A stretch of DNA of 64,000 nucleotides from Arthrobacter sp. HY1533 (GTDB lineage Bacteria > Actinomycetota > Actinomycetes > Actinomycetales > Micrococcaceae), in NCBI RefSeq assembly GCF_027568515.1, contig NZ_JANKZF010000019.1:26945-90944 (forward strand). Direction: 5' to 3'. Shown one piece after another: positions 1 through 64,000 of this stretch. The notes below the pieces were generated by a model that had not been told where the DNA came from, did no database searches, and worked only from the letters and a program-made list of their open reading frames with translations. Made by a program: the position numbers and the translations under genes. Position 1 is the first letter of the stretch. The number at the start of each line of letters is the position of its first letter.

Positions 1-335
1 TTGCCCACGGCCTGGTGTTCATTTCTTACGTCTCAACTGCTGTTTTGGTGGGCCTGAACCAGCGCTGGCCCAAGAGGCAGATCACGGGAGCCGCCTTCAC
101 GGCGTTTGTGCCCTACCTGACCATCCCCTTTGACCGCTGGCTGGAGAAGAACAACAAGCTCGACGGCGAATGGCGCACCGCCGCAACCGACCACCCGCGC
201 GACTCACACTGGGTCCAGGTGGTGCTGCGCTGGATGCTCAACCGGCCCGTGCTGCTGGGTGTGCTGTTCGTGGTGTTCGTTGGCGGCATCATGGCCACCA
301 TGCTGTTCATTGGCCCTCCCGGCGGCCGCGCCTAG
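1..335 (+). CDS. DUF3817-family membrane protein, 3' part
   Basis: The frame is open from the window edge (codons in phase with base 3), so the N-terminus is missing; a GTG at 15 is probably internal. The visible 110 residues hold a hydrophobic segment, a basic stretch (NQRWPKR), a second hydrophobic segment ending in TIPFDRWLEKNN, a polar linker, and a C-terminal membrane helix (LLGVLFVVFVGGIMATMLFIG). This layout matches the small actinobacterial DUF3817 membrane proteins, whose function is unknown. The family call is from recognition of the pattern only. It ends 40 bases before the stop of a convergent gene. Confidence 0.6.
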   Translation, partial: AHGLVFISYVSTAVLVGLNQRWPKRQITGAAFTAFVPYLTIPFDRWLEKNNKLDGEWRTAATDHPRDSHWVQVVLRWMLNRPVLLGVLFVVFVGGIMATMLFIGPPGGRA

Positions 336-375
336 CACCCTTCGGCACCGGCGCGCGTGACTGTGCCGGACGCCC

Positions 376-1161
376 TCAGCCGGCGGTCCCGCTGCGGAAC
401 GCCACAAGCTGCGCCTGCATGTCCCAGTACGGTGTTGCGGCCGGGGCCGGGCGGCCATCGCGCAGGGCGTTGACGGCGTCCACGGCCGAGTCGACTGCCC
501 TCCTGTAGGGCAGGGACCCGGAGCTGACCCGCCTGACGCCAAGCCCGCCCAGCTCGGCCACCGTCAGGGACGGGTGGGCCAGCACATTGACCGGCAGTGA
601 GGTTCCCGCCGTGACCGCGCCGATGTCCGCGGCTGCGGCCAGGCCCGGGACAAAGATCCCGTCGGCACCGGCATCGGCGTAAATGCGGGCACGTTCCAGG
701 ACAGCATCCACCGTGGCTTGTTCGGCGAACCAGAAGTTGTCCACGCGGGCGTTGATGAACACGCCGGGATTGGCTGAGCGGACAGCGGCAATCTTGGCTG
801 CGAAGGTGCCTGCCTGAACGAGGTGGCCGTCCACGCTGTCCTCCAGGTTGACCCCGGCCACGCCCAGCGCTGCAAGCTCCGCCACGTAGTCGGCCACCTC
901 CGCCGGATCGGCGGAATAGCCGTCCTCAATGTCCGTGGTGACATGGACGTGGAGCGGGCCAAGTTGGGCGGCAAGGGCCATGGTGGCAGCCTTGCCGGAA
1001 TGGCCGCCGTCGGGCTGGCCTGCACTGGCGCAGATGCCAAAACTGGTGGTTCCCACGGCCGGGTAGCCGGCCGCGACGAAGGCAATGGCCGTGCCCACAT
1101 CCCAGGCATTGGGCAGCAGGAGCGGGGTGGTGCCGTGGTGCAGTTCCCGAAATGTGGCCAT
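376..1161 (-). CDS. Isocitrate lyase/PEP mutase family protein
   Basis: A 261-residue TIM-barrel enzyme of the PEP mutase/2-methylisocitrate lyase superfamily, which makes or breaks C-C or P-C bonds next to a carboxylate. Seen in the sequence: LLPNAWDVGTA near the N-terminus, the substrate/Mg loop TTDIEDGYS, GVNLEDS, FINARVD and a conserved GVRRVSSG near the C-terminus. The KKCGH-type catalytic loop of true isocitrate lyases is not visible, so this is one of the uncharacterised stand-alone members. I chose the ATG at 1161 because GGAAGGGG precedes it; the frame continues upstream without support. The real substrate cannot be told from sequence. Confidence 0.85.
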   Translation of the reverse strand: MATFRELHHGTTPLLLPNAWDVGTAIAFVAAGYPAVGTTSFGICASAGQPDGGHSGKAATMALAAQLGPLHVHVTTDIEDGYSADPAEVADYVAELAALGVAGVNLEDSVDGHLVQAGTFAAKIAAVRSANPGVFINARVDNFWFAEQATVDAVLERARIYADAGADGIFVPGLAAAADIGAVTAGTSLPVNVLAHPSLTVAELGGLGVRRVSSGSLPYRRAVDSAVDAVNALRDGRPAPAATPYWDMQAQLVAFRSGTAG

Positions 1162-1264
1162 GGCTGTTCCCCTTCCGGCGACAGGCAAATGTTGCCTTGC
1201 CGCACAGTCTACAAGGGGGTCCGGACACCGGGCTTGGGGGTGCGCCGCCAAACCAGCCCTCTCG

Positions 1265-2587
1265 TCAGGCCGCCTTGTTCGCCTTCCGCCCGGGTGCCGC
1301 AGGGTTGGTTTCGGCTGCGTGTGCCAGCATTTCCGGGGCCCGGGCAACCAGCAGCCATACGGGCAAAACGGCGAAGCACAGCAGTGGCAGCAGCTTGATG
1401 TCACCGGCAACCACCACGGCGATGAAGATGGCAATCCAGCCGTCCCGGGACACGGCCAGGACGGTGCCCAGCGCGCCGCAGGCAACGGCCAGCCCCAGCG
1501 GGACCTGCGGGAACAACGCATGGCAGAGCAGGCCCACGGCCACGCCGATGAACACAGCCGGGAAGATCCGGCCGCCCCGGAAGCCGGCCGTGGAGGCAAT
1601 GAGCAAGGCAAAGAGCTTGACCAGAATGATGGTTGCGATCTGCAGGGCCGTGAATTCCCCCGCCCGGTTCACGAGGTCCACCATCTGCGTGCTGCCCTTG
1701 AAGAGTGTCAGTGGCCCGCCCAGGGCGCCCAGCAGGCCCAGGAGCATGCCGCCGGCCGTGGTGTAGAGCAAAGGCCAGCGCAATTTGCGGAACGTTGCAT
1801 GGAACGGCTGGAACAGGACGGCGCCCAGCAACCCCACCAGGGCGGCGAGGCAGGCGATGGCCGCAGCGGCAGGCAGCAGCCCCAGCAGGGGTTCATCCAG
1901 CAGCGGCATGGCAGGTGACCGCAGCTGCTGGCCGCCCAGAAACAGCAGGGTCATCGAGGCGGTGCTGGCCGACAGGAGCGGCAGGAACAGCCTGTCCCAC
2001 AAGGCGCCGCCTGACTTGGCGGCCGCAACCACGCCGGTCAGAACCAGGATTGCGGCCACAGGGGTTCCAAAGAGCGCCCCAATGGTTCCCGCCGCGGTCA
2101 CCATGACCACCAGCTGGATCCCGATCTGCGGCCAGAACCGGTTGACCAGGGCAACGAGGATCGCGGTGTTGATGGCAATGATGGCCGACTCCGGGCCCAG
2201 GCTCACGCCGCCGGCCAGGCCCAGGATGGTCACCAACACCAGGCCGGGCACGGCGGAAAGCCGGAGTGGAGGTGCGATGAGGTCCACGGTGGCCGAGTCC
2301 CGGCCGCCGTGGCCAGGGACAAACGTGACAACCAGCCCGATGGCAAGCCCCGTGAGGGTGAGGACGCCGAAGATCCACCAGCCCGAGTCCGGTGAAATGC
2401 CAACCTGCCCGGGCAGGTGAACCCACAGCAGTTCCTGAAGCAGGTGGGCTGCCTCGTCCACCAGGAACAGGCACAGGGCCGACACCACGCCCACCAGGAT
2501 TGCCGGCAAGGACAATTGCAGCAGCGTCTTGATGGAGGGGGCGGCTTGTTCGTCCACGGTGTTCATCGTCCAAATGTACCCGAGCAC
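1265..2587 (-). CDS. ClC-family chloride channel/transporter
   Basis: An integral membrane protein of 440 residues with about ten hydrophobic segments, of the voltage-gated ClC fold that passes chloride or exchanges chloride for protons. The filter region reads GGVSLGPESAI, where many ClC exchangers have a Glu in GREGP; the Glu is shifted and preceded by Pro, so gating or proton coupling may differ. RGGRIFPAVFIG near residue 350 matches the second conserved selectivity loop. The GTG at 2587 has GGAGG five bases upstream, while the ATG at 2566 (MNTVDEQ) has none, so I take GTG. It lies 37 bases downstream of the antiporter gene and may be co-transcribed with it. Confidence 0.88.
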   Translation of the reverse strand: MLGYIWTMNTVDEQAAPSIKTLLQLSLPAILVGVVSALCLFLVDEAAHLLQELLWVHLPGQVGISPDSGWWIFGVLTLTGLAIGLVVTFVPGHGGRDSATVDLIAPPLRLSAVPGLVLVTILGLAGGVSLGPESAIIAINTAILVALVNRFWPQIGIQLVVMVTAAGTIGALFGTPVAAILVLTGVVAAAKSGGALWDRLFLPLLSASTASMTLLFLGGQQLRSPAMPLLDEPLLGLLPAAAAIACLAALVGLLGAVLFQPFHATFRKLRWPLLYTTAGGMLLGLLGALGGPLTLFKGSTQMVDLVNRAGEFTALQIATIILVKLFALLIASTAGFRGGRIFPAVFIGVAVGLLCHALFPQVPLGLAVACGALGTVLAVSRDGWIAIFIAVVVAGDIKLLPLLCFAVLPVWLLVARAPEMLAHAAETNPAAPGRKANKAA

Positions 2588-2623
2588 AATGGCCTCCAGA
2601 GGGCATGCCTGGCCCTCCGCCGG

Positions 2624-3817
2624 CTAGTCCAATTCGCTGTCAGCTTCCTTCAGGCTGCGCTGGCGGTGGAGGAGGGCAAGCAGGGGAAAGAGCAGCACCG
2701 AGAGCATGCCGGCGCCGATCAAGGCCGTGGCAATTCCCGAGGGAAGCAGGCCCCGCTCCCGGCCAATCGCGGTCACGGCAACGATGATGGGGAGCCCGGT
2801 GGCTGCGAACAGCACAATGGCACGCCTGTCCCGCGAGGTTGCCCCGGCGGGTGCAGCCAACAGGTTTGGCAGGCCACGGACCACCAGGAACAGGACCAGG
2901 AACAGCGGGACCAGTGCCAGGACCAGCGGATCGGCCAGCAGGGCGGCCAGGTCAAAGTCAACGCCCGTGTTGACGAAGAACACCGGGACCAGGAATCCGA
3001 AGGCGACGGCGTCGAGCTTGTGTTCCACAACCTCCCGGTCGTGGTGGCCTGCCCCTGCGATCAGGACGCGCCACAGCACCCCCGCCGCAAAAGCGCCAAG
3101 GAGCATGTCCAGGCCGAAGGCGACGCTAAGGCCCACCAGCAGTGCCAGGATCAGCAAGACCAGGCGCACGGCAAACTGGCCGCTGGTGTGCAGGGTGAGG
3201 TTGACCATGCGGTGGATCGCCTTGTTGCTGCCGCGGCCGGTGAGCCAGACGGCGGTTCCGGAGATGAGCACAAAGCCCACCAGGACAACCAGGGAGGGCC
3301 CCAGGTTGCGGCCGCTGAGGAACAGTGAAATGGCCAGCAGTGGGCCGAATTCACCCACTGTGCCGATCGCCGTGACAGCCTTGCCGAACGGCGTCGAAAG
3401 TTCCTTGGCATCGCGCAGCACGGGCAGCAGCGTGCCCAACGCGGTGGAAGCGAGTGCCACGCCAATGAAGACCCCTGCCGCCGGAGTCGGGGCCAGCAGG
3501 ATGCCGGCAACCAGCCCACCGCCGAGCGAAATGAGCCACGCCAGGCTGGCGCGGTTGAGGGGGCGGCCCTTGATGGCAGCAAAGTCAATCTCGTTGCCGG
3601 CCATGAAGAACAGCATGGCCAGGCCCAGGTCCGCCAGCACCTTGACGAACTCCGTCGGCTCCGCCCAGCCGAGCACGCTGGGGCCGATGATGATGCCCAG
3701 GACAATCTCAAAGACCACCAGCGGAACCTTGGCGACCTTGCCCACCGCCGCGGCGAGCAGGGGAGCGGCCGTGGCCACGAGGGGAATGAGGAGCAGGCTG
3801 AGCAGAAGATCATTCAC
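2624..3817 (-). CDS. Cation:proton antiporter, CPA2 (KefB-like) family
   Basis: A 397-residue membrane protein with about twelve hydrophobic segments covering only the Na+/H+ exchanger domain; no TrkA-N or TrkA-C regulatory domain follows, so it is shorter than KefB/KefC. Visible family features include FFMAGNEIDF in the early helices, ALASTALGTLLPVLRD, the ND-like region TVGEFGPLLAISLFL, and VPVFFVNTGVDFDL. It probably exchanges K+ or Na+ for H+ at the cytoplasmic membrane. The GTG at 3817 has GAAGGAA upstream and gives a start directly before the first membrane helix; the frame runs on to 4663 only because the opposite strand is coding. Likely an operon with the downstream ClC gene. Confidence 0.88.
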   Translation of the reverse strand: MNDLLLSLLLIPLVATAAPLLAAAVGKVAKVPLVVFEIVLGIIIGPSVLGWAEPTEFVKVLADLGLAMLFFMAGNEIDFAAIKGRPLNRASLAWLISLGGGLVAGILLAPTPAAGVFIGVALASTALGTLLPVLRDAKELSTPFGKAVTAIGTVGEFGPLLAISLFLSGRNLGPSLVVLVGFVLISGTAVWLTGRGSNKAIHRMVNLTLHTSGQFAVRLVLLILALLVGLSVAFGLDMLLGAFAAGVLWRVLIAGAGHHDREVVEHKLDAVAFGFLVPVFFVNTGVDFDLAALLADPLVLALVPLFLVLFLVVRGLPNLLAAPAGATSRDRRAIVLFAATGLPIIVAVTAIGRERGLLPSGIATALIGAGMLSVLLFPLLALLHRQRSLKEADSELD

Positions 3818-3970
3818 GGCGGGTTCCTTCAGCTGGCGGGCTGGTTCAGCCTCCAGTCTGGCAGTAGGACCGGCCCCGGGCCATGGTCGCCTGGCTGCCG
3901 GGCCGTGTCCAGGCTCGTTGCACGCCACTCCACCGGAAGCGTATTCTCCGAATAGACACAGGGAGACCAG

Positions 3971-4987
3971 ATGCCTGAACGCGTGCTTGTTACGGGAGGA
4001 ACCGGCTTCGTTGCCGGGTGGTGCATCGTGGAGCTGCTGCGGCGCGGATATGACGTGCGCACCACCGTGCGGAGCCTGGGCCGGACCGGCGAGGTGCGCG
4101 CTGCCGTTGCCACAATGGTTGATCCGGGGGAGCGGCTCACCTTTGCCGTCGCCGACCTCAGCGTCGATGAAGGCTGGGATGCGGCCGTGGCCGGCATTGA
4201 CTATGTGCTGCATGTGGCATCGCCCCTGGGCGCCGAGACCTCGCGCGACCCGGAGGCACTGATCGGGCCGGCCCGCGACGGCACGCTTCGGGTGCTGCGC
4301 GCAGCAGTGCGGCAGGGGGTCAAGCGCGTGGTCATGACCTCGGCAGCGAACGCGGCCAGTCCGTCGTCGTACACGGACGACGGCGTGACCGATGAATCGC
4401 TGTGGACCGACCCGGACGATCCCACCTTGACCCCGTACCGCAGGTCCAAGACCGTGGCCGAGCTGGCGGCCTGGGATTTCATGGCCGGGCAGCCCGGGAC
4501 CACGCTGGCCACGATCCTGCCCGGGGCCGTGTTGGGGCCGGTCCTGTCCACCGCCAACCTGGGGTCGGTGCAGATCGTCGCGCGCATGCTGGGTGGAAAG
4601 ATGCCCGGCAGCCCGCGCATCGGACTGGAAATTGTCGACGTGCGGGACCTGGCGGACATCCACATCCGCGCCATGACCTCCCCCGAGGCCGCGGGGCAGC
4701 GCTTCTTGGCCACGGGAGAATTCACCTGGATGCGCCAGATGGCACTGCAGCTCCGTGCCGCGCTGGGAGCGCAGGCGTACAAGGTGCCAACCCGCCAGCT
4801 GCCCGATTTCCTGGTGCGCATCTCAGCGTTGTTTGACCCGCCGCTGCGGTCCATCACGGTCTCCCTGGGGCGGCGCAACCGGCACAGCACCGACAAGGCC
4901 ACGCGGGTGCTTGGCTGGCAGCCGCGGCCGGCGGAACAGGCCGTCGTGGACTGCGCCAGGAGCCTGATCGAGTGGAAAGTGGTCTGA
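3971..4987 (+). CDS. NAD-dependent epimerase/dehydratase (extended SDR)
   Basis: A 338-residue extended short-chain dehydrogenase resembling the dihydroflavonol-4-reductase/aldehyde reductase group. The N-terminus carries the dinucleotide-binding GGTGFVAG motif, followed by TTVRS, VLHVASPLG and the catalytic YRRSK (Tyr-x-x-x-Lys). The ATG at 3971 is preceded by AGGGAGA. Such proteins reduce aldehydes or ketones with NAD(P)H; the substrate is unknown. It diverges from the antiporter operon across a 150-base gap and looks like a single-gene unit. Confidence 0.88.
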   Translation: MPERVLVTGGTGFVAGWCIVELLRRGYDVRTTVRSLGRTGEVRAAVATMVDPGERLTFAVADLSVDEGWDAAVAGIDYVLHVASPLGAETSRDPEALIGPARDGTLRVLRAAVRQGVKRVVMTSAANAASPSSYTDDGVTDESLWTDPDDPTLTPYRRSKTVAELAAWDFMAGQPGTTLATILPGAVLGPVLSTANLGSVQIVARMLGGKMPGSPRIGLEIVDVRDLADIHIRAMTSPEAAGQRFLATGEFTWMRQMALQLRAALGAQAYKVPTRQLPDFLVRISALFDPPLRSITVSLGRRNRHSTDKATRVLGWQPRPAEQAVVDCARSLIEWKVV

Positions 4988-5068
4988 GCGGCTGAGGTCA
5001 AGTCGCCCCAGCCCGCCGGGCAACGGCTTTCTAGTGAGTCGTAGCTCCCTACGGCCCGGGTGTCATGA

Positions 5069-5117
5069 TTACGCAACAATCCATTGCCCTTATTATGGTT
5101 AGGTTAGCCTTTCCTCT
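5069..5117 (+). promoter_or_regulatory. Promoter with IdeR/DtxR-type iron box
   Basis: TTACGC (5069-5074), a 16-base spacer and TATTAT (5091-5096) make a plausible promoter. The 19 bases at 5099-5117 match the palindromic DtxR/IdeR consensus TTAGGTTAGSCTAACCTAA at about 15 positions (left half TTAGGTTAGC is perfect). The operator overlaps the expected transcription start, as in iron-repressed promoters. This suggests induction of the following small ORF and membrane protein under iron limitation. Confidence 0.65.
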
Positions 5118-5196
5118 TGTCGCCTGGCGTGGCCGGTGTCGGAGCTGACGCAGCCCCACTTCGTTGACCCCATCACTTGCACGGAAAGAACAACCA

Positions 5197-5271
5197 TGAA
5201 CAAATCCTCCATGCCGCAGTGCACAGGGTGCCCCAGCCAGGGAAATGCGGTGCGGTCCCATGGGCGCTAAA
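5197..5271 (+). CDS. Small CxxC peptide, 24 aa, coupled to membrane gene
   Basis: An ATG at 5197 preceded by GGAAAG opens a 24-residue frame (MNKSSMPQCTGCPSQ then GNAVRSHGR) with one CxxC pair. Its stop (5269-5271) lies inside the first codons of the following membrane protein, so the two would be translationally coupled. It may be a metal-binding micropeptide or only a leader ORF that sets translation of the next gene. I know of no named family. Support comes from the ribosome site, the iron-box promoter upstream and the overlap. Confidence 0.45.
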
Positions 5272-5877
5272 TTGTTGAGTCCGCCATCCGGAGCCGAAGC
5301 GTTGGGTGCCGGGCTGTCCGGACAGCTGCCGAACCAGTCCCGCGTCCGGCTGTTCCTCTGTGGCTGCCTGTGCGTGGCCGGGTGGCTGGCCGCCGTTGCT
5401 TTCGGCTACTACGTGGACGCGGGCCAGGAATTGCACCGCATTGGTCTTGCCGTGCACATCCTGGCCCTGGTCCTCTCGTTCGGGACCATACTTGTGGTCG
5501 ACTGGCTGGGCTTCCTCTGGCTGCTGGGCAAGAAGGAGATTCATGAATCGGGCCGTCTTGAGGCGGCAGCCAAGCCGCTGATCTGGGGCGGCCTGGCCTT
5601 GATGCTGGTTTCAGGCGCATTGATCCACCCGGACCTGGCCAACCCCGTCACTGTGATCAAGTTGCTCTGCGTGCTGGTGCTCATGCTCAACGGGCTGGGC
5701 ATTGCCCCCGCCATGCATCAAATGTTGGCGCTGCCGCCCCATACACGCTTCGGTGAGATGGGCCGCCGCCTCAGGACCCGCCTCATGGTGGCCCTGACCA
5801 TTTCCCAGCTCTGCTGGTGGGTGGCGGTGTTGATTGGATTGGCCAACAGCACCGTCCGGCGGTGGCCAGGAAACTAG
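5260..5877 (+). CDS. Multi-pass membrane protein, iron-box regulated
   Basis: A 205-residue protein with five hydrophobic segments, at roughly residues 28-50, 62-92, 110-125, 132-156 and 175-196. Histidines lie near helix ends (HRIGLAVHILAL, APAMHQM) and could bind haem or metal, as in CopD-like or ferric-reductase-like membrane proteins, but I cannot assign a family. An in-frame ATG at 5245 is an alternative start; I prefer 5260 because it overlaps the upstream small ORF and begins MGAKLL just before the polar N-terminal tail. The iron box at 5099-5117 suggests a role in iron or haem handling; this is inferred from regulation only. Confidence 0.7.
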   Translation: MGAKLLSPPSGAEALGAGLSGQLPNQSRVRLFLCGCLCVAGWLAAVAFGYYVDAGQELHRIGLAVHILALVLSFGTILVVDWLGFLWLLGKKEIHESGRLEAAAKPLIWGGLALMLVSGALIHPDLANPVTVIKLLCVLVLMLNGLGIAPAMHQMLALPPHTRFGEMGRRLRTRLMVALTISQLCWWVAVLIGLANSTVRRWPGN

Positions 5878-6003
5878 TGGAAGCGGGGTTTGCACCGAGG
5901 TGCGCCTATCCGCCGGGCCAGTTCCCCGCCCAATCCGGGGTGATGCCTTGGCTGCCCGCCGGCTGGGTGGATAGGCTCGTGTCCAACGAGGAAGGACCTT
6001 GCC

Positions 6004-6858
6004 ATGAATACATCGATGCCCGATCTCGCCGTCACCGGATCAACGGGTGTGCTCGGCCGGCTTGTTGCGGGGCTCGTGGCGAACGCCGCAGTGCCGCAGC
6101 GGCTGCTGGTCCGCACGCCTGCCAAGGCACCGCAGTTGCCCGGGGCCACTGTCCACCCCTTCAGCTACGAGGACCGCGAGGCGTCGGTGCTGGCCTTGGC
6201 GGGCGCCGCCACGTTGTTCATGGTGTCCGCTCCTGAAAGCGAGGGCCGCTTGGGGCAGCACAGATCGTTCATTGATGCGGCCTCCGACGCCGGTGTGCGG
6301 CATGTGGTCTACACGTCCTTCCTGGGGGCGGCCCCGGATGCCACTTTCACCTTGGCCCGCGAGCACCATGCAACCGAGGAATACATCAAGTCCTCCGGGA
6401 TGGACTGGACGTTCCTGCGCGACAGCCTCTACATCGACTTCATGGACGCCCTCGTGGGGGACGACGGCGTCATCCGCGGCCCCGCGGGCAGCGGCCGGGC
6501 AGCCATCGTGGCCCGCGCCGACATTGCTGCCGTCGCGGCCGCCGTCGTGCTCAATCCGGAGGCCCACAGGAATGCCAGCTACGACCTCACTGGGCCCGAA
6601 TCGCTGCGGATGGAAGATGTTGCCTCCATCCTCAGCGCGTCCCGGGGCAGCACTGTCACCTTTCACGATGAAACGCTGCCTGAAGCCTATGCATCGAGGG
6701 AAAAGTGGGGCGCCCCTGACTGGCAGGTCGATGCCTGGGTGAGCACCTACACCGCCATTGCCTCCGGCGAATTGGCTGCGGTCACCGGCAACGTGGAAAT
6801 GATCACGGGCCGCAGGCCAGTCAGCCTTGCCGAGTTTCTTGCGGGCAAGGTGGGCTGA
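6004..6858 (+). CDS. NmrA-like NAD(P)-binding protein (SDR a5/a7 type)
   Basis: A 284-residue atypical SDR. The N-terminus has VTGSTGVLGRLV (GxxGxxG dinucleotide fold), then LLVRTPAK, a variable loop, VYTSFLGAAP and DWTFLRDSLYIDF. This is the pattern of NmrA/YtfG-type quinone oxidoreductases or redox-sensing proteins, which lack the classic YxxxK pair. The ATG follows GAGGAAGGAC. It stands alone between the membrane gene and a convergent RibD-like gene. Confidence 0.85.
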   Translation: MNTSMPDLAVTGSTGVLGRLVAGLVANAAVPQRLLVRTPAKAPQLPGATVHPFSYEDREASVLALAGAATLFMVSAPESEGRLGQHRSFIDAASDAGVRHVVYTSFLGAAPDATFTLAREHHATEEYIKSSGMDWTFLRDSLYIDFMDALVGDDGVIRGPAGSGRAAIVARADIAAVAAAVVLNPEAHRNASYDLTGPESLRMEDVASILSASRGSTVTFHDETLPEAYASREKWGAPDWQVDAWVSTYTAIASGELAAVTGNVEMITGRRPVSLAEFLAGKVG

Positions 6859-6890
6859 AGCCGGGTCCGCCCGGGTCCAGGGCTGGCCGG

Positions 6891-7484
6891 CTACTCATGC
6901 CCCCGGGCGCGTGTGTAGCTGAGCATGGCGACCCCGCTGGGGGTGGCAACTGTCCCCGTCAAGGTGAAATGGGCCGGAAGGCTGGCTTCGCCAAACATTC
7001 GCTTGCCCGCTCCAAGCACCACAGGAAAAACCAGCAGGCGGTACTCGTCCACAAGGTCGAGCCCGGCGAGGCCCCGAACCAGGGTGCCCGAACCAAAAAC
7101 GACCAGGTCGCCGTCGCTTGCCTCACGGAGGTGCCGGACGGCCGGCGCCAGCTCGCCCCGGACAGGATGGGAGTTCTGCCATGCAAGTGTCCCGGGCGAG
7201 GATGTGACAACGTACTTCGGCATCGCGTTCATGGCCGCGACCGCAGGCTCGGCAGGATCCGCCTGGGCCCAGGCGCCGGCAAATATGTCGTAGCTGCGGC
7301 GGCCCAGCAGCATTCCGGCCGCGGCGACCGTTTCCTGTTCCATGAAGTCGTTGACGGTTCCGTCGACGTAGGGCAGCACCCACCCGCCGTGTTCGAATCC
7401 GCCGTCGCGGTCCTCATCCGGCGACAACGGCGACTGGATCACTCCGTCCATGCTCAGGAAATTTACGACGGCGATGCGGCCCAT
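6891..7484 (-). CDS. Dihydrofolate reductase family protein (RibD C-terminal type)
   Basis: A 197-residue protein of the DHFR/RibD-C fold: RIAVVNFLSMDGVIQSP at the N-terminus, GRRSYDIF for the nucleotide site, KYVVTSS, DGDLVVFGSGTLVRGL and a C-terminal FPVVLGAGKRMF. These proteins bind NADPH; most members outside folate or riboflavin synthesis have unknown substrates. The ATG at 7484 is preceded by GGGAGG, whereas the longer frame to 7508 has no site. A second member of the same family is at 11159-11743. Confidence 0.88.
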   Translation of the reverse strand: MGRIAVVNFLSMDGVIQSPLSPDEDRDGGFEHGGWVLPYVDGTVNDFMEQETVAAAGMLLGRRSYDIFAGAWAQADPAEPAVAAMNAMPKYVVTSSPGTLAWQNSHPVRGELAPAVRHLREASDGDLVVFGSGTLVRGLAGLDLVDEYRLLVFPVVLGAGKRMFGEASLPAHFTLTGTVATPSGVAMLSYTRARGHE

Positions 7485-7658
7485 GCTGTTCCTCCCCAAA
7501 ACTCGCAATGTGCCTCCATGCTGCCATTGCCCGCCCCGGGGCCGTCAACCCCTAAGCCCCTGCGAATAGTTGAAGCTACAAGTAATGGTGTATCTTTGGA
7601 AGCAGGCCGGGTCTCTGCCCGTGGCCGCGAAGATGTCAGCAACCCCCAAGGAGTCCCC

Positions 7659-8306
7659 ATGAACACCACGCTGCGCGATGTGCGTTCCCCCGGCTGGGCC
7701 ACAAGTCCTTCCCCCAGCGAGGCCGTGCTGTTCCTCCACGGATTCGGTTCCAACGAACTGGACCTCGCCCCGCTGGCCCCTGCCCTCGGACTCGGGCTGC
7801 CTTGGGCATCACTGCGCGCGCCGCTTGAGCTGGGCAATGGGGGAGCGGCATGGTTTCAGATCACGACGCCGGGTGTCCCCGATGTTGCGCCGGTGCAACA
7901 GGCGACGGATGCCATCTGGGCGTGGATTGAGCAGAATGTGGATCCCGGGACACGCATCATCCCCATTGGCTTCTCACAGGGCGGCCTCATGGCCAGCCAG
8001 TTGCTGCGCACCCGGCCGGAGCGGGTGGTTGCCCCCGTTGTGCTCGGCGGATTTGTGCTCGGTGCCGAGCAGCCCGGGGACGGCCTCCTGGCTGCGCAGC
8101 GCCCTCCGCTTTTCTGGGGGCGCGGTGCCGAAGATGGTGTCATAGCTCCAGTGGCCATTGCCCGCACCAGCGAATTCCTCCCGAACCACACCGCGCTCAA
8201 TGAACGCATCTATCCCGGGCTGGGGCATGGCATCAACGCCGCCGAGCTCGCCGATGTGCGCGAATTCCTGGCCCTGGAAGTTGGCGCCCGCGCGGTGGCG
8301 GCATGA
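7659..8306 (+). CDS. Alpha/beta-hydrolase, carboxylesterase/phospholipase family
   Basis: A 215-residue alpha/beta-hydrolase of the YpfH/MhqD type. Oxyanion segment LFLHGFGSNELDL, nucleophile elbow GFSQGG (Ser), acid region GAEDGVI and histidine GLGHGIN are all present in order. The ATG at 7659 follows AAGGAG. The stop overlaps the next start by four bases (ATGA), so it is translated together with the flavin-dependent monooxygenase; in Bacillus, similar esterases pair with quinone or aromatic detoxification enzymes (established for MhqD/MhqE), which is a reasonable analogy only. Confidence 0.87.
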   Translation: MNTTLRDVRSPGWATSPSPSEAVLFLHGFGSNELDLAPLAPALGLGLPWASLRAPLELGNGGAAWFQITTPGVPDVAPVQQATDAIWAWIEQNVDPGTRIIPIGFSQGGLMASQLLRTRPERVVAPVVLGGFVLGAEQPGDGLLAAQRPPLFWGRGAEDGVIAPVAIARTSEFLPNHTALNERIYPGLGHGINAAELADVREFLALEVGARAVAA

Positions 8307-9337
8307 CCCCAGCCCCCTCGTTTGAGATTGGGATTTTCACCTTCGGTGAGCTGACCCGCAATGCAGACGGCAAGCCCATGGAGGCGGTGTCCCGCACGCG
8401 CGACATTCTGGAGTGGGCCCGGGTGGCGGACCAGGCCGGCCTGGACGTGTTCGGTGTTGGCGAGCACCACCGTGAGGACTTTGCTGTTTCCTCGCCTGCG
8501 GTTCTGTTGGCGGCTGCGGCAGCGCAAACCACGCGGATCCGCCTGACAAGCACGGTGACAGTCCTCTCGAGTGCCGATCCGGTCCGCGTTTTCGAGGACT
8601 TTGCCACTCTGGATCTCATCAGCGCCGGGCGGGCCGAGATCACGGCGGGCCGTGGCGCCTACCTCGAGTCCTTCCCCCTGTTCGGGCAGCAGCTGGAAAG
8701 ATACGACGAATATTTCCAGGACAGGCTTGAACTGCTGCTGCGCATTCGCGATGAAAACCCCGTCACGTGGCAGGGGACAACTCGTCCACCGCTGGCCGGC
8801 GCCGGGGTTTGGCCGCGGCCGGTGCAGGAGTCCCTGCCAATCTGGGCTGCCGTGGGAGGCACACCCGCCTCGGCAGAGCGGGCCGGCATGCTTGGCCTGC
8901 CGCTTTACCTGGCCATCCTGGGGGCGCCGGAACGTTTTGGGCCGCTGGCTGAGTTGTACCGCCGTGCGGCGGGGGCAGCCGGCCGGGAACCTGGCCAGAT
9001 CGGGGTCACCTCCCACTTCTACGTTGAAGAAACCTCGCAAGGGGCCAGGGACACCTTCTTTCCGCACTACTCCTCCTACATACAGCAAAACATGCCGCGG
9101 GCCGGCAGGCTGGACCGTTCCAGCTTTGATGCCTGGGCAGCCCCTCGGGGAGCGCTCTTCGCGGGCAGTCCTGCCGAAATCGTCGAGAAGATCCTCTGGG
9201 AGCATGAGATCCTGGGCCACACGCGGTTCCTTGCGCAGGTGGGGCTGGGTGGCCTGTCGCAGGCGGACACCCTGCGGTCCATTGAGCTGCTGGCCACCGA
9301 GGTTCTTCCCGCGGTGCGTGCGGCGCTCCGGGGATAG
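8303..9337 (+). CDS. LLM-class flavin-dependent oxidoreductase
   Basis: A 344-residue luciferase-like monooxygenase. Seen: FEIGIFTFGELT at the N-terminus, VADQAGLDVFGVGEHHREDF (the EHH active-site segment), RIRLTSTVTVLSSADPVRVFEDFATLDLISAGRAE, and a C-terminal PAEIVEKILWEHE. It would use reduced FMN (or F420) and oxygen or act as a reductase on an unknown substrate. Start overlaps the esterase stop by four bases. Confidence 0.9.
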   Translation: MTPAPSFEIGIFTFGELTRNADGKPMEAVSRTRDILEWARVADQAGLDVFGVGEHHREDFAVSSPAVLLAAAAAQTTRIRLTSTVTVLSSADPVRVFEDFATLDLISAGRAEITAGRGAYLESFPLFGQQLERYDEYFQDRLELLLRIRDENPVTWQGTTRPPLAGAGVWPRPVQESLPIWAAVGGTPASAERAGMLGLPLYLAILGAPERFGPLAELYRRAAGAAGREPGQIGVTSHFYVEETSQGARDTFFPHYSSYIQQNMPRAGRLDRSSFDAWAAPRGALFAGSPAEIVEKILWEHEILGHTRFLAQVGLGGLSQADTLRSIELLATEVLPAVRAALRG

Positions 9338-9432
9338 CCATTCGACGTCGGCGGCGTGCCCGTGGAGCGGCCAGCAGCGGGCCACTCCCGCAGGAACCTG
9401 CCCGCGGGAGGGGCCCTGCTAGGCTGGAGAAC

Positions 9433-9504
9433 ATGCGTAGCCCCATGCGATTTATCAGCCCCCGACCGTATCCCGGTCGCGAGGGCTTCGAGGCGCGCGC
9501 CTAA
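9433..9504 (+). CDS. Putative 23-aa leader peptide of the PheRS-like gene
   Basis: An ATG at 9433, preceded by GGAG, starts a 23-residue frame ending at TAA 9502-9504. It begins MRSPMRFISPRPYPG and ends EGFEARA, rich in Arg and Pro with Phe at positions 7 and 19. The stop lies one base before GTCCTGG, the left strand of a hairpin that covers the ribosome site of the next gene. A ribosome held at the late Phe or Arg codons would disrupt that hairpin. Leader function is inferred from the geometry; no family is known to me. Confidence 0.5.
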   Translation: MRSPMRFISPRPYPGREGFEARA

Positions 9505-9562
9505 GTCCTGGCGGCGGAATGGCTCGGGGGAGCACCCGCCGATCCAATCCCAGACCTAGGAC
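9505..9562 (+). promoter_or_regulatory. Hairpin sequestering ribosome site of PheRS-like gene
   Basis: GTCCTGG (9505-9511) can pair with CC-T-AGGAC (9555-9562, one bulged T), GGCGG (9513-9517) with CCGCC (9536-9540), and GCTC (9522-9525) with GAGC (9530-9533) around a GGGG loop. The outer stem buries AGGA, the only ribosome-site-like sequence before ATG 9567. With the leader ORF upstream this looks like translational attenuation. Confidence 0.5.
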
Positions 9563-9566
9563 TTTC

Positions 9567-10685
9567 ATGACAAATTACCTTTCCCCCGCCGAGCTGCATG
9601 CGGCGTTGATGCTTCGCGACCTCTCCGACCCGGACCAAGGCCCCCATGCGATGCAGGCGCTCTTGGGCCACGTGACCACCGCCCTGGCCCAAGCCTGGGG
9701 AGTCCCGGCCCGAACCGTGCGAAACAGCCCGTTGGTTTCGGTCGCGGACAACTACGACAATCTCGGCTTCGCCCCGTCGGCGGTGACCCGCGACCAGAGA
9801 TACTCGCGGTACGTGAGTCCCACTGTGATGCTGCGCAGCCACACCTCCGCTTCTGTCCCCGGGCTGCTCAGGCAGCTGCCGGAGGCCACTGCCCTGGACG
9901 AACTCGCCGTCGTGCCTGGCCTGGTGCACCGCAGGGACGCAATCGACCGCACCCACGTTGGGGCGCCCCACCAGGTGGACCTGTGGCGCGTGTCCAATAC
10001 AGGAACCCTGGGCACCGAGGACTTGGAGGCGATGGTGGCTGTCGTTGTGGAGGCGGTACTGCCCGACGCCGAATGGCGCACGGTCCCGGCCGTCCATCCC
10101 TACACAACGAGCGGAATGCAGGTGGATGCACTCATTGACGGGGAATGGCTGGAACTGGCCGAATGCGGTTTGATGGCACCGCACCTCTTCGCCACTGCGG
10201 GACTGGACCCGGAACAGTGGTCAGGACTTGCCCTGGGCATGGGCCTGGACCGCGCCTTGATGCTGCGCAAGGGCATTCCCGACATTCGGCTCCTGCGTGC
10301 CGGGGATGAACGCATCAGTGCCCAAATGCTCAACCTTGAGCCGTGGCGCCACGTCTCCCTGCTGCCGCCGGCACAAAGGGACATTTCCATTGTTGTCGCC
10401 GACTCCTTCGACGAGGAAATTCTGGGTGACGAAGTCCGGCAAGCGCTCGGATCACGGATGGATGACCTTGAATCCGTGGAACTCCTTGAGCTGACCCCAA
10501 GCCGGGATCTTCCACTCGGCGCAAGGGAGCGACTTCAGATCGATGAGGGCCAGGCCAACGCCCTCATCCGGATCGTGCTCCGGCCCATCGACAGGACACT
10601 GACGGCGGCAGAAGCCAACCTCATTCGCGATGACATCTATGGTGCACTCCACCAGGGGCCGGTCATGGAACTCATCGCCGGGTGA
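9567..10685 (+). CDS. Single-chain phenylalanyl-tRNA synthetase-like protein
   Basis: A 372-residue class II synthetase-like protein of the mitochondrial PheRS layout: catalytic domain then a C-terminal anticodon-binding domain. Motif 2 region reads MLRSHTSA (compare RTHTS of PheS); motif 3 region reads GLALGMGLDRALMLRKGIPDIR; the last 90 residues resemble the FDX-ACB fold (RDISIVVAD...). Bacteria normally use the two-subunit PheST enzyme, so this is a paralogue whose role may be amino-acid activation for another pathway or tRNA editing/modification. I chose ATG 9567 (MTNYLSP) because of TAGGA upstream and the leader structure; longer frames lack support. Confidence 0.75.
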   Translation: MTNYLSPAELHAALMLRDLSDPDQGPHAMQALLGHVTTALAQAWGVPARTVRNSPLVSVADNYDNLGFAPSAVTRDQRYSRYVSPTVMLRSHTSASVPGLLRQLPEATALDELAVVPGLVHRRDAIDRTHVGAPHQVDLWRVSNTGTLGTEDLEAMVAVVVEAVLPDAEWRTVPAVHPYTTSGMQVDALIDGEWLELAECGLMAPHLFATAGLDPEQWSGLALGMGLDRALMLRKGIPDIRLLRAGDERISAQMLNLEPWRHVSLLPPAQRDISIVVADSFDEEILGDEVRQALGSRMDDLESVELLELTPSRDLPLGARERLQIDEGQANALIRIVLRPIDRTLTAAEANLIRDDIYGALHQGPVMELIAG

Positions 10686-10696
10686 GCCGGCGCAGG

Positions 10697-10727
10697 CGCG
10701 GCCAGTGGTCCTGGACCACTGGCCGCG
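10697..10727. terminator. Bidirectional terminator-like hairpin
   Basis: CGCGGCCAGTGGTCC, one T, then its exact complement: a perfect 15-bp inverted repeat with a minimal loop. It sits between two convergent genes and lacks a clear T tract, as is common in actinobacteria. Confidence 0.75.
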
Positions 10728-10748
10728 TCCAGCGGAGGCACCGCAACG

Positions 10749-11075
10749 TCAGCTCGAGGGGCTGCCGGGTTCCATTTCCGCAAGCATGCGAACTTCGATT
10801 TCGGATTCAGGGTGGTCATTGGGGTCCATGCCCAGCAACCACGTCAAGCCCTTCAGCCCCCGGGAGTCGAGGCCCACAAGGGCGATCGCGATGATTGTGT
10901 CGTCGGGCGCCTGGTTCCTGGTCCAGTCGCGAACTTCGCTGAAGGTGGCACCGGAAACGTCGAACGTGGTGATTGATCGCTCGGGTCCCTGGGCAAAGTA
11001 GACCCGGAAAGTGGAGTCGTGCTGCTCCCAGGTGCTGTCCCGCTCGTCCACTTCCTCAATGTGCATGGTCACCAT
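10749..11075 (-). CDS. Hypothetical protein, 108 aa
   Basis: A small acidic protein (MVTMHIEEVDERDSTWEQ at the start) with alternating strands and a central VRDWTRNQAPDDTIIAIALVG; the C-terminus includes GMDPNDHPESEIEVRML. I do not recognise a family. The ATG at 11075 is the likely start, although 11066 is possible; neither has a strong ribosome site. The frame continues upstream to 11186 only as the shadow of the divergent gene's leader. It converges on the PheRS-like gene and shares its terminator. Confidence 0.6.
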   Translation of the reverse strand: MVTMHIEEVDERDSTWEQHDSTFRVYFAQGPERSITTFDVSGATFSEVRDWTRNQAPDDTIIAIALVGLDSRGLKGLTWLLGMDPNDHPESEIEVRMLAEMEPGSPSS

Positions 11076-11158
11076 GATAGGCAGCACTGCTGCTAGATTG
11101 GCCACCATTGGACTCAGCCAAACGCCTACTCGACGCCCGACCCAGGACGGATCACCAT

Positions 11159-11743
11159 ATGCGCAAACTCGTGTACTACGTGGCAACGACCCTCGACGGC
11201 TACATCGCCGGCCCGGACGGTGGCGACCCCAGCGGGGCAGAGTATTTCCCGATCACGCCCGACGTCGTCCGGTTCATTGTGGAGAACTATCCGGAGACGC
11301 TTCCCGGACCTGCCAGGGCCGCAATGGGCCTGGATGGCCCCGGCCTGGCTTTCGACACGGTCCTGGAAGGCCGGGCATCGTACGAGGTTGGCCTCGCCGC
11401 CGGATTGACGGACGCATACCCCCACCTTCGCCACCTCGTGTTTTCCTCCACCTTGGAAAGCATTGACCCTGCAGTCGAAACTGTCCGCAGCGGCGCCCTG
11501 GAGCGGGTGCGCGAACTGAAGGCAGAGCAGGGGAAGGACATCTGGCTGGTGGGCGGCGGCAAGCTGGCCCACTCCCTGCTGCCTGAAATCGACCGGCTCA
11601 TCCTCAAACAGAACCGTTCCATCATCGGATCCGGCATTCCCCTGTTCGACGGCCCGTTCCAGCCCGTCATGTTCGAGCCTATGGACGAGACCCTGTTGGA
11701 ATCCGGCGTGCGAGTAGTCACCTACGACCGCACCGGCCGTTAG
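11159..11743 (+). CDS. Dihydrofolate reductase family protein
   Basis: A 194-residue RibD-C/DHFR-fold protein: KLVYYVATTLDGYIAGPDG at the start, then TVLEGRASYEVGL, HLVFSSTLE, KDIWLVGGGKLAHSLLPEIDRLIL and SGIPLF. It is distinct from the family member at 6891-7484. The ATG at 11159 follows AGGACGGA. Substrate unknown; NADPH-dependent reduction is the family activity. Eight bases separate it from the GNAT gene, so the two are probably one operon. Confidence 0.87.
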   Translation: MRKLVYYVATTLDGYIAGPDGGDPSGAEYFPITPDVVRFIVENYPETLPGPARAAMGLDGPGLAFDTVLEGRASYEVGLAAGLTDAYPHLRHLVFSSTLESIDPAVETVRSGALERVRELKAEQGKDIWLVGGGKLAHSLLPEIDRLILKQNRSIIGSGIPLFDGPFQPVMFEPMDETLLESGVRVVTYDRTGR

Positions 11744-11750
11744 GGTCCAG

Positions 11751-12296
11751 ATGACCATGGAACCCGGGGATGCTCAGCTCAATGATGGTGTGGTCATGCT
11801 CCGACCACTGCAGCTCGATGATGCGGCGGACCATCTGGCCGGCGAGGATACGGAACTGGTGAGGTGGCTGTCGGGTGGACCCGGGACCGAGGAAACAGTT
11901 CGGGCCTGCGTTGAGCGGGCCCAACAGATGTGGGCCAACCACGGCCCCATATTCACCTTCGCCATCCGCCCAAGTGCCTGCGACTCCCTCGCCGGAACAA
12001 TCGACGTCCAACTGGACCAGCCGGCGTACCGCCCCGGCCAGGCCAACCTGGCCTATGGCTTGTATCCGCAGTGGCGGGGCAGGGGGCTGGCAACTCGGGC
12101 AGTCAATCTTGCCCTGGAGTTCTTGCGTTCACAGGCCGGCGTGAACTCGGCGCTCATCCGGGTCGAGCCAGGGAACGCGTCCTCAGTGTCTGTTGCCATG
12201 CGCGCAGGCTTCACCCTGGTGGCACACTCAACCGAGACCGCCGACGGCCATGACTGGTACGAACACGAGATCAATCCAACGACTGCCCGGGGGTGA
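11751..12296 (+). CDS. GNAT-family N-acetyltransferase
   Basis: A 181-residue acetyltransferase of the RimJ/RimL-like GNAT group. Characteristic segments are VMLRPLQLDDAADHL at the N-terminus, LAYGLYPQWRGRGLATRAVNLAL (motif A, acetyl-CoA pyrophosphate loop RGRGLA) and RVEPGNASSVSVAMRAGF (motif B). It transfers acetyl from acetyl-CoA to an amine on a small molecule or protein terminus. An alternative ATG lies two codons downstream. Follows the DHFR-family gene closely. Confidence 0.88.
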   Translation: MTMEPGDAQLNDGVVMLRPLQLDDAADHLAGEDTELVRWLSGGPGTEETVRACVERAQQMWANHGPIFTFAIRPSACDSLAGTIDVQLDQPAYRPGQANLAYGLYPQWRGRGLATRAVNLALEFLRSQAGVNSALIRVEPGNASSVSVAMRAGFTLVAHSTETADGHDWYEHEINPTTARG

Positions 12297-12401
12297 TAAG
12301 CCGGCAGAACGGATTGCTTGTGAACACGAGGCGCGAAGCTTGCCGTGACCGATGAGTGATGCTGTGCTGGACTGCCCATGCAATTGTCGGTGGAGCGAGG
12401 C

Positions 12402-14069
12402 TTAGCCGGCCCGGCTAAACACGCCGAGCCCGTTCGGCTCCTGTCCGGGCCCCGGGAACTTGTTGAAGTAGGTCAAGGTGACCCCGCTGATCTGCCCGTC
12501 CTCGCGGACGAAGACCGCGGAGGAGAGTGAACCGGGGAGCGCGTTCTCACCGGTCGGCACGAAGGACAGCGTGTCGCCGTCCCACGGATCGATCTTGAAC
12601 GTGTACCCGCCCTCGGGGCCAAGCGCGCCGGTGAGGACACCGTTTTTCTCGGTCACCTCGAATTTGCCAAAGTAGGGGCTCGTGTACGTGCCCACATAGT
12701 CGCCGGCCGGACCCGCCGGCGCAGCGTCCGTGGGTGGCTTCTTGCCGACGAGGTCGCCGGCCGGGTCGGAGAAGTGCGCGAAGACGCCGGGCCACAGGTC
12801 CAACCAGGGGCGCGTCTCCGCACCGAACTGGACCAGGTCGACGAACTCCGAAACGATCAGCTCCGGGACACCCGAGGGTGCTCCGTTCGTGAGCACGACG
12901 ATTCCGAGGTTCAGGTCCGGGATCATCGTGGCGTTCGTGGCGGAACCCCACCCGAAGGCGCCGGAGTGGCTGATGCTGACGCGGCCGGTCACGGTGGCAC
13001 CGACGTTTGTGCCGAAGCCATAGTGCGAGGTGCGCGATGTCAGGTTCGCGGCATCGCCGCCGGTGATTGAGTGGGCGGAATAGGTTTTTGCCAGCACCAG
13101 CGGGTCGATGAATTCAGCACCGTCGACCTTGCCGTTGGCCAGCACCATGTTCATCCACTTCGCAATGTCTCCGGCAGTGGAGGCGACACCGCCGGCAGGA
13201 GCCTCGGCATCAGCGTCTCGGTCGAACAGCTGCTCGTACTTTCCTACGCCGGTGCGCGCATGCATCGACGCGCGGTCATCTGCGGCAAGGTACTCGTCGT
13301 GGACGGTGGTGGTGGATGTCATGCCGAGCGGCTCGAACAGCAGCTCGTGCGCCGTCTGCGCCCACGTTTGCCCGCGAGACGCCGCGACCGCCTCGCCGCC
13401 CACCGTCAATCCAAAGTTGGAGTACTGGTAGGTGTCGCGGAACGACGCCAGGGGAATCTGGTTCATGTGGGCCATGATGTAGTCCACATCGAAGCCGATG
13501 TCCTCGAGGTCATCGCCGCCACCGGTCGGAATGCCGGTGCGGTGTGAGAAGTAGTCGGCGATCTTTCCATGCCTGGTCACATACGGATCGTTGAGTGCGA
13601 AGTCGGGGAGGTACTTGACCACCGGATCATCCCAAGACAGGCCGGGGTCTTCGGTGATTGCCTTGGCCACAATGCTTGAGGAGAGGGGCTTGGACAAAGA
13701 CGCGATCTGAAACACGGTGTTGGCGTCCACTGGCTTCTTCGTGTTCACATCCCGCACGCCATGTCCCTCTTCGAACACGACTTTGCCGTTGGAGACCACC
13801 GCGACTCCCGCGCCGGGCACTCCTGTCTGCTTGAGCGCCTTGTCGATGAACTGGGGTAGCGCAGCGACGGCTGCGGCAACTGCCGTGTCACGATCAGTGT
13901 AGAGATCCATGACGTCCTGGTTGGGTGCTTCGCCAAGTGTGACGGGGACCCCGCTCGAGGACGGCCGTTCCCCACCCGTACCCCCGGTGCATGCAGTGAT
14001 TCCCAGCATGAGAGCTGCCGCCGTCGAAACGGCGACGAAGCGTACGATCCCCTTGTTCGTGCTGCCCAT
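12402..14069 (-). CDS. Lipoprotein serine hydrolase, beta-lactamase/class C PBP family
   Basis: A 555-residue exported protein. It starts with a lipoprotein signal peptide ending at LGITAC (lipobox cysteine). The catalytic SxxK is in FQIASLSKPLS, the YxN motif in YQYSNFGL and the HxG motif in SHSGAFGWGSA. A C-terminal beta domain (GDYVGTYTSPYFGKFEV onward) is like that of many class C-type esterases and D-peptidases. Likely acts outside the membrane on peptidoglycan fragments or esters rather than as a resistance enzyme. ATG 14069 has GGGGAGG upstream; the longer frame adds an implausible N-terminus. Divergent from the regulator at 14271. Confidence 0.88.
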   Translation of the reverse strand: MGSTNKGIVRFVAVSTAAALMLGITACTGGTGGERPSSSGVPVTLGEAPNQDVMDLYTDRDTAVAAAVAALPQFIDKALKQTGVPGAGVAVVSNGKVVFEEGHGVRDVNTKKPVDANTVFQIASLSKPLSSSIVAKAITEDPGLSWDDPVVKYLPDFALNDPYVTRHGKIADYFSHRTGIPTGGGDDLEDIGFDVDYIMAHMNQIPLASFRDTYQYSNFGLTVGGEAVAASRGQTWAQTAHELLFEPLGMTSTTTVHDEYLAADDRASMHARTGVGKYEQLFDRDADAEAPAGGVASTAGDIAKWMNMVLANGKVDGAEFIDPLVLAKTYSAHSITGGDAANLTSRTSHYGFGTNVGATVTGRVSISHSGAFGWGSATNATMIPDLNLGIVVLTNGAPSGVPELIVSEFVDLVQFGAETRPWLDLWPGVFAHFSDPAGDLVGKKPPTDAAPAGPAGDYVGTYTSPYFGKFEVTEKNGVLTGALGPEGGYTFKIDPWDGDTLSFVPTGENALPGSLSSAVFVREDGQISGVTLTYFNKFPGPGQEPNGLGVFSRAG

Positions 14070-14270
14070 GCCGCTGCCTCCCCTGGACGGTCTGTGGCGG
14101 TGCCATGGCTTCCTATTCGCGTAGGAAGCCATGGCACCTGGTCCCCCTGGGGACAATTGTGCATGGACGGAAGCGGACAAAACAACCACCGCTTCAGGAC
14201 ATGGCCTCTAGAGGACGTCCGGATCCGGGCAGTTGCGCCATAATGGTGTCCACACGCTCCGGAGGTGGCC

Positions 14271-15218
14271 ATGGATGACAGGGAACTGCTCGAACTGATC
14301 TACCGCAGCCGCCCCAGGACGGTTGCGGAGCTCGCTGCGACCGCGCACGCGGATGAGGGCCGGACCGCCGACGCCGTTGCGCGCCTCGCGCGGGGAGGTG
14401 CCATCTCGGTGCGCGATGGCGCGATCGCGTATGCGACGCCGGCGATGTGGACGGCCGACGCCGTCGAACGCGAAGTGCGTGCGATTCGCCAGGCCGCAGA
14501 CGGGGCCGCCACGCGAATCGAGGCCCTCGTGGCCGAGCTGCCGGCTCTGATGCGCCACTGGGCTGTGGGCGAGGCCTCCGGTGACCTTGTTCCCGTTTTT
14601 GTGCGGCACGGGCCGCAGGCGGCAGAAGACCTCTGGTACGACATCGCGCGGGAGGGCAGCGACACCGCCTGGTCAGTGCTGCCCGACCTTGGACGCTACC
14701 TGCAGACCGATCCCGCGCGCGCCAGCCGATTCGCTGAGATGTTCGCCGGCAAGCGATCGGTGCGGGCGCTGCTCCCGCGTTCGATGGCAGAAGACGCCCG
14801 GCTTGTGGCGATCGCCGAGCGCTACGCCGCCGTCGGGGTGGAGTTCCGCCTCCTTGACGACCTTCCGAGCTGGTTCTGGATCGACGGCGAGGTGCTCGCG
14901 CTGCCGATCGAATGGGGCGAGGGGTGGCCTTCCAGCGTGGTCGGTGTCCGCAGCGCTTCCCTGGCAGAGCTGGGCCGAAGCCTGTTCCGCGAGCTCTGGC
15001 GCCGCGCCGAGCCGATCGGTGGTGTGGAGCAGCCGTGGGCGCCGCTTCTTGAGCTGATGAAGCAGGGTGTCACGCTCGACTCGGCATCTCGCAGGCTCGG
15101 AATCAACCCTCGAACGGGTCGTCGTCGCATTGCGGCGGCGATGGAGCAGTACGGCGTGTCGACATTGTTCGCCTTGGGTGTGGCATGGGCCGCGGACGGG
15201 AAGCCCGGGGCTCGCTGA
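14271..15218 (+). CDS. Transcriptional regulator with TrmB-like N-terminus and C-terminal HTH
   Basis: A 315-residue regulator. The first 60 residues form a winged helix (RPRTVAELAATAHADEGRTADAVARLARGG), the middle is a phospholipase-D-like or TrmB-type sensor region (AGKRSVRALLPRSMAED, VGVEFRLLDDLPSWFWIDG), and the C-terminus has a LuxR-type HTH (LLELMKQGVTLDSASRRLGINPRTGRRRI). ATG 14271 follows GGAGGT. It is divergent from the beta-lactamase-like gene with a 200-base shared control region, so it probably regulates that gene. Confidence 0.8.
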   Translation: MDDRELLELIYRSRPRTVAELAATAHADEGRTADAVARLARGGAISVRDGAIAYATPAMWTADAVEREVRAIRQAADGAATRIEALVAELPALMRHWAVGEASGDLVPVFVRHGPQAAEDLWYDIAREGSDTAWSVLPDLGRYLQTDPARASRFAEMFAGKRSVRALLPRSMAEDARLVAIAERYAAVGVEFRLLDDLPSWFWIDGEVLALPIEWGEGWPSSVVGVRSASLAELGRSLFRELWRRAEPIGGVEQPWAPLLELMKQGVTLDSASRRLGINPRTGRRRIAAAMEQYGVSTLFALGVAWAADGKPGAR

Positions 15219-15254
15219 GCGGTGGTGTGGTCGAGCGCCGTCGTGCATGGTCTT

Positions 15255-16637
15255 TCAGGAGTCCCAGATCGGGCCGAAGGCCGGGACGCCCCGGCTGCGG
15301 AGGTCGGCAACCACCGCCAAGGTGGTGGACTTGTTGGACACCACCATGACAGCTTCGGCGCCGGTTTGGCGGTAGGCGCGGTAGGCCAGCACGGTGAGAT
15401 CAGGCTTGCCCAGCAGATCGGTGTTCCAAAAGGTGGCATCCGGAATTGCCGTCCGGATTTCTCCGGCGAGCTGCCGCCCATAGGTGCGCACGGGATCGCG
15501 GGTCACCCAGACAAGGGTGCACGGCGTGGCGCCCTCGAGCAGCTGCGGCAGGCACGGGGCAATGCCGCTGCCGGTGGCCAGCCACACCACCCTGTGAAAG
15601 ACGTGTGACACGGAGACCATGCCGGCCGTTGGAATGCCCCGGGTCCAGATGTGCGTGGGGGAGTCCTCGATGAAACGGGCAGTCCACCCTCCGGTGCGGG
15701 AGATGGCGAAACGGCAACCGTCCTGTCCCGGCACCGTCATGGTTGCGAAGGAATGCCATTGGCCAAACGGGCTGCGGGCCAGCCTGGCCGCCGAACCGGA
15801 CAGCACAAGGCCCGAGGCCATCGTCACCACCGCCACATGCTCGGACGGACAGTCCACATGGACCCTGACGTGGCGCAATTGCAGCCAGGGAATCGCGACC
15901 ATGACAATGAGGGCCGCAACGATCCACGCATTCGGGGAGGTGAGGACCGCGATGGGGACCGGGCGCCGGCCGTCGGCCGCAGCCATGATGGTCAAGGCGA
16001 TGAACAGGGCCAGTGCGAGCCAGCCGCCATAGCGGTGTGTTGCCTCGAAGGCGTCGTGGTGCCGCTCACGGGCTGACGGCCGTGCCCACAGTGACATCGC
16101 CAGAAGGTCAAGAAGTATCGCGGCAGTCACGATGCGCAGGCCAACGTCCCGTGCCACGTCGGCGGTTGGCAAGGCTCCGGTAAAGGTCAAGGCGGCGTAA
16201 ATCCCGAACCAGGCGGTTGCTGAGATCGCGCAGCCAACATGGATGCCGCCCGGAACCTGGTGTACCTGGGCGGCTGATGCCCGGCGGCGCAACGGCCAAC
16301 TGTGCGGGACGCTCAAGACTGCGGCAAAAAGTGCATTGACGGCGTACTGCTGCCGCGCCAACGTGGCAATAGCAATATTGACAGTTGCTGCCGTGATGGC
16401 TGCAGCCATGGCAGCATCCCTGTGCGGCGCGGAAACCAGCAGCAGAACAGCCATGGCTGAATTTGCCAGGACCCCAAGGATCAGGATGCGGTGGAACGGC
16501 GTGAACCGGCGGTGCGCCAGAAGCGCTCGCACCCCGGTGACCCGGTCGGGGAGCCCCATACCCGACGGCGGCTCGGGTCCGGCCGTAATTCCTGCGGTTA
16601 CGGAGCCGGACGGTCCGGAATCAAATGCTGTTGACAT
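15255..16637 (-). CDS. Membrane FNR-type (ferric-reductase-like) oxidoreductase
   Basis: A 460-residue protein with seven or more hydrophobic segments in the first 290 residues and a soluble FAD/NAD(P)H module at the C-terminus. The soluble part shows VWLATGSGIAPCLPQLL (NAD-binding GxGxxP-like), TLVWVTRDP, and GAEAVMVVSNKSTTLAVVADL at the end. This is the arrangement of ferric reductases and related transmembrane electron-transfer proteins, although the usual paired haem histidines are not obvious. ATG 16637 (MSTAFDSG) has a GGAAG-type site; the frame open to 16937 is not supported. The substrate is unknown. Confidence 0.72.
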   Translation of the reverse strand: MSTAFDSGPSGSVTAGITAGPEPPSGMGLPDRVTGVRALLAHRRFTPFHRILILGVLANSAMAVLLLVSAPHRDAAMAAAITAATVNIAIATLARQQYAVNALFAAVLSVPHSWPLRRRASAAQVHQVPGGIHVGCAISATAWFGIYAALTFTGALPTADVARDVGLRIVTAAILLDLLAMSLWARPSARERHHDAFEATHRYGGWLALALFIALTIMAAADGRRPVPIAVLTSPNAWIVAALIVMVAIPWLQLRHVRVHVDCPSEHVAVVTMASGLVLSGSAARLARSPFGQWHSFATMTVPGQDGCRFAISRTGGWTARFIEDSPTHIWTRGIPTAGMVSVSHVFHRVVWLATGSGIAPCLPQLLEGATPCTLVWVTRDPVRTYGRQLAGEIRTAIPDATFWNTDLLGKPDLTVLAYRAYRQTGAEAVMVVSNKSTTLAVVADLRSRGVPAFGPIWDS

Positions 16638-16948
16638 GTAAATGCCTGCTTCCCCAACCCGGCCTCCACCTGCAGGGGCAGTGAGGGCAAAAACTAGCCC
16701 GTAAATGGCCGTCCAGACGATCCGGCGCAAACACCGCTCACCCAGATCTTCGACTGTACTTGGAGGGCGGGGGCCGTGGAATAGACCTGGATCCTGTCTG
16801 TCGCCTGTGCCGAAGGGGCAGTTGGGGTGTCTGCGTACCAGCACGTATGTAGCCTTTTCGTGGGTGGCCCTCCAGCTTCTGCAGCGCGGCCAGGCCTGTT
16901 CTGGGGTCACCATCATGGGGACTTCCAGGCTGCGCATGAGCTGACCCG

Positions 16949-17197
16949 CAGCTGGAAGTCCGCAAAGGTGATGATGTTGAACCGCTCTTTGTGGACCTGG
17001 CCCGCTTCGTCAATGTCTGTCTTCAGCGCTGAACGGCACCATCGGCGCGCCCCGACAAGTTCGATGCCGTGGGAAAAGTACTCCTGAGCTATCAAGGCAA
17101 CTGCTCCACCTCGATGTGGGACGCGAACAGGTCGGCAAAGGACGTCACGATCCTCGTCGCCGACAACGCGGCCACCGTGATCCAGACAAGCAGTTGA
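16949..17197 (+). pseudogene. Decayed coding remnant next to the left att site
   Basis: One frame has coding-like composition but in-frame TGA stops. It reads LEVRKGDDVEPLFVDLAR (from 16952), then a TGA near 17030, then KFDAVGKVLLSYQGNCST and KDVTILVADNAATVIQTSS ending at 17197. I do not recognise the family. It lies in the 700-base stretch between the membrane oxidoreductase and the left end of the element that otherwise holds no gene I can support. Confidence 0.35.
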
Positions 17198-17344
17198 GAA
17201 ATTCTCGGCGGATACACACTCGACGCCGCAAAGAACCGCCAGCCCCAAGAGAAAAAATTCCATGGCGCCAGCTGTGGAACGATCTCTAAGAACGACGTCT
17301 CGGGACATGTATGAATCTTGTCCCGCGACATCACATGTGTGCTG

Positions 17345-17373
17345 GGGCGGGAATTGAACCCGGTACCAAGAGA
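17345..17373 (-). repeat. Left attachment site: tRNA-Arg 3'-half copy
   Basis: GGGCGGGAATTGAACCC, three unmatched bases and ACCAAGAGA repeat the T-arm and variable-loop region of the intact tRNA at 60251-60279 in the same orientation, 26 of 29 identical. Similarity fades on both sides. This is the expected att remnant after integration into a tRNA 3' end. Confidence 0.7.
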
Positions 17374-17480
17374 AACTCAGGAGTCTCATGCCTTCTGTCG
17401 TCATTCAATGCCAAAAAAGCCAATTTCCGGGGATCTTCAGGTCAGTGGAGTCCATCGATATGCCATGATCAATGGTTGGT

Positions 17481-17510
17481 TTTCGTTCAAAAACGTGAGT
17501 AAAACGTGAC
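17481..17510 (+). repeat. Integrase arm-type repeat, left end
   Basis: A 30-base sequence containing CAAAAACGTGAGTAAA followed by ACGTGAC; it matches 60146-60175 at 28 of 30 positions in the same orientation. It lies about 110 bases inside the left tRNA remnant. In the circular form it would fall on the opposite side of the core from the right-end copies, as arm-type integrase sites do. Confidence 0.6.
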
Positions 17511-18243
17511 GATTCCCTCCAGCGTAGCGTCGGAGCTGCTGTCTGGCGGCCGTTTGCGGGTTCATCGGCATGGTGGACGGCATGTCGTTGGTTGTCAATG
17601 TGGCTCCGTCAATGATCAACAATTCACGTTGTTTGATGCGTGGGTTCGGCCCCACCCGTCGTGTGTCCACTATCGGCCGTGAATCGTGCTTCTTGTTGAC
17701 TATTTGCTGAGGGAATGGAGCACCATCCACCCATATCGGGTCGTCATTTGCCTCCGGCCGGCCGACCTGGTCAGCCCAAAATGGAATCAATTTCATGCCG
17801 AACTGCGAACGGTATAAGAGCGAACAGGCTGTAGACCGGAGAGTATCCGCGGGGTTTGCCGAGGACCGAATAGGTGAGAATGATGACGGAACCAATGGCG
17901 TCAGGAACAAAAATGGAGTTAGAAGCTGAGGGCCCCGCAGCTCTTGGCCGTGGGACCCTCAGTAGTCCATAACAGGGAACCTGCCCCTGACTTTTACTGC
18001 AGGTTACTACTGTGAACAGGCGCGAAAAAATAAGTGTTGAGGCGGAACTCGCATTGGCTGAATGGAGCGGCAGATCTGAGTGGTGGATGCTGTATTCGGG
18101 CTTTTCCGTACACAATGCAACGGCGGGACCACAATGATCGGTAGCATTCCATCGCTAAACTGTCATCACACTGCAGCTCACCAGACAGCGCTAGCGGACG
18201 TGAACAACCTCTCATTCTTAGAGTTGCCGCAACGGCCCTGGAG
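17511..18243. other. No supported gene
   Basis: Open frames exist (for example minus strand 17437-17910) but they have no ribosome site, no recognisable motif and one runs through the arm repeat. I see no RNA gene or clear repeat here. Confidence 0.5.
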
Positions 18244-19341
18244 CTAACGCCTGCGTCTACTGAACACCCAGGCCAACGTAGATCCAGCAAGGGCTAGAAG
18301 TGCGGGTGCTGCGAACAAGCGGAGGTAGTCAATAGAATCCGGGACATCGGTCTCGTTGCCTAGAGATGGCGTCAGCTCTCCTGCCTCTCCTGCCTTTTCT
18401 GCTGGAGGCGGTCTGCGATTCTGGCGCTTCTGGACAACGTCTTTGAGTACAGGGCCTGTGGAACCAACCAGCCATATTAGGCCACCCCCGGTCGTGCCTG
18501 CAGCCGCGGAAGCGAGGAAAAGCTTGCGCTGGGCCTCAGTCTCGTCTTGCTGGTCGACACCAGTCAGCCGAAATCCTGCGGTCGTGTCAGCACTTCGAAG
18601 GGGAAGACTCCATGTGGGAGCCGTCGGATCTTCCACCTGTGGGCTTGAAATAGTTGGCACGTATTCAGCGGGGAGATCTCTGGGTTCGATGCTGACCACG
18701 GATTCAGCAGCTACCGCCTGAATGCCCAGTGAACCGATTTCAGCGGGCAATGTCAGAGTAGCGATACGAGGGAAGGCATAGCGGTGATGGGATCCTGCAA
18801 AGGCTTCAGTCGGCGCAGCGGTTTTGCCCTGGAGGGACACGGCCCAGCCAAGACCCGCTTCTCCGACGGTCGTATCCTGGAAATCCGTTGGGCTGATATC
18901 GGTCATAACGCAGTCGTCATCAAGGGAATATTCGAGTCCGATCTCACTTGCCTTCGGATTCGAATCTGTCGGCGGTATCGGAGGCGCAAAACTGAGTTCG
19001 TCGCCATTGCTCGACTTGCGCAGGTGAACATCCTTCATCGCTCCACAGAACCCGACCATCAGCTCGCCTGCTTGGTCCGGCGGCACAGCGGCGGCGCTAT
19101 CTCCTTTCAGAACCATGTCGAACAAGGTCAGGCTTGGAGAAGGGTAGTAGCGCAAGTCAACATCCACTCGGACAGGCGCCGATGCTGACCCGTGCTTCAC
19201 GCCCACAAAAATTGCACCGGGCATGCTCAGCGATGGGACGGAAGCGAGGGCCGGTTGAGAATAATGCCACGCTCCGAATGCTGACGTGGCAGTGACGATG
19301 ATGGCTGCCACCATTTGCGCCTTTTCATACGACTTAACCAT
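18244..19341 (-). CDS. Hypothetical protein with N- and C-terminal membrane anchors
   Basis: A 365-residue protein. One hydrophobic helix lies at the N-terminus (AQMVAAIIVTATSAFGAWHY), a long extracytoplasmic-looking region of about 240 residues follows with many acidic and polar residues and two Cys (GFCGAMKD, DDDCVMTD), then GTTGGGLIWLVGSTG and a C-terminal helix (FAAPALLALAGSTLAWVFSRRRR) with a basic tail. No family recognised. It is the first gene inside the element and stands divergent from the next gene. Possible cell-surface or defence-associated protein; function unknown. Confidence 0.6.
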   Translation of the reverse strand: MVKSYEKAQMVAAIIVTATSAFGAWHYSQPALASVPSLSMPGAIFVGVKHGSASAPVRVDVDLRYYPSPSLTLFDMVLKGDSAAAVPPDQAGELMVGFCGAMKDVHLRKSSNGDELSFAPPIPPTDSNPKASEIGLEYSLDDDCVMTDISPTDFQDTTVGEAGLGWAVSLQGKTAAPTEAFAGSHHRYAFPRIATLTLPAEIGSLGIQAVAAESVVSIEPRDLPAEYVPTISSPQVEDPTAPTWSLPLRSADTTAGFRLTGVDQQDETEAQRKLFLASAAAGTTGGGLIWLVGSTGPVLKDVVQKRQNRRPPPAEKAGEAGELTPSLGNETDVPDSIDYLRLFAAPALLALAGSTLAWVFSRRRR

Positions 19342-19595
19342 CCCGGCAGTCTATGACCAAGCGTATGATGTTTGGTCCTGTTGGGTTGAGTACACCCCAG
19401 AGCCAGAGTTGCTGACTCTCGTTTCGCTGTCGCAGAGGGTTCCCGATACCGACAGGCTCTGGGTAGCTTCCATTGGCAAGCTCTAGTCCAGTGACCACCC
19501 AGCTCAACTTGCCCATTGCGTAGGATTTTTCCGTTTTCTGCGGCGCCGCCATCGTGGCCCAAACTATGTCATCTCCATAGTCCACAATTGAGGGT

Positions 19596-21392
19596 ATGGA
19601 TATGGAGCTGCAAGGCGTGACCGCCGTCAATGAAAGAATTCTCAGGTGCCGTCGGCTCAGAGCCTACGTTTTGGCGAATGACCGCACACCATTGACCGAC
19701 GGACACATTGACGTCTACGCAGATGCTGAAAAGATCTCCAACGCGAACTTCCAGCACCGCGTAAATGTCCAGGTGAAGGCCCGAGAACACAAAGCCGGGA
19801 AGAATCCGCCGAAGTCATTCGCAGTAAAGGCGAACGACCTTCGAGGGTTCTTAGAACTGCGCGGCGTTCTCTACTTCGTTGTGTACATCAACAAAAAGAC
19901 ACTTCAAACTAGGTTGATGTACGCACAACTCACGCCGTTCAAGATCGAGGGCCTACTTAAGAAAATTCCGGCTAGTGGAAGTGTCAGCATCCGCCTCGAA
20001 CCATTCCCCCACGATCCCTCGGAAATCGAGAAAATCATTCGATTTGCGGCAAACGCACAATCAGAGGACCCGCGGGCTCGAATTGACTTCAATTTGCTCC
20101 GAGATCCGGTAAGTATCACCCTGCATTCTGACAAGACGCTTGACCTTTCAGCTCCTCTGACCTTAACGCGAGATAGGGCAAACTACTCCGTTTCCTACCA
20201 ATTCGCCGACGGTTCCAGAGTTTTCGTTGACCACGAATTAGCGATCTTTCCGGAGGACTACTACGGGAGATACACCAACGTGCGTGTTGAAGCTGGAGAC
20301 TTTGAGTACGCGAATCCGCGCCTGAGGAAATTAGACGACTCCACGGTTGAGGTCACTCTCTCCAAGGGAATAGTAATGACCATGTCTAGGGAGGGATCGA
20401 CGCTCAAATCGCCAGGTAGCATCAGAGTGTCCATGCGTCCCACACTCGAAGAGCGCCTACACGACCTTGGCTTTTACTTCACACTCCTAGAAAACCAGTC
20501 TCTCAAGATCAATGGCACCCTTCACGCAATGCTCGTAACTCCCAATGAAGAAACCAGTGATCTCCGTAGCCACTTTCACTTCCTAGAAACTATCGCCAAA
20601 CTATGTGGACGTCTAGGCGTAGACACCCGACTCGTGGACCTTGAATCTCTTGAGGAGTACAGAGGAAAGCAGCTGCTGGCCCTTGAGGGCGTGCTACTTC
20701 ACGGTGAAACACTCTCCTTGGAACATCAACACCTAGGAAGAATCTCCCAACCTATCGGAGAGTGGAATCTCCAATTCATCGTGCTCAATGATCCAACAAC
20801 TAGTACATGGCGCTTGTACGGGACATTCGATCCAAACATGCCAGGACACATCGTTTCTCAATCTACGGACACGCACGATGCCCCCGCCATCGTCACTGTC
20901 TACGACGTGATCGAATACATGTACCTTCCATTCACACTGAACCTGCACCTAGAGAATTTGGTCGCTGCATACCAAAAGGTCTCAGGCCACGCAGGAACAG
21001 ATGATCGAGCCAATGAAACAGTTCTAAATCTCCTTCGCGCTGCCGACGACGTTCCTCGTAGACGAGTAGAATTTCTCACCGCCGCAACCGAACTCAACTC
21101 TTGGCTCCAAGCCAAGTACGGAAAACAACCCCATTATCTAATCAATGGATGGCAAATCGCCGCACGCACAGGAGATCTTTCCTCACTTGACAAAGAATCC
21201 ATTCGAACACTCAAACACCAAGCTACACGAGAAGATAAAGAAGGCGCCAGAGAAATAGAACTTGCCTGCGCCATCCTTCTCCAAGATGATGCAGAGAGAG
21301 ATTTCTGTTTGAAGAAACTCGACACTCGTCTAGCCAAACAATTCAAAACATGGCCTATTTGGCGCCTAACAGAAACTGAACCCCGGCTTTGA
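19596..21392 (+). CDS. Large hypothetical protein with DUF4365-like nuclease N-terminus
   Basis: A 598-residue protein. The N-terminal 120 residues resemble DUF4365, a PD-(D/E)XK nuclease-like domain found in defence and mobile-element proteins: E13 in VNERI, D39 in GHIDVY and Q59-V-K61 in VNVQVKAR, then GFLELRGVLYFVVYINK. The remaining 470 residues are unrecognised and mixed alpha/beta. Composition is less G+C-rich than the backbone. A start one or two codons inside (MELQG) is possible. The candidate role is DNA cleavage in a conflict system; only the N-terminal motif supports this. Confidence 0.65.
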   Translation: MDMELQGVTAVNERILRCRRLRAYVLANDRTPLTDGHIDVYADAEKISNANFQHRVNVQVKAREHKAGKNPPKSFAVKANDLRGFLELRGVLYFVVYINKKTLQTRLMYAQLTPFKIEGLLKKIPASGSVSIRLEPFPHDPSEIEKIIRFAANAQSEDPRARIDFNLLRDPVSITLHSDKTLDLSAPLTLTRDRANYSVSYQFADGSRVFVDHELAIFPEDYYGRYTNVRVEAGDFEYANPRLRKLDDSTVEVTLSKGIVMTMSREGSTLKSPGSIRVSMRPTLEERLHDLGFYFTLLENQSLKINGTLHAMLVTPNEETSDLRSHFHFLETIAKLCGRLGVDTRLVDLESLEEYRGKQLLALEGVLLHGETLSLEHQHLGRISQPIGEWNLQFIVLNDPTTSTWRLYGTFDPNMPGHIVSQSTDTHDAPAIVTVYDVIEYMYLPFTLNLHLENLVAAYQKVSGHAGTDDRANETVLNLLRAADDVPRRRVEFLTAATELNSWLQAKYGKQPHYLINGWQIAARTGDLSSLDKESIRTLKHQATREDKEGAREIELACAILLQDDAERDFCLKKLDTRLAKQFKTWPIWRLTETEPRL

Positions 21393-21423
21393 TGCCGCTG
21401 TCCTTTTGAGAAAGATTGCATGT

Positions 21424-21489
21424 ATGCCCAAGAACTTTCCTGCTGAAGTTCGTTACCGTGCCGTTCGCCTAGTGTTGGATCGTTTCTAG
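21424..21489 (+). pseudogene. IS3-type transposase OrfA, N-terminal remnant
   Basis: The frame MPKNFPAEVRYRAVRLVLD, then a stop after RF, matches the typical start of actinobacterial IS3-family OrfA proteins (MPKxxPxExRxRAVRLV). Nothing recognisable of OrfA or OrfB follows, so it is a relic of an insertion sequence at the 3' side of the DUF4365-like gene. Confidence 0.6.
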
Positions 21490-21607
21490 GATCCGAAACC
21501 TACTGGGGGAGTTGCTAGTAAAGCTTTCCCTGATTGACGAACCGCCGCGTACCCCACTCAGGTATTGTTTCGGTAACAACTCCCCTCCGTTTTCTACGGG
21601 AAATAAG

Positions 21608-21658
21608 AGGGAGCACTTAGAGTGCCCAAGCCCCGAGGCTTGAGCCGCGGACCTCCCT
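21608..21658. other. Possible three-way-junction RNA structure
   Basis: AGGGAG (21608-21613) pairs with CTCCCT (21653-21658), enclosing two hairpins: GCACT-TAG-AGTGC (21613-21625, sharing one base with the outer stem) and CAAGCC-CCGA-GGCTTG (21627-21642). It lies in the roughly 280-base non-coding stretch before the gene at 21773. It could be a leader RNA or an insertion-sequence end. Short stems, so modest confidence. Confidence 0.3.
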
Positions 21659-21772
21659 AGCAGGGGACAGATAGGGAATGTGTGTCATTGCGTTCTTGTC
21701 AGTCCTCCCCAGTAGTCTTGTGCTTGGCCCAGAGGCGCCTATGTATCAGAGAGAGTTGGGGATATATCAAGC

Positions 21773-22723
21773 ATGATTAGTTCTGCGGATTTAGCTTCTC
21801 CGTCCGAGTTGCGTCAGTACAAGCTGATTGGGCGAATTCTTGAGGTATCGGAAGAAACTGGCCATCGTCAGGTACCGACAGAATCGCTCTACAGGGGCGG
21901 GCACCTGCTCAATGCTGATGAGCGGGCAATGGACGCTGACTTGGCCGCCTTCAAAGCGCGCGGCTGGGTCGACTACTTCGCTTCGGTGGCGGGTATCGAC
22001 GAAGTAGTTCTCAAGCAGCCAGGCGCAGATGCCGGTGAGGCATTCGAGAAGTTCAGGACCAATCCGAGAAACAGAGTCCCCGCAGCTCGGGATGCCCTTG
22101 TGCAGTGGCTATATGACGAATACCTTGACGGCAATTCTTACCCCGTGATCAACAGGTTCTCTGAAAGTGCCTTCGAGAACTTCTATGGCGTTCCTTTCAC
22201 CTGGCCCGAAGTCATCCGTGCATGCACGTGGTTGCACTCTGAGGGATTCATCGCGGGTACTAGGACGAACGCGGGCGTTGTCCCTCGGCCTAGCATCACC
22301 CCGAAGGGCATACGCTTTGTTGAAGGTAGGGCATCTGTCAATGATCAGCACAACGGAGGAGTAACTACGGTGACCAACAATCACCTCAAGGTCGAGGGAT
22401 CTAGCGGCGTCAACGTGGCATTGAATAGCCAGAACGTCAATCAGTCCAACTCGGTGACGATTGAACAGATCGAACAGACCACCAAGTTCATCGGGAGTGC
22501 CAGGTCACTGGTGCCAGCTCTGGGTCTAGATGGGGATCAGCAAGAGCGCGCCTTGCAGGTCATTGGTGAGCTTGAAGTTGAGTCCACCTCGACCGCTCCA
22601 AACCAGGGCCGGCTGAAGCAACTGATGGGAAAAGTCTTGGAAATCGTCGTAACAGGAACTGCCACGGGAGTAGCAGATGCTCTTGTGGCTATGGGCAATG
22701 GCGTCATTGGCTCTTTGGGGTAG
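21773..22723 (+). CDS. Winged-helix protein with conflict-system-type C-terminus
   Basis: A 316-residue protein. Residues 1-190 contain two helical/winged-helix-like stretches (SELRQYKLIGRILEVSEETGH; FTWPEVIRACTWLHSEGFIAGT then SITPKGIRFVEG). Residues 205-240 are Asn/Val-rich short strands (NNHLKVEG, NVALNSQNVNQSNSVT). A helical segment follows and then a Gly/Ala/Val-rich hydrophobic end (VVTGTATGVADALVAMGNGV). The Asn-rich strands plus hydrophobic tail recur in predicted effector proteins such as AbiTii-like ones; a membrane-acting effector is a possibility. ATG 21773 follows GTTGGGGA. Confidence 0.6.
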   Translation: MISSADLASPSELRQYKLIGRILEVSEETGHRQVPTESLYRGGHLLNADERAMDADLAAFKARGWVDYFASVAGIDEVVLKQPGADAGEAFEKFRTNPRNRVPAARDALVQWLYDEYLDGNSYPVINRFSESAFENFYGVPFTWPEVIRACTWLHSEGFIAGTRTNAGVVPRPSITPKGIRFVEGRASVNDQHNGGVTTVTNNHLKVEGSSGVNVALNSQNVNQSNSVTIEQIEQTTKFIGSARSLVPALGLDGDQQERALQVIGELEVESTSTAPNQGRLKQLMGKVLEIVVTGTATGVADALVAMGNGVIGSLG

Positions 22724-22772
22724 CTATCCCGCCGCCCGCCGACATACTGGCATGTCTGCGGGCGTAGCAGCG

Positions 22773-23117
22773 CTATTCAGATTTCTTGGAGTCCCGCAGA
22801 GCTCCATAAATCCTACTGGTTGCTCGGCCGAGGCCAGACTTTTCGATTACGAGCTCTGTAACGTATACGAATCCGGAACATATGAGTACGATCCCAACAG
22901 CAAGTCCGGAAACTTGAAGTACCCAAAGTAGGACTGCCCATGCTCCAGGGTTTCTCAGGTAGCCTGCGGCGACAGCAAAGCAGTACAGAACTCCAGCGAC
23001 GACTAGGCCGGAAATCGTACGAGCAACGACATCCCGCCAGAATTTCTCATCTCGCCACCAGATGCGAAACCATGAGACCTGTTTCGCCTCAGGTTTTGTG
23101 CTGCCAGTTTCACTCAT
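22773..23117 (-). CDS. Small membrane protein, 114 aa
   Basis: Two or three hydrophobic helices (TISGLVVAGVLYCFAVAAGY; AWAVLLWVLQVSGLAVGIVLIC; SGFVYVTELVI) after a basic Trp-rich stretch (FRIWWRDEKFWRDVV). No family recognised. It converges on the gene at 21773 and is preceded by a small cytoplasmic ORF on the same strand 24 bases upstream. Could be an immunity or accessory protein to its neighbours, but nothing in the sequence shows that. Confidence 0.55.
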   Translation of the reverse strand: MSETGSTKPEAKQVSWFRIWWRDEKFWRDVVARTISGLVVAGVLYCFAVAAGYLRNPGAWAVLLWVLQVSGLAVGIVLICSGFVYVTELVIEKSGLGRATSRIYGALRDSKKSE

Positions 23118-23141
23118 GACGCAAGCGTATTCGAATCGGGA

Positions 23142-23384
23142 TCACTCTCGCTTGATTAGTTCAGCGGGAAACCAATCGAAATGATACTTACCCCTTGAGT
23201 CAGTCCATTCAATGAGCCCGTGATGCCAGGTGTATGCCACTGCCCTGCCATGGATGTCACCGGCTCTCACTTGGGGAATTTCACTGGGGGAGAACTCCGT
23301 CATTGGTCCATCCCCAGGCACCACTGACTCGGCCTTCATCCGGGCCATCATCTTTTCAAAACCTGCTGCATCGAACTTGTTCAT
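23142..23384 (-). CDS. Hypothetical protein, 80 aa
   Basis: A small soluble protein (MNKFDAAGFEKMMARMKAES at the start, HGRAVAYTWHHGLIEWTDSRGKYHFDW near the end). The last part looks like a short beta barrel seen in many actinobacterial hypotheticals. ATG 23384 has an AGG nine bases upstream; starts at 23393 and 23414 are possible. Probably one unit with the membrane protein downstream. Confidence 0.5.
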   Translation of the reverse strand: MNKFDAAGFEKMMARMKAESVVPGDGPMTEFSPSEIPQVRAGDIHGRAVAYTWHHGLIEWTDSRGKYHFDWFPAELIKRE

Positions 23385-23472
23385 GACCGCCATCCTGCCA
23401 TCTAGTACTGACATTCTAATTCGAATGATTGAGGATGGCAGATAGGAGTTCTAGGAAGGTGAAGCCATACCA

Positions 23473-23862
23473 CTAGGCCTCGCCATAAATAGCCTTCGGA
23501 GTCAGTGCCTTGTCCACGACCTCACCTCCAAAGCGCCTGGCCAACATTCCGCCGGCGCCTGGACAAGCCAAAATGAGGCCGGATGCTGGTTGGTCCGTAC
23601 TGATCTCTAGTAGCCCCCCTGCCTGGACTTGCCCGGGCTGACGAACCGGATCAAGGGAACCCACATAGCAACTCCTCCACGTGGCCGCCGCCAAAAACCT
23701 ACCCCCAAACACCGCGTGCGGTGTGTCAACTTCGCGAGCACGATAGATGAGGCACTCGCGAACTACTCCTTGAGCAGACCACAAGGGTTGTATGTTTAGC
23801 GCGACACGGACATGAAATAGAATTAAACCTTTTGAAACGCTATATACTGTCAGAATGCACAT
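23473..23862 (-). CDS. Doubtful ORF, possible gene remnant
   Basis: A 129-codon frame whose second half (QPGQVQAGGLLEIST, SGLILACPGAGGMLARR) looks more protein-like than its first half. The first 45 residues have no coding character and there is no ribosome site at the start, so it may be the 3' remnant of a gene truncated at its 5' end. Kept only because this 470-base stretch has no better candidate. Confidence 0.22.
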   Translation of the reverse strand: MCILTVYSVSKGLILFHVRVALNIQPLWSAQGVVRECLIYRAREVDTPHAVFGGRFLAAATWRSCYVGSLDPVRQPGQVQAGGLLEISTDQPASGLILACPGAGGMLARRFGGEVVDKALTPKAIYGEA

Positions 23863-23898
23863 GGGACCGGCAATTAGGAAAAAATGGGGTGGCGAGGT

Positions 23899-25062
23899 AT
23901 GAAAATTACATCGAGATTACAGGATAATCGCATTGGTGCCGTAAATGTCTTGGCCGAGATGTCGCTTTCCGAGTATGCAGATCTGATTTCTGATAATCTT
24001 TCCAAGAATGAATTTCAGCGACGCCGCGTGAGTTCTTCGAAAACAGTCTATGCACTGCTGAAGGATGACATGCGCCGTGGATGCGTAATTCCCCCTTTGG
24101 TGTTAGCGCTCACTGAGGAAAGTGTTGAGATAGATAGACTGAGTAATGCTGAACTCGAGGCACTTATTGTTGATCAGGCATCCCGGCTCGTAATTCTAGA
24201 TGGATTGCAGAGAACACACACAATAATTGATCTCCTGCAAGAGATTGATAAAATAGATCCGCAGAGCTCAGCTACGCCTGTTGGTGATATGCCGGTTCGC
24301 GTTGAAGTTTACGTCGGGTTAAACCGCCTAGGTATCCTATACCGAATGCTCACCCTTAACACCGGACAGACGCCGATGTCCCTTCGTCAACAAATTGAAA
24401 TGCTCTATTTGGATTACCATGATCCTGAATCTCGCATTGACCTCATACGGGAGGCTGATAATAGGATTGTAAAGAATCCTCATGAGTACAACTTCAAGGA
24501 TGTTGTTGAGGGCTTCAATGCATATCTAAATCGAGATGAGCTTCCAATCGACCGTACGAGTTTGTTGGAAAATATCCGAAGCCTCGAGAAACTTTCGAAG
24601 GAAAACCAAGACTCTGATGTATTCCGCAAGTATTCGGAGATATTGGACGATTTTATATTCCAAGTTGTTGACCTTGGTGGAGATGCAGAGCTGGCTGAAG
24701 ACGATCTTATTGGGTCGAGTCCATTTGGTCGAACAGTAAATCAAGTTTTTAAGAAACCTCAAGCAATGTCAGGGCTTGGAGCTGCTTTGGGCAAGCTTAT
24801 TGACCGGAACGTATTCAATAATCTTGATGAGGCATCTGAAGCTATCGAAAACATTAAGATGGATAACCCCGAAGAGTTTCTGGTCGAAATAAACCGCTCA
24901 CTGTCTTGGCTGAAAAACCATACAACAAAAATTGGCAATGCTCAAAGAACGTTTTTTACTTTCTATTTCCGGGAGCTCTTAAATCCAGAAACTGATAGTT
25001 ATCTCGATCTTCAGTCGGCCGCCACAACGGCCCTGCGTAAATACCAAGACCAGAATATATAG
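23899..25062 (+). CDS. ParB/DUF262-DndB-fold protein, first gene of a conflict-like pair
   Basis: A 387-residue protein. The motif LVILDGLQRTHTI (D101-G-L-Q-R-T) corresponds to the DGQHR/DGQQR signature of the ParB/sulfiredoxin-like fold found in DUF262 (GmrSD), DndB and relatives; upstream QRRRVSSSKTVYALLKDDMRRG and IPPLVLAL, and downstream RMLTLNTGQTPMSLRQQIE, fit the same fold. The C-terminal half is helical. Coding DNA is much more A/T-rich than the flanks. ATG 23899 has GGTGG upstream; ATG 23884 is an alternative. Four bases separate it from the next gene, so they form an operon. These folds often bind nucleotides or modified DNA in restriction systems. Confidence 0.7.
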   Translation: MKITSRLQDNRIGAVNVLAEMSLSEYADLISDNLSKNEFQRRRVSSSKTVYALLKDDMRRGCVIPPLVLALTEESVEIDRLSNAELEALIVDQASRLVILDGLQRTHTIIDLLQEIDKIDPQSSATPVGDMPVRVEVYVGLNRLGILYRMLTLNTGQTPMSLRQQIEMLYLDYHDPESRIDLIREADNRIVKNPHEYNFKDVVEGFNAYLNRDELPIDRTSLLENIRSLEKLSKENQDSDVFRKYSEILDDFIFQVVDLGGDAELAEDDLIGSSPFGRTVNQVFKKPQAMSGLGAALGKLIDRNVFNNLDEASEAIENIKMDNPEEFLVEINRSLSWLKNHTTKIGNAQRTFFTFYFRELLNPETDSYLDLQSAATTALRKYQDQNI

Positions 25063-25066
25063 GCGC

Positions 25067-26212
25067 ATGGCAATCAAAGTGGGAGTTTTAGACGACGCTT
25101 GGACCGTGGATTTTGACGGGCTTGACTTTGTTGCTACCGATTCGGCTTCCGGTGTTGAAGTTCGCATCTCGTCTCCCTTGAATCTTGATGCGGGCTTTGC
25201 GGATGATTCATACACTGTGCATACTTTCCTCTTTAAGGGACTTTCGGAGAACTCAACATTTGACGTATCGGTAAAGGGAGGTGGCCGTAATTTTGCACTT
25301 TTGACTCCAGCAAATGCTGTGGGGTCAGTTGATCACGACAGGGCCGGGAAGGCGTATTATGCCAAGTGTGCATATGTGATCATTCGAGATATTCTTGGGC
25401 AAAAATTGGCTGGAGATCCGCAGTTTTTTGAGCCGTATGCAGGAATCAATGGACCTATTCCGTTCTCAGATCTATTTCATGACGACACTTGTTTTCTATT
25501 AGTTGACAACGCCGAAGCCAGCAAAGTTAAGAATTTTAGTTTGACCAAGATAGTACCCAGTCTTTTGGCTAATGGATTTGTTCCTGTTGACGTTTGTAAT
25601 CCTCAGGAGCTAGCTTGGAGGAGTCCAATCGAGTTAGATACTAAATCACTGAAGGTATCGCTAATTTCTGACGATATTGGTGACCCTGAATTGATTGGTG
25701 ATCTATGCTCGCTTGCTGTGAAGGCAAGTGGATCCTCGATTATGCAGTTTTTCTATTTGTATCAAATATTCGAATACTTAATGGAAAGTGTTCTGAAGCA
25801 CAGGCTTCCAGAGGTTGCGATAGAGATGCTAAGGAAAATTGAAAATGGATCCGGTGATCTGTACGATGATTATTCGCTACTAGCTGAGGTCATGCGAGAG
25901 AAAGAGAGGCTCCAATTGCTCGTGGGCAAGTACTCCGATTGCCAGTCAAGTTTGGGCTCCCTCGCCAGTGTTTCGCTTGACTTCATGAGGTCTGTTAATT
26001 TCAAGATTTCAGGCGAAATGTCAGGTGTGAAGGCTGTTTATGCCGTTCGGAATTTCCTGTTTCATCAAGCTAGGAATCTGCCCGTCCATGGAGAGTCGAA
26101 ACTGGATGCGGTCGTTACTGCCTTAGCTCAGTTTATTCCGGAGCTCCTTGCGACTTATAAATATCCAAAACACACAACTGTCTGGCCACTAATGCCGGCA
26201 GTTCCGTCGTGA
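25067..26212 (+). CDS. Hypothetical protein with C-terminal HEPN-like motif
   Basis: A 381-residue protein of no family I know. The first 200 residues are mainly beta (VGVLDDAWTVDFDGLDFVAT...), perhaps a sensor. The C-terminal 150 residues are helical and contain AVYAVRNFLFHQARNL: R328-N-x-x-x-H333 fits the R(N/D/H)x(4-6)H active-site signature of HEPN ribonucleases found in toxins and abortive-infection proteins. Together with the ParB-fold partner four bases upstream and the strong base-composition shift, this suggests a two-gene defence or toxin module. The HEPN call rests on one short motif in a helical setting. Confidence 0.6.
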   Translation: MAIKVGVLDDAWTVDFDGLDFVATDSASGVEVRISSPLNLDAGFADDSYTVHTFLFKGLSENSTFDVSVKGGGRNFALLTPANAVGSVDHDRAGKAYYAKCAYVIIRDILGQKLAGDPQFFEPYAGINGPIPFSDLFHDDTCFLLVDNAEASKVKNFSLTKIVPSLLANGFVPVDVCNPQELAWRSPIELDTKSLKVSLISDDIGDPELIGDLCSLAVKASGSSIMQFFYLYQIFEYLMESVLKHRLPEVAIEMLRKIENGSGDLYDDYSLLAEVMREKERLQLLVGKYSDCQSSLGSLASVSLDFMRSVNFKISGEMSGVKAVYAVRNFLFHQARNLPVHGESKLDAVVTALAQFIPELLATYKYPKHTTVWPLMPAVPS

Positions 26213-26282
26213 CTAACAAACTCAGGCGATTATTTGACTTTCATTCTGGTATGGTCGTCGAATCTTCGTCCGGGATCTAAGT

Positions 26283-26299
26283 CGGCGAAAAATTCGCCG
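26283..26299 (+). terminator. Terminator-like hairpin after the ParB-fold/HEPN pair
   Basis: CGGCGAA, three A, TTCGCCG: a perfect 7-bp stem followed by GTGTGTTAATAT. It lies 70 bases after the stop at 26212 and before the convergent integrase gene. Confidence 0.5.
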
Positions 26300-26401
26300 T
26301 GTGTTAATATTCGGGTTACCTTCTTCACGGGTGGATGCTAGTTTCGACCATCGCTGGAAAATTAGTTTGTTCGTCATTATTTGGATTTTATTAGATTTTT
26401 A

Positions 26402-27598
26402 CTATTCACCAGATTCTGGTATATTCAGTTGATCCCCAAAGGCTTGCAGTATCTCAGTATTGTCCGGTGCCTCGTGCGTCTTTTGGACGTAATGCTTGCT
26501 CGTAATCTGCTCGCTGGAATGCCCGAGCTGCGCCGTCGCCGCGGCCATGCCCTGGGTGTTGGCCAGGATGGTCCCCACGGACTTCCGAAAAGTGTGGGGC
26601 GTGACCCAGTCAATGCCGACAGCTTTCCTTGCGTCGCGCCATTGCTTGCGAAACCCGTTAGGGTCCCGAATGGTCAAGGTGCTGGACGGGAACACCAGAT
26701 CAAGGTCATTCTGGCGAACTGGATCAGCTTGACGCCTGCGCAGCATCTCGACGGCGAAGGGCGGCAGGAAGTAGCGTTGCCGTGAGTTAGCACTTTTGGG
26801 GTGGTCTTGGATTCTGAGCCCGTTCTTGCCCCGAACGTTGATGACTGTCCCGCGAATGGTGACGGTTGGCTTCTCGGCGGCAAGATCAACGTCGGACCAC
26901 CGAATGGCTAGCGCCTCGCCAATCCTAGCGCCGGTGGCTAGCATGATGTCGACGACGTCGAGGATGTCCTTTTCGTGCAAACCGTTCTGCCGCCCGGTTG
27001 GTTGCTGCCAGGCATAGACGTCGTGACGGAGTTTGACCACCTCGTCGATGGTCAATGCTCTAACTTCTTTGCTGCTGCTGGTGGGTATGCGGGCGACCTC
27101 ACGGAGCGGATTAGCGGGGGCTGCACCATGGCGTGTAGCTAGGGACAGCATGCCAGTGAGCAGTGTCTTAGACATTTTGGCTGTTGCATTGCCGTGTTTG
27201 GTTCGTACACCTTTGAGGAACTTATCCAGGGTGGAGACGTTGGCTTCACGGATGGTTAGGTTGCCAACGCCGGGCAGGATGTAGGTGTCTATGATTTCCC
27301 GGTAGCGTCGGCGTGTATTGGCGGCTCTGCCGAGGTCTTCGAATTCTAGCCACCAGAATTTGGCAAGTTCGCTCATGGCCATGTCGGGGCTGATCACGTC
27401 ATCGGTGGGTGGCAGCATCGCGTTCAACTTCGCCAGAAGGGTGGCTTCGGCTTGTGCCCCTGTTGGCCCGGTTGATTGGTACATGCGGGGCTTCCCGTCG
27501 TAGCCGCGCATGGTTGCCCGGGCCCTCCATGTGGTTGGCCCGAGCTTCCGGCGGGTTACTTTTCCCCACGTCCCGAGTGGTGTTTTTGCTCTAGCCAA
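26402..27598 (-). CDS. int: Tyrosine recombinase (phage/ICE integrase)
   Basis: A 398-residue integrase that would insert and excise the element at tRNA-Arg. Order: AP2-like arm-binding N-terminus (TWRARATMRGYDGKPRMYQS), SAM-like core-binding domain (MAMSELAKFWWLEFEDL), then the catalytic domain with Arg in LATGARIGEALAIRW, H-x-x-R in TPHTFRKSVG, His in AQLGHSSEQIT and Tyr in SKHYVQKT. The start is taken as TTG 27598, which overlaps the excisionase stop (ATTGGCTAG) and has GGAAGA upstream; the long open frame to 27736 is the excisionase shadow. It is 9 kb from the left end because cargo lies between. Confidence 0.92.
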   Translation of the reverse strand: MARAKTPLGTWGKVTRRKLGPTTWRARATMRGYDGKPRMYQSTGPTGAQAEATLLAKLNAMLPPTDDVISPDMAMSELAKFWWLEFEDLGRAANTRRRYREIIDTYILPGVGNLTIREANVSTLDKFLKGVRTKHGNATAKMSKTLLTGMLSLATRHGAAPANPLREVARIPTSSSKEVRALTIDEVVKLRHDVYAWQQPTGRQNGLHEKDILDVVDIMLATGARIGEALAIRWSDVDLAAEKPTVTIRGTVINVRGKNGLRIQDHPKSANSRQRYFLPPFAVEMLRRRQADPVRQNDLDLVFPSSTLTIRDPNGFRKQWRDARKAVGIDWVTPHTFRKSVGTILANTQGMAAATAQLGHSSEQITSKHYVQKTHEAPDNTEILQAFGDQLNIPESGE

Positions 27599-27812
27599 TG
27601 GGGTCTTCCGTGGTGGCGAGCCATGCGTTGAAGTCCGTGCGGCTGATACGAAGGTGGCGTCCGATCCTGTGAGCCCTCGGGCCCGCGTGCTTGACGCGCC
27701 ACTGATAGAAGGTTTGCTCAGGAATCTGCAGCTCATGGCAGATCTCCTTAGGCGTCATCCATTCGTCTACGAACGCAGGGATCGACGGTGCATGGTTTGG
27801 CTGGTCGGTCAT
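27591..27812 (-). CDS. xis: Excisionase, helix-turn-helix (HTH_17/MerR-like)
   Basis: A 73-residue DNA-binding protein: WMTPKEICHELQIPEQTFYQWRVKHAGPRAHRIGRHLRISRTDFNAWL is the winged-helix core of actinobacterial excisionases (split here as MTPKEICHELQIP, TFYQWR and GRHLRISRTDFNAW). It directs the integrase toward excision. The stop overlaps the integrase start by eight bases, so the two are translationally coupled. Confidence 0.85.
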   Translation of the reverse strand: MTDQPNHAPSIPAFVDEWMTPKEICHELQIPEQTFYQWRVKHAGPRAHRIGRHLRISRTDFNAWLATTEDPIG

Positions 27813-28223
27813 CGGAATCTCCTATTCAATATCGGTGTTTCTCTTCCATGGCGCCAAAGCGATGAAAGTTCATGACCTACGTTGATCTGCCGGCTGGATG
27901 ACGGCGATTCACCTGCCTGTCGAGGACTTAGGCAATGCCAGCGCCATCCCTGCAAGGATTGCCGTCGTCGGATCCACTTCCCATTTCCGCGGCGGAAGGA
28001 GCCCGGTCTATTTGCTCATTCATTGGATTCTCTTGTTCAACGTGGCCTTGCCTCTGTTCATGGTGGAATAGCGTCGGAACTACGTGACCACCTTTGCCAA
28101 ATCGGAGGAATGACGGCGGCGACCTTACCCAATACCGCGGCTCGGCACGGGAGTTTGGTGCCTTGTCACGCTCGATGTCCCAGACGATACGTGAGACACT
28201 CACGGGACGTAGATTGGAGTGCA
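27813..28223. other. Control region between xis and EspR-like regulator
   Basis: About 410 bases between divergent genes. It must hold the promoters of xis-int (minus) and the regulator (plus). I see no long inverted repeat or RNA gene; the open frames here lack ribosome sites. Confidence 0.4.
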
Positions 28224-28715
28224 ATGGCGGATCAGGACGGAGCCGAGCGCTCTAAGCACACGCCGCAGGCTGAGCTTGCTCGAAGGCTTCGACTCTTGAT
28301 TAAAGCGGCTGTCGCGGAGGGGGGCGGGCCGGTGTTGTTTCCGGACGTTCGTGCTGCGATGACTGTCCGTGGGGTGAAACTGTCCAGGGCACGGTGGTTG
28401 TACATGAAGGATGGCAACGGTGCCTTGATTCGGGACCGGCCACTGTTGACGGCGCTGGCTGACTATTTCAACGCGGATCCGGAGTATTTGCTCAGTGTCG
28501 AGGGGACTGCCCTCACAGGCGAGCAGCTCGAGGTTGTGAAGTCGTTGCGGGTGGCGAGGGTGAAGTCCTTTGCGGTCAACACCTTGGGGGACGTCTCGCC
28601 TGAGGTGTTGGACGCGCTTATTGAATACCTGGATCGGGATATTGCTCGGCCGCCTGGGGGAGAAGCGGTCGACGATTCAGGAGATAGTCCTGATGCGCAC
28701 CCAGAAGTTCCTTGA
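28224..28715 (+). CDS. EspR-like XRE-family regulator
   Basis: A 163-residue DNA-binding protein. ELARRLRLLIKAAVAEGG, PDVRAAMTVRGVKLSRARWLYM and LLTALADYFNADPEYLLSVEG follow the EspR-type helix-turn-helix plus C-terminal helices found on mycobacterial and other actinobacterial regulators and ICE repressors. ATG 28224 has GGAG upstream. Likely the element's maintenance or transfer repressor. Its last 98 bases overlap the tail of the convergent winged-helix gene, which could give mutual interference. Confidence 0.72.
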   Translation: MADQDGAERSKHTPQAELARRLRLLIKAAVAEGGGPVLFPDVRAAMTVRGVKLSRARWLYMKDGNGALIRDRPLLTALADYFNADPEYLLSVEGTALTGEQLEVVKSLRVARVKSFAVNTLGDVSPEVLDALIEYLDRDIARPPGGEAVDDSGDSPDAHPEVP

Positions 28716-28992
28716 TGCGGGTTTCGTCCACGGAATAGCGGGGCGACCTGCCATGGCGGCGACCTTGGGCGATGTCCACGACTATGGCACCGGTCTTTTC
28801 TAGTGCGATCAGGTGTTGGGCGACGCTTGCCTCACTTGCGCTGACGGCATCAACGATGTCTCCGCGGGGTACCGGCCCGCTTCCTTCCAGATACCGGATG
28901 ATTTCGTTGCGTCCGCGATTGCCGAACGCCTCGATGGCTGCCTCCACGTTGGAAGTCCAGGCCATGTCTACGGGATGCGTGATTCGAGGCAT
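28618..28992 (-). CDS. ArsR-like winged-helix regulator
   Basis: A 124-residue protein with a winged helix: AIEAFGNRGRNEIIRYLEGSG, then PRGDIVDAVSASEASVAQHLIALEKTGAIVV and the wing RRHGRSPRYSVDE. No metal-site cysteines. It converges with and overlaps the EspR-like gene, and diverges from the sigma-factor gene over a region with three TTGACA repeats, which may be its operators. Confidence 0.75.
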   Translation of the reverse strand: MPRITHPVDMAWTSNVEAAIEAFGNRGRNEIIRYLEGSGPVPRGDIVDAVSASEASVAQHLIALEKTGAIVVDIAQGRRHGRSPRYSVDETRIKELLGAHQDYLLNRRPLLPQAAEQYPDPGIQ

Positions 28993-29021
28993 GATCCCAT
29001 TTTGCTCTACTTATCCACAGA

Positions 29022-29063
29022 TTGACATAGCAGGGGTTGACATTGGAAAAACCTGAATTGACA
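29022..29063 (+). promoter_or_regulatory. Three TTGACA-type direct repeats
   Basis: TTGACA occurs at 29022-29027, 29037-29042 and 29058-29063, the last two extended as TTGACAYTGG. No properly spaced -10 follows each, so they look more like repeated regulator sites than three promoters; TATATAG at 29070-29076 may be a -10 element. The stretch separates the divergent winged-helix and sigma-factor genes. Confidence 0.45.
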
Positions 29064-29302
29064 CTGGTTTATATAGTCTTTGGGATTCGGGTGAGTAGCT
29101 GGGATCCCTTACATGGCCGTAACGCCGCCGCTTCATTCGGGCAGCGTAGGGGTTCACCCACACAGCGTGCAGTTTTTCTTGAACGAAGACGACGATGGTC
29201 TCTTATGCATCAGCTCGAACAATCCACCGCAAAGACCAACTTCCAGCGGATTTCAAGCCGGACCTAACTGTTAGCCACTGTGTCATCCGTGGCGAGGATG
29301 TC

Positions 29303-30103
29303 ATGATTGCCGTGGATGATATTTCCCGGTTTGTTCGTTCACGCTTGGCTCGGGCGGGGTGCCCTAATGAGCTGGAAGACGTACTTCAGGACATTCGCAT
29401 TGCGGTGTGGTCTGGTGTTTCGCGGGGCCAGTATCAACCGCTGCCCGGTGTCCGTTTTGGGGCATGGGTCCAGGGTATTGCCAATAACGTTTGCACGGCT
29501 CGCATCGCTAAGGCATCTGCCCACTACACGGTTCCACTGTTCACGGAGGATTCCGATGACCATCCCGTCTTCGATCGGCCGCAGGATGTCGTGGCGGAGC
29601 CTTCCGGGGTTGCGGATCGGGAATGGGCGATCAATGTCCTGAACCTGACGCGGATGTGTGCCGGGGAAGAAGCCTGGGGATCAGCCATGTTCCTCCTTTT
29701 GGATGATTATGATGACGGCAGCTGCGCAGTGACCGCCGGTGCTGACCGTGCGGACACGCCGGCCTATCGCAGGGCGCGCAGGGATCTGAAGTTCGTGCGA
29801 CAAGTGGCCATCACGGTGCGGAACGCACTGGCCGTGGTGGATTCCGATGATGGGAATAGGGGCGAGACGGCCATGCGCGCGTCGAAGTGCCTGCCCACCG
29901 AGCTGCACCGCGCCATCGCTGAAACACTTGTCGTTCCTCGGTTGAGTGGATCGGAACGGCTTGCCGCACTTCCTGTCATAGCTGCCAAGACCAACGTCAC
30001 TCCCCGGTACGTCGCCGTCCAGACCGGTCGGGCCAGGGCGCTGTATATGGCGGCACTGCGAGTCATTCGGATGTCTCAACCGGCCGAGGTCAGGCTCTTG
30101 TAG
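29303..30103 (+). CDS. ECF-like RNA polymerase sigma factor
   Basis: A 266-residue protein. Region 2 is clear: FVRSRLARAGCPNELEDVLQDIRIAVWSG followed by FGAWVQGIANNVC. The C-terminal part has a weaker helix-turn-helix (RLAALPVIAAKTNVTPRYVAVQTGRARAL) in place of region 4. ATG 29303 with GAGGA upstream gives a natural start; frame continues to 29195. It sits directly ahead of the transfer operon and probably directs its transcription, an inference from position. Confidence 0.75.
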   Translation: MIAVDDISRFVRSRLARAGCPNELEDVLQDIRIAVWSGVSRGQYQPLPGVRFGAWVQGIANNVCTARIAKASAHYTVPLFTEDSDDHPVFDRPQDVVAEPSGVADREWAINVLNLTRMCAGEEAWGSAMFLLLDDYDDGSCAVTAGADRADTPAYRRARRDLKFVRQVAITVRNALAVVDSDDGNRGETAMRASKCLPTELHRAIAETLVVPRLSGSERLAALPVIAAKTNVTPRYVAVQTGRARALYMAALRVIRMSQPAEVRLL

Positions 30104-30308
30104 CACCAAAGTCAGGAACGTGGATTCGCCCGGTGCTCCTGCATACCAGGCGACACCGGCAGCCAGGTACCGACCTTGGCAGCTCGAATCAAGTTCGTTT
30201 GAACGCGCACGACGGCGTGGCCTGGCTTGGACGCCGCCGCAGATCCGCCGCGGCAGGGTCATACGCAGTTGCCTCCTTTGCCGCATGGACGGGTAAAGGA
30301 GGTCTCCA

Positions 30309-31031
30309 ATGCGCGGAGTATCAGCATGGAACAGATACCTGCCCCGTTCCCGGCGGCAGTGGTTTCTGATCGCAATACTGGGAACTCTCACCGGCGTGGT
30401 TATGGCGCTGTTTTGGCTACCAAGCACCAGTACGTCTCAACGGGCCACGAGTGTGCCGACATCCCCACCCCAGGCAGGCCAGACGGCAATAGGGCCAGGT
30501 CCTGCTGCCCTTGTAACCGAGGCGCCGGTTGGTGTGGTGTTGTCGCCGGGGGAGCCGCAGACTCTCGATTTCACGGCGTATGCCGAGAACACAGCCCGTG
30601 CGCTGTACACCTGGGACACACGTACCTCAACTTATACGCAGACTTATGCGCATGTGCGCAGCTGGTGGATCGTCCTGCCTGACGGGTCGAACCCGCTCAC
30701 CGTGTATACACAAGAGTTAGAGGGAACCGGAATCAACTCCGCGGCATTCGCTCAACTCTCCGCCTACGGGGCGTACCGGACAGCCACCGTCATCCAGACC
30801 AGCTGCGATGACCAGCTGGCCCAGGTGAGGGACCATCCGGCCCCTTGGATCGGGCTGCATGTCTGCACCATGACGCTCAGCGTCACCGACCGCTCCACGG
30901 TGGAACCCCACAAGACGGCATACCGCGTTCCGGTCAGTGTCATGGTGAACTGCCCACCGGCGGCAACGGCTCCGGCACATCGTTGCGCGCTGGCAGGTTT
31001 TTACACCTCCGCTAACAGAATCGTCTACTGA
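30309..31031 (+). CDS. Transfer-operon membrane protein (TcpC/VirB8-like position)
   Basis: A 240-residue protein with one N-terminal membrane helix (QWFLIAILGTLTGVVMALFWL), a Pro/Ser/Thr linker and an extracytoplasmic beta-rich domain with two Cys pairs (QTSCDDQ, GLHVCTM; VNCPPA, HRCAL). Type IV secretion systems of Gram-positive elements carry bitopic VirB8/TcpC proteins of this shape, but I see no specific motif. An AAAGGAGGT ribosome site precedes ATG 30309, among the strongest in the window. The stop overlaps the next start by one base. Confidence 0.6.
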   Translation: MRGVSAWNRYLPRSRRQWFLIAILGTLTGVVMALFWLPSTSTSQRATSVPTSPPQAGQTAIGPGPAALVTEAPVGVVLSPGEPQTLDFTAYAENTARALYTWDTRTSTYTQTYAHVRSWWIVLPDGSNPLTVYTQELEGTGINSAAFAQLSAYGAYRTATVIQTSCDDQLAQVRDHPAPWIGLHVCTMTLSVTDRSTVEPHKTAYRVPVSVMVNCPPAATAPAHRCALAGFYTSANRIVY

Positions 31032-32191
31032 TGCCTGCGGCAGCCCTGGCCACGATCGCGAAAGCGCGGCTGATCCAGAGAGTACTTGCCGCGCTGGTAG
31101 TGGTGGTCCCTGTAGGGATGGCCGCCCTGCTCGGCGGGACCAGCATCCTCGTCGCCCAGATCGCGGGTACAAACACTTCGTGCACGTCAGCACCCCAGGA
31201 ATCGGCGTTCGTCGGACCGTCCTTGCAACCAGTGGCATCGCTGAGTAACGGTGTTGGGAGCCTGACTCTTCCGGGGCCCGACGGCGTATCCCTGACGCTA
31301 GACCCTGAGCAGCAAAGCACCGCCGGTAGCTACCTGTCCGTGGGCCAGTCTCTGGGTGTGTCGGCGAAGGGGATTCAGATTGCCATCATGGTCGCTCTCC
31401 AAGAATCCGGGCTCAGGATGCTGGCCAATCCTGCTGTCCCCGCATCGCTGGGCATGCCCCATGACGGTCTGGGCTATGACCATGATTCCCTTGGGTCAGC
31501 CCAACAACGGCCCAGTGCTGGGTGGGGAAGCATCCAGGAACTGATGATTGCCTCCTACAATGCCGAAGCGTTCTTTGGTGGCCCGCGGGGGCCCAACCAC
31601 GGGTCACCTCGCGGGCTCCTGGACATCCCAGGGTGGGAATCGATGGGTCTGGGGCAGGCGGCCCAGTCCGTGCAGGTGTCCGCGTTCCCGGAACTGTACG
31701 AACGCTGGGGGCCCACCGCCCTCACCATCATGGCGTCCGTCACCGGGACGGGCCTCCGGCAACCATGCCTGCAACCAGCCCCAGTAGAGGACCCCGCAGC
31801 ACCGCCGGTTCCGGCGGACCTGAGCGCGACCAGGCATGCCATTCTCCACCATGCCCAGGAAGGCGTGGGCGGCAGTTACGTGTGGGGCGGCACCGCGTTC
31901 AAGGCGTGGGACTGCTCCGGTTACGTGCAATGGATCTATAACCAGGTGGGGATTGCCCTGCCTCGCACAGAACAGTGGCTGGCCGGGCACACCACGACCA
32001 TGCCGCAGCCAGGCGATTTGGTGGTCCAGAACCCGGATGGGCCAAACCACTGGGGCCACGTCGGCATCTACGCGGGGGCAGGGATGATGTACAGCGCCCT
32101 GAATCCCTCGGTGGGCACGCTGCTCCACCCCGTGAGCTGGAATCCCGGCACCCAATACTTCGACCTTCTAGGACCGGCACCGGGTAACTGA
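31031..32191 (+). CDS. NlpC/P60 peptidoglycan hydrolase of the transfer system
   Basis: A 386-residue exported enzyme. After an N-terminal membrane helix (VLAALVVVVPVGMAALLGG) comes a region with lysozyme/transglycosylase-like features (IQIAIMVALQESGLRMLAN), and a C-terminal NlpC/P60 domain with catalytic C295 in WDCSGYVQWIY and H343 in HWGHVGIYAG. It would cut stem peptides to let the transfer apparatus cross the wall, the VirB1-like role. Translationally coupled to the gene before it. Confidence 0.85.
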   Translation: MPAAALATIAKARLIQRVLAALVVVVPVGMAALLGGTSILVAQIAGTNTSCTSAPQESAFVGPSLQPVASLSNGVGSLTLPGPDGVSLTLDPEQQSTAGSYLSVGQSLGVSAKGIQIAIMVALQESGLRMLANPAVPASLGMPHDGLGYDHDSLGSAQQRPSAGWGSIQELMIASYNAEAFFGGPRGPNHGSPRGLLDIPGWESMGLGQAAQSVQVSAFPELYERWGPTALTIMASVTGTGLRQPCLQPAPVEDPAAPPVPADLSATRHAILHHAQEGVGGSYVWGGTAFKAWDCSGYVQWIYNQVGIALPRTEQWLAGHTTTMPQPGDLVVQNPDGPNHWGHVGIYAGAGMMYSALNPSVGTLLHPVSWNPGTQYFDLLGPAPGN

Positions 32192-32294
32192 TGTTCGACG
32201 GCAAACCTAGGTCATGCGGGTTGGGGCCGGGTGGTGCATGGAAGTGGAGAAGCAAACGCACGGTCTGCCTCTAGCATCCGGATGGAGTAGTGTC

Positions 32295-32582
32295 ATGAAT
32301 TTCGCGCCCGTAGACCCCGGAATCGTACCCAACGGCAATTTCCCGTTTCTGGACTCGCTCAAGCAGATTGGTGGAGGAATCCTGGTCGGTGCCTTCATCA
32401 TCATCGCCATTGTCGCGATCATTGGTGCCGCCATGCTGTTGGCCGGCAAACTCAGCCAATCATCCAGACTCGCCTCCGGCGGTGGGATGATCCTGCTGTG
32501 GACCGGCCCCATCGCCGCAATCCTAGGCGGAATCAACGGCTACATCCTGTGGTCACAAACCGCCTTCCACCTCGGGTTCTGA
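32295..32582 (+). CDS. Small two-helix membrane protein, VirB2/TrbC-like
   Basis: A 95-residue protein with two hydrophobic helices (ILVGAFIIIAIVAIIGAAML and GGMILLWTGPIAAILGGINGY) and no soluble domain. The size, topology and position ahead of the VirB6-like gene match the pilin-like subunits of Gram-positive conjugation operons. ATG 32295 is chosen; the frame extends upstream to 32214 without a ribosome site. Nine bases separate it from the next gene. Confidence 0.65.
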   Translation: MNFAPVDPGIVPNGNFPFLDSLKQIGGGILVGAFIIIAIVAIIGAAMLLAGKLSQSSRLASGGGMILLWTGPIAAILGGINGYILWSQTAFHLGF

Positions 32583-32591
32583 GCCTCCGCC

Positions 32592-34037
32592 ATGCAACCG
32601 CTGGAATGCACCTTCGGGGGATGGTGGCCCCTGGGGTGCGGCGTACTGTCGGCGGCCACGGACACGGTCACCTCGAGCATCGGCGGCTTCTTTGCCGGAG
32701 TCTTGGAGAGCATCGCCTCTTGGTTGTGGTCTTTCATCTCCGGCGCGTTCGGTGTCTCGGATGTCGATGATTCCCAGTGGACGGCGGTCCAGGGATTGAC
32801 GAGCTGGTGGATTGTCGTCATGATGACACCTTTGGTGGCCGTCATGATTCTCCAACTAATCTCGGGCCTGATCGCGCAACAACCCCGCCGGATTTGGCGG
32901 GCACTGATCGGCGGATTTGTGGCCGTGCCCATCGTCGGCGGTGCCGTGTATCTCATGCAGGCTCTGACCCATGTCAGCGACAGCGCCTCAGCGGCCCTGT
33001 TGGACACCATGGGACCAGACCCCTATGTGGTCTTCATGCGACTCTTTGGATTTCAACGAGGCCCAGCGGGGTCCGGTCAAGCGTGGATCATGAACCCGAT
33101 GGGAGGCCAGCCCTCAACCACGACCGAGATCACCGGTACCATCGTGATCACTGTCTTGGCAACTCTGATTGTGTGGGTGCTGGCGTTCATCCTGATGTGT
33201 TCGATGATCTTCCGCTCTTTCGCCTTGATCGTGCTGGCAGCGGTTGCCCCGGTGGCCCTGATGTTGATGCCGTGGGAGAAGACAAAGTCCTGGGCAGGGC
33301 GGTGGTGCGAGCTCGTCGTTGCATTACTGCTCGCGAAACCGTTGGCCGCGACTGTTCTGGCTGTGGCCGTGAAACTGTACGCGAATTCCACCTCTTTTGC
33401 CGGGATGGCTGCCGGTGCCGTGGGTATGACGCTGGCCTGTGCGGCACCGCTGATGGCTCTGAAACTTGTCGGGTTCGCCGGTGGAGAACTGGCGGCAGCC
33501 GCCCAAACGGCCGGTGGAGGCCACCTTACCCACACGGGGGCCAGCTTTGCGGGGCGACAGCTGGGGCAACAGCTCCGTGGACACCACAAGCTCACAACGG
33601 GTAGCAGTTTGAAAAGTCCAAAGGTAGTGGAGTCAAGTGCGAAGCCGGAGACGCTTCCCGTCAGAAAGCCTGCTGCGTCTGGGGCGACATCCTCGCCCGA
33701 TAAACCCAAGATTCAACAACAACGCCCGCAGGCGCCAACAACTCAGTCTGCTGCCACCTCGGCTCCGGGTCAGGCATCGACAACCCCGACTAGAAAGCAG
33801 TCAACAGGCCAGCCGCGCGCGCCCCAGCCGCCACCGCCGGGGAAACCCACCCCGACAGTGCAGAGCACTGTGACAACACCGCCCTCGGCTAGCCCCGGCG
33901 TGCCGCGCCCAGGAGCTGAGACATCGAGTTCTGGCACCGCACGCCCAGGTTCACCGTCCGGGCCGAAGCCGCGGCCACCGGCGTCCCCGCCATACAACCC
34001 ACCCATCAGACCGCCCCACACTGGAGAGTCATCATGA
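32592..34037 (+). CDS. TrbL/VirB6-like polytopic transfer protein
   Basis: A 481-residue protein. About six membrane helices fill residues 15-310 (SWWIVVMMTPLVAVMILQLI, IVITVLATLIVWVLAFILMC, FALIVLAAVAPVALMLMPW and others). The last 170 residues are a Pro/Ser/Thr-rich disordered tail (PQAPTTQSAAT..., RPPASPPYNPP). This is the usual form of actinobacterial VirB6/TrbL channel proteins. The stop overlaps the next start by four bases. Confidence 0.8.
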   Translation: MQPLECTFGGWWPLGCGVLSAATDTVTSSIGGFFAGVLESIASWLWSFISGAFGVSDVDDSQWTAVQGLTSWWIVVMMTPLVAVMILQLISGLIAQQPRRIWRALIGGFVAVPIVGGAVYLMQALTHVSDSASAALLDTMGPDPYVVFMRLFGFQRGPAGSGQAWIMNPMGGQPSTTTEITGTIVITVLATLIVWVLAFILMCSMIFRSFALIVLAAVAPVALMLMPWEKTKSWAGRWCELVVALLLAKPLAATVLAVAVKLYANSTSFAGMAAGAVGMTLACAAPLMALKLVGFAGGELAAAAQTAGGGHLTHTGASFAGRQLGQQLRGHHKLTTGSSLKSPKVVESSAKPETLPVRKPAASGATSSPDKPKIQQQRPQAPTTQSAATSAPGQASTTPTRKQSTGQPRAPQPPPPGKPTPTVQSTVTTPPSASPGVPRPGAETSSSGTARPGSPSGPKPRPPASPPYNPPIRPPHTGESS

Positions 34038-35506
34038 CTGAAGACAGTAACGTCTTGCAAGCGGTGAGTTTTCCCCGGCACGAACGCCGCGGCATCATCT
34101 TGGGGTTGCAGTGGTACCAACTTGCTCTCGCCGGAGGCGGAATCCTGATTGCAGGGGTGTCCTCGGCCATTGGCGGCCCTGCCGGATTCCTGGGTTCCAG
34201 CCCGGCCTGGATCTTCCTGTTGCTCTTCGGTGTCCTGCAATATGCGCGAACGCCGTATCCCCTCTGGGCGCTGACCCTGACCCGATTTCTACTCCGGAAG
34301 TTGACCGGGCAAACCGCCTACTTCCTGCCCACCGAGGACCCCGTACCGGTCGGTACTCTGGTTCTTCCCGGCGGGCTCGCGTCCTTGGTCATTCATCGAA
34401 CTGTCTACGGTGAGTGCTTTGTCGTGGATGCCCAGGCCCATGAGGCCTTCGCAGTGCTGCGCTGCCGGGCCGGCGCTTTTGCCCTGCTCGACGATGACGA
34501 CAAGGCCTACGCCGTCCAAGGCTGGTCCCGGGTGCAGGCCGCCCTGGCCAAACGGCCCGTCGTGGCCAGGATTGCCATCCAGGACCACACCGTCCAGTTC
34601 CCGGCCACAGCCCTCCACGACTATTACGACCAGCAAGTGACCTCCCGTGGCGGGGAGACACCTGTTTCGGACTGGGGTGACAGCTCCTACAAGGACCTCA
34701 TCGCCGCAGCCGGGACAGCATCAAGCCATGACATTCTCCTGACACTGGTGCTGAACACCGCCAAGGCCAGGCGCCGGATCCATGACGCCGGCGGCGGCGC
34801 CCTCGGGCTGGAACACACGCTCCGCTCAGAAATCCATGCCCTGCGCACCGGGCTCAAAACCCACGGGGTGATCGTGGAGGAATGGCTCGGAGACAGGAGC
34901 TTCGCCGCGGTCCTGCGCGGGGCGTTTGACCCCGAATCGGTCATGCGCATCTCCCAACGTTCTGGGGACTTCAAGGGAGTCGACCCGAGTCAAGGCGGCC
35001 CCACGGCGTTGGAGGAACACTGGTCCTACATTCGCACCGACAGCGGCTTCCACCAAACCTTCTGGATCGCGGAATGGCCCCGCCAAAAAGTCTTCCCAGG
35101 CTTCCTGCACCCTCTGGTATACGTCGGCGGCTTCCGCCACACCGTCACCCAGGTCATCAAGGCCATCCCCACCGACCAGGCGCTGAAGGACATCCGCTCT
35201 GCCCAGGAAGCCCACGAAACCAGGCGCCGGATCAACACAAAGTTTGACCGCCCCACCACACGTGAACAACGCGCCGAGGAAGATGAAGTCCAACAGCGCG
35301 AGGAAGAAATCGTCGCAGGCCACGGTGACGTCCGCCCCGCCGCGTACATCACCATCACCGGTGGCACGCTGGAAGAACTCTCCAGCCACCGCCAGGAACT
35401 CGAATCAGCAGCCGCCAGCGCCTTCGTCGACCTGAGACTCCTCGTAGGCGAGCAATGGCCGGCCTTCATCGCCGGGGGACTGCCCCTGGGAAGAGGACTG
35501 AAATGA
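34034..35506 (+). CDS. SCO6880-family (PrgI/VirB3-like) transfer protein
   Basis: A 490-residue protein. The N-terminus has two close membrane helices (YQLALAGGGILIAGVSSAIGG; AWIFLLLFGVLQYAR) as in PrgI/VirB3, then a large cytoplasmic part similar to the N-terminal domain of VirB4 (YFLPTEDPVPVGTLVLPG, VQAALAKRPVVARIAIQD). This split is typical of the SCO6880 family in actinobacterial elements, where the ATPase domain is in the following gene. Four-base overlaps on both sides put it in the operon core. Confidence 0.8.
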   Translation: MTEDSNVLQAVSFPRHERRGIILGLQWYQLALAGGGILIAGVSSAIGGPAGFLGSSPAWIFLLLFGVLQYARTPYPLWALTLTRFLLRKLTGQTAYFLPTEDPVPVGTLVLPGGLASLVIHRTVYGECFVVDAQAHEAFAVLRCRAGAFALLDDDDKAYAVQGWSRVQAALAKRPVVARIAIQDHTVQFPATALHDYYDQQVTSRGGETPVSDWGDSSYKDLIAAAGTASSHDILLTLVLNTAKARRRIHDAGGGALGLEHTLRSEIHALRTGLKTHGVIVEEWLGDRSFAAVLRGAFDPESVMRISQRSGDFKGVDPSQGGPTALEEHWSYIRTDSGFHQTFWIAEWPRQKVFPGFLHPLVYVGGFRHTVTQVIKAIPTDQALKDIRSAQEAHETRRRINTKFDRPTTREQRAEEDEVQQREEEIVAGHGDVRPAAYITITGGTLEELSSHRQELESAAASAFVDLRLLVGEQWPAFIAGGLPLGRGLK

Positions 35507-36963
35507 AGACCACCCAGCAATCCGTCACCTTCATTCCCAGCAATGAGTCCCGTAGCGCCAGGCGGCAACGCCGGGCGCTGCAGGGCCAAGCCGTCGCCGG
35601 TCAGCAGGAACCCTTCTGGAAGAAGCTGGGACTGTTGGTCGGCGACGAGGAAGGACCAGCCGCCGCGCAACATCTGCAGCCATTCGGTCCTCATTCCCTC
35701 AAGGGCCCGCACCGGCTGCACCCGGCTCCTCACCGCGCCTCGACCATGACCTTCGCCGCCGCGTATCCCTTCATCACTGAATCCGGGCTCGGCCACGAAG
35801 GCACCTACATCGGCAGCGATGTTTTCGGCTCCGGCGCCTTCTCCTACGATCCCTGGGTGCTGTACGAGAAGGGCGTTATCAGCGGCCCCTCCATCGTGAT
35901 CATTGGCACCGTGGGGACAGGGAAGTCCATGTGCGCGAAGTCCCTCGTAGCCCGCTCCATCACCCTGGGCCGCAAAGCCGCCGTCGCCTCCGATCCCAAA
36001 GGGGAATGGGTTCCCGTGGCGAAAGCTGTGGGTGGCAAGGTCATCTCCGTGGGTCCGGGGCGGCCCACTAGGGTCAACCCTCTCGACGCTGGTCCCCGAT
36101 CCCGGGACCTATCGAACGCGCAATGGCAGGCCGTGGTCCGGCAACGACGCCGACAGCTGCTCGTCGCCCTCGTATCCCTGATGAGACAGGGGGTTCCGAT
36201 GCTTCCGGTCGAACACACGGCCTTGGACATGGCATTGACCGAGGCCGTTGCCGCCAACGAGACCCCGACACTGCCCATGGTCCTGGAATACCTGCTCAAC
36301 CCCTCGAAGGAGACCCGGGAACTCGTCGGCCCCGACGGTGGCCGGGCCGTCGCTCATTCCCTGCGGCGCACCGTGTCAGGGGACCTGGAGGGCATGTTTG
36401 ATGCACCCTCTACAGTCTCCTTTGACGCTGACGCGCCGATGATGGTCATGGACACCTCAGCGCTGATCGGGGCCTCGGAACAGGCGCTCTCCCTCGCCGC
36501 GGCCTGCGGGGCGACCTGGTTGGAAGCGGCCATCACCAACCCCGACGGTGGCAAGCGCATCGTGGTCTACGACGAGGGATGGCGCATGCTGGCTGACCCG
36601 TACATGCTGGTCAAAATGAGCGAACAGTGGCGGCTCGCCCGTACCTACGGCATCTCCAATCTGCTGATCATGCACAAAGTTGCAGACCTGAATGAGATTG
36701 GCGACAGCACCAGCGGCCACCGCCAAAAAGCCCTCGGGCTACTGACCGAGGCGGACACCCGGATAATTTACCGGCAAAAGCACGACTCCATGCGGCTGAC
36801 CAAGGACGCCCTCGGCCTCACCGAGGCCGAATGCGGCCAGGTTGAAGAACTGCCCAAGGGGGTCGGTCTGTGGAAGGTCGGCAACCGTTCCTTCATCGTC
36901 GCCAACCAAGTCACCAGCGATGAACTCACCGTCTTCAGCACCGATCACAGGATGATGCCATGA
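35503..36963 (+). CDS. VirB4/TraC-type transfer ATPase
   Basis: A 486-residue ATPase powering the secretion channel. Walker A is IGTVGTGKSMCAKSL, Walker B is RIVVYDEGWRMLADPY, and SNLLIMHKVADL with TRIIYRQKH follows as in VirB4 proteins. The first 75 residues are a basic, probably disordered lead. The N-terminal VirB4 domain is supplied by the preceding SCO6880-type protein. ATG 35503 overlaps the upstream stop (ATGA). Confidence 0.87.
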   Translation: MKTTQQSVTFIPSNESRSARRQRRALQGQAVAGQQEPFWKKLGLLVGDEEGPAAAQHLQPFGPHSLKGPHRLHPAPHRASTMTFAAAYPFITESGLGHEGTYIGSDVFGSGAFSYDPWVLYEKGVISGPSIVIIGTVGTGKSMCAKSLVARSITLGRKAAVASDPKGEWVPVAKAVGGKVISVGPGRPTRVNPLDAGPRSRDLSNAQWQAVVRQRRRQLLVALVSLMRQGVPMLPVEHTALDMALTEAVAANETPTLPMVLEYLLNPSKETRELVGPDGGRAVAHSLRRTVSGDLEGMFDAPSTVSFDADAPMMVMDTSALIGASEQALSLAAACGATWLEAAITNPDGGKRIVVYDEGWRMLADPYMLVKMSEQWRLARTYGISNLLIMHKVADLNEIGDSTSGHRQKALGLLTEADTRIIYRQKHDSMRLTKDALGLTEAECGQVEELPKGVGLWKVGNRSFIVANQVTSDELTVFSTDHRMMP

Positions 36964-38771
36964 GCATCGTGCACGCAGACTCCACACCGCTGATCACCGT
37001 CGGCCTGCTGTCCGTTGCAGGGTATGTCGGATTCAGCGCACTAACCGCGGCAGCCGCAAACGTCGCCTCACAGTGGAAATGTGGACAGGGATTGAGCGGA
37101 CCACCCAGCCCGGTGGCCGCCATCGGAATGTTCACCGGGAACTTTGCCGCCATCGGCCAACCACCACCAGGATGCACTGTAGGCACCGGTGCGGTCTGGG
37201 CCCTCCTTGGCCCGGTACTGGTCCTGCTGCTGGTGGCCGTGCTGTTCGCCTTTTTCCTGTGGCGGAGCTGGCGCCAATCAGGGGCGTGGCTGCGCCAAGA
37301 CATCCTCGGCCGGGACGGCATGGCCCAACGCGCCGAAGTAGTGCGCGAGTACGGACGCCGGGCTGCGCTGAAACGGGGAAGGATCACCCGCCCCGGACTA
37401 AAACACCCCACATTGGCTGACGTGTCCTGGACCCTGGGCACCTCCCGTGGCACCAAGGTCCACGTCTCGACCGAGGAATCCATGGTCATCCAAGGCGCCC
37501 CACGCTCCGGCAAAGGCCTGTTTGTCGTCATCAACGCCATTCTGGACGCACCCGGCGCGGTCGTAACGACCTCCACCCGAGCCGACAACCTAGCCGTCAC
37601 CATGAAAGCCCGGGCCACCGGCAGGCGCCCCGTGACAGTCTTTGACCCGCAAGGCATGTCCGGACTGACCTCCACACTGCGCTGGTCCCCAGTACGCGGC
37701 TGTGAAGATCCGGATGTGGCAGTTCGGCGGGCGCTGGTGATTTCGGCGGATTCGAAAATGAGCGGGGAAAACGCGGCCTGGCAGAAGCGGGCACAAATCG
37801 TCCTGCAATGCCTGCTGCACGCTGCAGCCCTCTCGGGCGAAGGCATTCAAGCGTTCCGGCGCTGGTCATCGAACCCTACATTGGCCAGCGAGGCGCTGGA
37901 CATCCTGAACGGGCCCCGGGCAGCCTTGGGCTGGCATTCAGACCTGATGGGCATCCTCGAAGACGACCCCAGGAACACGTCGAACTCATGGATCGGCGTC
38001 TCCGCCGCCGCCGCACCCCTATCCTCACCCCGAGTCCTCGCCGCCCTGGACCCGGTGAACCGTGAGGACGAATTTGACCCCCAAGCCTTCATCCGCGACC
38101 GCGGAACCCTGTACCTGATCGGTACCAAGTCCGGGGCAGCAGCAGCGGGACCGTACCTCTCAGCATTGATTGATGACATTGACGCCGCGGCCAGGGAACT
38201 GGCCTTCACCGCACCAGGCGGCAGGCTGGATCCGCCCCTGTCCCTGATCCTGGATGAAATCGCCAACCTCTCGCCCTGGCCGGGACTGCCGATCGTGCTC
38301 TCCGATGGTGGAGGCATCGGGATCTCCACCTTGGTCGTCCTCCAATCCCTCTCCCAAGCACGTTCGGGCTGGTCGATCGAGGAAGCCTCCACCATTTGGG
38401 AATCAGCCATCATCAAAGTCATCTTCGGAGGCGGCTCGGACGAGCGGGACCTGCGCGACCTGGCTTCCTTGTTGGGGGAGCGGCGCCACACCTACAGAAC
38501 CCACTCCTGGTCATCCCAAGGCAGGCAGGAAGGCGAGCAGATCCGGGACCTGCCCGTCATCGCTTTGCACGAAATCCGGCGCCTGCCCGTAGGGACAGCC
38601 TTGATGCTGGGCCGACGCACCCGCCCCATCCTGCTAGACCTGCGTGGCTGGCACCAACGCCGCGACGCAGCCGCGCTGGGCCGCTCCAAGATCGAAGCAG
38701 AAGACGCCCTCGCCCAAGGCCACATCCACCAACAAGTTGTGGGGAAGGAGGCCCGTGATGAATCCCTTTGA
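36960..38771 (+). CDS. TraG/VirD4-type coupling protein
   Basis: A 603-residue coupling ATPase linking relaxosome to channel. Two N-terminal membrane helices (LITVGLLSVAGYVGFSALTA; AVWALLGPVLVLLLVAVLFAFFLW) precede the motor domain with Walker A IQGAPRSGKGLFVV and Walker B LSLILDEIANLSPW; TLVVLQSLSQARSGW is the usual sensor region. ATGA overlap with the VirB4 gene. The next gene starts inside its last 14 bases. Confidence 0.88.
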   Translation: MSIVHADSTPLITVGLLSVAGYVGFSALTAAAANVASQWKCGQGLSGPPSPVAAIGMFTGNFAAIGQPPPGCTVGTGAVWALLGPVLVLLLVAVLFAFFLWRSWRQSGAWLRQDILGRDGMAQRAEVVREYGRRAALKRGRITRPGLKHPTLADVSWTLGTSRGTKVHVSTEESMVIQGAPRSGKGLFVVINAILDAPGAVVTTSTRADNLAVTMKARATGRRPVTVFDPQGMSGLTSTLRWSPVRGCEDPDVAVRRALVISADSKMSGENAAWQKRAQIVLQCLLHAAALSGEGIQAFRRWSSNPTLASEALDILNGPRAALGWHSDLMGILEDDPRNTSNSWIGVSAAAAPLSSPRVLAALDPVNREDEFDPQAFIRDRGTLYLIGTKSGAAAAGPYLSALIDDIDAAARELAFTAPGGRLDPPLSLILDEIANLSPWPGLPIVLSDGGGIGISTLVVLQSLSQARSGWSIEEASTIWESAIIKVIFGGGSDERDLRDLASLLGERRHTYRTHSWSSQGRQEGEQIRDLPVIALHEIRRLPVGTALMLGRRTRPILLDLRGWHQRRDAAALGRSKIEAEDALAQGHIHQQVVGKEARDESL

Positions 38772-39291
38772 CGACGACGAAGCCGCCGACACGCTCTTCG
38801 GCGACCTCGCCACGGGAGAGCTCCTCGACGGCCTTCCCGGTGGTTTGGTGGATCCCACCTATCGGTGGCGGGAACTTGACAGTGTGAGCGCACCCAAGGC
38901 GTGGAGGGCGTTGATCGGGTGGGTGTCCTGGTTTGTGGCCACCTACCGGCTGACGACCTCGGTCGTCCCTGACTGCTGGTGGAGGCACCCGGAACTCGTC
39001 GCCGAGCTCTACGCCCTACAAAAAGCCGAGCTGGCCTCCTTCACCCAAACCGATCCCGGCTTCGGACCGCTCGGCTTCCACGAACGGCTGCCCCTGGCCA
39101 TCGAACGCCTGAGGCTGGAGACCAGAACCATTGGCTGCGTGGGACTCCAAGTCCACCGTGAGACCAGTCCCCGGCTGCTTCCCACCGATGATCCCGAGTT
39201 CATGGCATGGACCACCGAACCACACCAAACGGCGACTGAAAATTCAGGAGACGCTGGTCATGTGGTTCGGGGCAGTTCGCGCCATGGATAA
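38758..39291 (+). CDS. DUF4913-like element protein
   Basis: A 177-residue protein whose centre (AWRALIGWVSWFVATYRL, then CWWRHPELVAELYALQKAEL) matches the pattern of DUF4913, a family common next to coupling-protein genes on actinobacterial elements and of unknown role. ATG 38758 lies 14 bases inside the coupling gene, with GGAAGGAGG upstream. An acidic start (NPFDDDEAADTLF) may act in protein contact. Possibly a relaxosome or coupling accessory. Confidence 0.65.
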   Translation: MNPFDDDEAADTLFGDLATGELLDGLPGGLVDPTYRWRELDSVSAPKAWRALIGWVSWFVATYRLTTSVVPDCWWRHPELVAELYALQKAELASFTQTDPGFGPLGFHERLPLAIERLRLETRTIGCVGLQVHRETSPRLLPTDDPEFMAWTTEPHQTATENSGDAGHVVRGSSRHG

Positions 39292-39342
39292 GTATCACCG
39301 CAAACACGGAGATAACTCTTAGAAGTAAGGGAGGTGGCCGTC

Positions 39343-40494
39343 GTGGCCCCTGCAACTAGCGAACACCCGGACAGCGAGGAGGAAGTGGGCCAGCACCCTG
39401 CCGGCCCACGTCCGAGCGATGAAGACCGGTTGGCTGGCTTGACCCAGCAACTGCAGACCCAGTTGGAAAACGCCATATCCACGCCAGGACGCTGGCACAT
39501 GCTACTGGACACCTCGGCGACCATGTGGCGATACTCCGGCGGCAACGTCGCCCTACTCATAGCTCAAATGGCAGAACGCGGGCAACAGTTGCCCCTCCTG
39601 GTGGCAGGCTTTCGCGAGTGGGAACGGAACGGCCGCTATGTACTCAAAGGCGAGCACGCCCTGTGGGTCCTCGCGCCACGGACAGCAACCAAAAACACGA
39701 ATGTGGACCAAATGACCGACGCGAAAGCGGCACCTTCCCCTAACGTACAGCTCGACGGCGACTCCAAGGACACCGATCATCGCAAGATTGTTGGTTGGCG
39801 TGCCCAAGCGGTTTTCGACGTGTCCCAAACCGAAGGGCAACCGATCTATATTCCACGACCCAAGGTGGTTGTTGGAACTACCACCAAGGGTCTGTGGGAG
39901 GCGTTAGTGAAATTCGCACAGAACCAAGGATTCACTGTTGAGCAATCGATGGGTCAATACGGCCTCGCGAGCGGATACACGGACTTCGCTGACCGGAAGA
40001 TCCACATTGGCATGTGGCTGGACCGAGAAGAACGACTGTCCGTGCTGGCCCATGAAATCGGCCACGTCTGCCTCCACGGCCCCGACGACAAACTCGGGAT
40101 GCTCTACGGAAGCAGTCTGGAGCATCGCGGTCTGGCCGAAGTTGAAGCCGAATCTGTCGCATACACGGTGTTGCTCGCCCACGGCATCAATCACAGTGCC
40201 CAATCAGGCAGCTACCTCGCAGGATGGGCTGACCAAGTGCTGGCCGTCGAACATTCCCAACTGTCGGGTTCATCGACCGGGAAGAAACCATCCAGCAGGC
40301 TCGAGATCGCCCGCTCCACCCTCGCCCGAGTGACATCCGCATGCCGGTCCATCCTCGAAGTCACACAGCCACACAACCTCGGCGGCAAACCCGCCACGGC
40401 GGGTGCGGCCGTCGCCCACGAGCGCGGCGACCTCACCGGGCCCGTGGCCGGCCACCAAGCCATCGGTACCACTCCGACGATGGGCGCGTCATAA
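39343..40494 (+). CDS. ardC: ArdC-like antirestriction protein
   Basis: A 383-residue protein. The N-terminal ssDNA-binding (DUF1738-like) region shows MWRYSGGNVALLIAQM and VLKGEHALWVLAP; the C-terminal metallopeptidase-like domain has the zinc motif LAHEIGHVCLHG and a downstream Glu region EVEAESVAYTVL. ArdC proteins enter recipients during conjugation and protect incoming single strands from restriction (established for plasmid pSA ArdC). GTG 39343 has GGAGG eight bases upstream; GTG 39334 is too close to it. A Gly/Ala-rich tail follows the peptidase domain. Confidence 0.85.
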   Translation: MAPATSEHPDSEEEVGQHPAGPRPSDEDRLAGLTQQLQTQLENAISTPGRWHMLLDTSATMWRYSGGNVALLIAQMAERGQQLPLLVAGFREWERNGRYVLKGEHALWVLAPRTATKNTNVDQMTDAKAAPSPNVQLDGDSKDTDHRKIVGWRAQAVFDVSQTEGQPIYIPRPKVVVGTTTKGLWEALVKFAQNQGFTVEQSMGQYGLASGYTDFADRKIHIGMWLDREERLSVLAHEIGHVCLHGPDDKLGMLYGSSLEHRGLAEVEAESVAYTVLLAHGINHSAQSGSYLAGWADQVLAVEHSQLSGSSTGKKPSSRLEIARSTLARVTSACRSILEVTQPHNLGGKPATAGAAVAHERGDLTGPVAGHQAIGTTPTMGAS

Positions 40495-40553
40495 ACCAAG
40501 CAAGACACCCAGCCGGGCACGCCGGCCGGAACCAAGAAAGGCAGGAAAAGAAA

Positions 40554-41054
40554 ATGGGCACCAGAATCCCAGTAAGCATCAACGGCAACCTCGTCGCCGA
40601 TCCGGAACTCTCCTACGGGGATTCCGGCATCGCCCACGCGAAGCTGCGCGTCGCTGTCAACCAGCGCTTCCAGGCAGCCGACGGCACCTGGCGTGACGGT
40701 ATCCCGGTCTTCCACAACGTCTCCGCATTTAGGGCTCTGGCCGAGAACATCTCACGTTCCATGAAGAAGGGCGACCCGGTCATCGTCTCGGGGGAACTGG
40801 AATTCAGGTCCTATGAGAAGGATGGCGCCCAGCACGAAGCCCGCCGAATCATCGCCGAGATCGTTGGACCCGACCTCAGATTTGGAACAACGTCCTACGA
40901 ACCGACGCCCAAACCGATCCCTACGGTAACCTTGGGAAGCCCAGAACATGTTCAATCCGAGCCAAGGATTACCAATAGTTCGGGTTGGGTACCGACAATG
41001 CCAGCCACGTCGCCGCAGTTCGGAGGAATTGGAACCAACGGTATCCAAATGTGA
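40554..41054 (+). CDS. ssb: Single-stranded DNA-binding protein of the element
   Basis: A 166-residue OB-fold SSB: SINGNLVADPELSYGDSGIAHAKLRVAVNQRF, then VFHNVSAFRALAENISRSMKKGDPVIVSGELEFRSYEKDG in order (each shown in part). The C-terminus lacks the DDDIPF-type acidic tip of housekeeping SSB, so it may not recruit the same partners. It follows ArdC, forming a leading-region pair that protects transferred ssDNA. The chromosome has its own ssb at 60500. Confidence 0.87.
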   Translation: MGTRIPVSINGNLVADPELSYGDSGIAHAKLRVAVNQRFQAADGTWRDGIPVFHNVSAFRALAENISRSMKKGDPVIVSGELEFRSYEKDGAQHEARRIIAEIVGPDLRFGTTSYEPTPKPIPTVTLGSPEHVQSEPRITNSSGWVPTMPATSPQFGGIGTNGIQM

Positions 41055-41066
41055 CTTTGTTGACAA

Positions 41067-41813
41067 CTAGCTATCGTTGGGGCCCAGCTCTGCGCCCGAA
41101 ATTGTCAGCACATTGCGCATTTCCGTGCGAAGCGAACGAAGGACGTGGATTAGCCCCATCTTTGCGTCTATAAGTGATGCGCGATACGACTCATCGTGTC
41201 TTTGAGCATCTCTCCTGTCGTCAGATAATCGCGGTGAGCTTTGTTCGGACGACCTTACCGAGCGCAATTTGTCTAAGGCTGCCACCACGGCAAAGCAACG
41301 CGTGACTAGACCTTCACGTAGCAGTTCCGTTTCTCCCTCTAGGCCGAGTACGGCGCTCGATGACGCCGCTGGATCGTCTAGGAACTCATAGAGGTTGAGG
41401 ATTGACCGGCGAAGATTTGATGTAATGCCAAAAGCGGCCAAGGGATCAGTCTGACCCAATAAGGTTGGGATGGCTATTGCTATCGCTTTGATGTCTTCTA
41501 CGATTGTTTTTTCAATCGGCGTCCCAACGACGGCAGTGACTTTTTCAAGAACCTTTTCTAGCTCGTCAGTGTCGGCTCGGCCGGAAATCGCCTTCCTTAT
41601 TCTTTCGACCAGTTCTGGCACGAAGCCGTACTTCACAGCAGCGGTTATTACTTCGTCCCATAGGATATCAGCCTCGACCTCATCAGGAAACAATCCTTCA
41701 CGAAGCCCCGATTCTAGTGCGATTCTCATGACGATTTTGGGTTTCGTTATTATTGAGGAAATTTCGTCGTAAAGCTCGAGGCCTAAACCATCGAGTGCTG
41801 TAGGCGCGACCAT
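41067..41813 (-). CDS. Protein with N-terminal adaptor-like helical domain (EAD-like), B partner
   Basis: A 248-residue soluble protein. Residues about 8-90 (LYDEISSIITKPKIV, MRIALESGL, ILWDEVITAAVKYGFV, ELVERIRKAI, DTDELEKVLEKV) align along their length with the C-terminal domain of the gene upstream at 41831. The pattern, including LW-x-x-V and a following G-x-x-x-x-LV, resembles effector-associated domains, helical adaptors that link sensors and effectors in bacterial conflict systems. The rest is helical (ETELLREGLVTRCFAVVAAL) without a motif I know. A/T-richer than flanks. Second gene of a two-gene operon with a 17-base gap. Confidence 0.6.
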   Translation of the reverse strand: MVAPTALDGLGLELYDEISSIITKPKIVMRIALESGLREGLFPDEVEADILWDEVITAAVKYGFVPELVERIRKAISGRADTDELEKVLEKVTAVVGTPIEKTIVEDIKAIAIAIPTLLGQTDPLAAFGITSNLRRSILNLYEFLDDPAASSSAVLGLEGETELLREGLVTRCFAVVAALDKLRSVRSSEQSSPRLSDDRRDAQRHDESYRASLIDAKMGLIHVLRSLRTEMRNVLTISGAELGPNDS

Positions 41814-41830
41814 TTCTTCATTTACACAGT

Positions 41831-42511
41831 CTACTGACGATTCAGTCGCGAAATTATTTCGCGTATTTCATCTACATCTACGCGATGTTCCAGTTTCTTA
41901 TGAATACGAAGAATTAAATTATCGGTCTTACCAAAGCGTTCGGATATTCCAATGACATCTGGCCAGAGCGTCTCGGCCGAAATGTTTTCATCTACTAATT
42001 TGCCGGGAATAATCCCCGCTTGGATGGCTATTTGTCGTATGGTTTGAGGAGATGATATTGCAACAGGAAGTAAATCACCAAGACGTATCAAATCAGCTCT
42101 ACGTTCTGAATCATTCATAGTAAGGCTTCCATTCGCCTTGGATGTGGAAACTTGTTTGATATATTCATCGCTTGCCGGAGCGCTTCGGCTAAGATTCGTC
42201 AAACTAGTATGTGCTTGGAGATCCGTTGGGTTTGCATTAAATACTTCATGATCGCTTTGAAACTCTGAAGTGCTTGTCCGTGAGCTGCGGGAAAGTGGCA
42301 GTCCTGCCGACCATTGCTTACCCAGTGACGTCAAAGCCGCAGGGTATCCTAACCAAACAGTTACAAGAACTACGGTTACAACACCGCCTGTTGTCCAATC
42401 GCGGGCTAATCCTGTCACGATTCCGGCACTGAACGCGGATGCGCCCACCAAGTACCAGCAAACTAAGCGCTTGCGAAGGCTGCCATGAGATGAAGCCGTT
42501 TGCTCATTCAT
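41831..42511 (-). CDS. Membrane protein with C-terminal adaptor-like helical domain (EAD-like)
   Basis: A 226-residue protein. Two membrane helices near the N-terminus (VCWYLVGASAFSAGIVTGL; GGVVTVVLVTVWLGYPAAL), a polar linker of about 70 residues, then a C-terminal helical domain (LIRLGDLLPVAISSP, IRQIAIQAGI, TLWPDVIGISERFGK, NLILRIHKKL, DVDEIREIISRLN). That domain is homologous to the N-terminus of the downstream gene at 41067. The pair looks like a membrane protein and a soluble partner that meet through like domains. No catalytic motif in either. Confidence 0.6.
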   Translation of the reverse strand: MNEQTASSHGSLRKRLVCWYLVGASAFSAGIVTGLARDWTTGGVVTVVLVTVWLGYPAALTSLGKQWSAGLPLSRSSRTSTSEFQSDHEVFNANPTDLQAHTSLTNLSRSAPASDEYIKQVSTSKANGSLTMNDSERRADLIRLGDLLPVAISSPQTIRQIAIQAGIIPGKLVDENISAETLWPDVIGISERFGKTDNLILRIHKKLEHRVDVDEIREIISRLNRQ

Positions 42512-42638
42512 CGCCCCTCGCTCTTTCGCTTAGTCATAGAAGAATGGACCAAAAGTGTCTAAATGGCAACCCCGCGTTGAATCTCTGATTGAGAGGGATC
42601 GGAGCTTACTCGCTGGACCCTCAGACTTACTTTCGAAG

Positions 42639-43202
42639 TCAAGCAGTCCTTGACAACGTATTTCGCGTATTGAGATAGGGAACGGCAGCTGCTGAAGCGT
42701 AGGCATGATAGTCAGCCGCCATCAGGTAATAGATATCCGGCCATGGACCGTGCACATGGATCTGGGCCGGGTCAGGCGAGATGAGCAGGATTGAGCCGCG
42801 CCAGATTTCATCGGGGAGAGCTTCCACCCAGGCCCTCTGGATGTGTCCGAATTTGTCCCAGCGGATGGTGGCCCACGCGCCAAGTGGATCTGTGGCGTGG
42901 ATGTCCAGGATGGTGATTTCGGTGGAGACACGCAGGTGACCCTTGACAGCGGCGAAGTGTTCCCATTGCTGGACGGCATGGGTGATCCACGCCTTGGAAC
43001 GGCGGATTTTTACGAACCAGATCGCCGCCGCAACGCCGGCCAGGATGACAGCAGCAGCCACCAAAGCCCAGCCGACCACTGCGGCCGCCGCCTCGCCCAG
43101 GAACAGCCGAATGGCTGTGGCGAGGCAGACACAGCTGACCACGGTGAGTGTGACCGCCCAGCCGGATGAGGTCCGGGGTTTGACCATCGGATTCGTTCGC
43201 AT
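42639..43202 (-). CDS. Membrane protein near relaxase gene
   Basis: A 187-residue protein with two membrane helices (WAVTLTVVSCVCLATAIRLFL; VGWALVAAAVILAGVAAAIWF) and a soluble alpha/beta domain of 110 residues (HLRVSTEITILDIHATDP..., IYYLMAADYHAYASAAAVPYL). No family recognised. ATG 43202 follows AGAGGTTGAG; ATG 43187 is possible. It lies 27 bases after the relaxase stop on the same strand and is probably in that operon. Possible accessory to mating. Confidence 0.6.
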   Translation of the reverse strand: MRTNPMVKPRTSSGWAVTLTVVSCVCLATAIRLFLGEAAAAVVGWALVAAAVILAGVAAAIWFVKIRRSKAWITHAVQQWEHFAAVKGHLRVSTEITILDIHATDPLGAWATIRWDKFGHIQRAWVEALPDEIWRGSILLISPDPAQIHVHGPWPDIYYLMAADYHAYASAAAVPYLNTRNTLSRTA

Positions 43203-43229
43203 GACTCAACCTCTGCCTATTTACCGATT

Positions 43230-46200
43230 TTACAGCGAGGGTCCGACAACGGGGGCTGGTGAGTGGATGCCGGCCACTGGTTCGGGCGACTGCTGTACAG
43301 CCTGGTTGCTGGCTCTGGTGTCGGTGATGCGGGCCTCGAGCCGGGCCCGCTGGCTGGTGTGGTCCCATTCGGTTTCGTGGGGTGGTGTCCCGAGGGGCAG
43401 CGCAGGATTGTTGATGTCCCAGCGGTCACGGAAGCCGGCGACGTCACGCACCAAGGACTTCCAAGCCCCGTCACTGGGTTGCAGACCGGTTTGAGCGCGC
43501 AGGGCACCCATCCAGGGCTCTTCAATGGCGAATGCGTGGACGGTCACCGCGGCCAGCCTTTTGGTGATCCTCTGCTGAACGTCGTCGAGCAGGTCTCTGA
43601 GGTCTTCCCGGTCCGTGGGCACTGACACCGGCGTCATCGTCAGGGACGACGTGGCGGGGAGGTGCTGTTGGAGGGTTTGCAGGCGGGAGTGCACGACGGC
43701 AGCAACGTCGCGGGCATCAGCTGTTGGTTCCAGTCCGCCGGCCAAGACTTGATCGGCGAGGGCCCGGTTGGTGGCTGCGGTGCGCCGCCACGCGGAGACC
43801 ATGGCGCCCCAAGAAGGCGACGCCTGCATCTCATCCACAAGGCCGGGGGAGTGGGTGCTGATGAGGTGGGTGACGTCGTCGGACGCAGCGATTTGAGCCA
43901 GGTAGTCATGCTCGGCGAGCAAGCGGGATAGGGAATTGGCCTGGTTGTGTTGTTCCTCGCGGACCTCGTGGGCGGTGTGTTCGGCACCTTCGATGGAGAG
44001 TATGCCGCAAAGGATTTGCCGCCAGTCCGGCAGGGAGGAGGGGTCCACGTTGTGGTGGTCGCGGGGGTCGGGTTCGCTGATGTAGGCGTGGTTTGCGGTC
44101 TTTCCTCGGGTCATGGAGACGTAGAAGAGTTCCCGGGTGAGGCGGCCTTCGCTGACCAGTGTGTGGCCGGTGTCCACGGTGATTCCTTGGGAGCGGTGGG
44201 CGGTGGTGGCGTAGCCGAGTTCCACGGACTCGGCGAGATAACTGGCGCTCAGGATGATTCTTGCGCCGTTGTCTTGGCGGATCCCTGCGATGGAGCCGTC
44301 CGGGTTGGGCGTGCCACTGATGTTGATGAGGGTGCCGTTGCGGATGAAATCGCCTGTATCATCCAGGAGGCGGCGGTCGTTGCGGCGGGCCAGGATCGTG
44401 TCCCCGCGCCCGGCATGGAGCCCGTCGCTCAGATCCACAGTTGCTTCTGCGTCGACAGCGCCGGAGCCGACACGGTCAGCCTGGGCACGTTCATTGAGCA
44501 TGGAGACGGTGTCATTGTCTGGGGCGATCAGGATCGAGGTCCCGCCGGTGCGGATGTCGGCGTCCCAGCGGTTGTAGGCGTCATCGACCATGGCGTCGTA
44601 GGTTCCGCTGCTGATGCGGTCATGGGCTGTGTACTCGGTGATGACATCAAAGTCGCCAGTGCGTAGTTTCAGGGAGGCTGTGCGTTCCCAATCATTGGTG
44701 AAGCGCCAGACCGTACTGAGCCGTTGCGCGCAGCCGGACCGGTCTAGCCAGCCCAGAACTCCGCCGGCATCGATGGAATCTAGTTGTGCGGGGTCGCCGA
44801 CCAGCAGGATCTTGGCCCAGGCACCTGTGGCTTGGTCCAGGAGGGCGGCGAGCTGGTAGGTGGAGACCATGGATGCTTCGTCGATGATGACCAGCTGGTT
44901 GGGCCGGAACTGCCACTTTGACTGCGTCGCTGTGAGGGCGCTCATGCGTTGCGCCAGGCGCTCCAGCGTCTTTCGGGACTGATTGTCCAGGCGTGGGGAT
45001 TGACAGGCGGCCTGGTACCTTTTTGCGGCTTCTGCGTACTGTCCTGCCCTGATGGCCGCCCCGGGGCCGGTGGATTCGTAAAGCCATTTACTCACGTTGT
45101 CCGTCGCTAGCCCGAGCTCGTGGCCAAGGACGTCGGCAGAGGCAGCTGCCGGGGCCAACCCCACAACTGTCCCTGCACCGAATACGTCTTCCCAGAGGGT
45201 TTTGACGGCGCTCATCGTCGTTGTTTTCCCGGTCCCGGCTGGGCCGACGACGGCGTCCAGTAGCCTGCCGCTGGTCAGGACAGCCTCCGCCGTCCTGCGT
45301 TGCTCACCCTGCAGTGGCTCGCCGCGGGTGCTGAGGAACAGTTGGAGAGCGTCATGGACGGTCGTGTGGTCGAGGTGCGGGCCGGCGTGGTGCATGTGGG
45401 CGCCCATGATGGCTTCCTCGTTGGCCAGTGTGGAGACGTCGGTGAACAGGTGGGCGCTGGCCAGGTCAAAGACACTGCGTCCGTTGAACACTAAGTCGGG
45501 GGCTGTGGTGGTGGGGATGGAGTAGCGGAACTCGTTGATCGCAACGGACTGCTCCTCGGCGGAGGTGGCGATGGCGTCCATGAGGTGAATCCGGTCGGTG
45601 GCGGTGGCGCAGCGGATCTCAAGGCACACCCGTTCTGCTTCGGCGATCAGGTTCCAGCGGTTCCAGGTGGCCCGGCGCCTGGCGACCAGGTCCTTGACCA
45701 GCCCTGCCGTACTGGTGATCCAGGCTGTATCCGCATCGGCGTCAGTGAGTGGATGGGTGTGGGAGCGGTTGATGGTGGCCGCCAGCACGGCCTCGGGATC
45801 GAAACCCTTGGCCTGGGCTCGTTCGCGCCATTGCCGGGTCCGGGTGTTCAGGGGGACAACGTCATGGTTCTTGGCCATCCTGGTGGACAGTGTTGCCTGT
45901 TGCCGTAGTTTGAGTTTGACCGCGTTGCTGGGTTCCCTGCCGTGGGTTTCGGACCAGTCGTGGATGAGCCGGTCTGCCTCGATGTCGATCAGCCGGGACC
46001 TGCTGGAGAACTCACGGATGAGGGCATCGTCCACGCCGGAGAGCTCGAAACTGAAATTGTGGATCGCGCTGGTGGGTGTGCGGACTTCGGCCTCGGTTCC
46101 CAGGTCCCGGCCAAGTTGGTCATAGAGGAGCCCGTTGTAGTGTTGGCTGGCGGCCACGGTGGCCTTGTAGAGGGTGCGTGAGTCGAGGGTGGTCCAGACG

Positions 46201-46808
46201 CCGTCGCTGACGCGTTGGGCCTTGTTGGCGATGACGACGTGGGTGTGCAGCTGGGGATCTCCGGAGCGGGATTCCCAGTGGTCGAAGGCGGCCGCGATGG
46301 CGCCGTGGACGCCGACGTGGGCGACGCCGCCGTGTCCGGCACGGGTGTGGATGGCGGAGCTCTCCAGCCAGGCCAGGGTGGCTTCCAGGGCAGCGTGGTG
46401 GGCTGCCATGACCTTGTCCTTGTACTCGTCGCTGCCGAGCGCCCAGAGAACGGAGACGGACTTGGGCACACTGAAGGTCAGGTCAAAGCCGGCCACCGCC
46501 GCCCGGCGCACCTTTTGGCCGTTGGGGCCGGTGACGGTGGATGCCTGGTTGGGTGTGCGGCCCAGGGGTGCTCCCGTGGCGGGGTGTTCGCCCCGTTCAA
46601 AGAGGGCTTTCGCGGCCGCGTCGGTGACGGTGTCGTGGGGAGTCATGCCGATGCCGGGAAGTCCTGCGCCGAGCCATTTCCCGGGCGGGTTGCTGGCGGC
46701 GGTGTAGTAGCCGGTGAGGTCCCGGGTTTCGACGTCGGCATGGCTGGTGGTCTTGAGCAGATAGGAGACGCCTGCCTCGGTGGAGAGGCGGGCTATGGAG
46801 ACGGTCAT
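43230..46808 (-). CDS. MOBF relaxase-helicase (TrwC/TraA-like)
   Basis: A 1,192-residue conjugative relaxase. The N-terminal TrwC domain has Tyr candidates in LTGYYTAAS (Y34, Y35) before PPGKWLG, and the three-His metal site: H177 in FDHWESR, H188 and H190 in DPQLHTHVV. A RecD-type helicase follows with Walker A VVGPAGTGKTTTMS, Walker B LVIIDEASMVS and the later motif GYATTAHRSQGIT. The C-terminal 250 residues are helical. It would nick oriT, stay covalently bound to the 5' end and unwind the strand. The stop of the accessory gene overlaps its ATG by four bases. Confidence 0.93.
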   Translation of the reverse strand: MTVSIARLSTEAGVSYLLKTTSHADVETRDLTGYYTAASNPPGKWLGAGLPGIGMTPHDTVTDAAAKALFERGEHPATGAPLGRTPNQASTVTGPNGQKVRRAAVAGFDLTFSVPKSVSVLWALGSDEYKDKVMAAHHAALEATLAWLESSAIHTRAGHGGVAHVGVHGAIAAAFDHWESRSGDPQLHTHVVIANKAQRVSDGVWTTLDSRTLYKATVAASQHYNGLLYDQLGRDLGTEAEVRTPTSAIHNFSFELSGVDDALIREFSSRSRLIDIEADRLIHDWSETHGREPSNAVKLKLRQQATLSTRMAKNHDVVPLNTRTRQWRERAQAKGFDPEAVLAATINRSHTHPLTDADADTAWITSTAGLVKDLVARRRATWNRWNLIAEAERVCLEIRCATATDRIHLMDAIATSAEEQSVAINEFRYSIPTTTAPDLVFNGRSVFDLASAHLFTDVSTLANEEAIMGAHMHHAGPHLDHTTVHDALQLFLSTRGEPLQGEQRRTAEAVLTSGRLLDAVVGPAGTGKTTTMSAVKTLWEDVFGAGTVVGLAPAAASADVLGHELGLATDNVSKWLYESTGPGAAIRAGQYAEAAKRYQAACQSPRLDNQSRKTLERLAQRMSALTATQSKWQFRPNQLVIIDEASMVSTYQLAALLDQATGAWAKILLVGDPAQLDSIDAGGVLGWLDRSGCAQRLSTVWRFTNDWERTASLKLRTGDFDVITEYTAHDRISSGTYDAMVDDAYNRWDADIRTGGTSILIAPDNDTVSMLNERAQADRVGSGAVDAEATVDLSDGLHAGRGDTILARRNDRRLLDDTGDFIRNGTLINISGTPNPDGSIAGIRQDNGARIILSASYLAESVELGYATTAHRSQGITVDTGHTLVSEGRLTRELFYVSMTRGKTANHAYISEPDPRDHHNVDPSSLPDWRQILCGILSIEGAEHTAHEVREEQHNQANSLSRLLAEHDYLAQIAASDDVTHLISTHSPGLVDEMQASPSWGAMVSAWRRTAATNRALADQVLAGGLEPTADARDVAAVVHSRLQTLQQHLPATSSLTMTPVSVPTDREDLRDLLDDVQQRITKRLAAVTVHAFAIEEPWMGALRAQTGLQPSDGAWKSLVRDVAGFRDRWDINNPALPLGTPPHETEWDHTSQRARLEARITDTRASNQAVQQSPEPVAGIHSPAPVVGPSL

Positions 46809-47347
46809 GACCTGCCCATTTCCGTGTTCCAGCCGTGGCGTGCAAAGATCGCCGCCGTCGACGGATCCAGACGCGTATTCGTCTCCGAATGCAATGCCAA
46901 GACCCGGGCCGCGAGTTGCTGCATGTCTCTTACAGCCTGGCGTTCTTGGAGCAATCGATCGGCGTTTTCGTGCTGTAAGTGTTGCACCGAGCGTTCTAGC
47001 TCGTCGGCTTTCGACTCTGCCCGTGATAGTGATCGGGCGCTTTCGTTGAGCTTTGCGTATGCCGCGTCAAGCTTGTTGTCATATGTGCGCATCAGAGAGT
47101 TCTGCTTTCGCTTGTCCGCGATCCGGATCAGCTGGAGCTCGGACTGGAAGCGGGCGGTGATCGCGGCCAAAGTTGCTTCTCGGTTGTTGAATGTCGCTTG
47201 AGCCACTCCTTGGGGGTAGCACCTCGTATTGCTCTGGCGGTATTGGCGTTGCCGCTGGCGGTGGGCACATGCCGGTCGGCAGAAGCGCTGCCGGGGGCTG
47301 GCCGGTGTGAAGTTGATGTTGCATTCGGGGCAGGTTCGCTTAGTCAT
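46805..47347 (-). CDS. Zinc-ribbon/coiled-coil relaxase accessory protein
   Basis: A 180-residue protein. Four Cys at the N-terminus (C6-x-x-C9 ... C23-x-x-x-C27) form a short zinc finger, a basic stretch HRQRQRQYRQ follows, then a long coiled coil (FQSELQLIRIADKRKQN through DELERSVQHLQHENADRLL). It is the first gene of the relaxase operon and faces the palindromic candidate oriT 50 bases upstream, so an oriT-binding relaxosome role like that of TrwA is likely but inferred. Confidence 0.65.
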   Translation of the reverse strand: MTKRTCPECNINFTPASPRQRFCRPACAHRQRQRQYRQSNTRCYPQGVAQATFNNREATLAAITARFQSELQLIRIADKRKQNSLMRTYDNKLDAAYAKLNESARSLSRAESKADELERSVQHLQHENADRLLQERQAVRDMQQLAARVLALHSETNTRLDPSTAAIFARHGWNTEMGRS

Positions 47348-47396
47348 ACCAGTCCATGGTGATTCGGCCGGTTTACACCATGACCAACAGTTGCAT

Positions 47397-47425
47397 TGCC
47401 GTCACGCTGCCGTGACGGCAGCGTG
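47397..47425. other. Candidate oriT/operator palindromes
   Basis: Two overlapping perfect inverted repeats: TGCCGTCACG-CTGC-CGTGACGGCA (47397-47420) and CACGCTGCCGT-G-ACGGCAGCGTG (47403-47425). They can form alternative hairpins. The site lies in the 300-base gap (47348-47648) upstream of the relaxosome operon and is otherwise non-coding. MOBF oriTs carry inverted repeats next to the nick. It could instead be the operator of the operon. Confidence 0.5.
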
Positions 47426-47648
47426 CTTGGGTGCCAACAGTGTGAAGGATTTTTTGGTCATGCTGGAGGCCGGTCGAAAGCGGACGTTGGGGCGGCAAAA
47501 CTTTGGACAACGCGATTGTGTGGACAGGGACGGAGAAATGGTTGTTGACGGGGGTTGGTTTCGGACGTGCAATGGGGAGAGGCACAGTTGTCAGCTCGAT
47601 GCTGAAGGGTGCTTTGGTTGCTGGCGGGATTCGTGATGGGAGCGGGCC

Positions 47649-48839
47649 ATGGTTGCCGTATCTGATTTCGTCCGGGGTCGACGGGGCTTGTCTCGCCAGG
47701 TCATCGATTTTTCACCAACGATTGTCGAGCCACCCGTGGAAGTCGAGCAGGTGCAACGCGACGGGGTCCTCTTGGGTGTTGCCCTCCGGGGAGTGGCAGG
47801 TGCTCTTGCTCATCGCTGGCCCGCGGGCCTGGCACCAACCCCGGTGGACGATCCGGGAGTTGATCCTGCCGCCCCGTTGCCGCCTGCTGACTACGTTGTG
47901 ATTGCGTGGACGGTTGCCGAGGCCAGGGCCTTGGCGAACGTACTTACACCGGGCATCAACCCTGCCACTAGGTTCCACTCGTATACCCACAACTATGATG
48001 CGTTGCTGCCGACCATTCGCGCGGGTGCTCCGGCCAGGGGAGCGAAGCGGCTCGCCAGCTGGGACAGGACAAGCATCGCTGGGAAATCAGTTCTGGTCAT
48101 GAAGTCAGAACTCCACCTGAACCAGGATTCAATCTCGACGGGGGATGGGACGGCCACGTTGCCGGTCGCTGAACTCTTTCGCCAGATCATTGGCGAAGCC
48201 CAACCACGTTTGGTGATCACCACGGGGACGGCGGGCGGTACCTTGGCGGACGCTGAGCTCGGTGACGTCGTTGTCACCAGGGCGGCACGGTTCCGGCTTG
48301 CCGATGAATTCCGCAACGAGCCCTTCAATGGCGTGCTGTACAAGAGCCCGGGCGAGATCCCACCGACCCAGTTGGGAGCAGCATCGGCTTTGTTGGATGT
48401 GGCCACGGGGCGCCTGAAGGAGCCGGATTTTGGCCCACCCACCAAACGCTACCCCTTTGGGGCACTGCTTCCTGGGTTCGCGAACGCACCGAGACTTCTC
48501 TGTGATGGGATGGACTTTGCGGAGTACCTGCCCATCCTGACGACGGACTACTTTGAATTCGGGACCAGCACCAACAATCTGGGGGATGAGGGGTGCGGGG
48601 TAGAGATGGGTGATGCCGTCCTGGGACTCGTCGCCGAGGAGCTCGGAGCTGCGGCCCCGCGATGGCTGGTGGTCCGCAATGCCTCCGACCCGCCCATCAA
48701 CGGGGCCCTTCCCACTTCACCCCATGTACCGGATATGCAGGCTCATTGGGCCGTCTTCTACTACGAGCAGTACGGGTACTGGACCAGCGTGAACAGTGCC
48801 TTGGCCTGCTGGGCCGTGATCGCGGGCGATACAGCATAG
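47649..48839 (+). CDS. Nucleoside phosphorylase/nucleosidase-family protein
   Basis: A 396-residue protein with the PNP/MTAN fold in its C-terminal two thirds: LVITTGTAGGTLADAELGDVVVT (phosphate/ribose loop) and GVEMGDAVLGLVAEEL (the substrate-binding GVEME-like segment, with GD in place of EA), then WLVVRNASDPP. The N-terminal 100 residues are extra. Family members cleave N-glycosidic bonds of nucleosides; in defence contexts related folds degrade nucleotides. ATG 47649 has GGGAGC upstream. It stands alone between oriT and the NrdH-like gene. Confidence 0.75.
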   Translation: MVAVSDFVRGRRGLSRQVIDFSPTIVEPPVEVEQVQRDGVLLGVALRGVAGALAHRWPAGLAPTPVDDPGVDPAAPLPPADYVVIAWTVAEARALANVLTPGINPATRFHSYTHNYDALLPTIRAGAPARGAKRLASWDRTSIAGKSVLVMKSELHLNQDSISTGDGTATLPVAELFRQIIGEAQPRLVITTGTAGGTLADAELGDVVVTRAARFRLADEFRNEPFNGVLYKSPGEIPPTQLGAASALLDVATGRLKEPDFGPPTKRYPFGALLPGFANAPRLLCDGMDFAEYLPILTTDYFEFGTSTNNLGDEGCGVEMGDAVLGLVAEELGAAAPRWLVVRNASDPPINGALPTSPHVPDMQAHWAVFYYEQYGYWTSVNSALACWAVIAGDTA

Positions 48840-48973
48840 ATACACGAGGGGCTTCGGGTGGTCATGCTGCATCCGTCGACAACGGACAGTGACTTCTGGC
48901 TGGACCGGTCGCAGGACTGTCGTGTCCGCTGGTCGCCGCGGCCGGCGATGGAATTTCTGACGGGCAGTGTTGC

Positions 48974-49210
48974 CTACTTCAAGGCGAGTCGGAGCCGTTC
49001 AATCTCGAACGGGTTAAAGCCCGACCAATGGTGGTGCTCGCTGACGACAACGATAGGGGCCTGAGAATATCCGAGGTCTTGGACATATTCGAGGGCGGCG
49101 GCGTTGGTCGTCAGGTCGACGACGGTGTACGCGATGCCGGCATGGTCCATGCTGCGGCAGGTGAACTTGCATTGCTGGCAGCCGGGCTTGCTGTACACCG
49201 TGATGTGCAT
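48974..49210 (-). CDS. NrdH-like glutaredoxin
   Basis: A 78-residue thioredoxin-fold protein: MHITVYSKPGCQQCKFTCRS with the redox pair C11-x-x-C14, then YTVVDLTTNAAALEYV, and the cis-Pro segment YSQAPIVVV followed by HHWSGFNPFEIERL. These features match NrdH redoxins, which reduce class Ib ribonucleotide reductase. No nrdE or nrdF lies nearby; such redoxins are often carried on actinobacterial plasmids. ATG 49210 follows GGTGAGGG; a longer start at 49219 is less likely. Confidence 0.85.
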   Translation of the reverse strand: MHITVYSKPGCQQCKFTCRSMDHAGIAYTVVDLTTNAAALEYVQDLGYSQAPIVVVSEHHHWSGFNPFEIERLRLALK

Positions 49211-49257
49211 TGCCCTCACCTCCGTTTCTGTTATCGCTGGTGCTGGATCGCGTGAAA

Positions 49258-50283
49258 TTACTGATGGTGGTTCCGGTACGCGGTGTTTTTGTGTTGTGCC
49301 CAGCCCGAGACGACGCCGGCGCCGAGCATCTGGTCAAGCAGCTTGGCGAGGTGGTAGTCGGGGTCGAATGTGAGGGCGACGTGCATGTAGTTCGCAGCTG
49401 CCGTTCCCTTGCCCTTCCACCAGCAGATGTGCCCGAGCATCGTCAACGGGGCCGCCACATGGGTCGGGGCGGCGATGGTGAGCAACTGTCGCAGCAGCTT
49501 TTCGGAGCTGTCGATGCGGTCCCATTGAGGGGCTTCATCTGTGGCACCCAGGAGGGTGGCGCCCATGGGTTCGTTGATGCCGGGCATGTTGGCCAGGATC
49601 TGGTCCCTGAGCCCAACGTGCTGCAGCCCGGCAAGGACCTCGGCCAACTGCTCGTGGGTGGGGTCGGCATCGTGGTCAACGAATTCAGTCCATAGTCGGT
49701 AGGCCGCGGCAAGGCTTTGTGCCGGGTGGGTGGCCATGTCCCGCAGCGCCGACTCGACTGCTTCGTTGTCGACAGCGGTGAATAACTCGGGGATGGCCGG
49801 TGAATCGCTGTGTCCGACGGTGCTGCCCTGGTAGACCAGCTCGGCGTTCAGGAGGCAGGACTCGACGGCGGCCAGCGGGGTCTCCTCGCCACATGAGGTT
49901 GGATTGGCGCCGTCGTAGGTGGCGAAGGATTCGGGGCCGACGATCCACACGTCATGGACGAGCAGCCCGGCAGCCATGAGCCGCTGCTTGAGTCCTTGGA
50001 CCATGGCGGCGAAGGGCTTGGACTGTCCTTTGCCCCATGGCTGGTGGGTGAAGAGGGCGATGAGGACAGCGGTGGCGTCGCGGTCAATGCCGACGGAGTG
50101 GGCGACGACGTCGACGAAGTTCTCAGCTGGGACTGTGGTGTGGGGAAGGTTGACTCGGAGGGTGGGGCCGAGTGTCTTGCCCTCGAGGGCGACGCAGACG
50201 AGGCTTTCATTGGGCCAGTAGCCGAGGCTGTGGCTCATGTAGCTGATGGCGTCGGCTGGGCTGCTGATTCTGATCGGTTCCAT
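49258..50283 (-). CDS. DUF4192-family protein
   Basis: A 341-residue protein beginning IRISSPADAISYMSHSLGYWPNESLVCVAL, the signature of DUF4192 (shown here in pieces: SPADAISYMSHSLGYWP, ESLVCVALEG). Later segments include LPHTTVPAENFVDVVAH and LTMLGHICWWKGKGTAAANY, the latter a helical repeat near the C-terminus. DUF4192 proteins are common on actinobacterial plasmids and chromosomes; function unknown. ATG 50283 has AGGAGGAGCAGG upstream. A 38-base gap separates it from the NrdH-like gene on the same strand. Confidence 0.85.
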   Translation of the reverse strand: MEPIRISSPADAISYMSHSLGYWPNESLVCVALEGKTLGPTLRVNLPHTTVPAENFVDVVAHSVGIDRDATAVLIALFTHQPWGKGQSKPFAAMVQGLKQRLMAAGLLVHDVWIVGPESFATYDGANPTSCGEETPLAAVESCLLNAELVYQGSTVGHSDSPAIPELFTAVDNEAVESALRDMATHPAQSLAAAYRLWTEFVDHDADPTHEQLAEVLAGLQHVGLRDQILANMPGINEPMGATLLGATDEAPQWDRIDSSEKLLRQLLTIAAPTHVAAPLTMLGHICWWKGKGTAAANYMHVALTFDPDYHLAKLLDQMLGAGVVSGWAQHKNTAYRNHHQ

Positions 50284-50338
50284 TGTCCTGCTCCTCCTGT
50301 GTGAACGGTGGCTGGGTGTTCGCGGCCGCCTGCTCGGT

Positions 50339-50541
50339 TGGTGCCTTCTGGTAAGAGGAATCACCGCTGGGTGTTAGGGGCCGGAGGGCAACTTGGGGTA
50401 CCGGGCACGGGGCAAAAATTGTTTCGAGGAAATAAGCGACGCAGGAGCGCCGAGGAAGAATTTTTGGAGGAGTGACCGGCGCGAAGCGCCCTGGTTGCGT
50501 GGAGGGCCCGCCCAGCGATGATGGGGTACCAGAAGGCACCA
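50339..50541. repeat. Long nested inverted repeat: MITE-like element or structured RNA
   Basis: A perfect 15-bp inverted repeat (TGGTGCCTTCTGGTA at 50339-50353; complement at 50527-50541) encloses further nested complements in register: CGCTGGG/CCCAGCG (50365-50371, 50511-50517), GGGCC/GGCCC (50378-50382, 50505-50509), GCAAC/GTTGC (50388-50392, 50494-50498) and CAAAAATT/AATTTTTG (50413-50420, 50459-50466). The whole forms one long imperfect stem of about 203 nt. It fills most of the non-coding gap between DUF4192 and the methyltransferase (50284-50825). No coding capacity. Confidence 0.6.
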
Positions 50542-50825
50542 CGGTGTTTGGCATGTGTTCATAGAGTTCCATCGGCTAAAGCGCCAGTTCTAACTGACTG
50601 CATGACTTGCAACCGGTGCCGCAGGAGGTGTCTATTGCCCTCCTCAGGGCTGGTCCTGGGAACAGCCGCGCGTGACGACATATCTGGCTGTGAGGAGAAG
50701 CGTGGCGAGAGATGACGTGACCGCCATTCTTGGCAGGATCACCATTGGCACGTGTCTGGATCGACATGATCGTGTTGGGTTCCAATGCAAGAGACCCCTG
50801 CATAACCTGGTAACTTAGAGCTACT

Positions 50826-52376
50826 ATGACATCTGAAATTCCTGCCTCTCGCTTGGTCCCCATGCCCGTAATCGACCTGTTCGCGGGGCCAGGCGGACTG
50901 AACGAGGGATTTTCGAGCATAGGGGAAGAAGAGGGAGAACCTCGGTTCCAAACTGTCGCCTCATTTGAGATGGAAGCCAATGCAGTCAAGACCCTCAAAC
51001 TTCGTTCGGTCTACCGTCACCTCAAGCGCAACGGCGGCGTGCCTCAGGCTTACTACGACTACATATCGGGCGTAATGGAGTGGGACGAATTTAAGACTGA
51101 ACCGAGAGTTGATGTGGCAGTTGTAGCCGCTGATGATCACGTGCATGAAATCGAGCTTGGTCAAGCGACTCGCAAAGACGTAGGCGATCGGATCGCGAAG
51201 GCGCTGGCTGCTTCACCGAAAAATGCTGCAGGAGACTGGGTCCTGATTGGTGGTCCACCATGTCAGGCATACTCCTTAGCAGGACGATCACGCCGAACGA
51301 ACGACTCCGACTTCGCGTTTGATAAGAAGCATTTTCTTTATGAAGAGTACTTGGACATACTTAGGCGATTCAAGCCTTCGGTGTTTGTCATGGAAAACGT
51401 CAAAGGGTTGCTGTCTTCAAAGAATCATGGCGTTAGCATGATTGACCAAATACTCAACGACCTGCGACGCCCGAGCGATTCTGTTCGTTACGAAGTTAGG
51501 TCATTGGTTGTTGATCCAAAAAATGGCAAAATTTTACCGAAAGAATTCGTCATACGTGCGGAAGAATATGGTATCCCGCAGAAACGTCATCGAATAATCC
51601 TTCTCGGCGTTAGAACTGACGTCGTTGAGCGAACAGACTATGCAGTCTTGGAGAAAACTTCGAAAGTCACCGTGCGGGACGCCATAGCAGATCTTCCAGT
51701 TCTTCGTTCGCGGATTTCGCCAATGCGCTTTGATAGTGACGAAAACTGGGAAATGCTCAAGCAGCGGACGGTTGCCCGTCGTGATGCACTTGCTGCAGAT
51801 GACACGGACGATTCACTAGCAGCGGTTTTCGTGGAGCCTGAAGAACCTATCGAGGATGCCGGGTTGGATGTGCCCAAAGAAAGATACCAAAAGTGGATCC
51901 AAGATAAATACTTAGAGAAAACTCTCCAGCATCAATCGAGAAGTCATATGGAATCTGACATTGAACGCTATGCGCATCTCGCGTGGAAAGCCGGTGAATT
52001 AGGGAAGAGCCCTAAGTTCTCGGACTTACCCGACGGTCTTGAGCCAAATCACAAGAATATCGGCCAGAAAGACACTCCCTTCCTTGACCGATTTAGGGTT
52101 CAAGTGTGGGATGAGCCGTCGACGACCATTGTCTCTCACATTTCTAAAGACGGTCACTATTATATTCACCCCGATGAATCACAGATGCGTAGTTTAACGG
52201 TCCGTGAAGCCGCTAGACTTCAGACGTTTCCAGATAACTATTTTTTCGAAGGTACTCGGACGATGCAGTATCACCAGGTTGGAAACGCCGTGCCTCCGCT
52301 GTTGGCGCATTTGATTGCGGAGAAAGTGGTGGAGACATTGCGGTTGGGCGTCGCTGCCGAATCTAGCGTGGACTAG
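50826..52376 (+). CDS. DNA cytosine-5 methyltransferase of the Mza-type locus
   Basis: A 516-residue C5-methyltransferase. Motif I VIDLFAGPGGLNEGF, motif IV GGPPCQAYS with catalytic C146, motif VI VFVMENVKGLL, motif VIII QKRHRIILLG, motifs IX-X RSLTVREAARLQTFP and YHQVGNAVPP. A target-recognition region lies between about residues 290 and 430. It would mark host DNA for the adjacent defence genes, with which it converges; its stop codon overlaps that of the AIPR gene by four bases. Codon and base composition are A/T-richer than the backbone. The call that it belongs to Mza rests on gene set and position. Confidence 0.9.
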   Translation: MTSEIPASRLVPMPVIDLFAGPGGLNEGFSSIGEEEGEPRFQTVASFEMEANAVKTLKLRSVYRHLKRNGGVPQAYYDYISGVMEWDEFKTEPRVDVAVVAADDHVHEIELGQATRKDVGDRIAKALAASPKNAAGDWVLIGGPPCQAYSLAGRSRRTNDSDFAFDKKHFLYEEYLDILRRFKPSVFVMENVKGLLSSKNHGVSMIDQILNDLRRPSDSVRYEVRSLVVDPKNGKILPKEFVIRAEEYGIPQKRHRIILLGVRTDVVERTDYAVLEKTSKVTVRDAIADLPVLRSRISPMRFDSDENWEMLKQRTVARRDALAADDTDDSLAAVFVEPEEPIEDAGLDVPKERYQKWIQDKYLEKTLQHQSRSHMESDIERYAHLAWKAGELGKSPKFSDLPDGLEPNHKNIGQKDTPFLDRFRVQVWDEPSTTIVSHISKDGHYYIHPDESQMRSLTVREAARLQTFPDNYFFEGTRTMQYHQVGNAVPPLLAHLIAEKVVETLRLGVAAESSVD

Positions 52377-54442
52377 AATTGTGCAAATCCCTTTTCGCGG
52401 GCCTTTGTTAGCGTTGCGATGAGGCGTGCGCATTGCCGTTCAGAAGGAAACCCGGTTTTACGTCCAGTGACGATATCAAGTATGCCAATATCAGTTGGCC
52501 CTGCAATGCGACTGCGGAGAGCGAACTCTCGTAAGCCTTCCCATTGTTCCTTAGATGTTGAAAAAACCTGCTTTTGGATGTCGATGCTGTTGTCGATCCG
52601 CTGAGTGGTTTTTGAATTGTTCAGCGCCTCCGCGCGATCAGACGTGTCGACAAGGCCGCGTTTGAAGTTATCTGGCAGCTCGAAGGTGGCCGTTCGTACA
52701 GCCTCCCAACAGGCCTGTGATTTGGCCCACTCAGTAACGTTGGCTACCCGACGGCTAGGAGCCGTGAGAATTTCGAAGGCAAGCTTGGCAGACGCAAGGG
52801 CTGTCTCTAGGACCGCATCGGGCAACGTCTGGAGGTTCCAGATCGCCGAGAAATTGAAGTGATTCCCAGGAGCTTGCTTGTCGATTTCGAGAGAAAGTTT
52901 GGCTATGGCGTACGTGACGATGTTCGCAAGGTAGCCCTTGTCATACCAGTCGGACTTGGCGACAGCCTTTCGCACTTCTTCGTACATGATCGCTTTGGCG
53001 ACTAGGTCCCGGAAGTACTGCTCATTTATTGCCTCGTTAGACGATTCCCAAACTTTTGCGATACTTTCAGCGAAGGCAACAAAGTTCTTTTGCGCACCCG
53101 CGCTCACAAGATGCGGCTTCTGAGCCCATGAGACGGCATATTTTGCCACATCAGTCTTAGTAATTACCTGCCCTCGCGGAAAGGTTGCTAGGAATTTATT
53201 CGCATCGGCCGTGGCTAGCTTGTTCTTTTCATTGAGGTACTGTCCGCGAGTTCGCTCGTAGTACCACTTGGTCTGGTAATTGAGGCCAGGCCGGGCTGGA
53301 ACCAGCAACCTTCGCGCCAGCTCTTCCAAACGGATATGGAATGGGCTATTGGAGAAGAAGTCTGCTTCACTGACCCGATTCTGGCTATTTGCAAAGCGAG
53401 AGATCTTCGGCACTAGGTCAACGGCTTTCGTGGGATCCACTACTACAAGTTTCATTGGCACGTATACGTCCCTGAGTACGGTTTGGTCGGTGCCTTCCCT
53501 TGCGACATAGAACAGCGAGGCGGTAGTTTGTCCACCGTTGACAATTTGTAAGTCTACGAGGGCCGTCGCACGAAGGCCGTCCTCCGTGCGTGTCAGACCT
53601 GTAGCAGTTGCAGTGATGCCATTGTTGTACGCCATGAACATCTCAGGTTCGGAGTGAATGGTGGCCTTAATACCTTTGTTGACTTTGCCTCGCCCGCTAA
53701 GGAATGAACGCACGTTCCCTTCAAGCAGCCTGCTTCCATACTGCCCATACAGGTCAGCCACCAAAGCTCCCGGTACAGCGGCCATGTACGTGGCGAAGTC
53801 TGTTGAGTCGCCGTTTATTTCCAATATGGGGAGACCTTCCGGAACCCATTTGGTCAAGTTGATCTCTAAGGCTTCACGACCCTGCTGGGACTCCTGAACT
53901 TGGTGAAGTCGCTGCAGGTCCCAGAGGTGAAAATCTACGGGGATACCGTTAATGCTCGAGGATGGGATTTCTTTGATCCGGTCACTGAGCCGACCATTCG
54001 TGACAAGGTACAGGCGATATCGCGAAACTGCGCGTCCACGATGGTTTAGATCTACGGCGAGTTGATAGACCGCAGAACTTTCTTCCCTTCCAACAGTGAA
54101 TTGTCCGGAAACTGCTTCAGATAGAAAGCCCTCGAGAGCAGTTAGCCGCTTCTTTGCGTCGGTCGCAGTGACTACATCGAGCGAATCAGAGTTGGCGTAC
54201 AAGAGTACGGCCAGTGAAACCGATTCGTCGGCGTCGTCCAAGTCATAAGCGTGGACGGCCAGTTTCTTGTTGCGCTGGCCTTTGCCTTCAAACTGCAGGA
54301 CGGTGAAGTTTTCAACTTCACCAGCTTCGGCAAATCTTTCCGACACTTCAGCCATGAAAGCCATTGATGTGTAATCATTCTCCACGGCGGCACGGGCGTT
54401 AACAGTGTTTTGCAGGTCTAAGTGGAAATCATCTAGATTCAT
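52373..54442 (-). CDS. AIPR-domain protein (MzaE-like)
   Basis: A 689-residue protein of the abortive-infection phage-resistance (AIPR) family. The conserved core lies in the middle: FLSGRGKVNKGIKATI, MFMAYNNGITATATGL, LQIVNGGQTTASLFYV and VPKISRFANSQNRVSEADFFS. It is named for AbiR-like phage resistance; biochemical activity is not established. ATG 54442 overlaps the upstream DUF4420 gene by 14 bases. It is the last gene of the four-gene minus-strand operon and ends on the methyltransferase stop. The symbol assignment follows memory of the Mza gene order and is tentative. Confidence 0.85.
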   Translation of the reverse strand: MNLDDFHLDLQNTVNARAAVENDYTSMAFMAEVSERFAEAGEVENFTVLQFEGKGQRNKKLAVHAYDLDDADESVSLAVLLYANSDSLDVVTATDAKKRLTALEGFLSEAVSGQFTVGREESSAVYQLAVDLNHRGRAVSRYRLYLVTNGRLSDRIKEIPSSSINGIPVDFHLWDLQRLHQVQESQQGREALEINLTKWVPEGLPILEINGDSTDFATYMAAVPGALVADLYGQYGSRLLEGNVRSFLSGRGKVNKGIKATIHSEPEMFMAYNNGITATATGLTRTEDGLRATALVDLQIVNGGQTTASLFYVAREGTDQTVLRDVYVPMKLVVVDPTKAVDLVPKISRFANSQNRVSEADFFSNSPFHIRLEELARRLLVPARPGLNYQTKWYYERTRGQYLNEKNKLATADANKFLATFPRGQVITKTDVAKYAVSWAQKPHLVSAGAQKNFVAFAESIAKVWESSNEAINEQYFRDLVAKAIMYEEVRKAVAKSDWYDKGYLANIVTYAIAKLSLEIDKQAPGNHFNFSAIWNLQTLPDAVLETALASAKLAFEILTAPSRRVANVTEWAKSQACWEAVRTATFELPDNFKRGLVDTSDRAEALNNSKTTQRIDNSIDIQKQVFSTSKEQWEGLREFALRSRIAGPTDIGILDIVTGRKTGFPSERQCARLIATLTKAREKGFAQF

Positions 54443-55433
54443 TCGGCGACGCTTTCGGTTCGGTGGGCGGCAACCCAAGCTCTGAAATGCTGCATTCAAA
54501 CGGTGCTAGGTCCGCCAAGTTCAAGAAATACGAGACCCGACTTACACCGTTTGGTAACTTGCTGGGCTCGAGTCGGGGGAACGCGCCCTTAACTTCGAGG
54601 AACTGGTGTCTTGTCGGAAGGAAATACATGTCTTCGTATGCCTCGTCATACCGATCGAAACAGACTGCGTCGAGACGGCGGGCCAGCTCGGACTGGGGAA
54701 CGCCGGATTCTTGTAGCAACCGATCCGCATGGTCAAGAAGGCCAGGAATCGTCAAGGCCCCTGGCGTATCCGCCACGGCATCATCGGCGGCCACGACGCA
54801 GACGAACAGCCGCTGATTCGGCAGGCGATTCAATTGGTTTTCTGACGAAATCTGAATGCGGCGGGTGCCGCTATGTATGGTTTTGATTTCGACTAAGGGC
54901 CCACCAGGAAACTGAAAGTCTTGATCACTTTGGAACGGTCCATGCCACGCATCTATGACGTCACCGACTGTGCATTCCAGGGCAAGATTTGAAAAGCCGA
55001 TCAAAAGCTCACCAAACAGGCCACGGGCAGCCTCCAAGGATAGTCGTTGACTCGGAGGTGCCTTGAGGAGCGTCCGCCACTCCTCAACGCTAGCCATGAA
55101 GGTCGCGAGTCCTTGAGCTTCAGAACTGGTCCCTGAGACTCGATCCACGATATGTGCGCAGAGCCGGACGAAAACGTCCGTAAACTTGGGCGCCTTGAGC
55201 GTCAGCAGGAGCACCCAATGGCCGTCGATACTCCTCTGTGTGCGTGCTACATCAACCGCGTCGGACAGTTCAGGAATGCCGGGCTTGAGGCTGCTGATGG
55301 AACAGAACATCGGTTGTCCCGCTTGGTCAGTTCCACATACGAGGCGAAGCTCTAGATCCGGATCAACTTCGAGCGTTTTAGGCAGCCGTTGCTCAATGGC
55401 TCTCAGCCATAGGTCTTCAACGGGATTAGACAT
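54429..55433 (-). CDS. DUF4420 PD-(D/E)XK protein (MzaD-like)
   Basis: A 334-residue protein of the DUF4420 'PD-(D/E)XK motif' family. The nuclease site is visible as E142 in GLFGELL, D172 in DFQFPGG and E182-I-K184 in LVEIKT, followed by SENQLNRLPNQRLF. It is the likely DNA-cutting component of the locus. ATG 55433 (MSNPVED) has GAGGA upstream and overlaps the Z1 stop by eight bases; ATG 55445 is possible. Confidence 0.85.
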   Translation of the reverse strand: MSNPVEDLWLRAIEQRLPKTLEVDPDLELRLVCGTDQAGQPMFCSISSLKPGIPELSDAVDVARTQRSIDGHWVLLLTLKAPKFTDVFVRLCAHIVDRVSGTSSEAQGLATFMASVEEWRTLLKAPPSQRLSLEAARGLFGELLIGFSNLALECTVGDVIDAWHGPFQSDQDFQFPGGPLVEIKTIHSGTRRIQISSENQLNRLPNQRLFVCVVAADDAVADTPGALTIPGLLDHADRLLQESGVPQSELARRLDAVCFDRYDEAYEDMYFLPTRHQFLEVKGAFPRLEPSKLPNGVSRVSYFLNLADLAPFECSISELGLPPTEPKASPNESR

Positions 55434-58197
55434 CGTCATCCTCATCAGTTCCGGAGTACTCTACGAACCATTGTTTTTGAGCGACAGTGTTGATGAGGTA
55501 GCGAACGTCACCGTCCCGATTGTTGACGTCGAGGCGGTTCCCCGGAAAAGCGAGCTTTATGCCAACGATTTGCTCTTGTTCAATGTTTGCGACTTTTTTC
55601 CGATCCTTTTCTGGCAATTCCTTGAAGTTGGGTACCAGAACGTAGACAAGCAAGATTGGCCTCGGAAGGTGCTCGTAGATGGCTGATTCTGGGACTTGCT
55701 TGCCCGGGTACTCCTGCTTAAAGCCTTCGGTAAGGGCGTCATCGATGGCAGAGTCGAGTAGTCTTCTTAGGTCGTCGCTACCTGCCAGCCTGCTGCTTTT
55801 TCCTGAAACGAGTAGTTCATCAGCGGCGCCGACGGTCATTGTTCGGGTCGGTGGATGGATCTTCACACCGCCAAACGATTCTTCGGAATCGGCCTTTTTT
55901 GTGCCGTTGATGAAAACTACATCCCACTTCGTGAACTTGGCTGTCTTGTTGTTCTTCACAAACTTGCTGATGGCGTTGCCATAGAAGAGTTCGTCCATAC
56001 GGTGTGCGGTGTACTCGTCAAGGAAGGCAGCGACCAAGTTTTGCGGGACGTTTGTGAAACGCGGGTAGCCACGTCGGGTTTGACCGGGCTGACCGAATGT
56101 TCCGACGAGTGTCTCTGCAAGGGCGATGGCAGCACCCCTGTTTTCCCTAATGGTCATTTTCCTCGGGTCGAGCCGTGAGGTCTCAATGCGCCGCCCGATA
56201 AGGCTGATGACTTTAGGTTCTACTGCGGCCGACTTGGACTTATTCTTCGCCGTGATCAGAAGTGCGCCAGGATGCATGCGTATAGACAGCCCGAAATCGA
56301 GGGGGGTCAATGACTGGCGCTGCATGAGTCTTAGATCTGAGCGCAGTTCAGCAACGGCGTCGGCTATGAAACGGTAGTCGGCTGCTACACCAGGATCGAT
56401 CCAGATGCGGCAGAGGTCTTCGTATTCGTCCCGGTAACCGAACCAACGAGCCATTTGCATCATAGTGTCGGCTGCTCGGACGTTTCGGTAGTAGTAGCTG
56501 ACCATGAGGCCTTCGAGGGTTAGACCGCGGCTGAGGACGTCACCACCGATGGCGATGACGCGCTTTGGCATTTCGGCGCTTTGTTGCTGTTCCTTCAGGA
56601 GTTTTTCGGTGTCCGAGTTGAACGTCCTGACGGTAATTTCGTTGGCTGAGTTCGGGAGAGCGGCGAGAACTTCCGACCACGTGGGCCCAGCCGTGGAATA
56701 GAACGTTTCGAAGGTTGACTTCAGTCCATCGATGATCTGGTTTTCGACGCCCTCGTTGTAGAGGATGGCATGGGCTTCGAGTGCATTCTTGATGCTGTCA
56801 ATTTCATTCTTCACAAAGTCATGCAAGTGCGTTTGAACTCGCTTGAAACGTGAAACGTTGATCAGCATGGCGCGCCGCTGGTCTTCTTGCCCTCGTATAT
56901 CACGAACGGCGTTCGCGACAACATAGACCTTTATGGCTGTCTTTAGGCTCTCGGGGATGTCATGGACTACGTGGTACTGCCTGTGCTTGAGCGGGAGCAA
57001 TGGTTCCACATCGTGGAGGTCTATGACTTTGTCTTCATTGATGTTGTCCTCGGTTCCAAAGACTTGATTGGCTCCCACGTAGTTCGTGGGTGCCTCCAAC
57101 CCGTAGACGAAATCCTTCGGAAATAGGTCGGGGTGAACTTCGCCGTCTTTGACAGTCTCGGCCTCGTGGTCGATGAGGATATTTGCGAACGGAGTCGCCG
57201 TGATGGCGACATAGGAGTTCCGTGAAAACTTTCCAAGGAGCTTGCGAATGAGGAAGTTCGTCTTTGTCGGGTCGTCTTCCTTGCCAGTATTAACAGAGCC
57301 GTAGTCCGATTCGTCGTCAATGAGCAAGAGTGGCAGTTCGATCCGGCCATGAGACTTTGGTTGGTCGTTCGTCCAGTCAATGAGCGCGTTCAGAACATGG
57401 ACGTTTTTCTTGACGACAAAGATGAATGGATTAGGTGACTCCTCGGACACACTAATGCTGGTGGCGTCCTTGCTCGCTTGGAGAAAGTCTTGGACGACTG
57501 TCGTCATTCCGGTGGCATAAGTCAACTGCTTATTCAGTCGGCCGACTCCAACAAATCGGTCGGCCGACGTACCCGTTCCTGACCTAGAGACGTTCCGACT
57601 TGAATCCTTTCCAAGAAATCCTTCATCAACACGAATTTGGGTTTGCTGCCTCAACGACTCAGTATTTCCGGCCAAGAGGATGATGAGGCGATAGCCGGCG
57701 TCGGCTGCTTTGTTGAGCAGGCCCAAGTAGGTTTGTGTTTTCCCTGACTGTACGTCACCAATGATTAGGCCCTTTCGGTCCCAAGGCCCGGGCAGTGTCG
57801 GGTCACCGACATAGTCTAATATCTCGTCAGTGAAGATTTCCATTTTTTCGAGAACTCGTGGAGAACGATTATTGCTTCGTAGCCATTGTTTGTACGTGAG
57901 CCACCGAGACCATTCCACGTGATGCTTTTTTGATGCGAGCCAAGGCTTAAAATCTTTATCCGTAATCCCAACGCCGAGTTCGACATCTATGCTTAATTTA
58001 CTTACAAGACGGCGGTGCGCCGTGGCCACATCATCGTCGGAAATGTGGGGTGCCACGAGCGGTCGGTACTTCGCCAGTTCGTTGTGAAGTTCAGATTCGC
58101 TGTGATTGTTGTCGCTGAGGAGAAGACTCACGACGTTTTCGAGGTTTTCCGTTTGAGAACGAATGGAGCTGGGGTCGGAAGCGGCTTGGCTAGTCAT
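55426..58197 (-). CDS. Z1-domain ATPase (MzaC-like)
   Basis: A 923-residue protein with an N-terminal P-loop (IIGDVQSGKTQTYLGL, Walker A at 147-154), a Walker B-like LLLIDDESDYGSVNT, and the Z1 domain core VIAIGGDVLSRGLTLEGL, SYYYRNVRAADTMMQMARWFGYR. Z1 ATPases are superfamily II-like and are found in several restriction-type defence loci. The start is ATG 58197, which overlaps the GHKL gene stop (ATGACTAG) and follows AAAGG; the open frame to 58404 is not supported. Confidence 0.9.
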   Translation of the reverse strand: MTSQAASDPSSIRSQTENLENVVSLLLSDNNHSESELHNELAKYRPLVAPHISDDDVATAHRRLVSKLSIDVELGVGITDKDFKPWLASKKHHVEWSRWLTYKQWLRSNNRSPRVLEKMEIFTDEILDYVGDPTLPGPWDRKGLIIGDVQSGKTQTYLGLLNKAADAGYRLIILLAGNTESLRQQTQIRVDEGFLGKDSSRNVSRSGTGTSADRFVGVGRLNKQLTYATGMTTVVQDFLQASKDATSISVSEESPNPFIFVVKKNVHVLNALIDWTNDQPKSHGRIELPLLLIDDESDYGSVNTGKEDDPTKTNFLIRKLLGKFSRNSYVAITATPFANILIDHEAETVKDGEVHPDLFPKDFVYGLEAPTNYVGANQVFGTEDNINEDKVIDLHDVEPLLPLKHRQYHVVHDIPESLKTAIKVYVVANAVRDIRGQEDQRRAMLINVSRFKRVQTHLHDFVKNEIDSIKNALEAHAILYNEGVENQIIDGLKSTFETFYSTAGPTWSEVLAALPNSANEITVRTFNSDTEKLLKEQQQSAEMPKRVIAIGGDVLSRGLTLEGLMVSYYYRNVRAADTMMQMARWFGYRDEYEDLCRIWIDPGVAADYRFIADAVAELRSDLRLMQRQSLTPLDFGLSIRMHPGALLITAKNKSKSAAVEPKVISLIGRRIETSRLDPRKMTIRENRGAAIALAETLVGTFGQPGQTRRGYPRFTNVPQNLVAAFLDEYTAHRMDELFYGNAISKFVKNNKTAKFTKWDVVFINGTKKADSEESFGGVKIHPPTRTMTVGAADELLVSGKSSRLAGSDDLRRLLDSAIDDALTEGFKQEYPGKQVPESAIYEHLPRPILLVYVLVPNFKELPEKDRKKVANIEQEQIVGIKLAFPGNRLDVNNRDGDVRYLINTVAQKQWFVEYSGTDEDDDV

Positions 58198-59680
58198 TGA
58201 CGACCTTTCGAAGTAATTCTTTCGGGGAAGACGTGAGGATGAACGGTTCGATCGATGCCATGGCGGAGACAAACTGCTCTGGGTTGCCGCCACTGGCTTT
58301 ATAGGCTTTCCAAAGCGCTGATGCCAAGCTTTCGAGGCCCGGACCACTTGGCTGTTGAGGTGAATGGCTCTCGTCTTGACCGAGTCTGTTGTATGCGTCC
58401 TCAACCGGGAATGTGGATTCCAGAAGCGTTAACAAAGTCGACATTTGCGTCATATCTTCTGGCATCATCCGGTCGGTCAGTGCCGCCACAGCCGGATTTT
58501 CCCGATTGATTTCGTAACGAAAATTGCCGCGGTCGTCGATAACGTTCCATATTGGGTTAGTCCGGGACTGTTCTTGGACAATTCGGCCACGATAGAGATG
58601 AACACTTCTGCTCGGTGCCACGATTCGTCCTGCTATTCGGCGAAGGTTGTCGCGAATCTGAGGGGGTGGTGCGGCGGAGGCTTTCTTTATGTCGAGGGAC
58701 CACAAATGATCGAGTGTATTTGGGATGTCGACTCTGACTCGCGCGAGTTTTCCTAGGTCGTCTTTGGGGGCAATCCGAAACCAAGTTCCCCAGATGACTA
58801 ACCGAAGTTCACGGTAAATGTAAAAGCCCTGGCTGTCGCGAACGCGGCCCGCGACTTGAGCTCGCTTCTTCTCAAGTGGGGTCATGCGATTTAGGTGTGG
58901 AAGCGTGTATGGCTGGACTTCTATTTGTTCTCCGGCGACGGAGAACGACTCGGATGGGCCGAGCTGGGTTGCTTTGTTGGACTCTAGATAAGGATCAGAA
59001 CCTTGTATAGCTACGCGGTTAATTCGTATCTCAAAACGTTGGCCATGCTCTCCGGCAAGGAATCTATGAAAGACAAGTGCCAGATGACTTCTAACTTCAG
59101 TCATTGCCGCGTCGAACGATGAACTTAGGTCTCCAACAGTTGCGGTTAGTCGATCGAGATTTCGCCAGATGACCAAGGTTCCTGAGGTGCGATCGGCCAA
59201 TTCGTTGAACCGGGGCAAGGACTTTAGCTCATCTCCGGCGAGGACGAGCAGGCTCCACGTCTGTTGTGCGATCATGTGGTCGATGTTCCACTCGAATCCG
59301 CACAGAGCACCTTCGTGTTTCGAAACGACGACCAAGTCTCGGCACTGCGAAAGCGATGCGGTTTTCAGACCTAGACCAAATCGTCCAAGGTCATTGGGAT
59401 TTCGTTTGGTCAAGGGGCTAGTACCTGCGAGCCGCATTGCATCGATGGCTTCTCCGGATGACATTCCTTCGCCGTTGTCGACCAAGGCAACATATGGATA
59501 AGGTGAACTTCCGAAAAATATGTCGACCATCGTGGCTGATGCAGAAATCGAGTTGTCGATGAGGTCGGCCACAGCTGTCTGTAGCGTGTACCCGACTGCG
59601 CGCATTGACTCCATGAGATGCGGATCAGGTGGAAGTATTTGCTCGGTTGTCACTAGATCCCCAGTTGTAGTCCATACCAT
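58190..59680 (-). CDS. GHKL (MutL/Hsp90-like) ATPase (MzaB-like)
   Basis: A 496-residue protein with the Bergerat ATP fold: N box AVADLIDNSISASA, G1 ALVDNGEGMSSGEA, G2 LGRFGLGLKTASLSQC and the trailing SGTLVIWRNLD. The C-terminal half resembles MutL-type linker regions (VRVDIPNTLDHLWSLDIKKAS) but there is no MutL endonuclease motif. First gene of the operon GHKL, Z1, DUF4420, AIPR; each junction overlaps. It would act as the ATP-driven sensor or clamp of the system. Confidence 0.88.
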   Translation of the reverse strand: MVWTTTGDLVTTEQILPPDPHLMESMRAVGYTLQTAVADLIDNSISASATMVDIFFGSSPYPYVALVDNGEGMSSGEAIDAMRLAGTSPLTKRNPNDLGRFGLGLKTASLSQCRDLVVVSKHEGALCGFEWNIDHMIAQQTWSLLVLAGDELKSLPRFNELADRTSGTLVIWRNLDRLTATVGDLSSSFDAAMTEVRSHLALVFHRFLAGEHGQRFEIRINRVAIQGSDPYLESNKATQLGPSESFSVAGEQIEVQPYTLPHLNRMTPLEKKRAQVAGRVRDSQGFYIYRELRLVIWGTWFRIAPKDDLGKLARVRVDIPNTLDHLWSLDIKKASAAPPPQIRDNLRRIAGRIVAPSRSVHLYRGRIVQEQSRTNPIWNVIDDRGNFRYEINRENPAVAALTDRMMPEDMTQMSTLLTLLESTFPVEDAYNRLGQDESHSPQQPSGPGLESLASALWKAYKASGGNPEQFVSAMASIEPFILTSSPKELLRKVVND

Positions 59681-60080
59681 CAGCGTTTTAGCGCTTATTG
59701 GATCCTAACCGCAACCATGTGGCACCTCCACTTGAACACGCCATGCTGCGCCAGTACGGGATGTCGACTCTTGGCGAGGATTTGTGTGAGATGGAGGCCT
59801 CATAGTTTTTGGCCTCCATAACAGGACGATGCTAATTGTCGACTAGCTCCAGATGGCCCTGTTTGCCTGCCTAGAGTCCGAGCTGAACTGCCTTGCACTG
59901 TGGGCCTGGAGTGTTTTCCTGTTGGGAGCGGCCCTTAGTTGATAGAACTCCGCGCGCTAGGACTTCGGCGGTGGGGCTATGTGAGCGAACGGAGGCTGAA
60001 GGTGGCTCCGGATTGAAGTATGAGGGCCGATTTAGCTGCAACGAGCCGGACACCCCTCCGAATGGCGGAGTGCTCAAGTT
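59681..60080. other. Non-coding end of the element
   Basis: Holds the promoter region of the Mza-type operon (minus strand) but no gene or RNA I can support. Open frames here lack ribosome sites and motifs. Confidence 0.45.
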
Positions 60081-60081
60081 G

Positions 60082-60190
60082 CCAAAAACGTGAGCAGAAA
60101 TTGAACCCATTTCCGCCCCAAAGCAAACCAAAAACGTGACGAATTTTTCATTCAAAAACGTGAGTAAATCGTGACTTGGGTCGTTTTTGG
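60082..60190. repeat. Cluster of integrase arm-type repeats, right end
   Basis: The motif CCAAAAACGTGAS occurs at 60082-60095 and 60128-60140, TTCAAAAACGTGAGT at 60151-60165, and an inverted CGTTTTTGG at 60182-60190. The 30 bases at 60146-60175 match the left-end copy 17481-17510 at 28 positions. The spacing just inside the tRNA suggests integrase or excisionase arm sites. A GAAATTGAACCC at 60097-60108 also echoes the att core. Confidence 0.6.
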
Positions 60191-60244
60191 CCTTAAGTGA
60201 CTCCGACCCGCAGGATGAAACCGCAGGTCAGAGCCACTTTTTGG

Positions 60245-60317
60245 TGCCCCGGGCGGGAATTGAACCCACGACCAAGAGATTAGAAGGCTCCTGCTCTATC
60301 CGCTGAGCTACCGAGGC
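60245..60317 (-). tRNA. tRNA-Arg(UCU), integration target
   Basis: Read on the minus strand: acceptor GCCTCGG pairing with CCGGGGC (one T-G wobble), D-arm GCTC/GAGC, anticodon loop CTTCTAA with anticodon TCT, T-arm GTGGG/CCCGC with loop TTCAATT, discriminator A and an encoded CCA at 60242-60244. The last anticodon stem pair is mismatched (C-T) and the first is G-T, and the T-loop departs from TTCGAAT, so the gene is slightly degenerate on its 3' side, which is the half the element supplies. Confidence 0.9.
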
Positions 60318-60499
60318 GTTGGTCCACAAGGGACCGCATCTAAATTATCAGGTTTATCCGCCGATCTCTTCCCCCACAGGCGGAGCCACAGACGCGGCCG
60401 TCCACAGATGGAGCTTGCCCACTGTTCGGCATGGCTTCCAAGGCGTTGGCTGGAGGCAACCAATCACTGCTGCAGCCGCGGCACACGGAAGGAATCGAA

Positions 60500-61123
60500 A
60501 TGGCGGATCAGATCAGCTTGACGGGATTTGTTAGCTCCGAGATCGAAACAGTCACCCTGGACTCGGGCGTTGTCCTGGGCAAGTTTCGCATGGGAAGCAA
60601 CACCCGGCGATTCGACAAGCCCACGAACCAGTGGGTGGACGGTGCAACCAACTGGTACCACGTGACCGTTTGGCGCGCACTGGCCTCAAACACTGTGGTC
60701 AGCATCCACAAGGGAGACCGCATCGTGCTGGTCGGGAAGCTCTCCGTAAGCTCCTATGTGCGCAAGGACGGGGCTCCGGGTACGAAGGTGGAGATTGAAG
60801 CCGAGGCCATCGGTCCTGACCTGAAGTTCGGCAAGGCCAGCTTCCACCGCACTTCCAATGCCCGGTCAGACACCCAGGGCGGCACGTGGCAAGGAGCTGG
60901 CGCATCCCCAACGCACCAGTATGGGAATGGAGATGACGAGGAAGGTGAAGTCCCACCCGACAACGACGAAAACGCCGAGGAAGCCGGCGACCCAAACGAA
61001 GGTGACAATGGCGACACCGGGGGACAGGCTGCCGCCCTGGAGAACAGCGCCGACGGTCTCCAGAACGGCGAAGGGTACAACGAGGAAACCGGTGAGATCG
61101 TCGACGAGTCAGTGCCCTTCTGA
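60500..61123 (+). CDS. ssb: Single-stranded DNA-binding protein
   Basis: A 207-residue OB-fold SSB: ISLTGFVSSEIETVTLDSG, FRMGSNTRRFDKPTNQWVDG, NWYHVTVWRALASNTVVSI and KGDRIVLVGKLSVSSYVRKDG, then an acidic Gly/Glu-rich tail of about 80 residues ending DESVPF. The terminal acidic-x-PF tip is the partner-recruiting signature of bacterial SSB and is absent from the element's copy. ATG 60500 follows GGAAGGAA. Divergent from the tRNA. Confidence 0.88.
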   Translation: MADQISLTGFVSSEIETVTLDSGVVLGKFRMGSNTRRFDKPTNQWVDGATNWYHVTVWRALASNTVVSIHKGDRIVLVGKLSVSSYVRKDGAPGTKVEIEAEAIGPDLKFGKASFHRTSNARSDTQGGTWQGAGASPTHQYGNGDDEEGEVPPDNDENAEEAGDPNEGDNGDTGGQAAALENSADGLQNGEGYNEETGEIVDESVPF

Positions 61124-61165
61124 GGCGTTGGGGAAATGTGAAGCAGGCCATGGCACAATGGCGGG

Positions 61166-61681
61166 GTGACTTTGGACAAGACAGAACCCCTTCAGCAGGG
61201 CGAATCCGGCCGCAGGACTTTCCGCAATGCCGGAGCGGCAATCCTTCTGGTGGCGGCTATCGCGTTGGGTGGATGTTCGATGCTGCCTGGCGGCGGGTCC
61301 ACTGCGCAGGACGCCCCGGCCACCTCAGCCGCCGCACCCGCCAAGGATGCTCCGGAGGCACCTGCTGAAGCCACCAAACCCCCGTCGGCTGCACAGGAAT
61401 TCTCCACGAAGCTGAAGGCATCACTGTCTAAGCTGGCCGCCACCACCAAGGCCCCCAACCGGGAGCAGATGATGGCCGCCATGCTCGAGGCAGGGGCCGT
61501 CAAGGAGAAAACTGAACTCTCCATCGACATCACCCCGACGGGTCTTGCCGTTGATGCGGTTGAAGCTGCAACCCTGGTGGCCGAGGAATGTGTCATCGGC
61601 CAGGTCCGCGACGGCAACGTCGCCGTGACAGTTCTCCCCGTGCTGGCCTCGGGCCGCTGTTTCGTGGGCGACGTCCACTAG
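61166..61681 (+). CDS. Lipoprotein, DUF6993-like
   Basis: A 171-residue secreted lipoprotein. Signal peptide with lipobox ALGGC after AAILLVAAIA; a 50-residue Ala/Pro linker; and a conserved C-terminal domain (NREQMMAAMLEAGAVKEKTELSID ... AEECVIGQVRDGNVAVTVLPVLASGRCFVGD, shown in parts) with two Cys. This arrangement matches the actinobacterial DUF6993 lipoproteins of unknown role. GTG 61166 starts 42 bases after ssb. Confidence 0.7.
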   Translation: MTLDKTEPLQQGESGRRTFRNAGAAILLVAAIALGGCSMLPGGGSTAQDAPATSAAAPAKDAPEAPAEATKPPSAAQEFSTKLKASLSKLAATTKAPNREQMMAAMLEAGAVKEKTELSIDITPTGLAVDAVEAATLVAEECVIGQVRDGNVAVTVLPVLASGRCFVGDVH

Positions 61682-61778
61682 GGCAAACCTTCCCACACCG
61701 CAGTCCCGAACGGGACCCGCAGAAACACTGCCTGCTGCGAATGTGAGTTATGAGCCTGCACCCACTAACCTTGGGGGT

Positions 61779-63461
61779 ATGGCGGAATTTATTTATACGA
61801 TGTCCAATGCCCGCAAGGCTGTTGGCGAAAAACTCATTCTTGACAACGTAAGCATGTCTTTCTACCCCGGCGCCAAGATTGGCGTCGTGGGGCCCAACGG
61901 TGCTGGCAAGTCCACCATCCTGAAGATCATGGCTGGCTTGGACACCCCCTCCAACGGCGAGGCTCGCCTGAGCCCCGGCTACACCGTGGGCATCCTGCTC
62001 CAGGAGCCGCCGCTGAACGAGGAAAAGACCGTCCTGGGCAACGTCCAGGAAGGCGTTGGCGAAATCTACGGCAAGATCCAGCGCTACAACGAGATCTCCG
62101 AGGAAATGGCCAGCCCCGACGCTGACTTCGACACCCTCCTCGAAGAGATGGGCAAGCTGCAGGAAGCCATCGACGCCGCCGACGCTTGGGACATCGACTC
62201 CCAGCTCGAGCAGGCCATGGACGCGCTCCAGTGCCCGCCGGCCGACTCCGACGTCACGGTACTCTCCGGTGGTGAGCGCCGCCGCGTTGCCCTGTGCAAG
62301 CTCCTGCTGCAGAAGCCTGACCTGCTGCTCCTGGATGAGCCCACCAACCACTTGGACGCCGAGTCCGTGAACTGGCTGGAACAGCACCTCAAGAGCTACG
62401 CCGGCGCCGTCCTCGCCGTGACCCACGATAGGTACTTCCTTGACCACGTGGCCGAGTGGATCGCCGAAGTTGACCGCGGCCACCTGTACCCGTACGAAGG
62501 CAACTACTCCACCTATCTGGAGAAGAAGCGCGCCCGCCTGGAAGTCCAGGGCAAGAAGGACGCCAAGCAGGCAAAGCGCCTCACCGAAGAACTCGAGTGG
62601 GTACGCTCCAACGCCAAGGGCCGCCAGACCAAGTCCAAGGCCCGTCTTGCACGCTACGAGGAAATGGCTGCCGAGGCCGACCGCACGCGCAAGCTCGACT
62701 TCGAGGAAATCCAGATTCCGCCGGGCCCGCGCCTGGGCGGCATCGTCCTGGAAGCCGAAAACCTGAAGAAGGGCTTCGGCGACCGCGTACTGATCGACGG
62801 ACTCTCCTTCACCCTGCCCCGCAACGGCATCGTCGGCGTCATCGGCCCCAACGGTGTCGGCAAGTCGACCCTGTTCAAGACCATCGTTGGCCTGGAACCG
62901 CTCGACGGCGGCAAGCTCAAGGTGGGCGAATCCGTCAAGATCTCCTACGCCGACCAGAGCCGCGGCGGCATCGACCCGGACAAGACCCTGTGGCAGGTAG
63001 TTTCCGACGGCCTGGACTTCATCCAGGTGGGCAACGTGGAAATGCCTTCACGCGCCTACGTCGCAGCCTTCGGTTTCAAGGGTCCGGACCAGCAGAAGAA
63101 GGCAGGTGTGCTCTCCGGTGGTGAGCGCAACCGCCTGAACCTGGCGCTGACCCTCAAGCAGGGTGGAAACCTGTTGCTTTTGGATGAGCCCACCAACGAC
63201 CTTGACGTGGAAACCCTCAGCAGCCTGGAAAACGCGCTGCTGGAATTCCCCGGTTGCGCCGTGGTGGTATCTCACGACCGTTGGTTCCTGGACCGAGTGG
63301 CCACCCACATCCTGGCCTACGAAGGCACCGATGAGAACCCGGCCAACTGGCACTGGTTCGAGGGCAACTTCGATTCCTACGAGGAAAACAAGGTTGAGCG
63401 CCTGGGCGCCGATGCGGCCCGTCCGCACCGCGTCACCCACCGCCGCCTGACCCGCGACTAA
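61779..63461 (+). CDS. ettA: Energy-dependent translational throttle protein EttA (ABC-F)
   Basis: A 560-residue ABC-F ATPase that sits in the ribosomal E site and gates entry into elongation by the ATP/ADP ratio (established for E. coli EttA). Two ABC domains: Walker A GPNGAGKST and GPNGVGKST, signatures LSGGERRR and LSGGERNR, Walker B LLLLDEPTNHLD and LLLLDEPTNDLD, joined by the P-site tRNA-interacting linker rich in Lys/Arg (EKKRARLEVQGKKDAKQAKR). Length matches the family. ATG 61779 (MAEFIYTM) is the natural start; the upstream GTG at 61743 adds an unrelated tail. Confidence 0.96.
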   Translation: MAEFIYTMSNARKAVGEKLILDNVSMSFYPGAKIGVVGPNGAGKSTILKIMAGLDTPSNGEARLSPGYTVGILLQEPPLNEEKTVLGNVQEGVGEIYGKIQRYNEISEEMASPDADFDTLLEEMGKLQEAIDAADAWDIDSQLEQAMDALQCPPADSDVTVLSGGERRRVALCKLLLQKPDLLLLDEPTNHLDAESVNWLEQHLKSYAGAVLAVTHDRYFLDHVAEWIAEVDRGHLYPYEGNYSTYLEKKRARLEVQGKKDAKQAKRLTEELEWVRSNAKGRQTKSKARLARYEEMAAEADRTRKLDFEEIQIPPGPRLGGIVLEAENLKKGFGDRVLIDGLSFTLPRNGIVGVIGPNGVGKSTLFKTIVGLEPLDGGKLKVGESVKISYADQSRGGIDPDKTLWQVVSDGLDFIQVGNVEMPSRAYVAAFGFKGPDQQKKAGVLSGGERNRLNLALTLKQGGNLLLLDEPTNDLDVETLSSLENALLEFPGCAVVVSHDRWFLDRVATHILAYEGTDENPANWHWFEGNFDSYEENKVERLGADAARPHRVTHRRLTRD

Positions 63462-63473
63462 TCCCCACGCCCT

Positions 63474-63509
63474 CCCGATGTGCAGCCGCTGGCGCGTCTG
63501 CACATCGGG
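63474..63509 (+). terminator. ettA terminator hairpin 1
   Basis: CCCGATGTGCAG, a 12-base loop, and its exact complement CTGCACATCGGG: a perfect 12-bp stem 13 bases after the ettA stop. No T tract. Confidence 0.7.
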
Positions 63510-63530
63510 GCCCTCGGGCGCGTGGGCCCA

Positions 63531-63569
63531 CAGAATGGCCGGTTCCCCTTTCGGGAACCGGCCATTCTG
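63531..63569. terminator. Terminator hairpin 2, 17-bp stem
   Basis: CAGAATGGCCGGTTCCC, loop CTTTC, then the exact complement: a perfect 17-bp stem followed by CATTTC. Second hairpin 21 bases after the first; it could stop transcription in either direction between ettA and the IS110 element. Confidence 0.75.
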
Positions 63570-63717
63570 CATTTCAGGAGTTAGACGATATGAGGTGAGG
63601 GCCGGGGCCTTCTGTTTCACAGCTTCCGTGGGTTGCCAGTGAACAACCTCCTTGGCTTTGCGGCCTTGGGAGTGTTGCATTGGTAGTGCCACATGTGAGT
63701 TTTGGGAGGTCCCGGCT

Positions 63718-64000
63718 ATGTTTCAGCATACGTTTATTGGGCTCGATGTTCACGCGGTTTCTGTGGTGGGATGCGCGTTGAATCCCGACACCGGGGAGCT
63801 GGTGAGGATGGCCATGGATTCAGACCCGGTGGTCGTCCTGGACTGGATCCGCCGCTTCGAGCCACCCGTGAAGGCGGTCTACGAGTCGGGCCCGACCGGG
63901 TACGTGCTCGCCCGGCACCTGCGCGAGGCCGGGATCGATTGCGTGGTCGCGGCATCCTCGAAACTGTTGCGGGCACCGGGCGATAAGGTCAAAACCGACC
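63718..64000 (+). mobile_element. IS110-family transposase, 5' part
   Basis: An open frame from ATG 63718 (GGGAGGT upstream) to the window edge, 94 codons. FQHTFIGLDVHAVSVVG carries the first catalytic Asp of the RuvC-like DEDD domain, VKAVYESGPTGYVLARHL the Glu, and SSKLLRAPGDKVKTD the next Asp; these are the hallmarks of IS110 transposases. The rest lies outside the window. The roughly 130 bases before it (63590-63717) may include the left end of the element, where IS110-group members encode a bridge RNA. Confidence 0.9.

Follow-up and report, generated by a model that had tools for sequence, protein, structure and literature searches.

Dazbog, a two-gene system made up of DzbA and DzbB, was reportedly described by Millman et al. 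in 2022, and that study and Stokar-Avihail 2023 are the primary papers on it.

According to passages of reviews, Dazbog protects against phages and its DUF262 gene is required, and activation by phage methylases is reported in sections of two articles (PMC12409349, PMC12926258). The mechanism is termed unclear in a passage of one of them, a 2025 review (PMC12409349), and in an excerpt of a survey (PMC11680222) Dazbog is grouped with abortive-infection systems. The combination of DUF262 and HEPN proteins has precedent. Part of a 2013 survey (PMC3710099) describes HEPN families that share a polypeptide or an operon with ParB or DUF262 proteins, and PD-T4-2 (Vassallo et al. 2022, PMC9519451), which resembles the pair examined here in joining a DUF262-type protein with a HEPN domain, is listed both under DUF262 and under HEPN PF18735 in a section of a 2023 review (PMC10952713). 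Neither protein of the present pair matched PD-T4-2 in PADLOC at E up to 1, though this library may lack such a model.

The pair lies in the window (the whole stretch of DNA analysed, 64,000 nucleotides) together with the following features.

23899-25062, plus strand: dzbA, encoding a ParB/DUF262(GmrS)-type protein of 387 aa (basis: PADLOC, Pfam below cut-off, structural alignment, conservation)
25067-26212, plus strand: dzbB, encoding a predicted HEPN RNase of 381 aa (basis: PADLOC, residue invariance, model, HepT profile)
26283-26299, no strand: perfect 7-bp hairpin between dzbB and the integrase gene, a possible terminator lacking a clear T run
26402-27736, minus strand: tyrosine integrase of the mobile element (Phage_integrase, E 2.3e-17)
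17345-17373, no strand: probable att repeat at the far end of the element, a 29-nt direct repeat 90 % identical to 60251-60279
60251-60279, no strand: probable att repeat inside the 3' half of tRNA-Arg(tct) (60242-60317, minus strand)

The products of both genes were identified by PADLOC matches over nearly their full length, DzbA by PDLC03835 (E 2.7e-138, 459.5 bits, residues 1-385, profile positions 2-392 of 393) and DzbB by PDLC03836 (E 1.3e-48, 164.2 bits, residues 20-365, profile positions 10-338 of 341), and therefore, on sequence evidence, the pair belongs to Dazbog, a known phage-defence system, rather than being a pair of a new kind. The first-pass annotation had called it an undescribed defence pair with no known system, a reading that these matches overturn, and a new system was rejected on the same grounds. 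The likeness extends to both proteins, their order, their strand and their near-complete length, and no difference in kind was found, the present copy being carried on an actinobacterial integrative element. DzbB fell in no Pfam family and NCBIfam gave only a chance-level match for the pair; DzbA has one strong PHROG match (phrog_27603, E 2.7e-18), a family that has no assigned function. In a protein search DzbB was 38-47 % identical to six relatives, and its own genome holds one DzbB match.

The genes are separated by 4 bases (25063-25066), and an alternative in-frame ATG for dzbA is present at 23884, most relatives among those listed using the position of 23899. In 400-base windows the G+C content is 0.41-0.48 over dzbA-dzbB, compared with 0.51-0.58 upstream and 0.57-0.63 in the integrase gene downstream, so that the close spacing and the drop in G+C against the neighbours noted in the first-pass annotation were both borne out. 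The adjoining integrase was also as described there, whereas the hairpin terminator said to flank the pair was not clearly found, as a scan of 23400-26420 gave one site and shuffled sequences gave 2.5. A palindrome and inverted-repeat search that covered 22700-23960 and 26150-26450 found, in the first of these segments, a 90 % palindrome at 22717-22730 and a perfect 7-bp inverted repeat with a 2-base loop at 23709-23724.

Two pairs of repeats, 17345-17373/60251-60279, the second copy of which lies in the tRNA-Arg gene, and 17480-17510/60145-60175 (31 nt, 94 % identical, near both ends), suggest an integrative conjugative element, and the segment from 17345 to 60279 (approximately 42.9 kb) is on its sequence probably such an element in tRNA-Arg(tct). 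Its genes include those for a TraG-like protein and a TrwC relaxase, and a second defence cargo resembles Mza (MzaB to MzaE and a C5 DNA methylase). The view of dzbA-dzbB as defence cargo of a mobile element is supported. If Dazbog senses methylated DNA, the mark made by the element's own C5 methylase must be tolerated by it, which is a useful constraint. The integrase gene lies 9 kb inside one end of the element, an apparently uncommon place for a tyrosine integrase. A 598-aa protein encoded at 19596-21392 has a sub-threshold DUF4365 match (E 2.9e-4) and is possibly a further cargo gene product, and a 316-aa protein (21773-22723) has a weak PADLOC match to PDC-M14B (E 1.1e-4).

The DGLQRT motif that had been noted in the first protein is at residues 101-106 of DzbA, and D101, G102, Q104 and R105, as well as R149, N154, G156, Q157, R163 and E167, are each present in 87 of 87 proteins in alignment A4. 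The match of DzbA to GmrSD_N (E 3.6e-6, 27.7 bits) is below the Pfam cut-off of 33.2, and PF03235 is borne by most of its relatives among those listed. A Dnd component was considered and rejected. The DndB match (E 1e-3) scored 18.6 bits against a curated cut-off of 29.1. Structural alignments were obtained with ParB, SspE, BrxU and DndBCDE-DndI entries, and the model predicts a ParB/sulfiredoxin-type fold for DzbA, like that of SspE and BrxU. When the DzbA profile was compared with PDB sequences the best match (E 0.0038) was a designed protein. GmrSD, BrxU, SspE and DndI resemble DzbA in this domain, in the DGxQR motif that it contains and in the structural alignments, but they have DGQQR where DzbA has DGLQR (L in 86 of 87), and Dazbog differs from them in having no DUF1524 match and a separate HEPN-like partner instead.

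This relationship raises the question of whether the pair targets DNA, as a split GmrSD-like arrangement in which DzbB, either a nuclease or a helper, would act on modified DNA instead of RNA. The structural alignments take in most of DzbA, with 274 residues for BrxU and 282 for the DndBCDE-DndI entry, though the rmsd values are 13.9 and 7.8, respectively. BrxU cuts modified DNA according to a passage of PMC10952713. Against this, no HNH/DUF1524 or PD-(D/E)XK match was found in either protein with Pfam, PADLOC or NCBIfam and the residues that do not vary in DzbB are those of the HEPN signature, and we consider DNA targeting very improbable.

The RNxxxH motif reported for the second protein is present as RNFLFH at residues 328-333 of DzbB. 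All 79 DzbB proteins in a curated alignment (A2) have Y325, R328 and H333, and E236 is found in 78 (the remaining one has a gap), while the mean column identity is 19 %. R328 and H333 were also found in 84 of the 85 downstream proteins in the first alignment, the exception, from L031, being an unrelated protein; conservation of this pair is far beyond chance, and a chance motif was rejected. HEPN RNases typically, though not strictly, have a polar residue (N, D or H) next to the arginine, and the residue following R328 is N in the present DzbB and in 63 of the 79, C in 14 and S in 2. The R-C-x3-H form occurs in L030, L032-L035, L037-L040, L042 and L045-L048 and the R-S-x3-H form in L067 and L071, these loci together being mostly from Clostridia and cyanobacteria.

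Part of the HEPN survey (PMC3710099) describes Rx4-6H at the end of helix 3 and an acidic residue on helix 2, with inserts between them, and because the same pattern is seen in DzbB the arrangement of R328, H333 and E236 fits HEPN active sites. The protein consists of strands and helices over approximately residues 1-200 and a helical C-terminal domain (approximately 207-362) that includes all three residues. In the AlphaFold2 model (pLDDT 93.5, pTM 0.90) R328 and H333 are on a helix at 321-337, followed by a helix at 340-362, and E236 is on an earlier helix (224-259), a predicted order that fits HEPN. When the entire model of DzbB was used for fold searches (PDB, a second look at PDB, and BFVD), no significant match and no HEPN structure were returned. 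IRE1, the top Foldseek row at E 0.28, was set aside as evidence, and the best match of the DzbB profile to PDB sequences (a prefoldin subunit, E 0.049) was taken as chance.

Curated Pfam HEPN cut-offs were not reached, the present DzbB having no family and the best of the relatives scanned singly scoring 21.9 bits against 24.4. An HEPN Pfam family was matched by 4 of 10 DzbB relatives scanned singly, and the best matches, HEPN_Apea at E 2.6e-4 (L013) and HepT-like at E 2.8e-4 (L068), span the motif and are below the curated cut-offs. At E up to 1, HEPN_Apea was matched by 5 and HepT-like by 4 of the 79 proteins in A2, but MauJ was likewise matched by 5. The genome that hosts L102 (G000:C22) contains an Apea-like HEPN protein at another place (E 1.6e-10).

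When the C-terminal part of DzbB was compared with known HEPN families using hhalign, E values of 9.6e-4 (HepT), 0.043 (RiboL-PSP-HEPN) and 0.16 (Apea) were obtained, and these families compared with one another gave 0.013 (Apea-HepT), 0.0031 (Apea-RiboL-PSP) and 0.0066 (HepT-RiboL-PSP). In the controls, the DzbB C-terminal part gave 0.66 with TetR_C_6 and 0.85 with Hpt, the DzbB N-terminal part and the helical part of DzbA gave 0.25 to 0.77 with all five families, and HepT-TetR_C_6, Apea-Hpt and Apea-TetR_C_6 gave 0.58, 0.53 and 0.037, respectively. Given this range, the HepT match is clear of the controls and those to RiboL-PSP-HEPN and Apea are not. In all three alignments the R and H columns of DzbB are matched with those of the HEPN families, and permuted profiles scored as well as the real ones in 2, 1 and 2 of 100.

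DzbB is thus like the HEPN RNases (HepT, Apea-like, RiboL-PSP-HEPN, Csm6) in its Rx4H motif, upstream acidic residue and helix placement, and like HepT in the profile of its C-terminal part, but differs in scoring below the Pfam cut-offs and in having an N-terminal part of its own. From its sequence we predict DzbB to be a HEPN RNase, a prediction for which the evidence other than the motif is modest, and because it bears this signature it is predicted to cut RNA. The earlier description of a ParB/DUF262-type protein with a HEPN-like partner holds, and of the predicted structure, named there as a test, the helix order fits HEPN but the fold searches returned no significant match. The C-terminal domain could instead be non-catalytic, either a HEPN-like bundle for binding or dimerisation or not HEPN at all, with defence proceeding by another route. 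The sub-threshold HEPN scores, two of three HEPN profile comparisons at the level of the controls, the lack of a fold match in the searches above and the 16 proteins of the 79 whose arginine is followed by Cys or Ser are in keeping with such a domain, but the retention of R328 and H333 in every one of the 79 despite so low a mean column identity argues against it, and we regard it as decidedly unlikely.

Co-occurrence of the two genes had been named beforehand as a test. A DzbA alignment scan led to 94 related loci (80 of 96 genome loci and 14 viral-contig loci), of which 4 (L028, L054, L087 and L091) end at dzbA and 90 have sequence beyond it, and a DzbB-family gene is found beyond dzbA in 88 of these 90, in agreement with the expected co-occurrence. 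DzbB was found downstream in 82 of the 90 using a profile built from A2, which itself contains most of these loci, with 79 in place within 300 bases and 3 (L059, L063 and L078) in pieces; in six distant pairs on viral contigs, the match is to the DzbB profile of PADLOC itself. The two loci where DzbB was not found are L031, where there is an unrelated ORF, and L049, where the 399 bases to the contig end gave no match. In L019 just the start of dzbB is present. The hosts include Arthrobacter, Bacteroides, Pseudomonas, Streptococcus, Anabaena and two archaea. The pairing is operon-like, the downstream gene starting between -65 and +17 bases from dzbA in 85 of 89 loci, and a search for a third Dazbog gene found no other family common to more than 6 of 89 neighbourhoods.

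Across 56 loci, including the present one, mean identity is 42 % for DzbA and 22 % for DzbB, and the distances correlate at 0.75. That DzbB diverges fast while DzbA is well conserved would be in line with an effector that phage inhibitors attack. In three distant viral-contig pairs (L092, L094 and L095) the DzbB profile was matched only over the HEPN part, and from these sequences the N-terminal half of DzbB seems to be exchangeable. Within the phylum, a DzbB-profile match was found in 3 of 396 genomes, one being the present genome and the other two matching over the HEPN part only, and no DzbA match better than E 0.67 was found in the 2.7 and 3.5 kb around those two. The HEPN part of the profile therefore also picks up other HEPN-like proteins. 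An alignment-based search for distant DzbB proteins found 6, five of them already known. A single-sequence scan of genome contigs gave no confirmed relative, whereas the alignment scan found some, and tblastn of DzbA at E 1e-20 gave 1 plasmid record and no phage record.

The tight pairing, with dzbA first in a two-gene operon, is also what might be expected of a toxin-antitoxin system, where DzbA would keep the HEPN RNase DzbB inactive until infection (for example via a phage methylase or loss of DzbA) frees it, making DzbA an antitoxin or guard more than a direct sensor of DNA. HEPN toxins with partner antitoxins are common according to part of PMC3710099, and dzbB is in pieces beside an intact dzbA in L059, L063 and L065 (two pieces in the last), is in pieces together with dzbA in L078, making at least four such loci, and was not found in the 399 bases after dzbA in L049. 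A toxic gene might decay in this way, though sequencing error is another possible cause. Yet DzbA has kept an invariant DGxQR pocket motif and resembles modification-dependent enzymes, and passages of two reviews (PMC10952713, PMC12409349) report methylase-linked activation and suggest that DUF262 recognises methylated DNA. We think a toxin-antitoxin system unlikely.

The reading that we prefer, and hold to be somewhat better than an even prospect, is that DzbA senses modified phage DNA and switches on the DzbB HEPN RNase, halting the cell. DzbA, with its predicted ParB/DUF262 fold, would likely sense modified (methylated) phage DNA, and on meeting it would bind and hydrolyse NTP, as BrxU and SspE do. 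Use of the nucleotide pocket would lead to a change of shape by which DzbB, presumed to touch DzbA, is released or activated. The HEPN domain of DzbB would then cut RNA, for which host tRNA or mRNA would be the usual target of HEPN toxins, and stop the infected cell, so that the outcome would be abortive. In effect, Dazbog would consist of a GmrS-type sensor that has, in place of the half that cuts DNA, a separate partner that cuts RNA. The mechanism proposed in the first-pass annotation, a modification sensor with an RNase, is accordingly a plausible one for a system already named. The broader proposition, that Dazbog is RNA-cutting immunity in which a GmrS-type sensor of modified DNA fires a fast-evolving HEPN RNase, and that the HEPN core and not the N-terminal half of DzbB is common to the most distant pairs, is more tentative and in our estimation falls just short of an even chance.

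The locus itself is thus an ordinary Dazbog. The new point is likely to be DzbB as a predicted HEPN RNase, a functional prediction that is worthwhile and possibly unprinted, as the assignment was not found in literature on Dazbog, DzbA, DzbB or DUF262 with HEPN, a search that had the original Dazbog papers outside it and so may be wrong on this point. It provides a testable reading of Dazbog in which R328 and H333 of DzbB and D101 and R105 of DzbA should separate RNase, toxin-antitoxin and DNA-restriction mechanisms. If true, it would link modification sensors of the GmrSD type to RNA-cutting effectors and give a reason why phage methylases trigger Dazbog, and phages that methylate their DNA to evade restriction would meet RNA cleavage.
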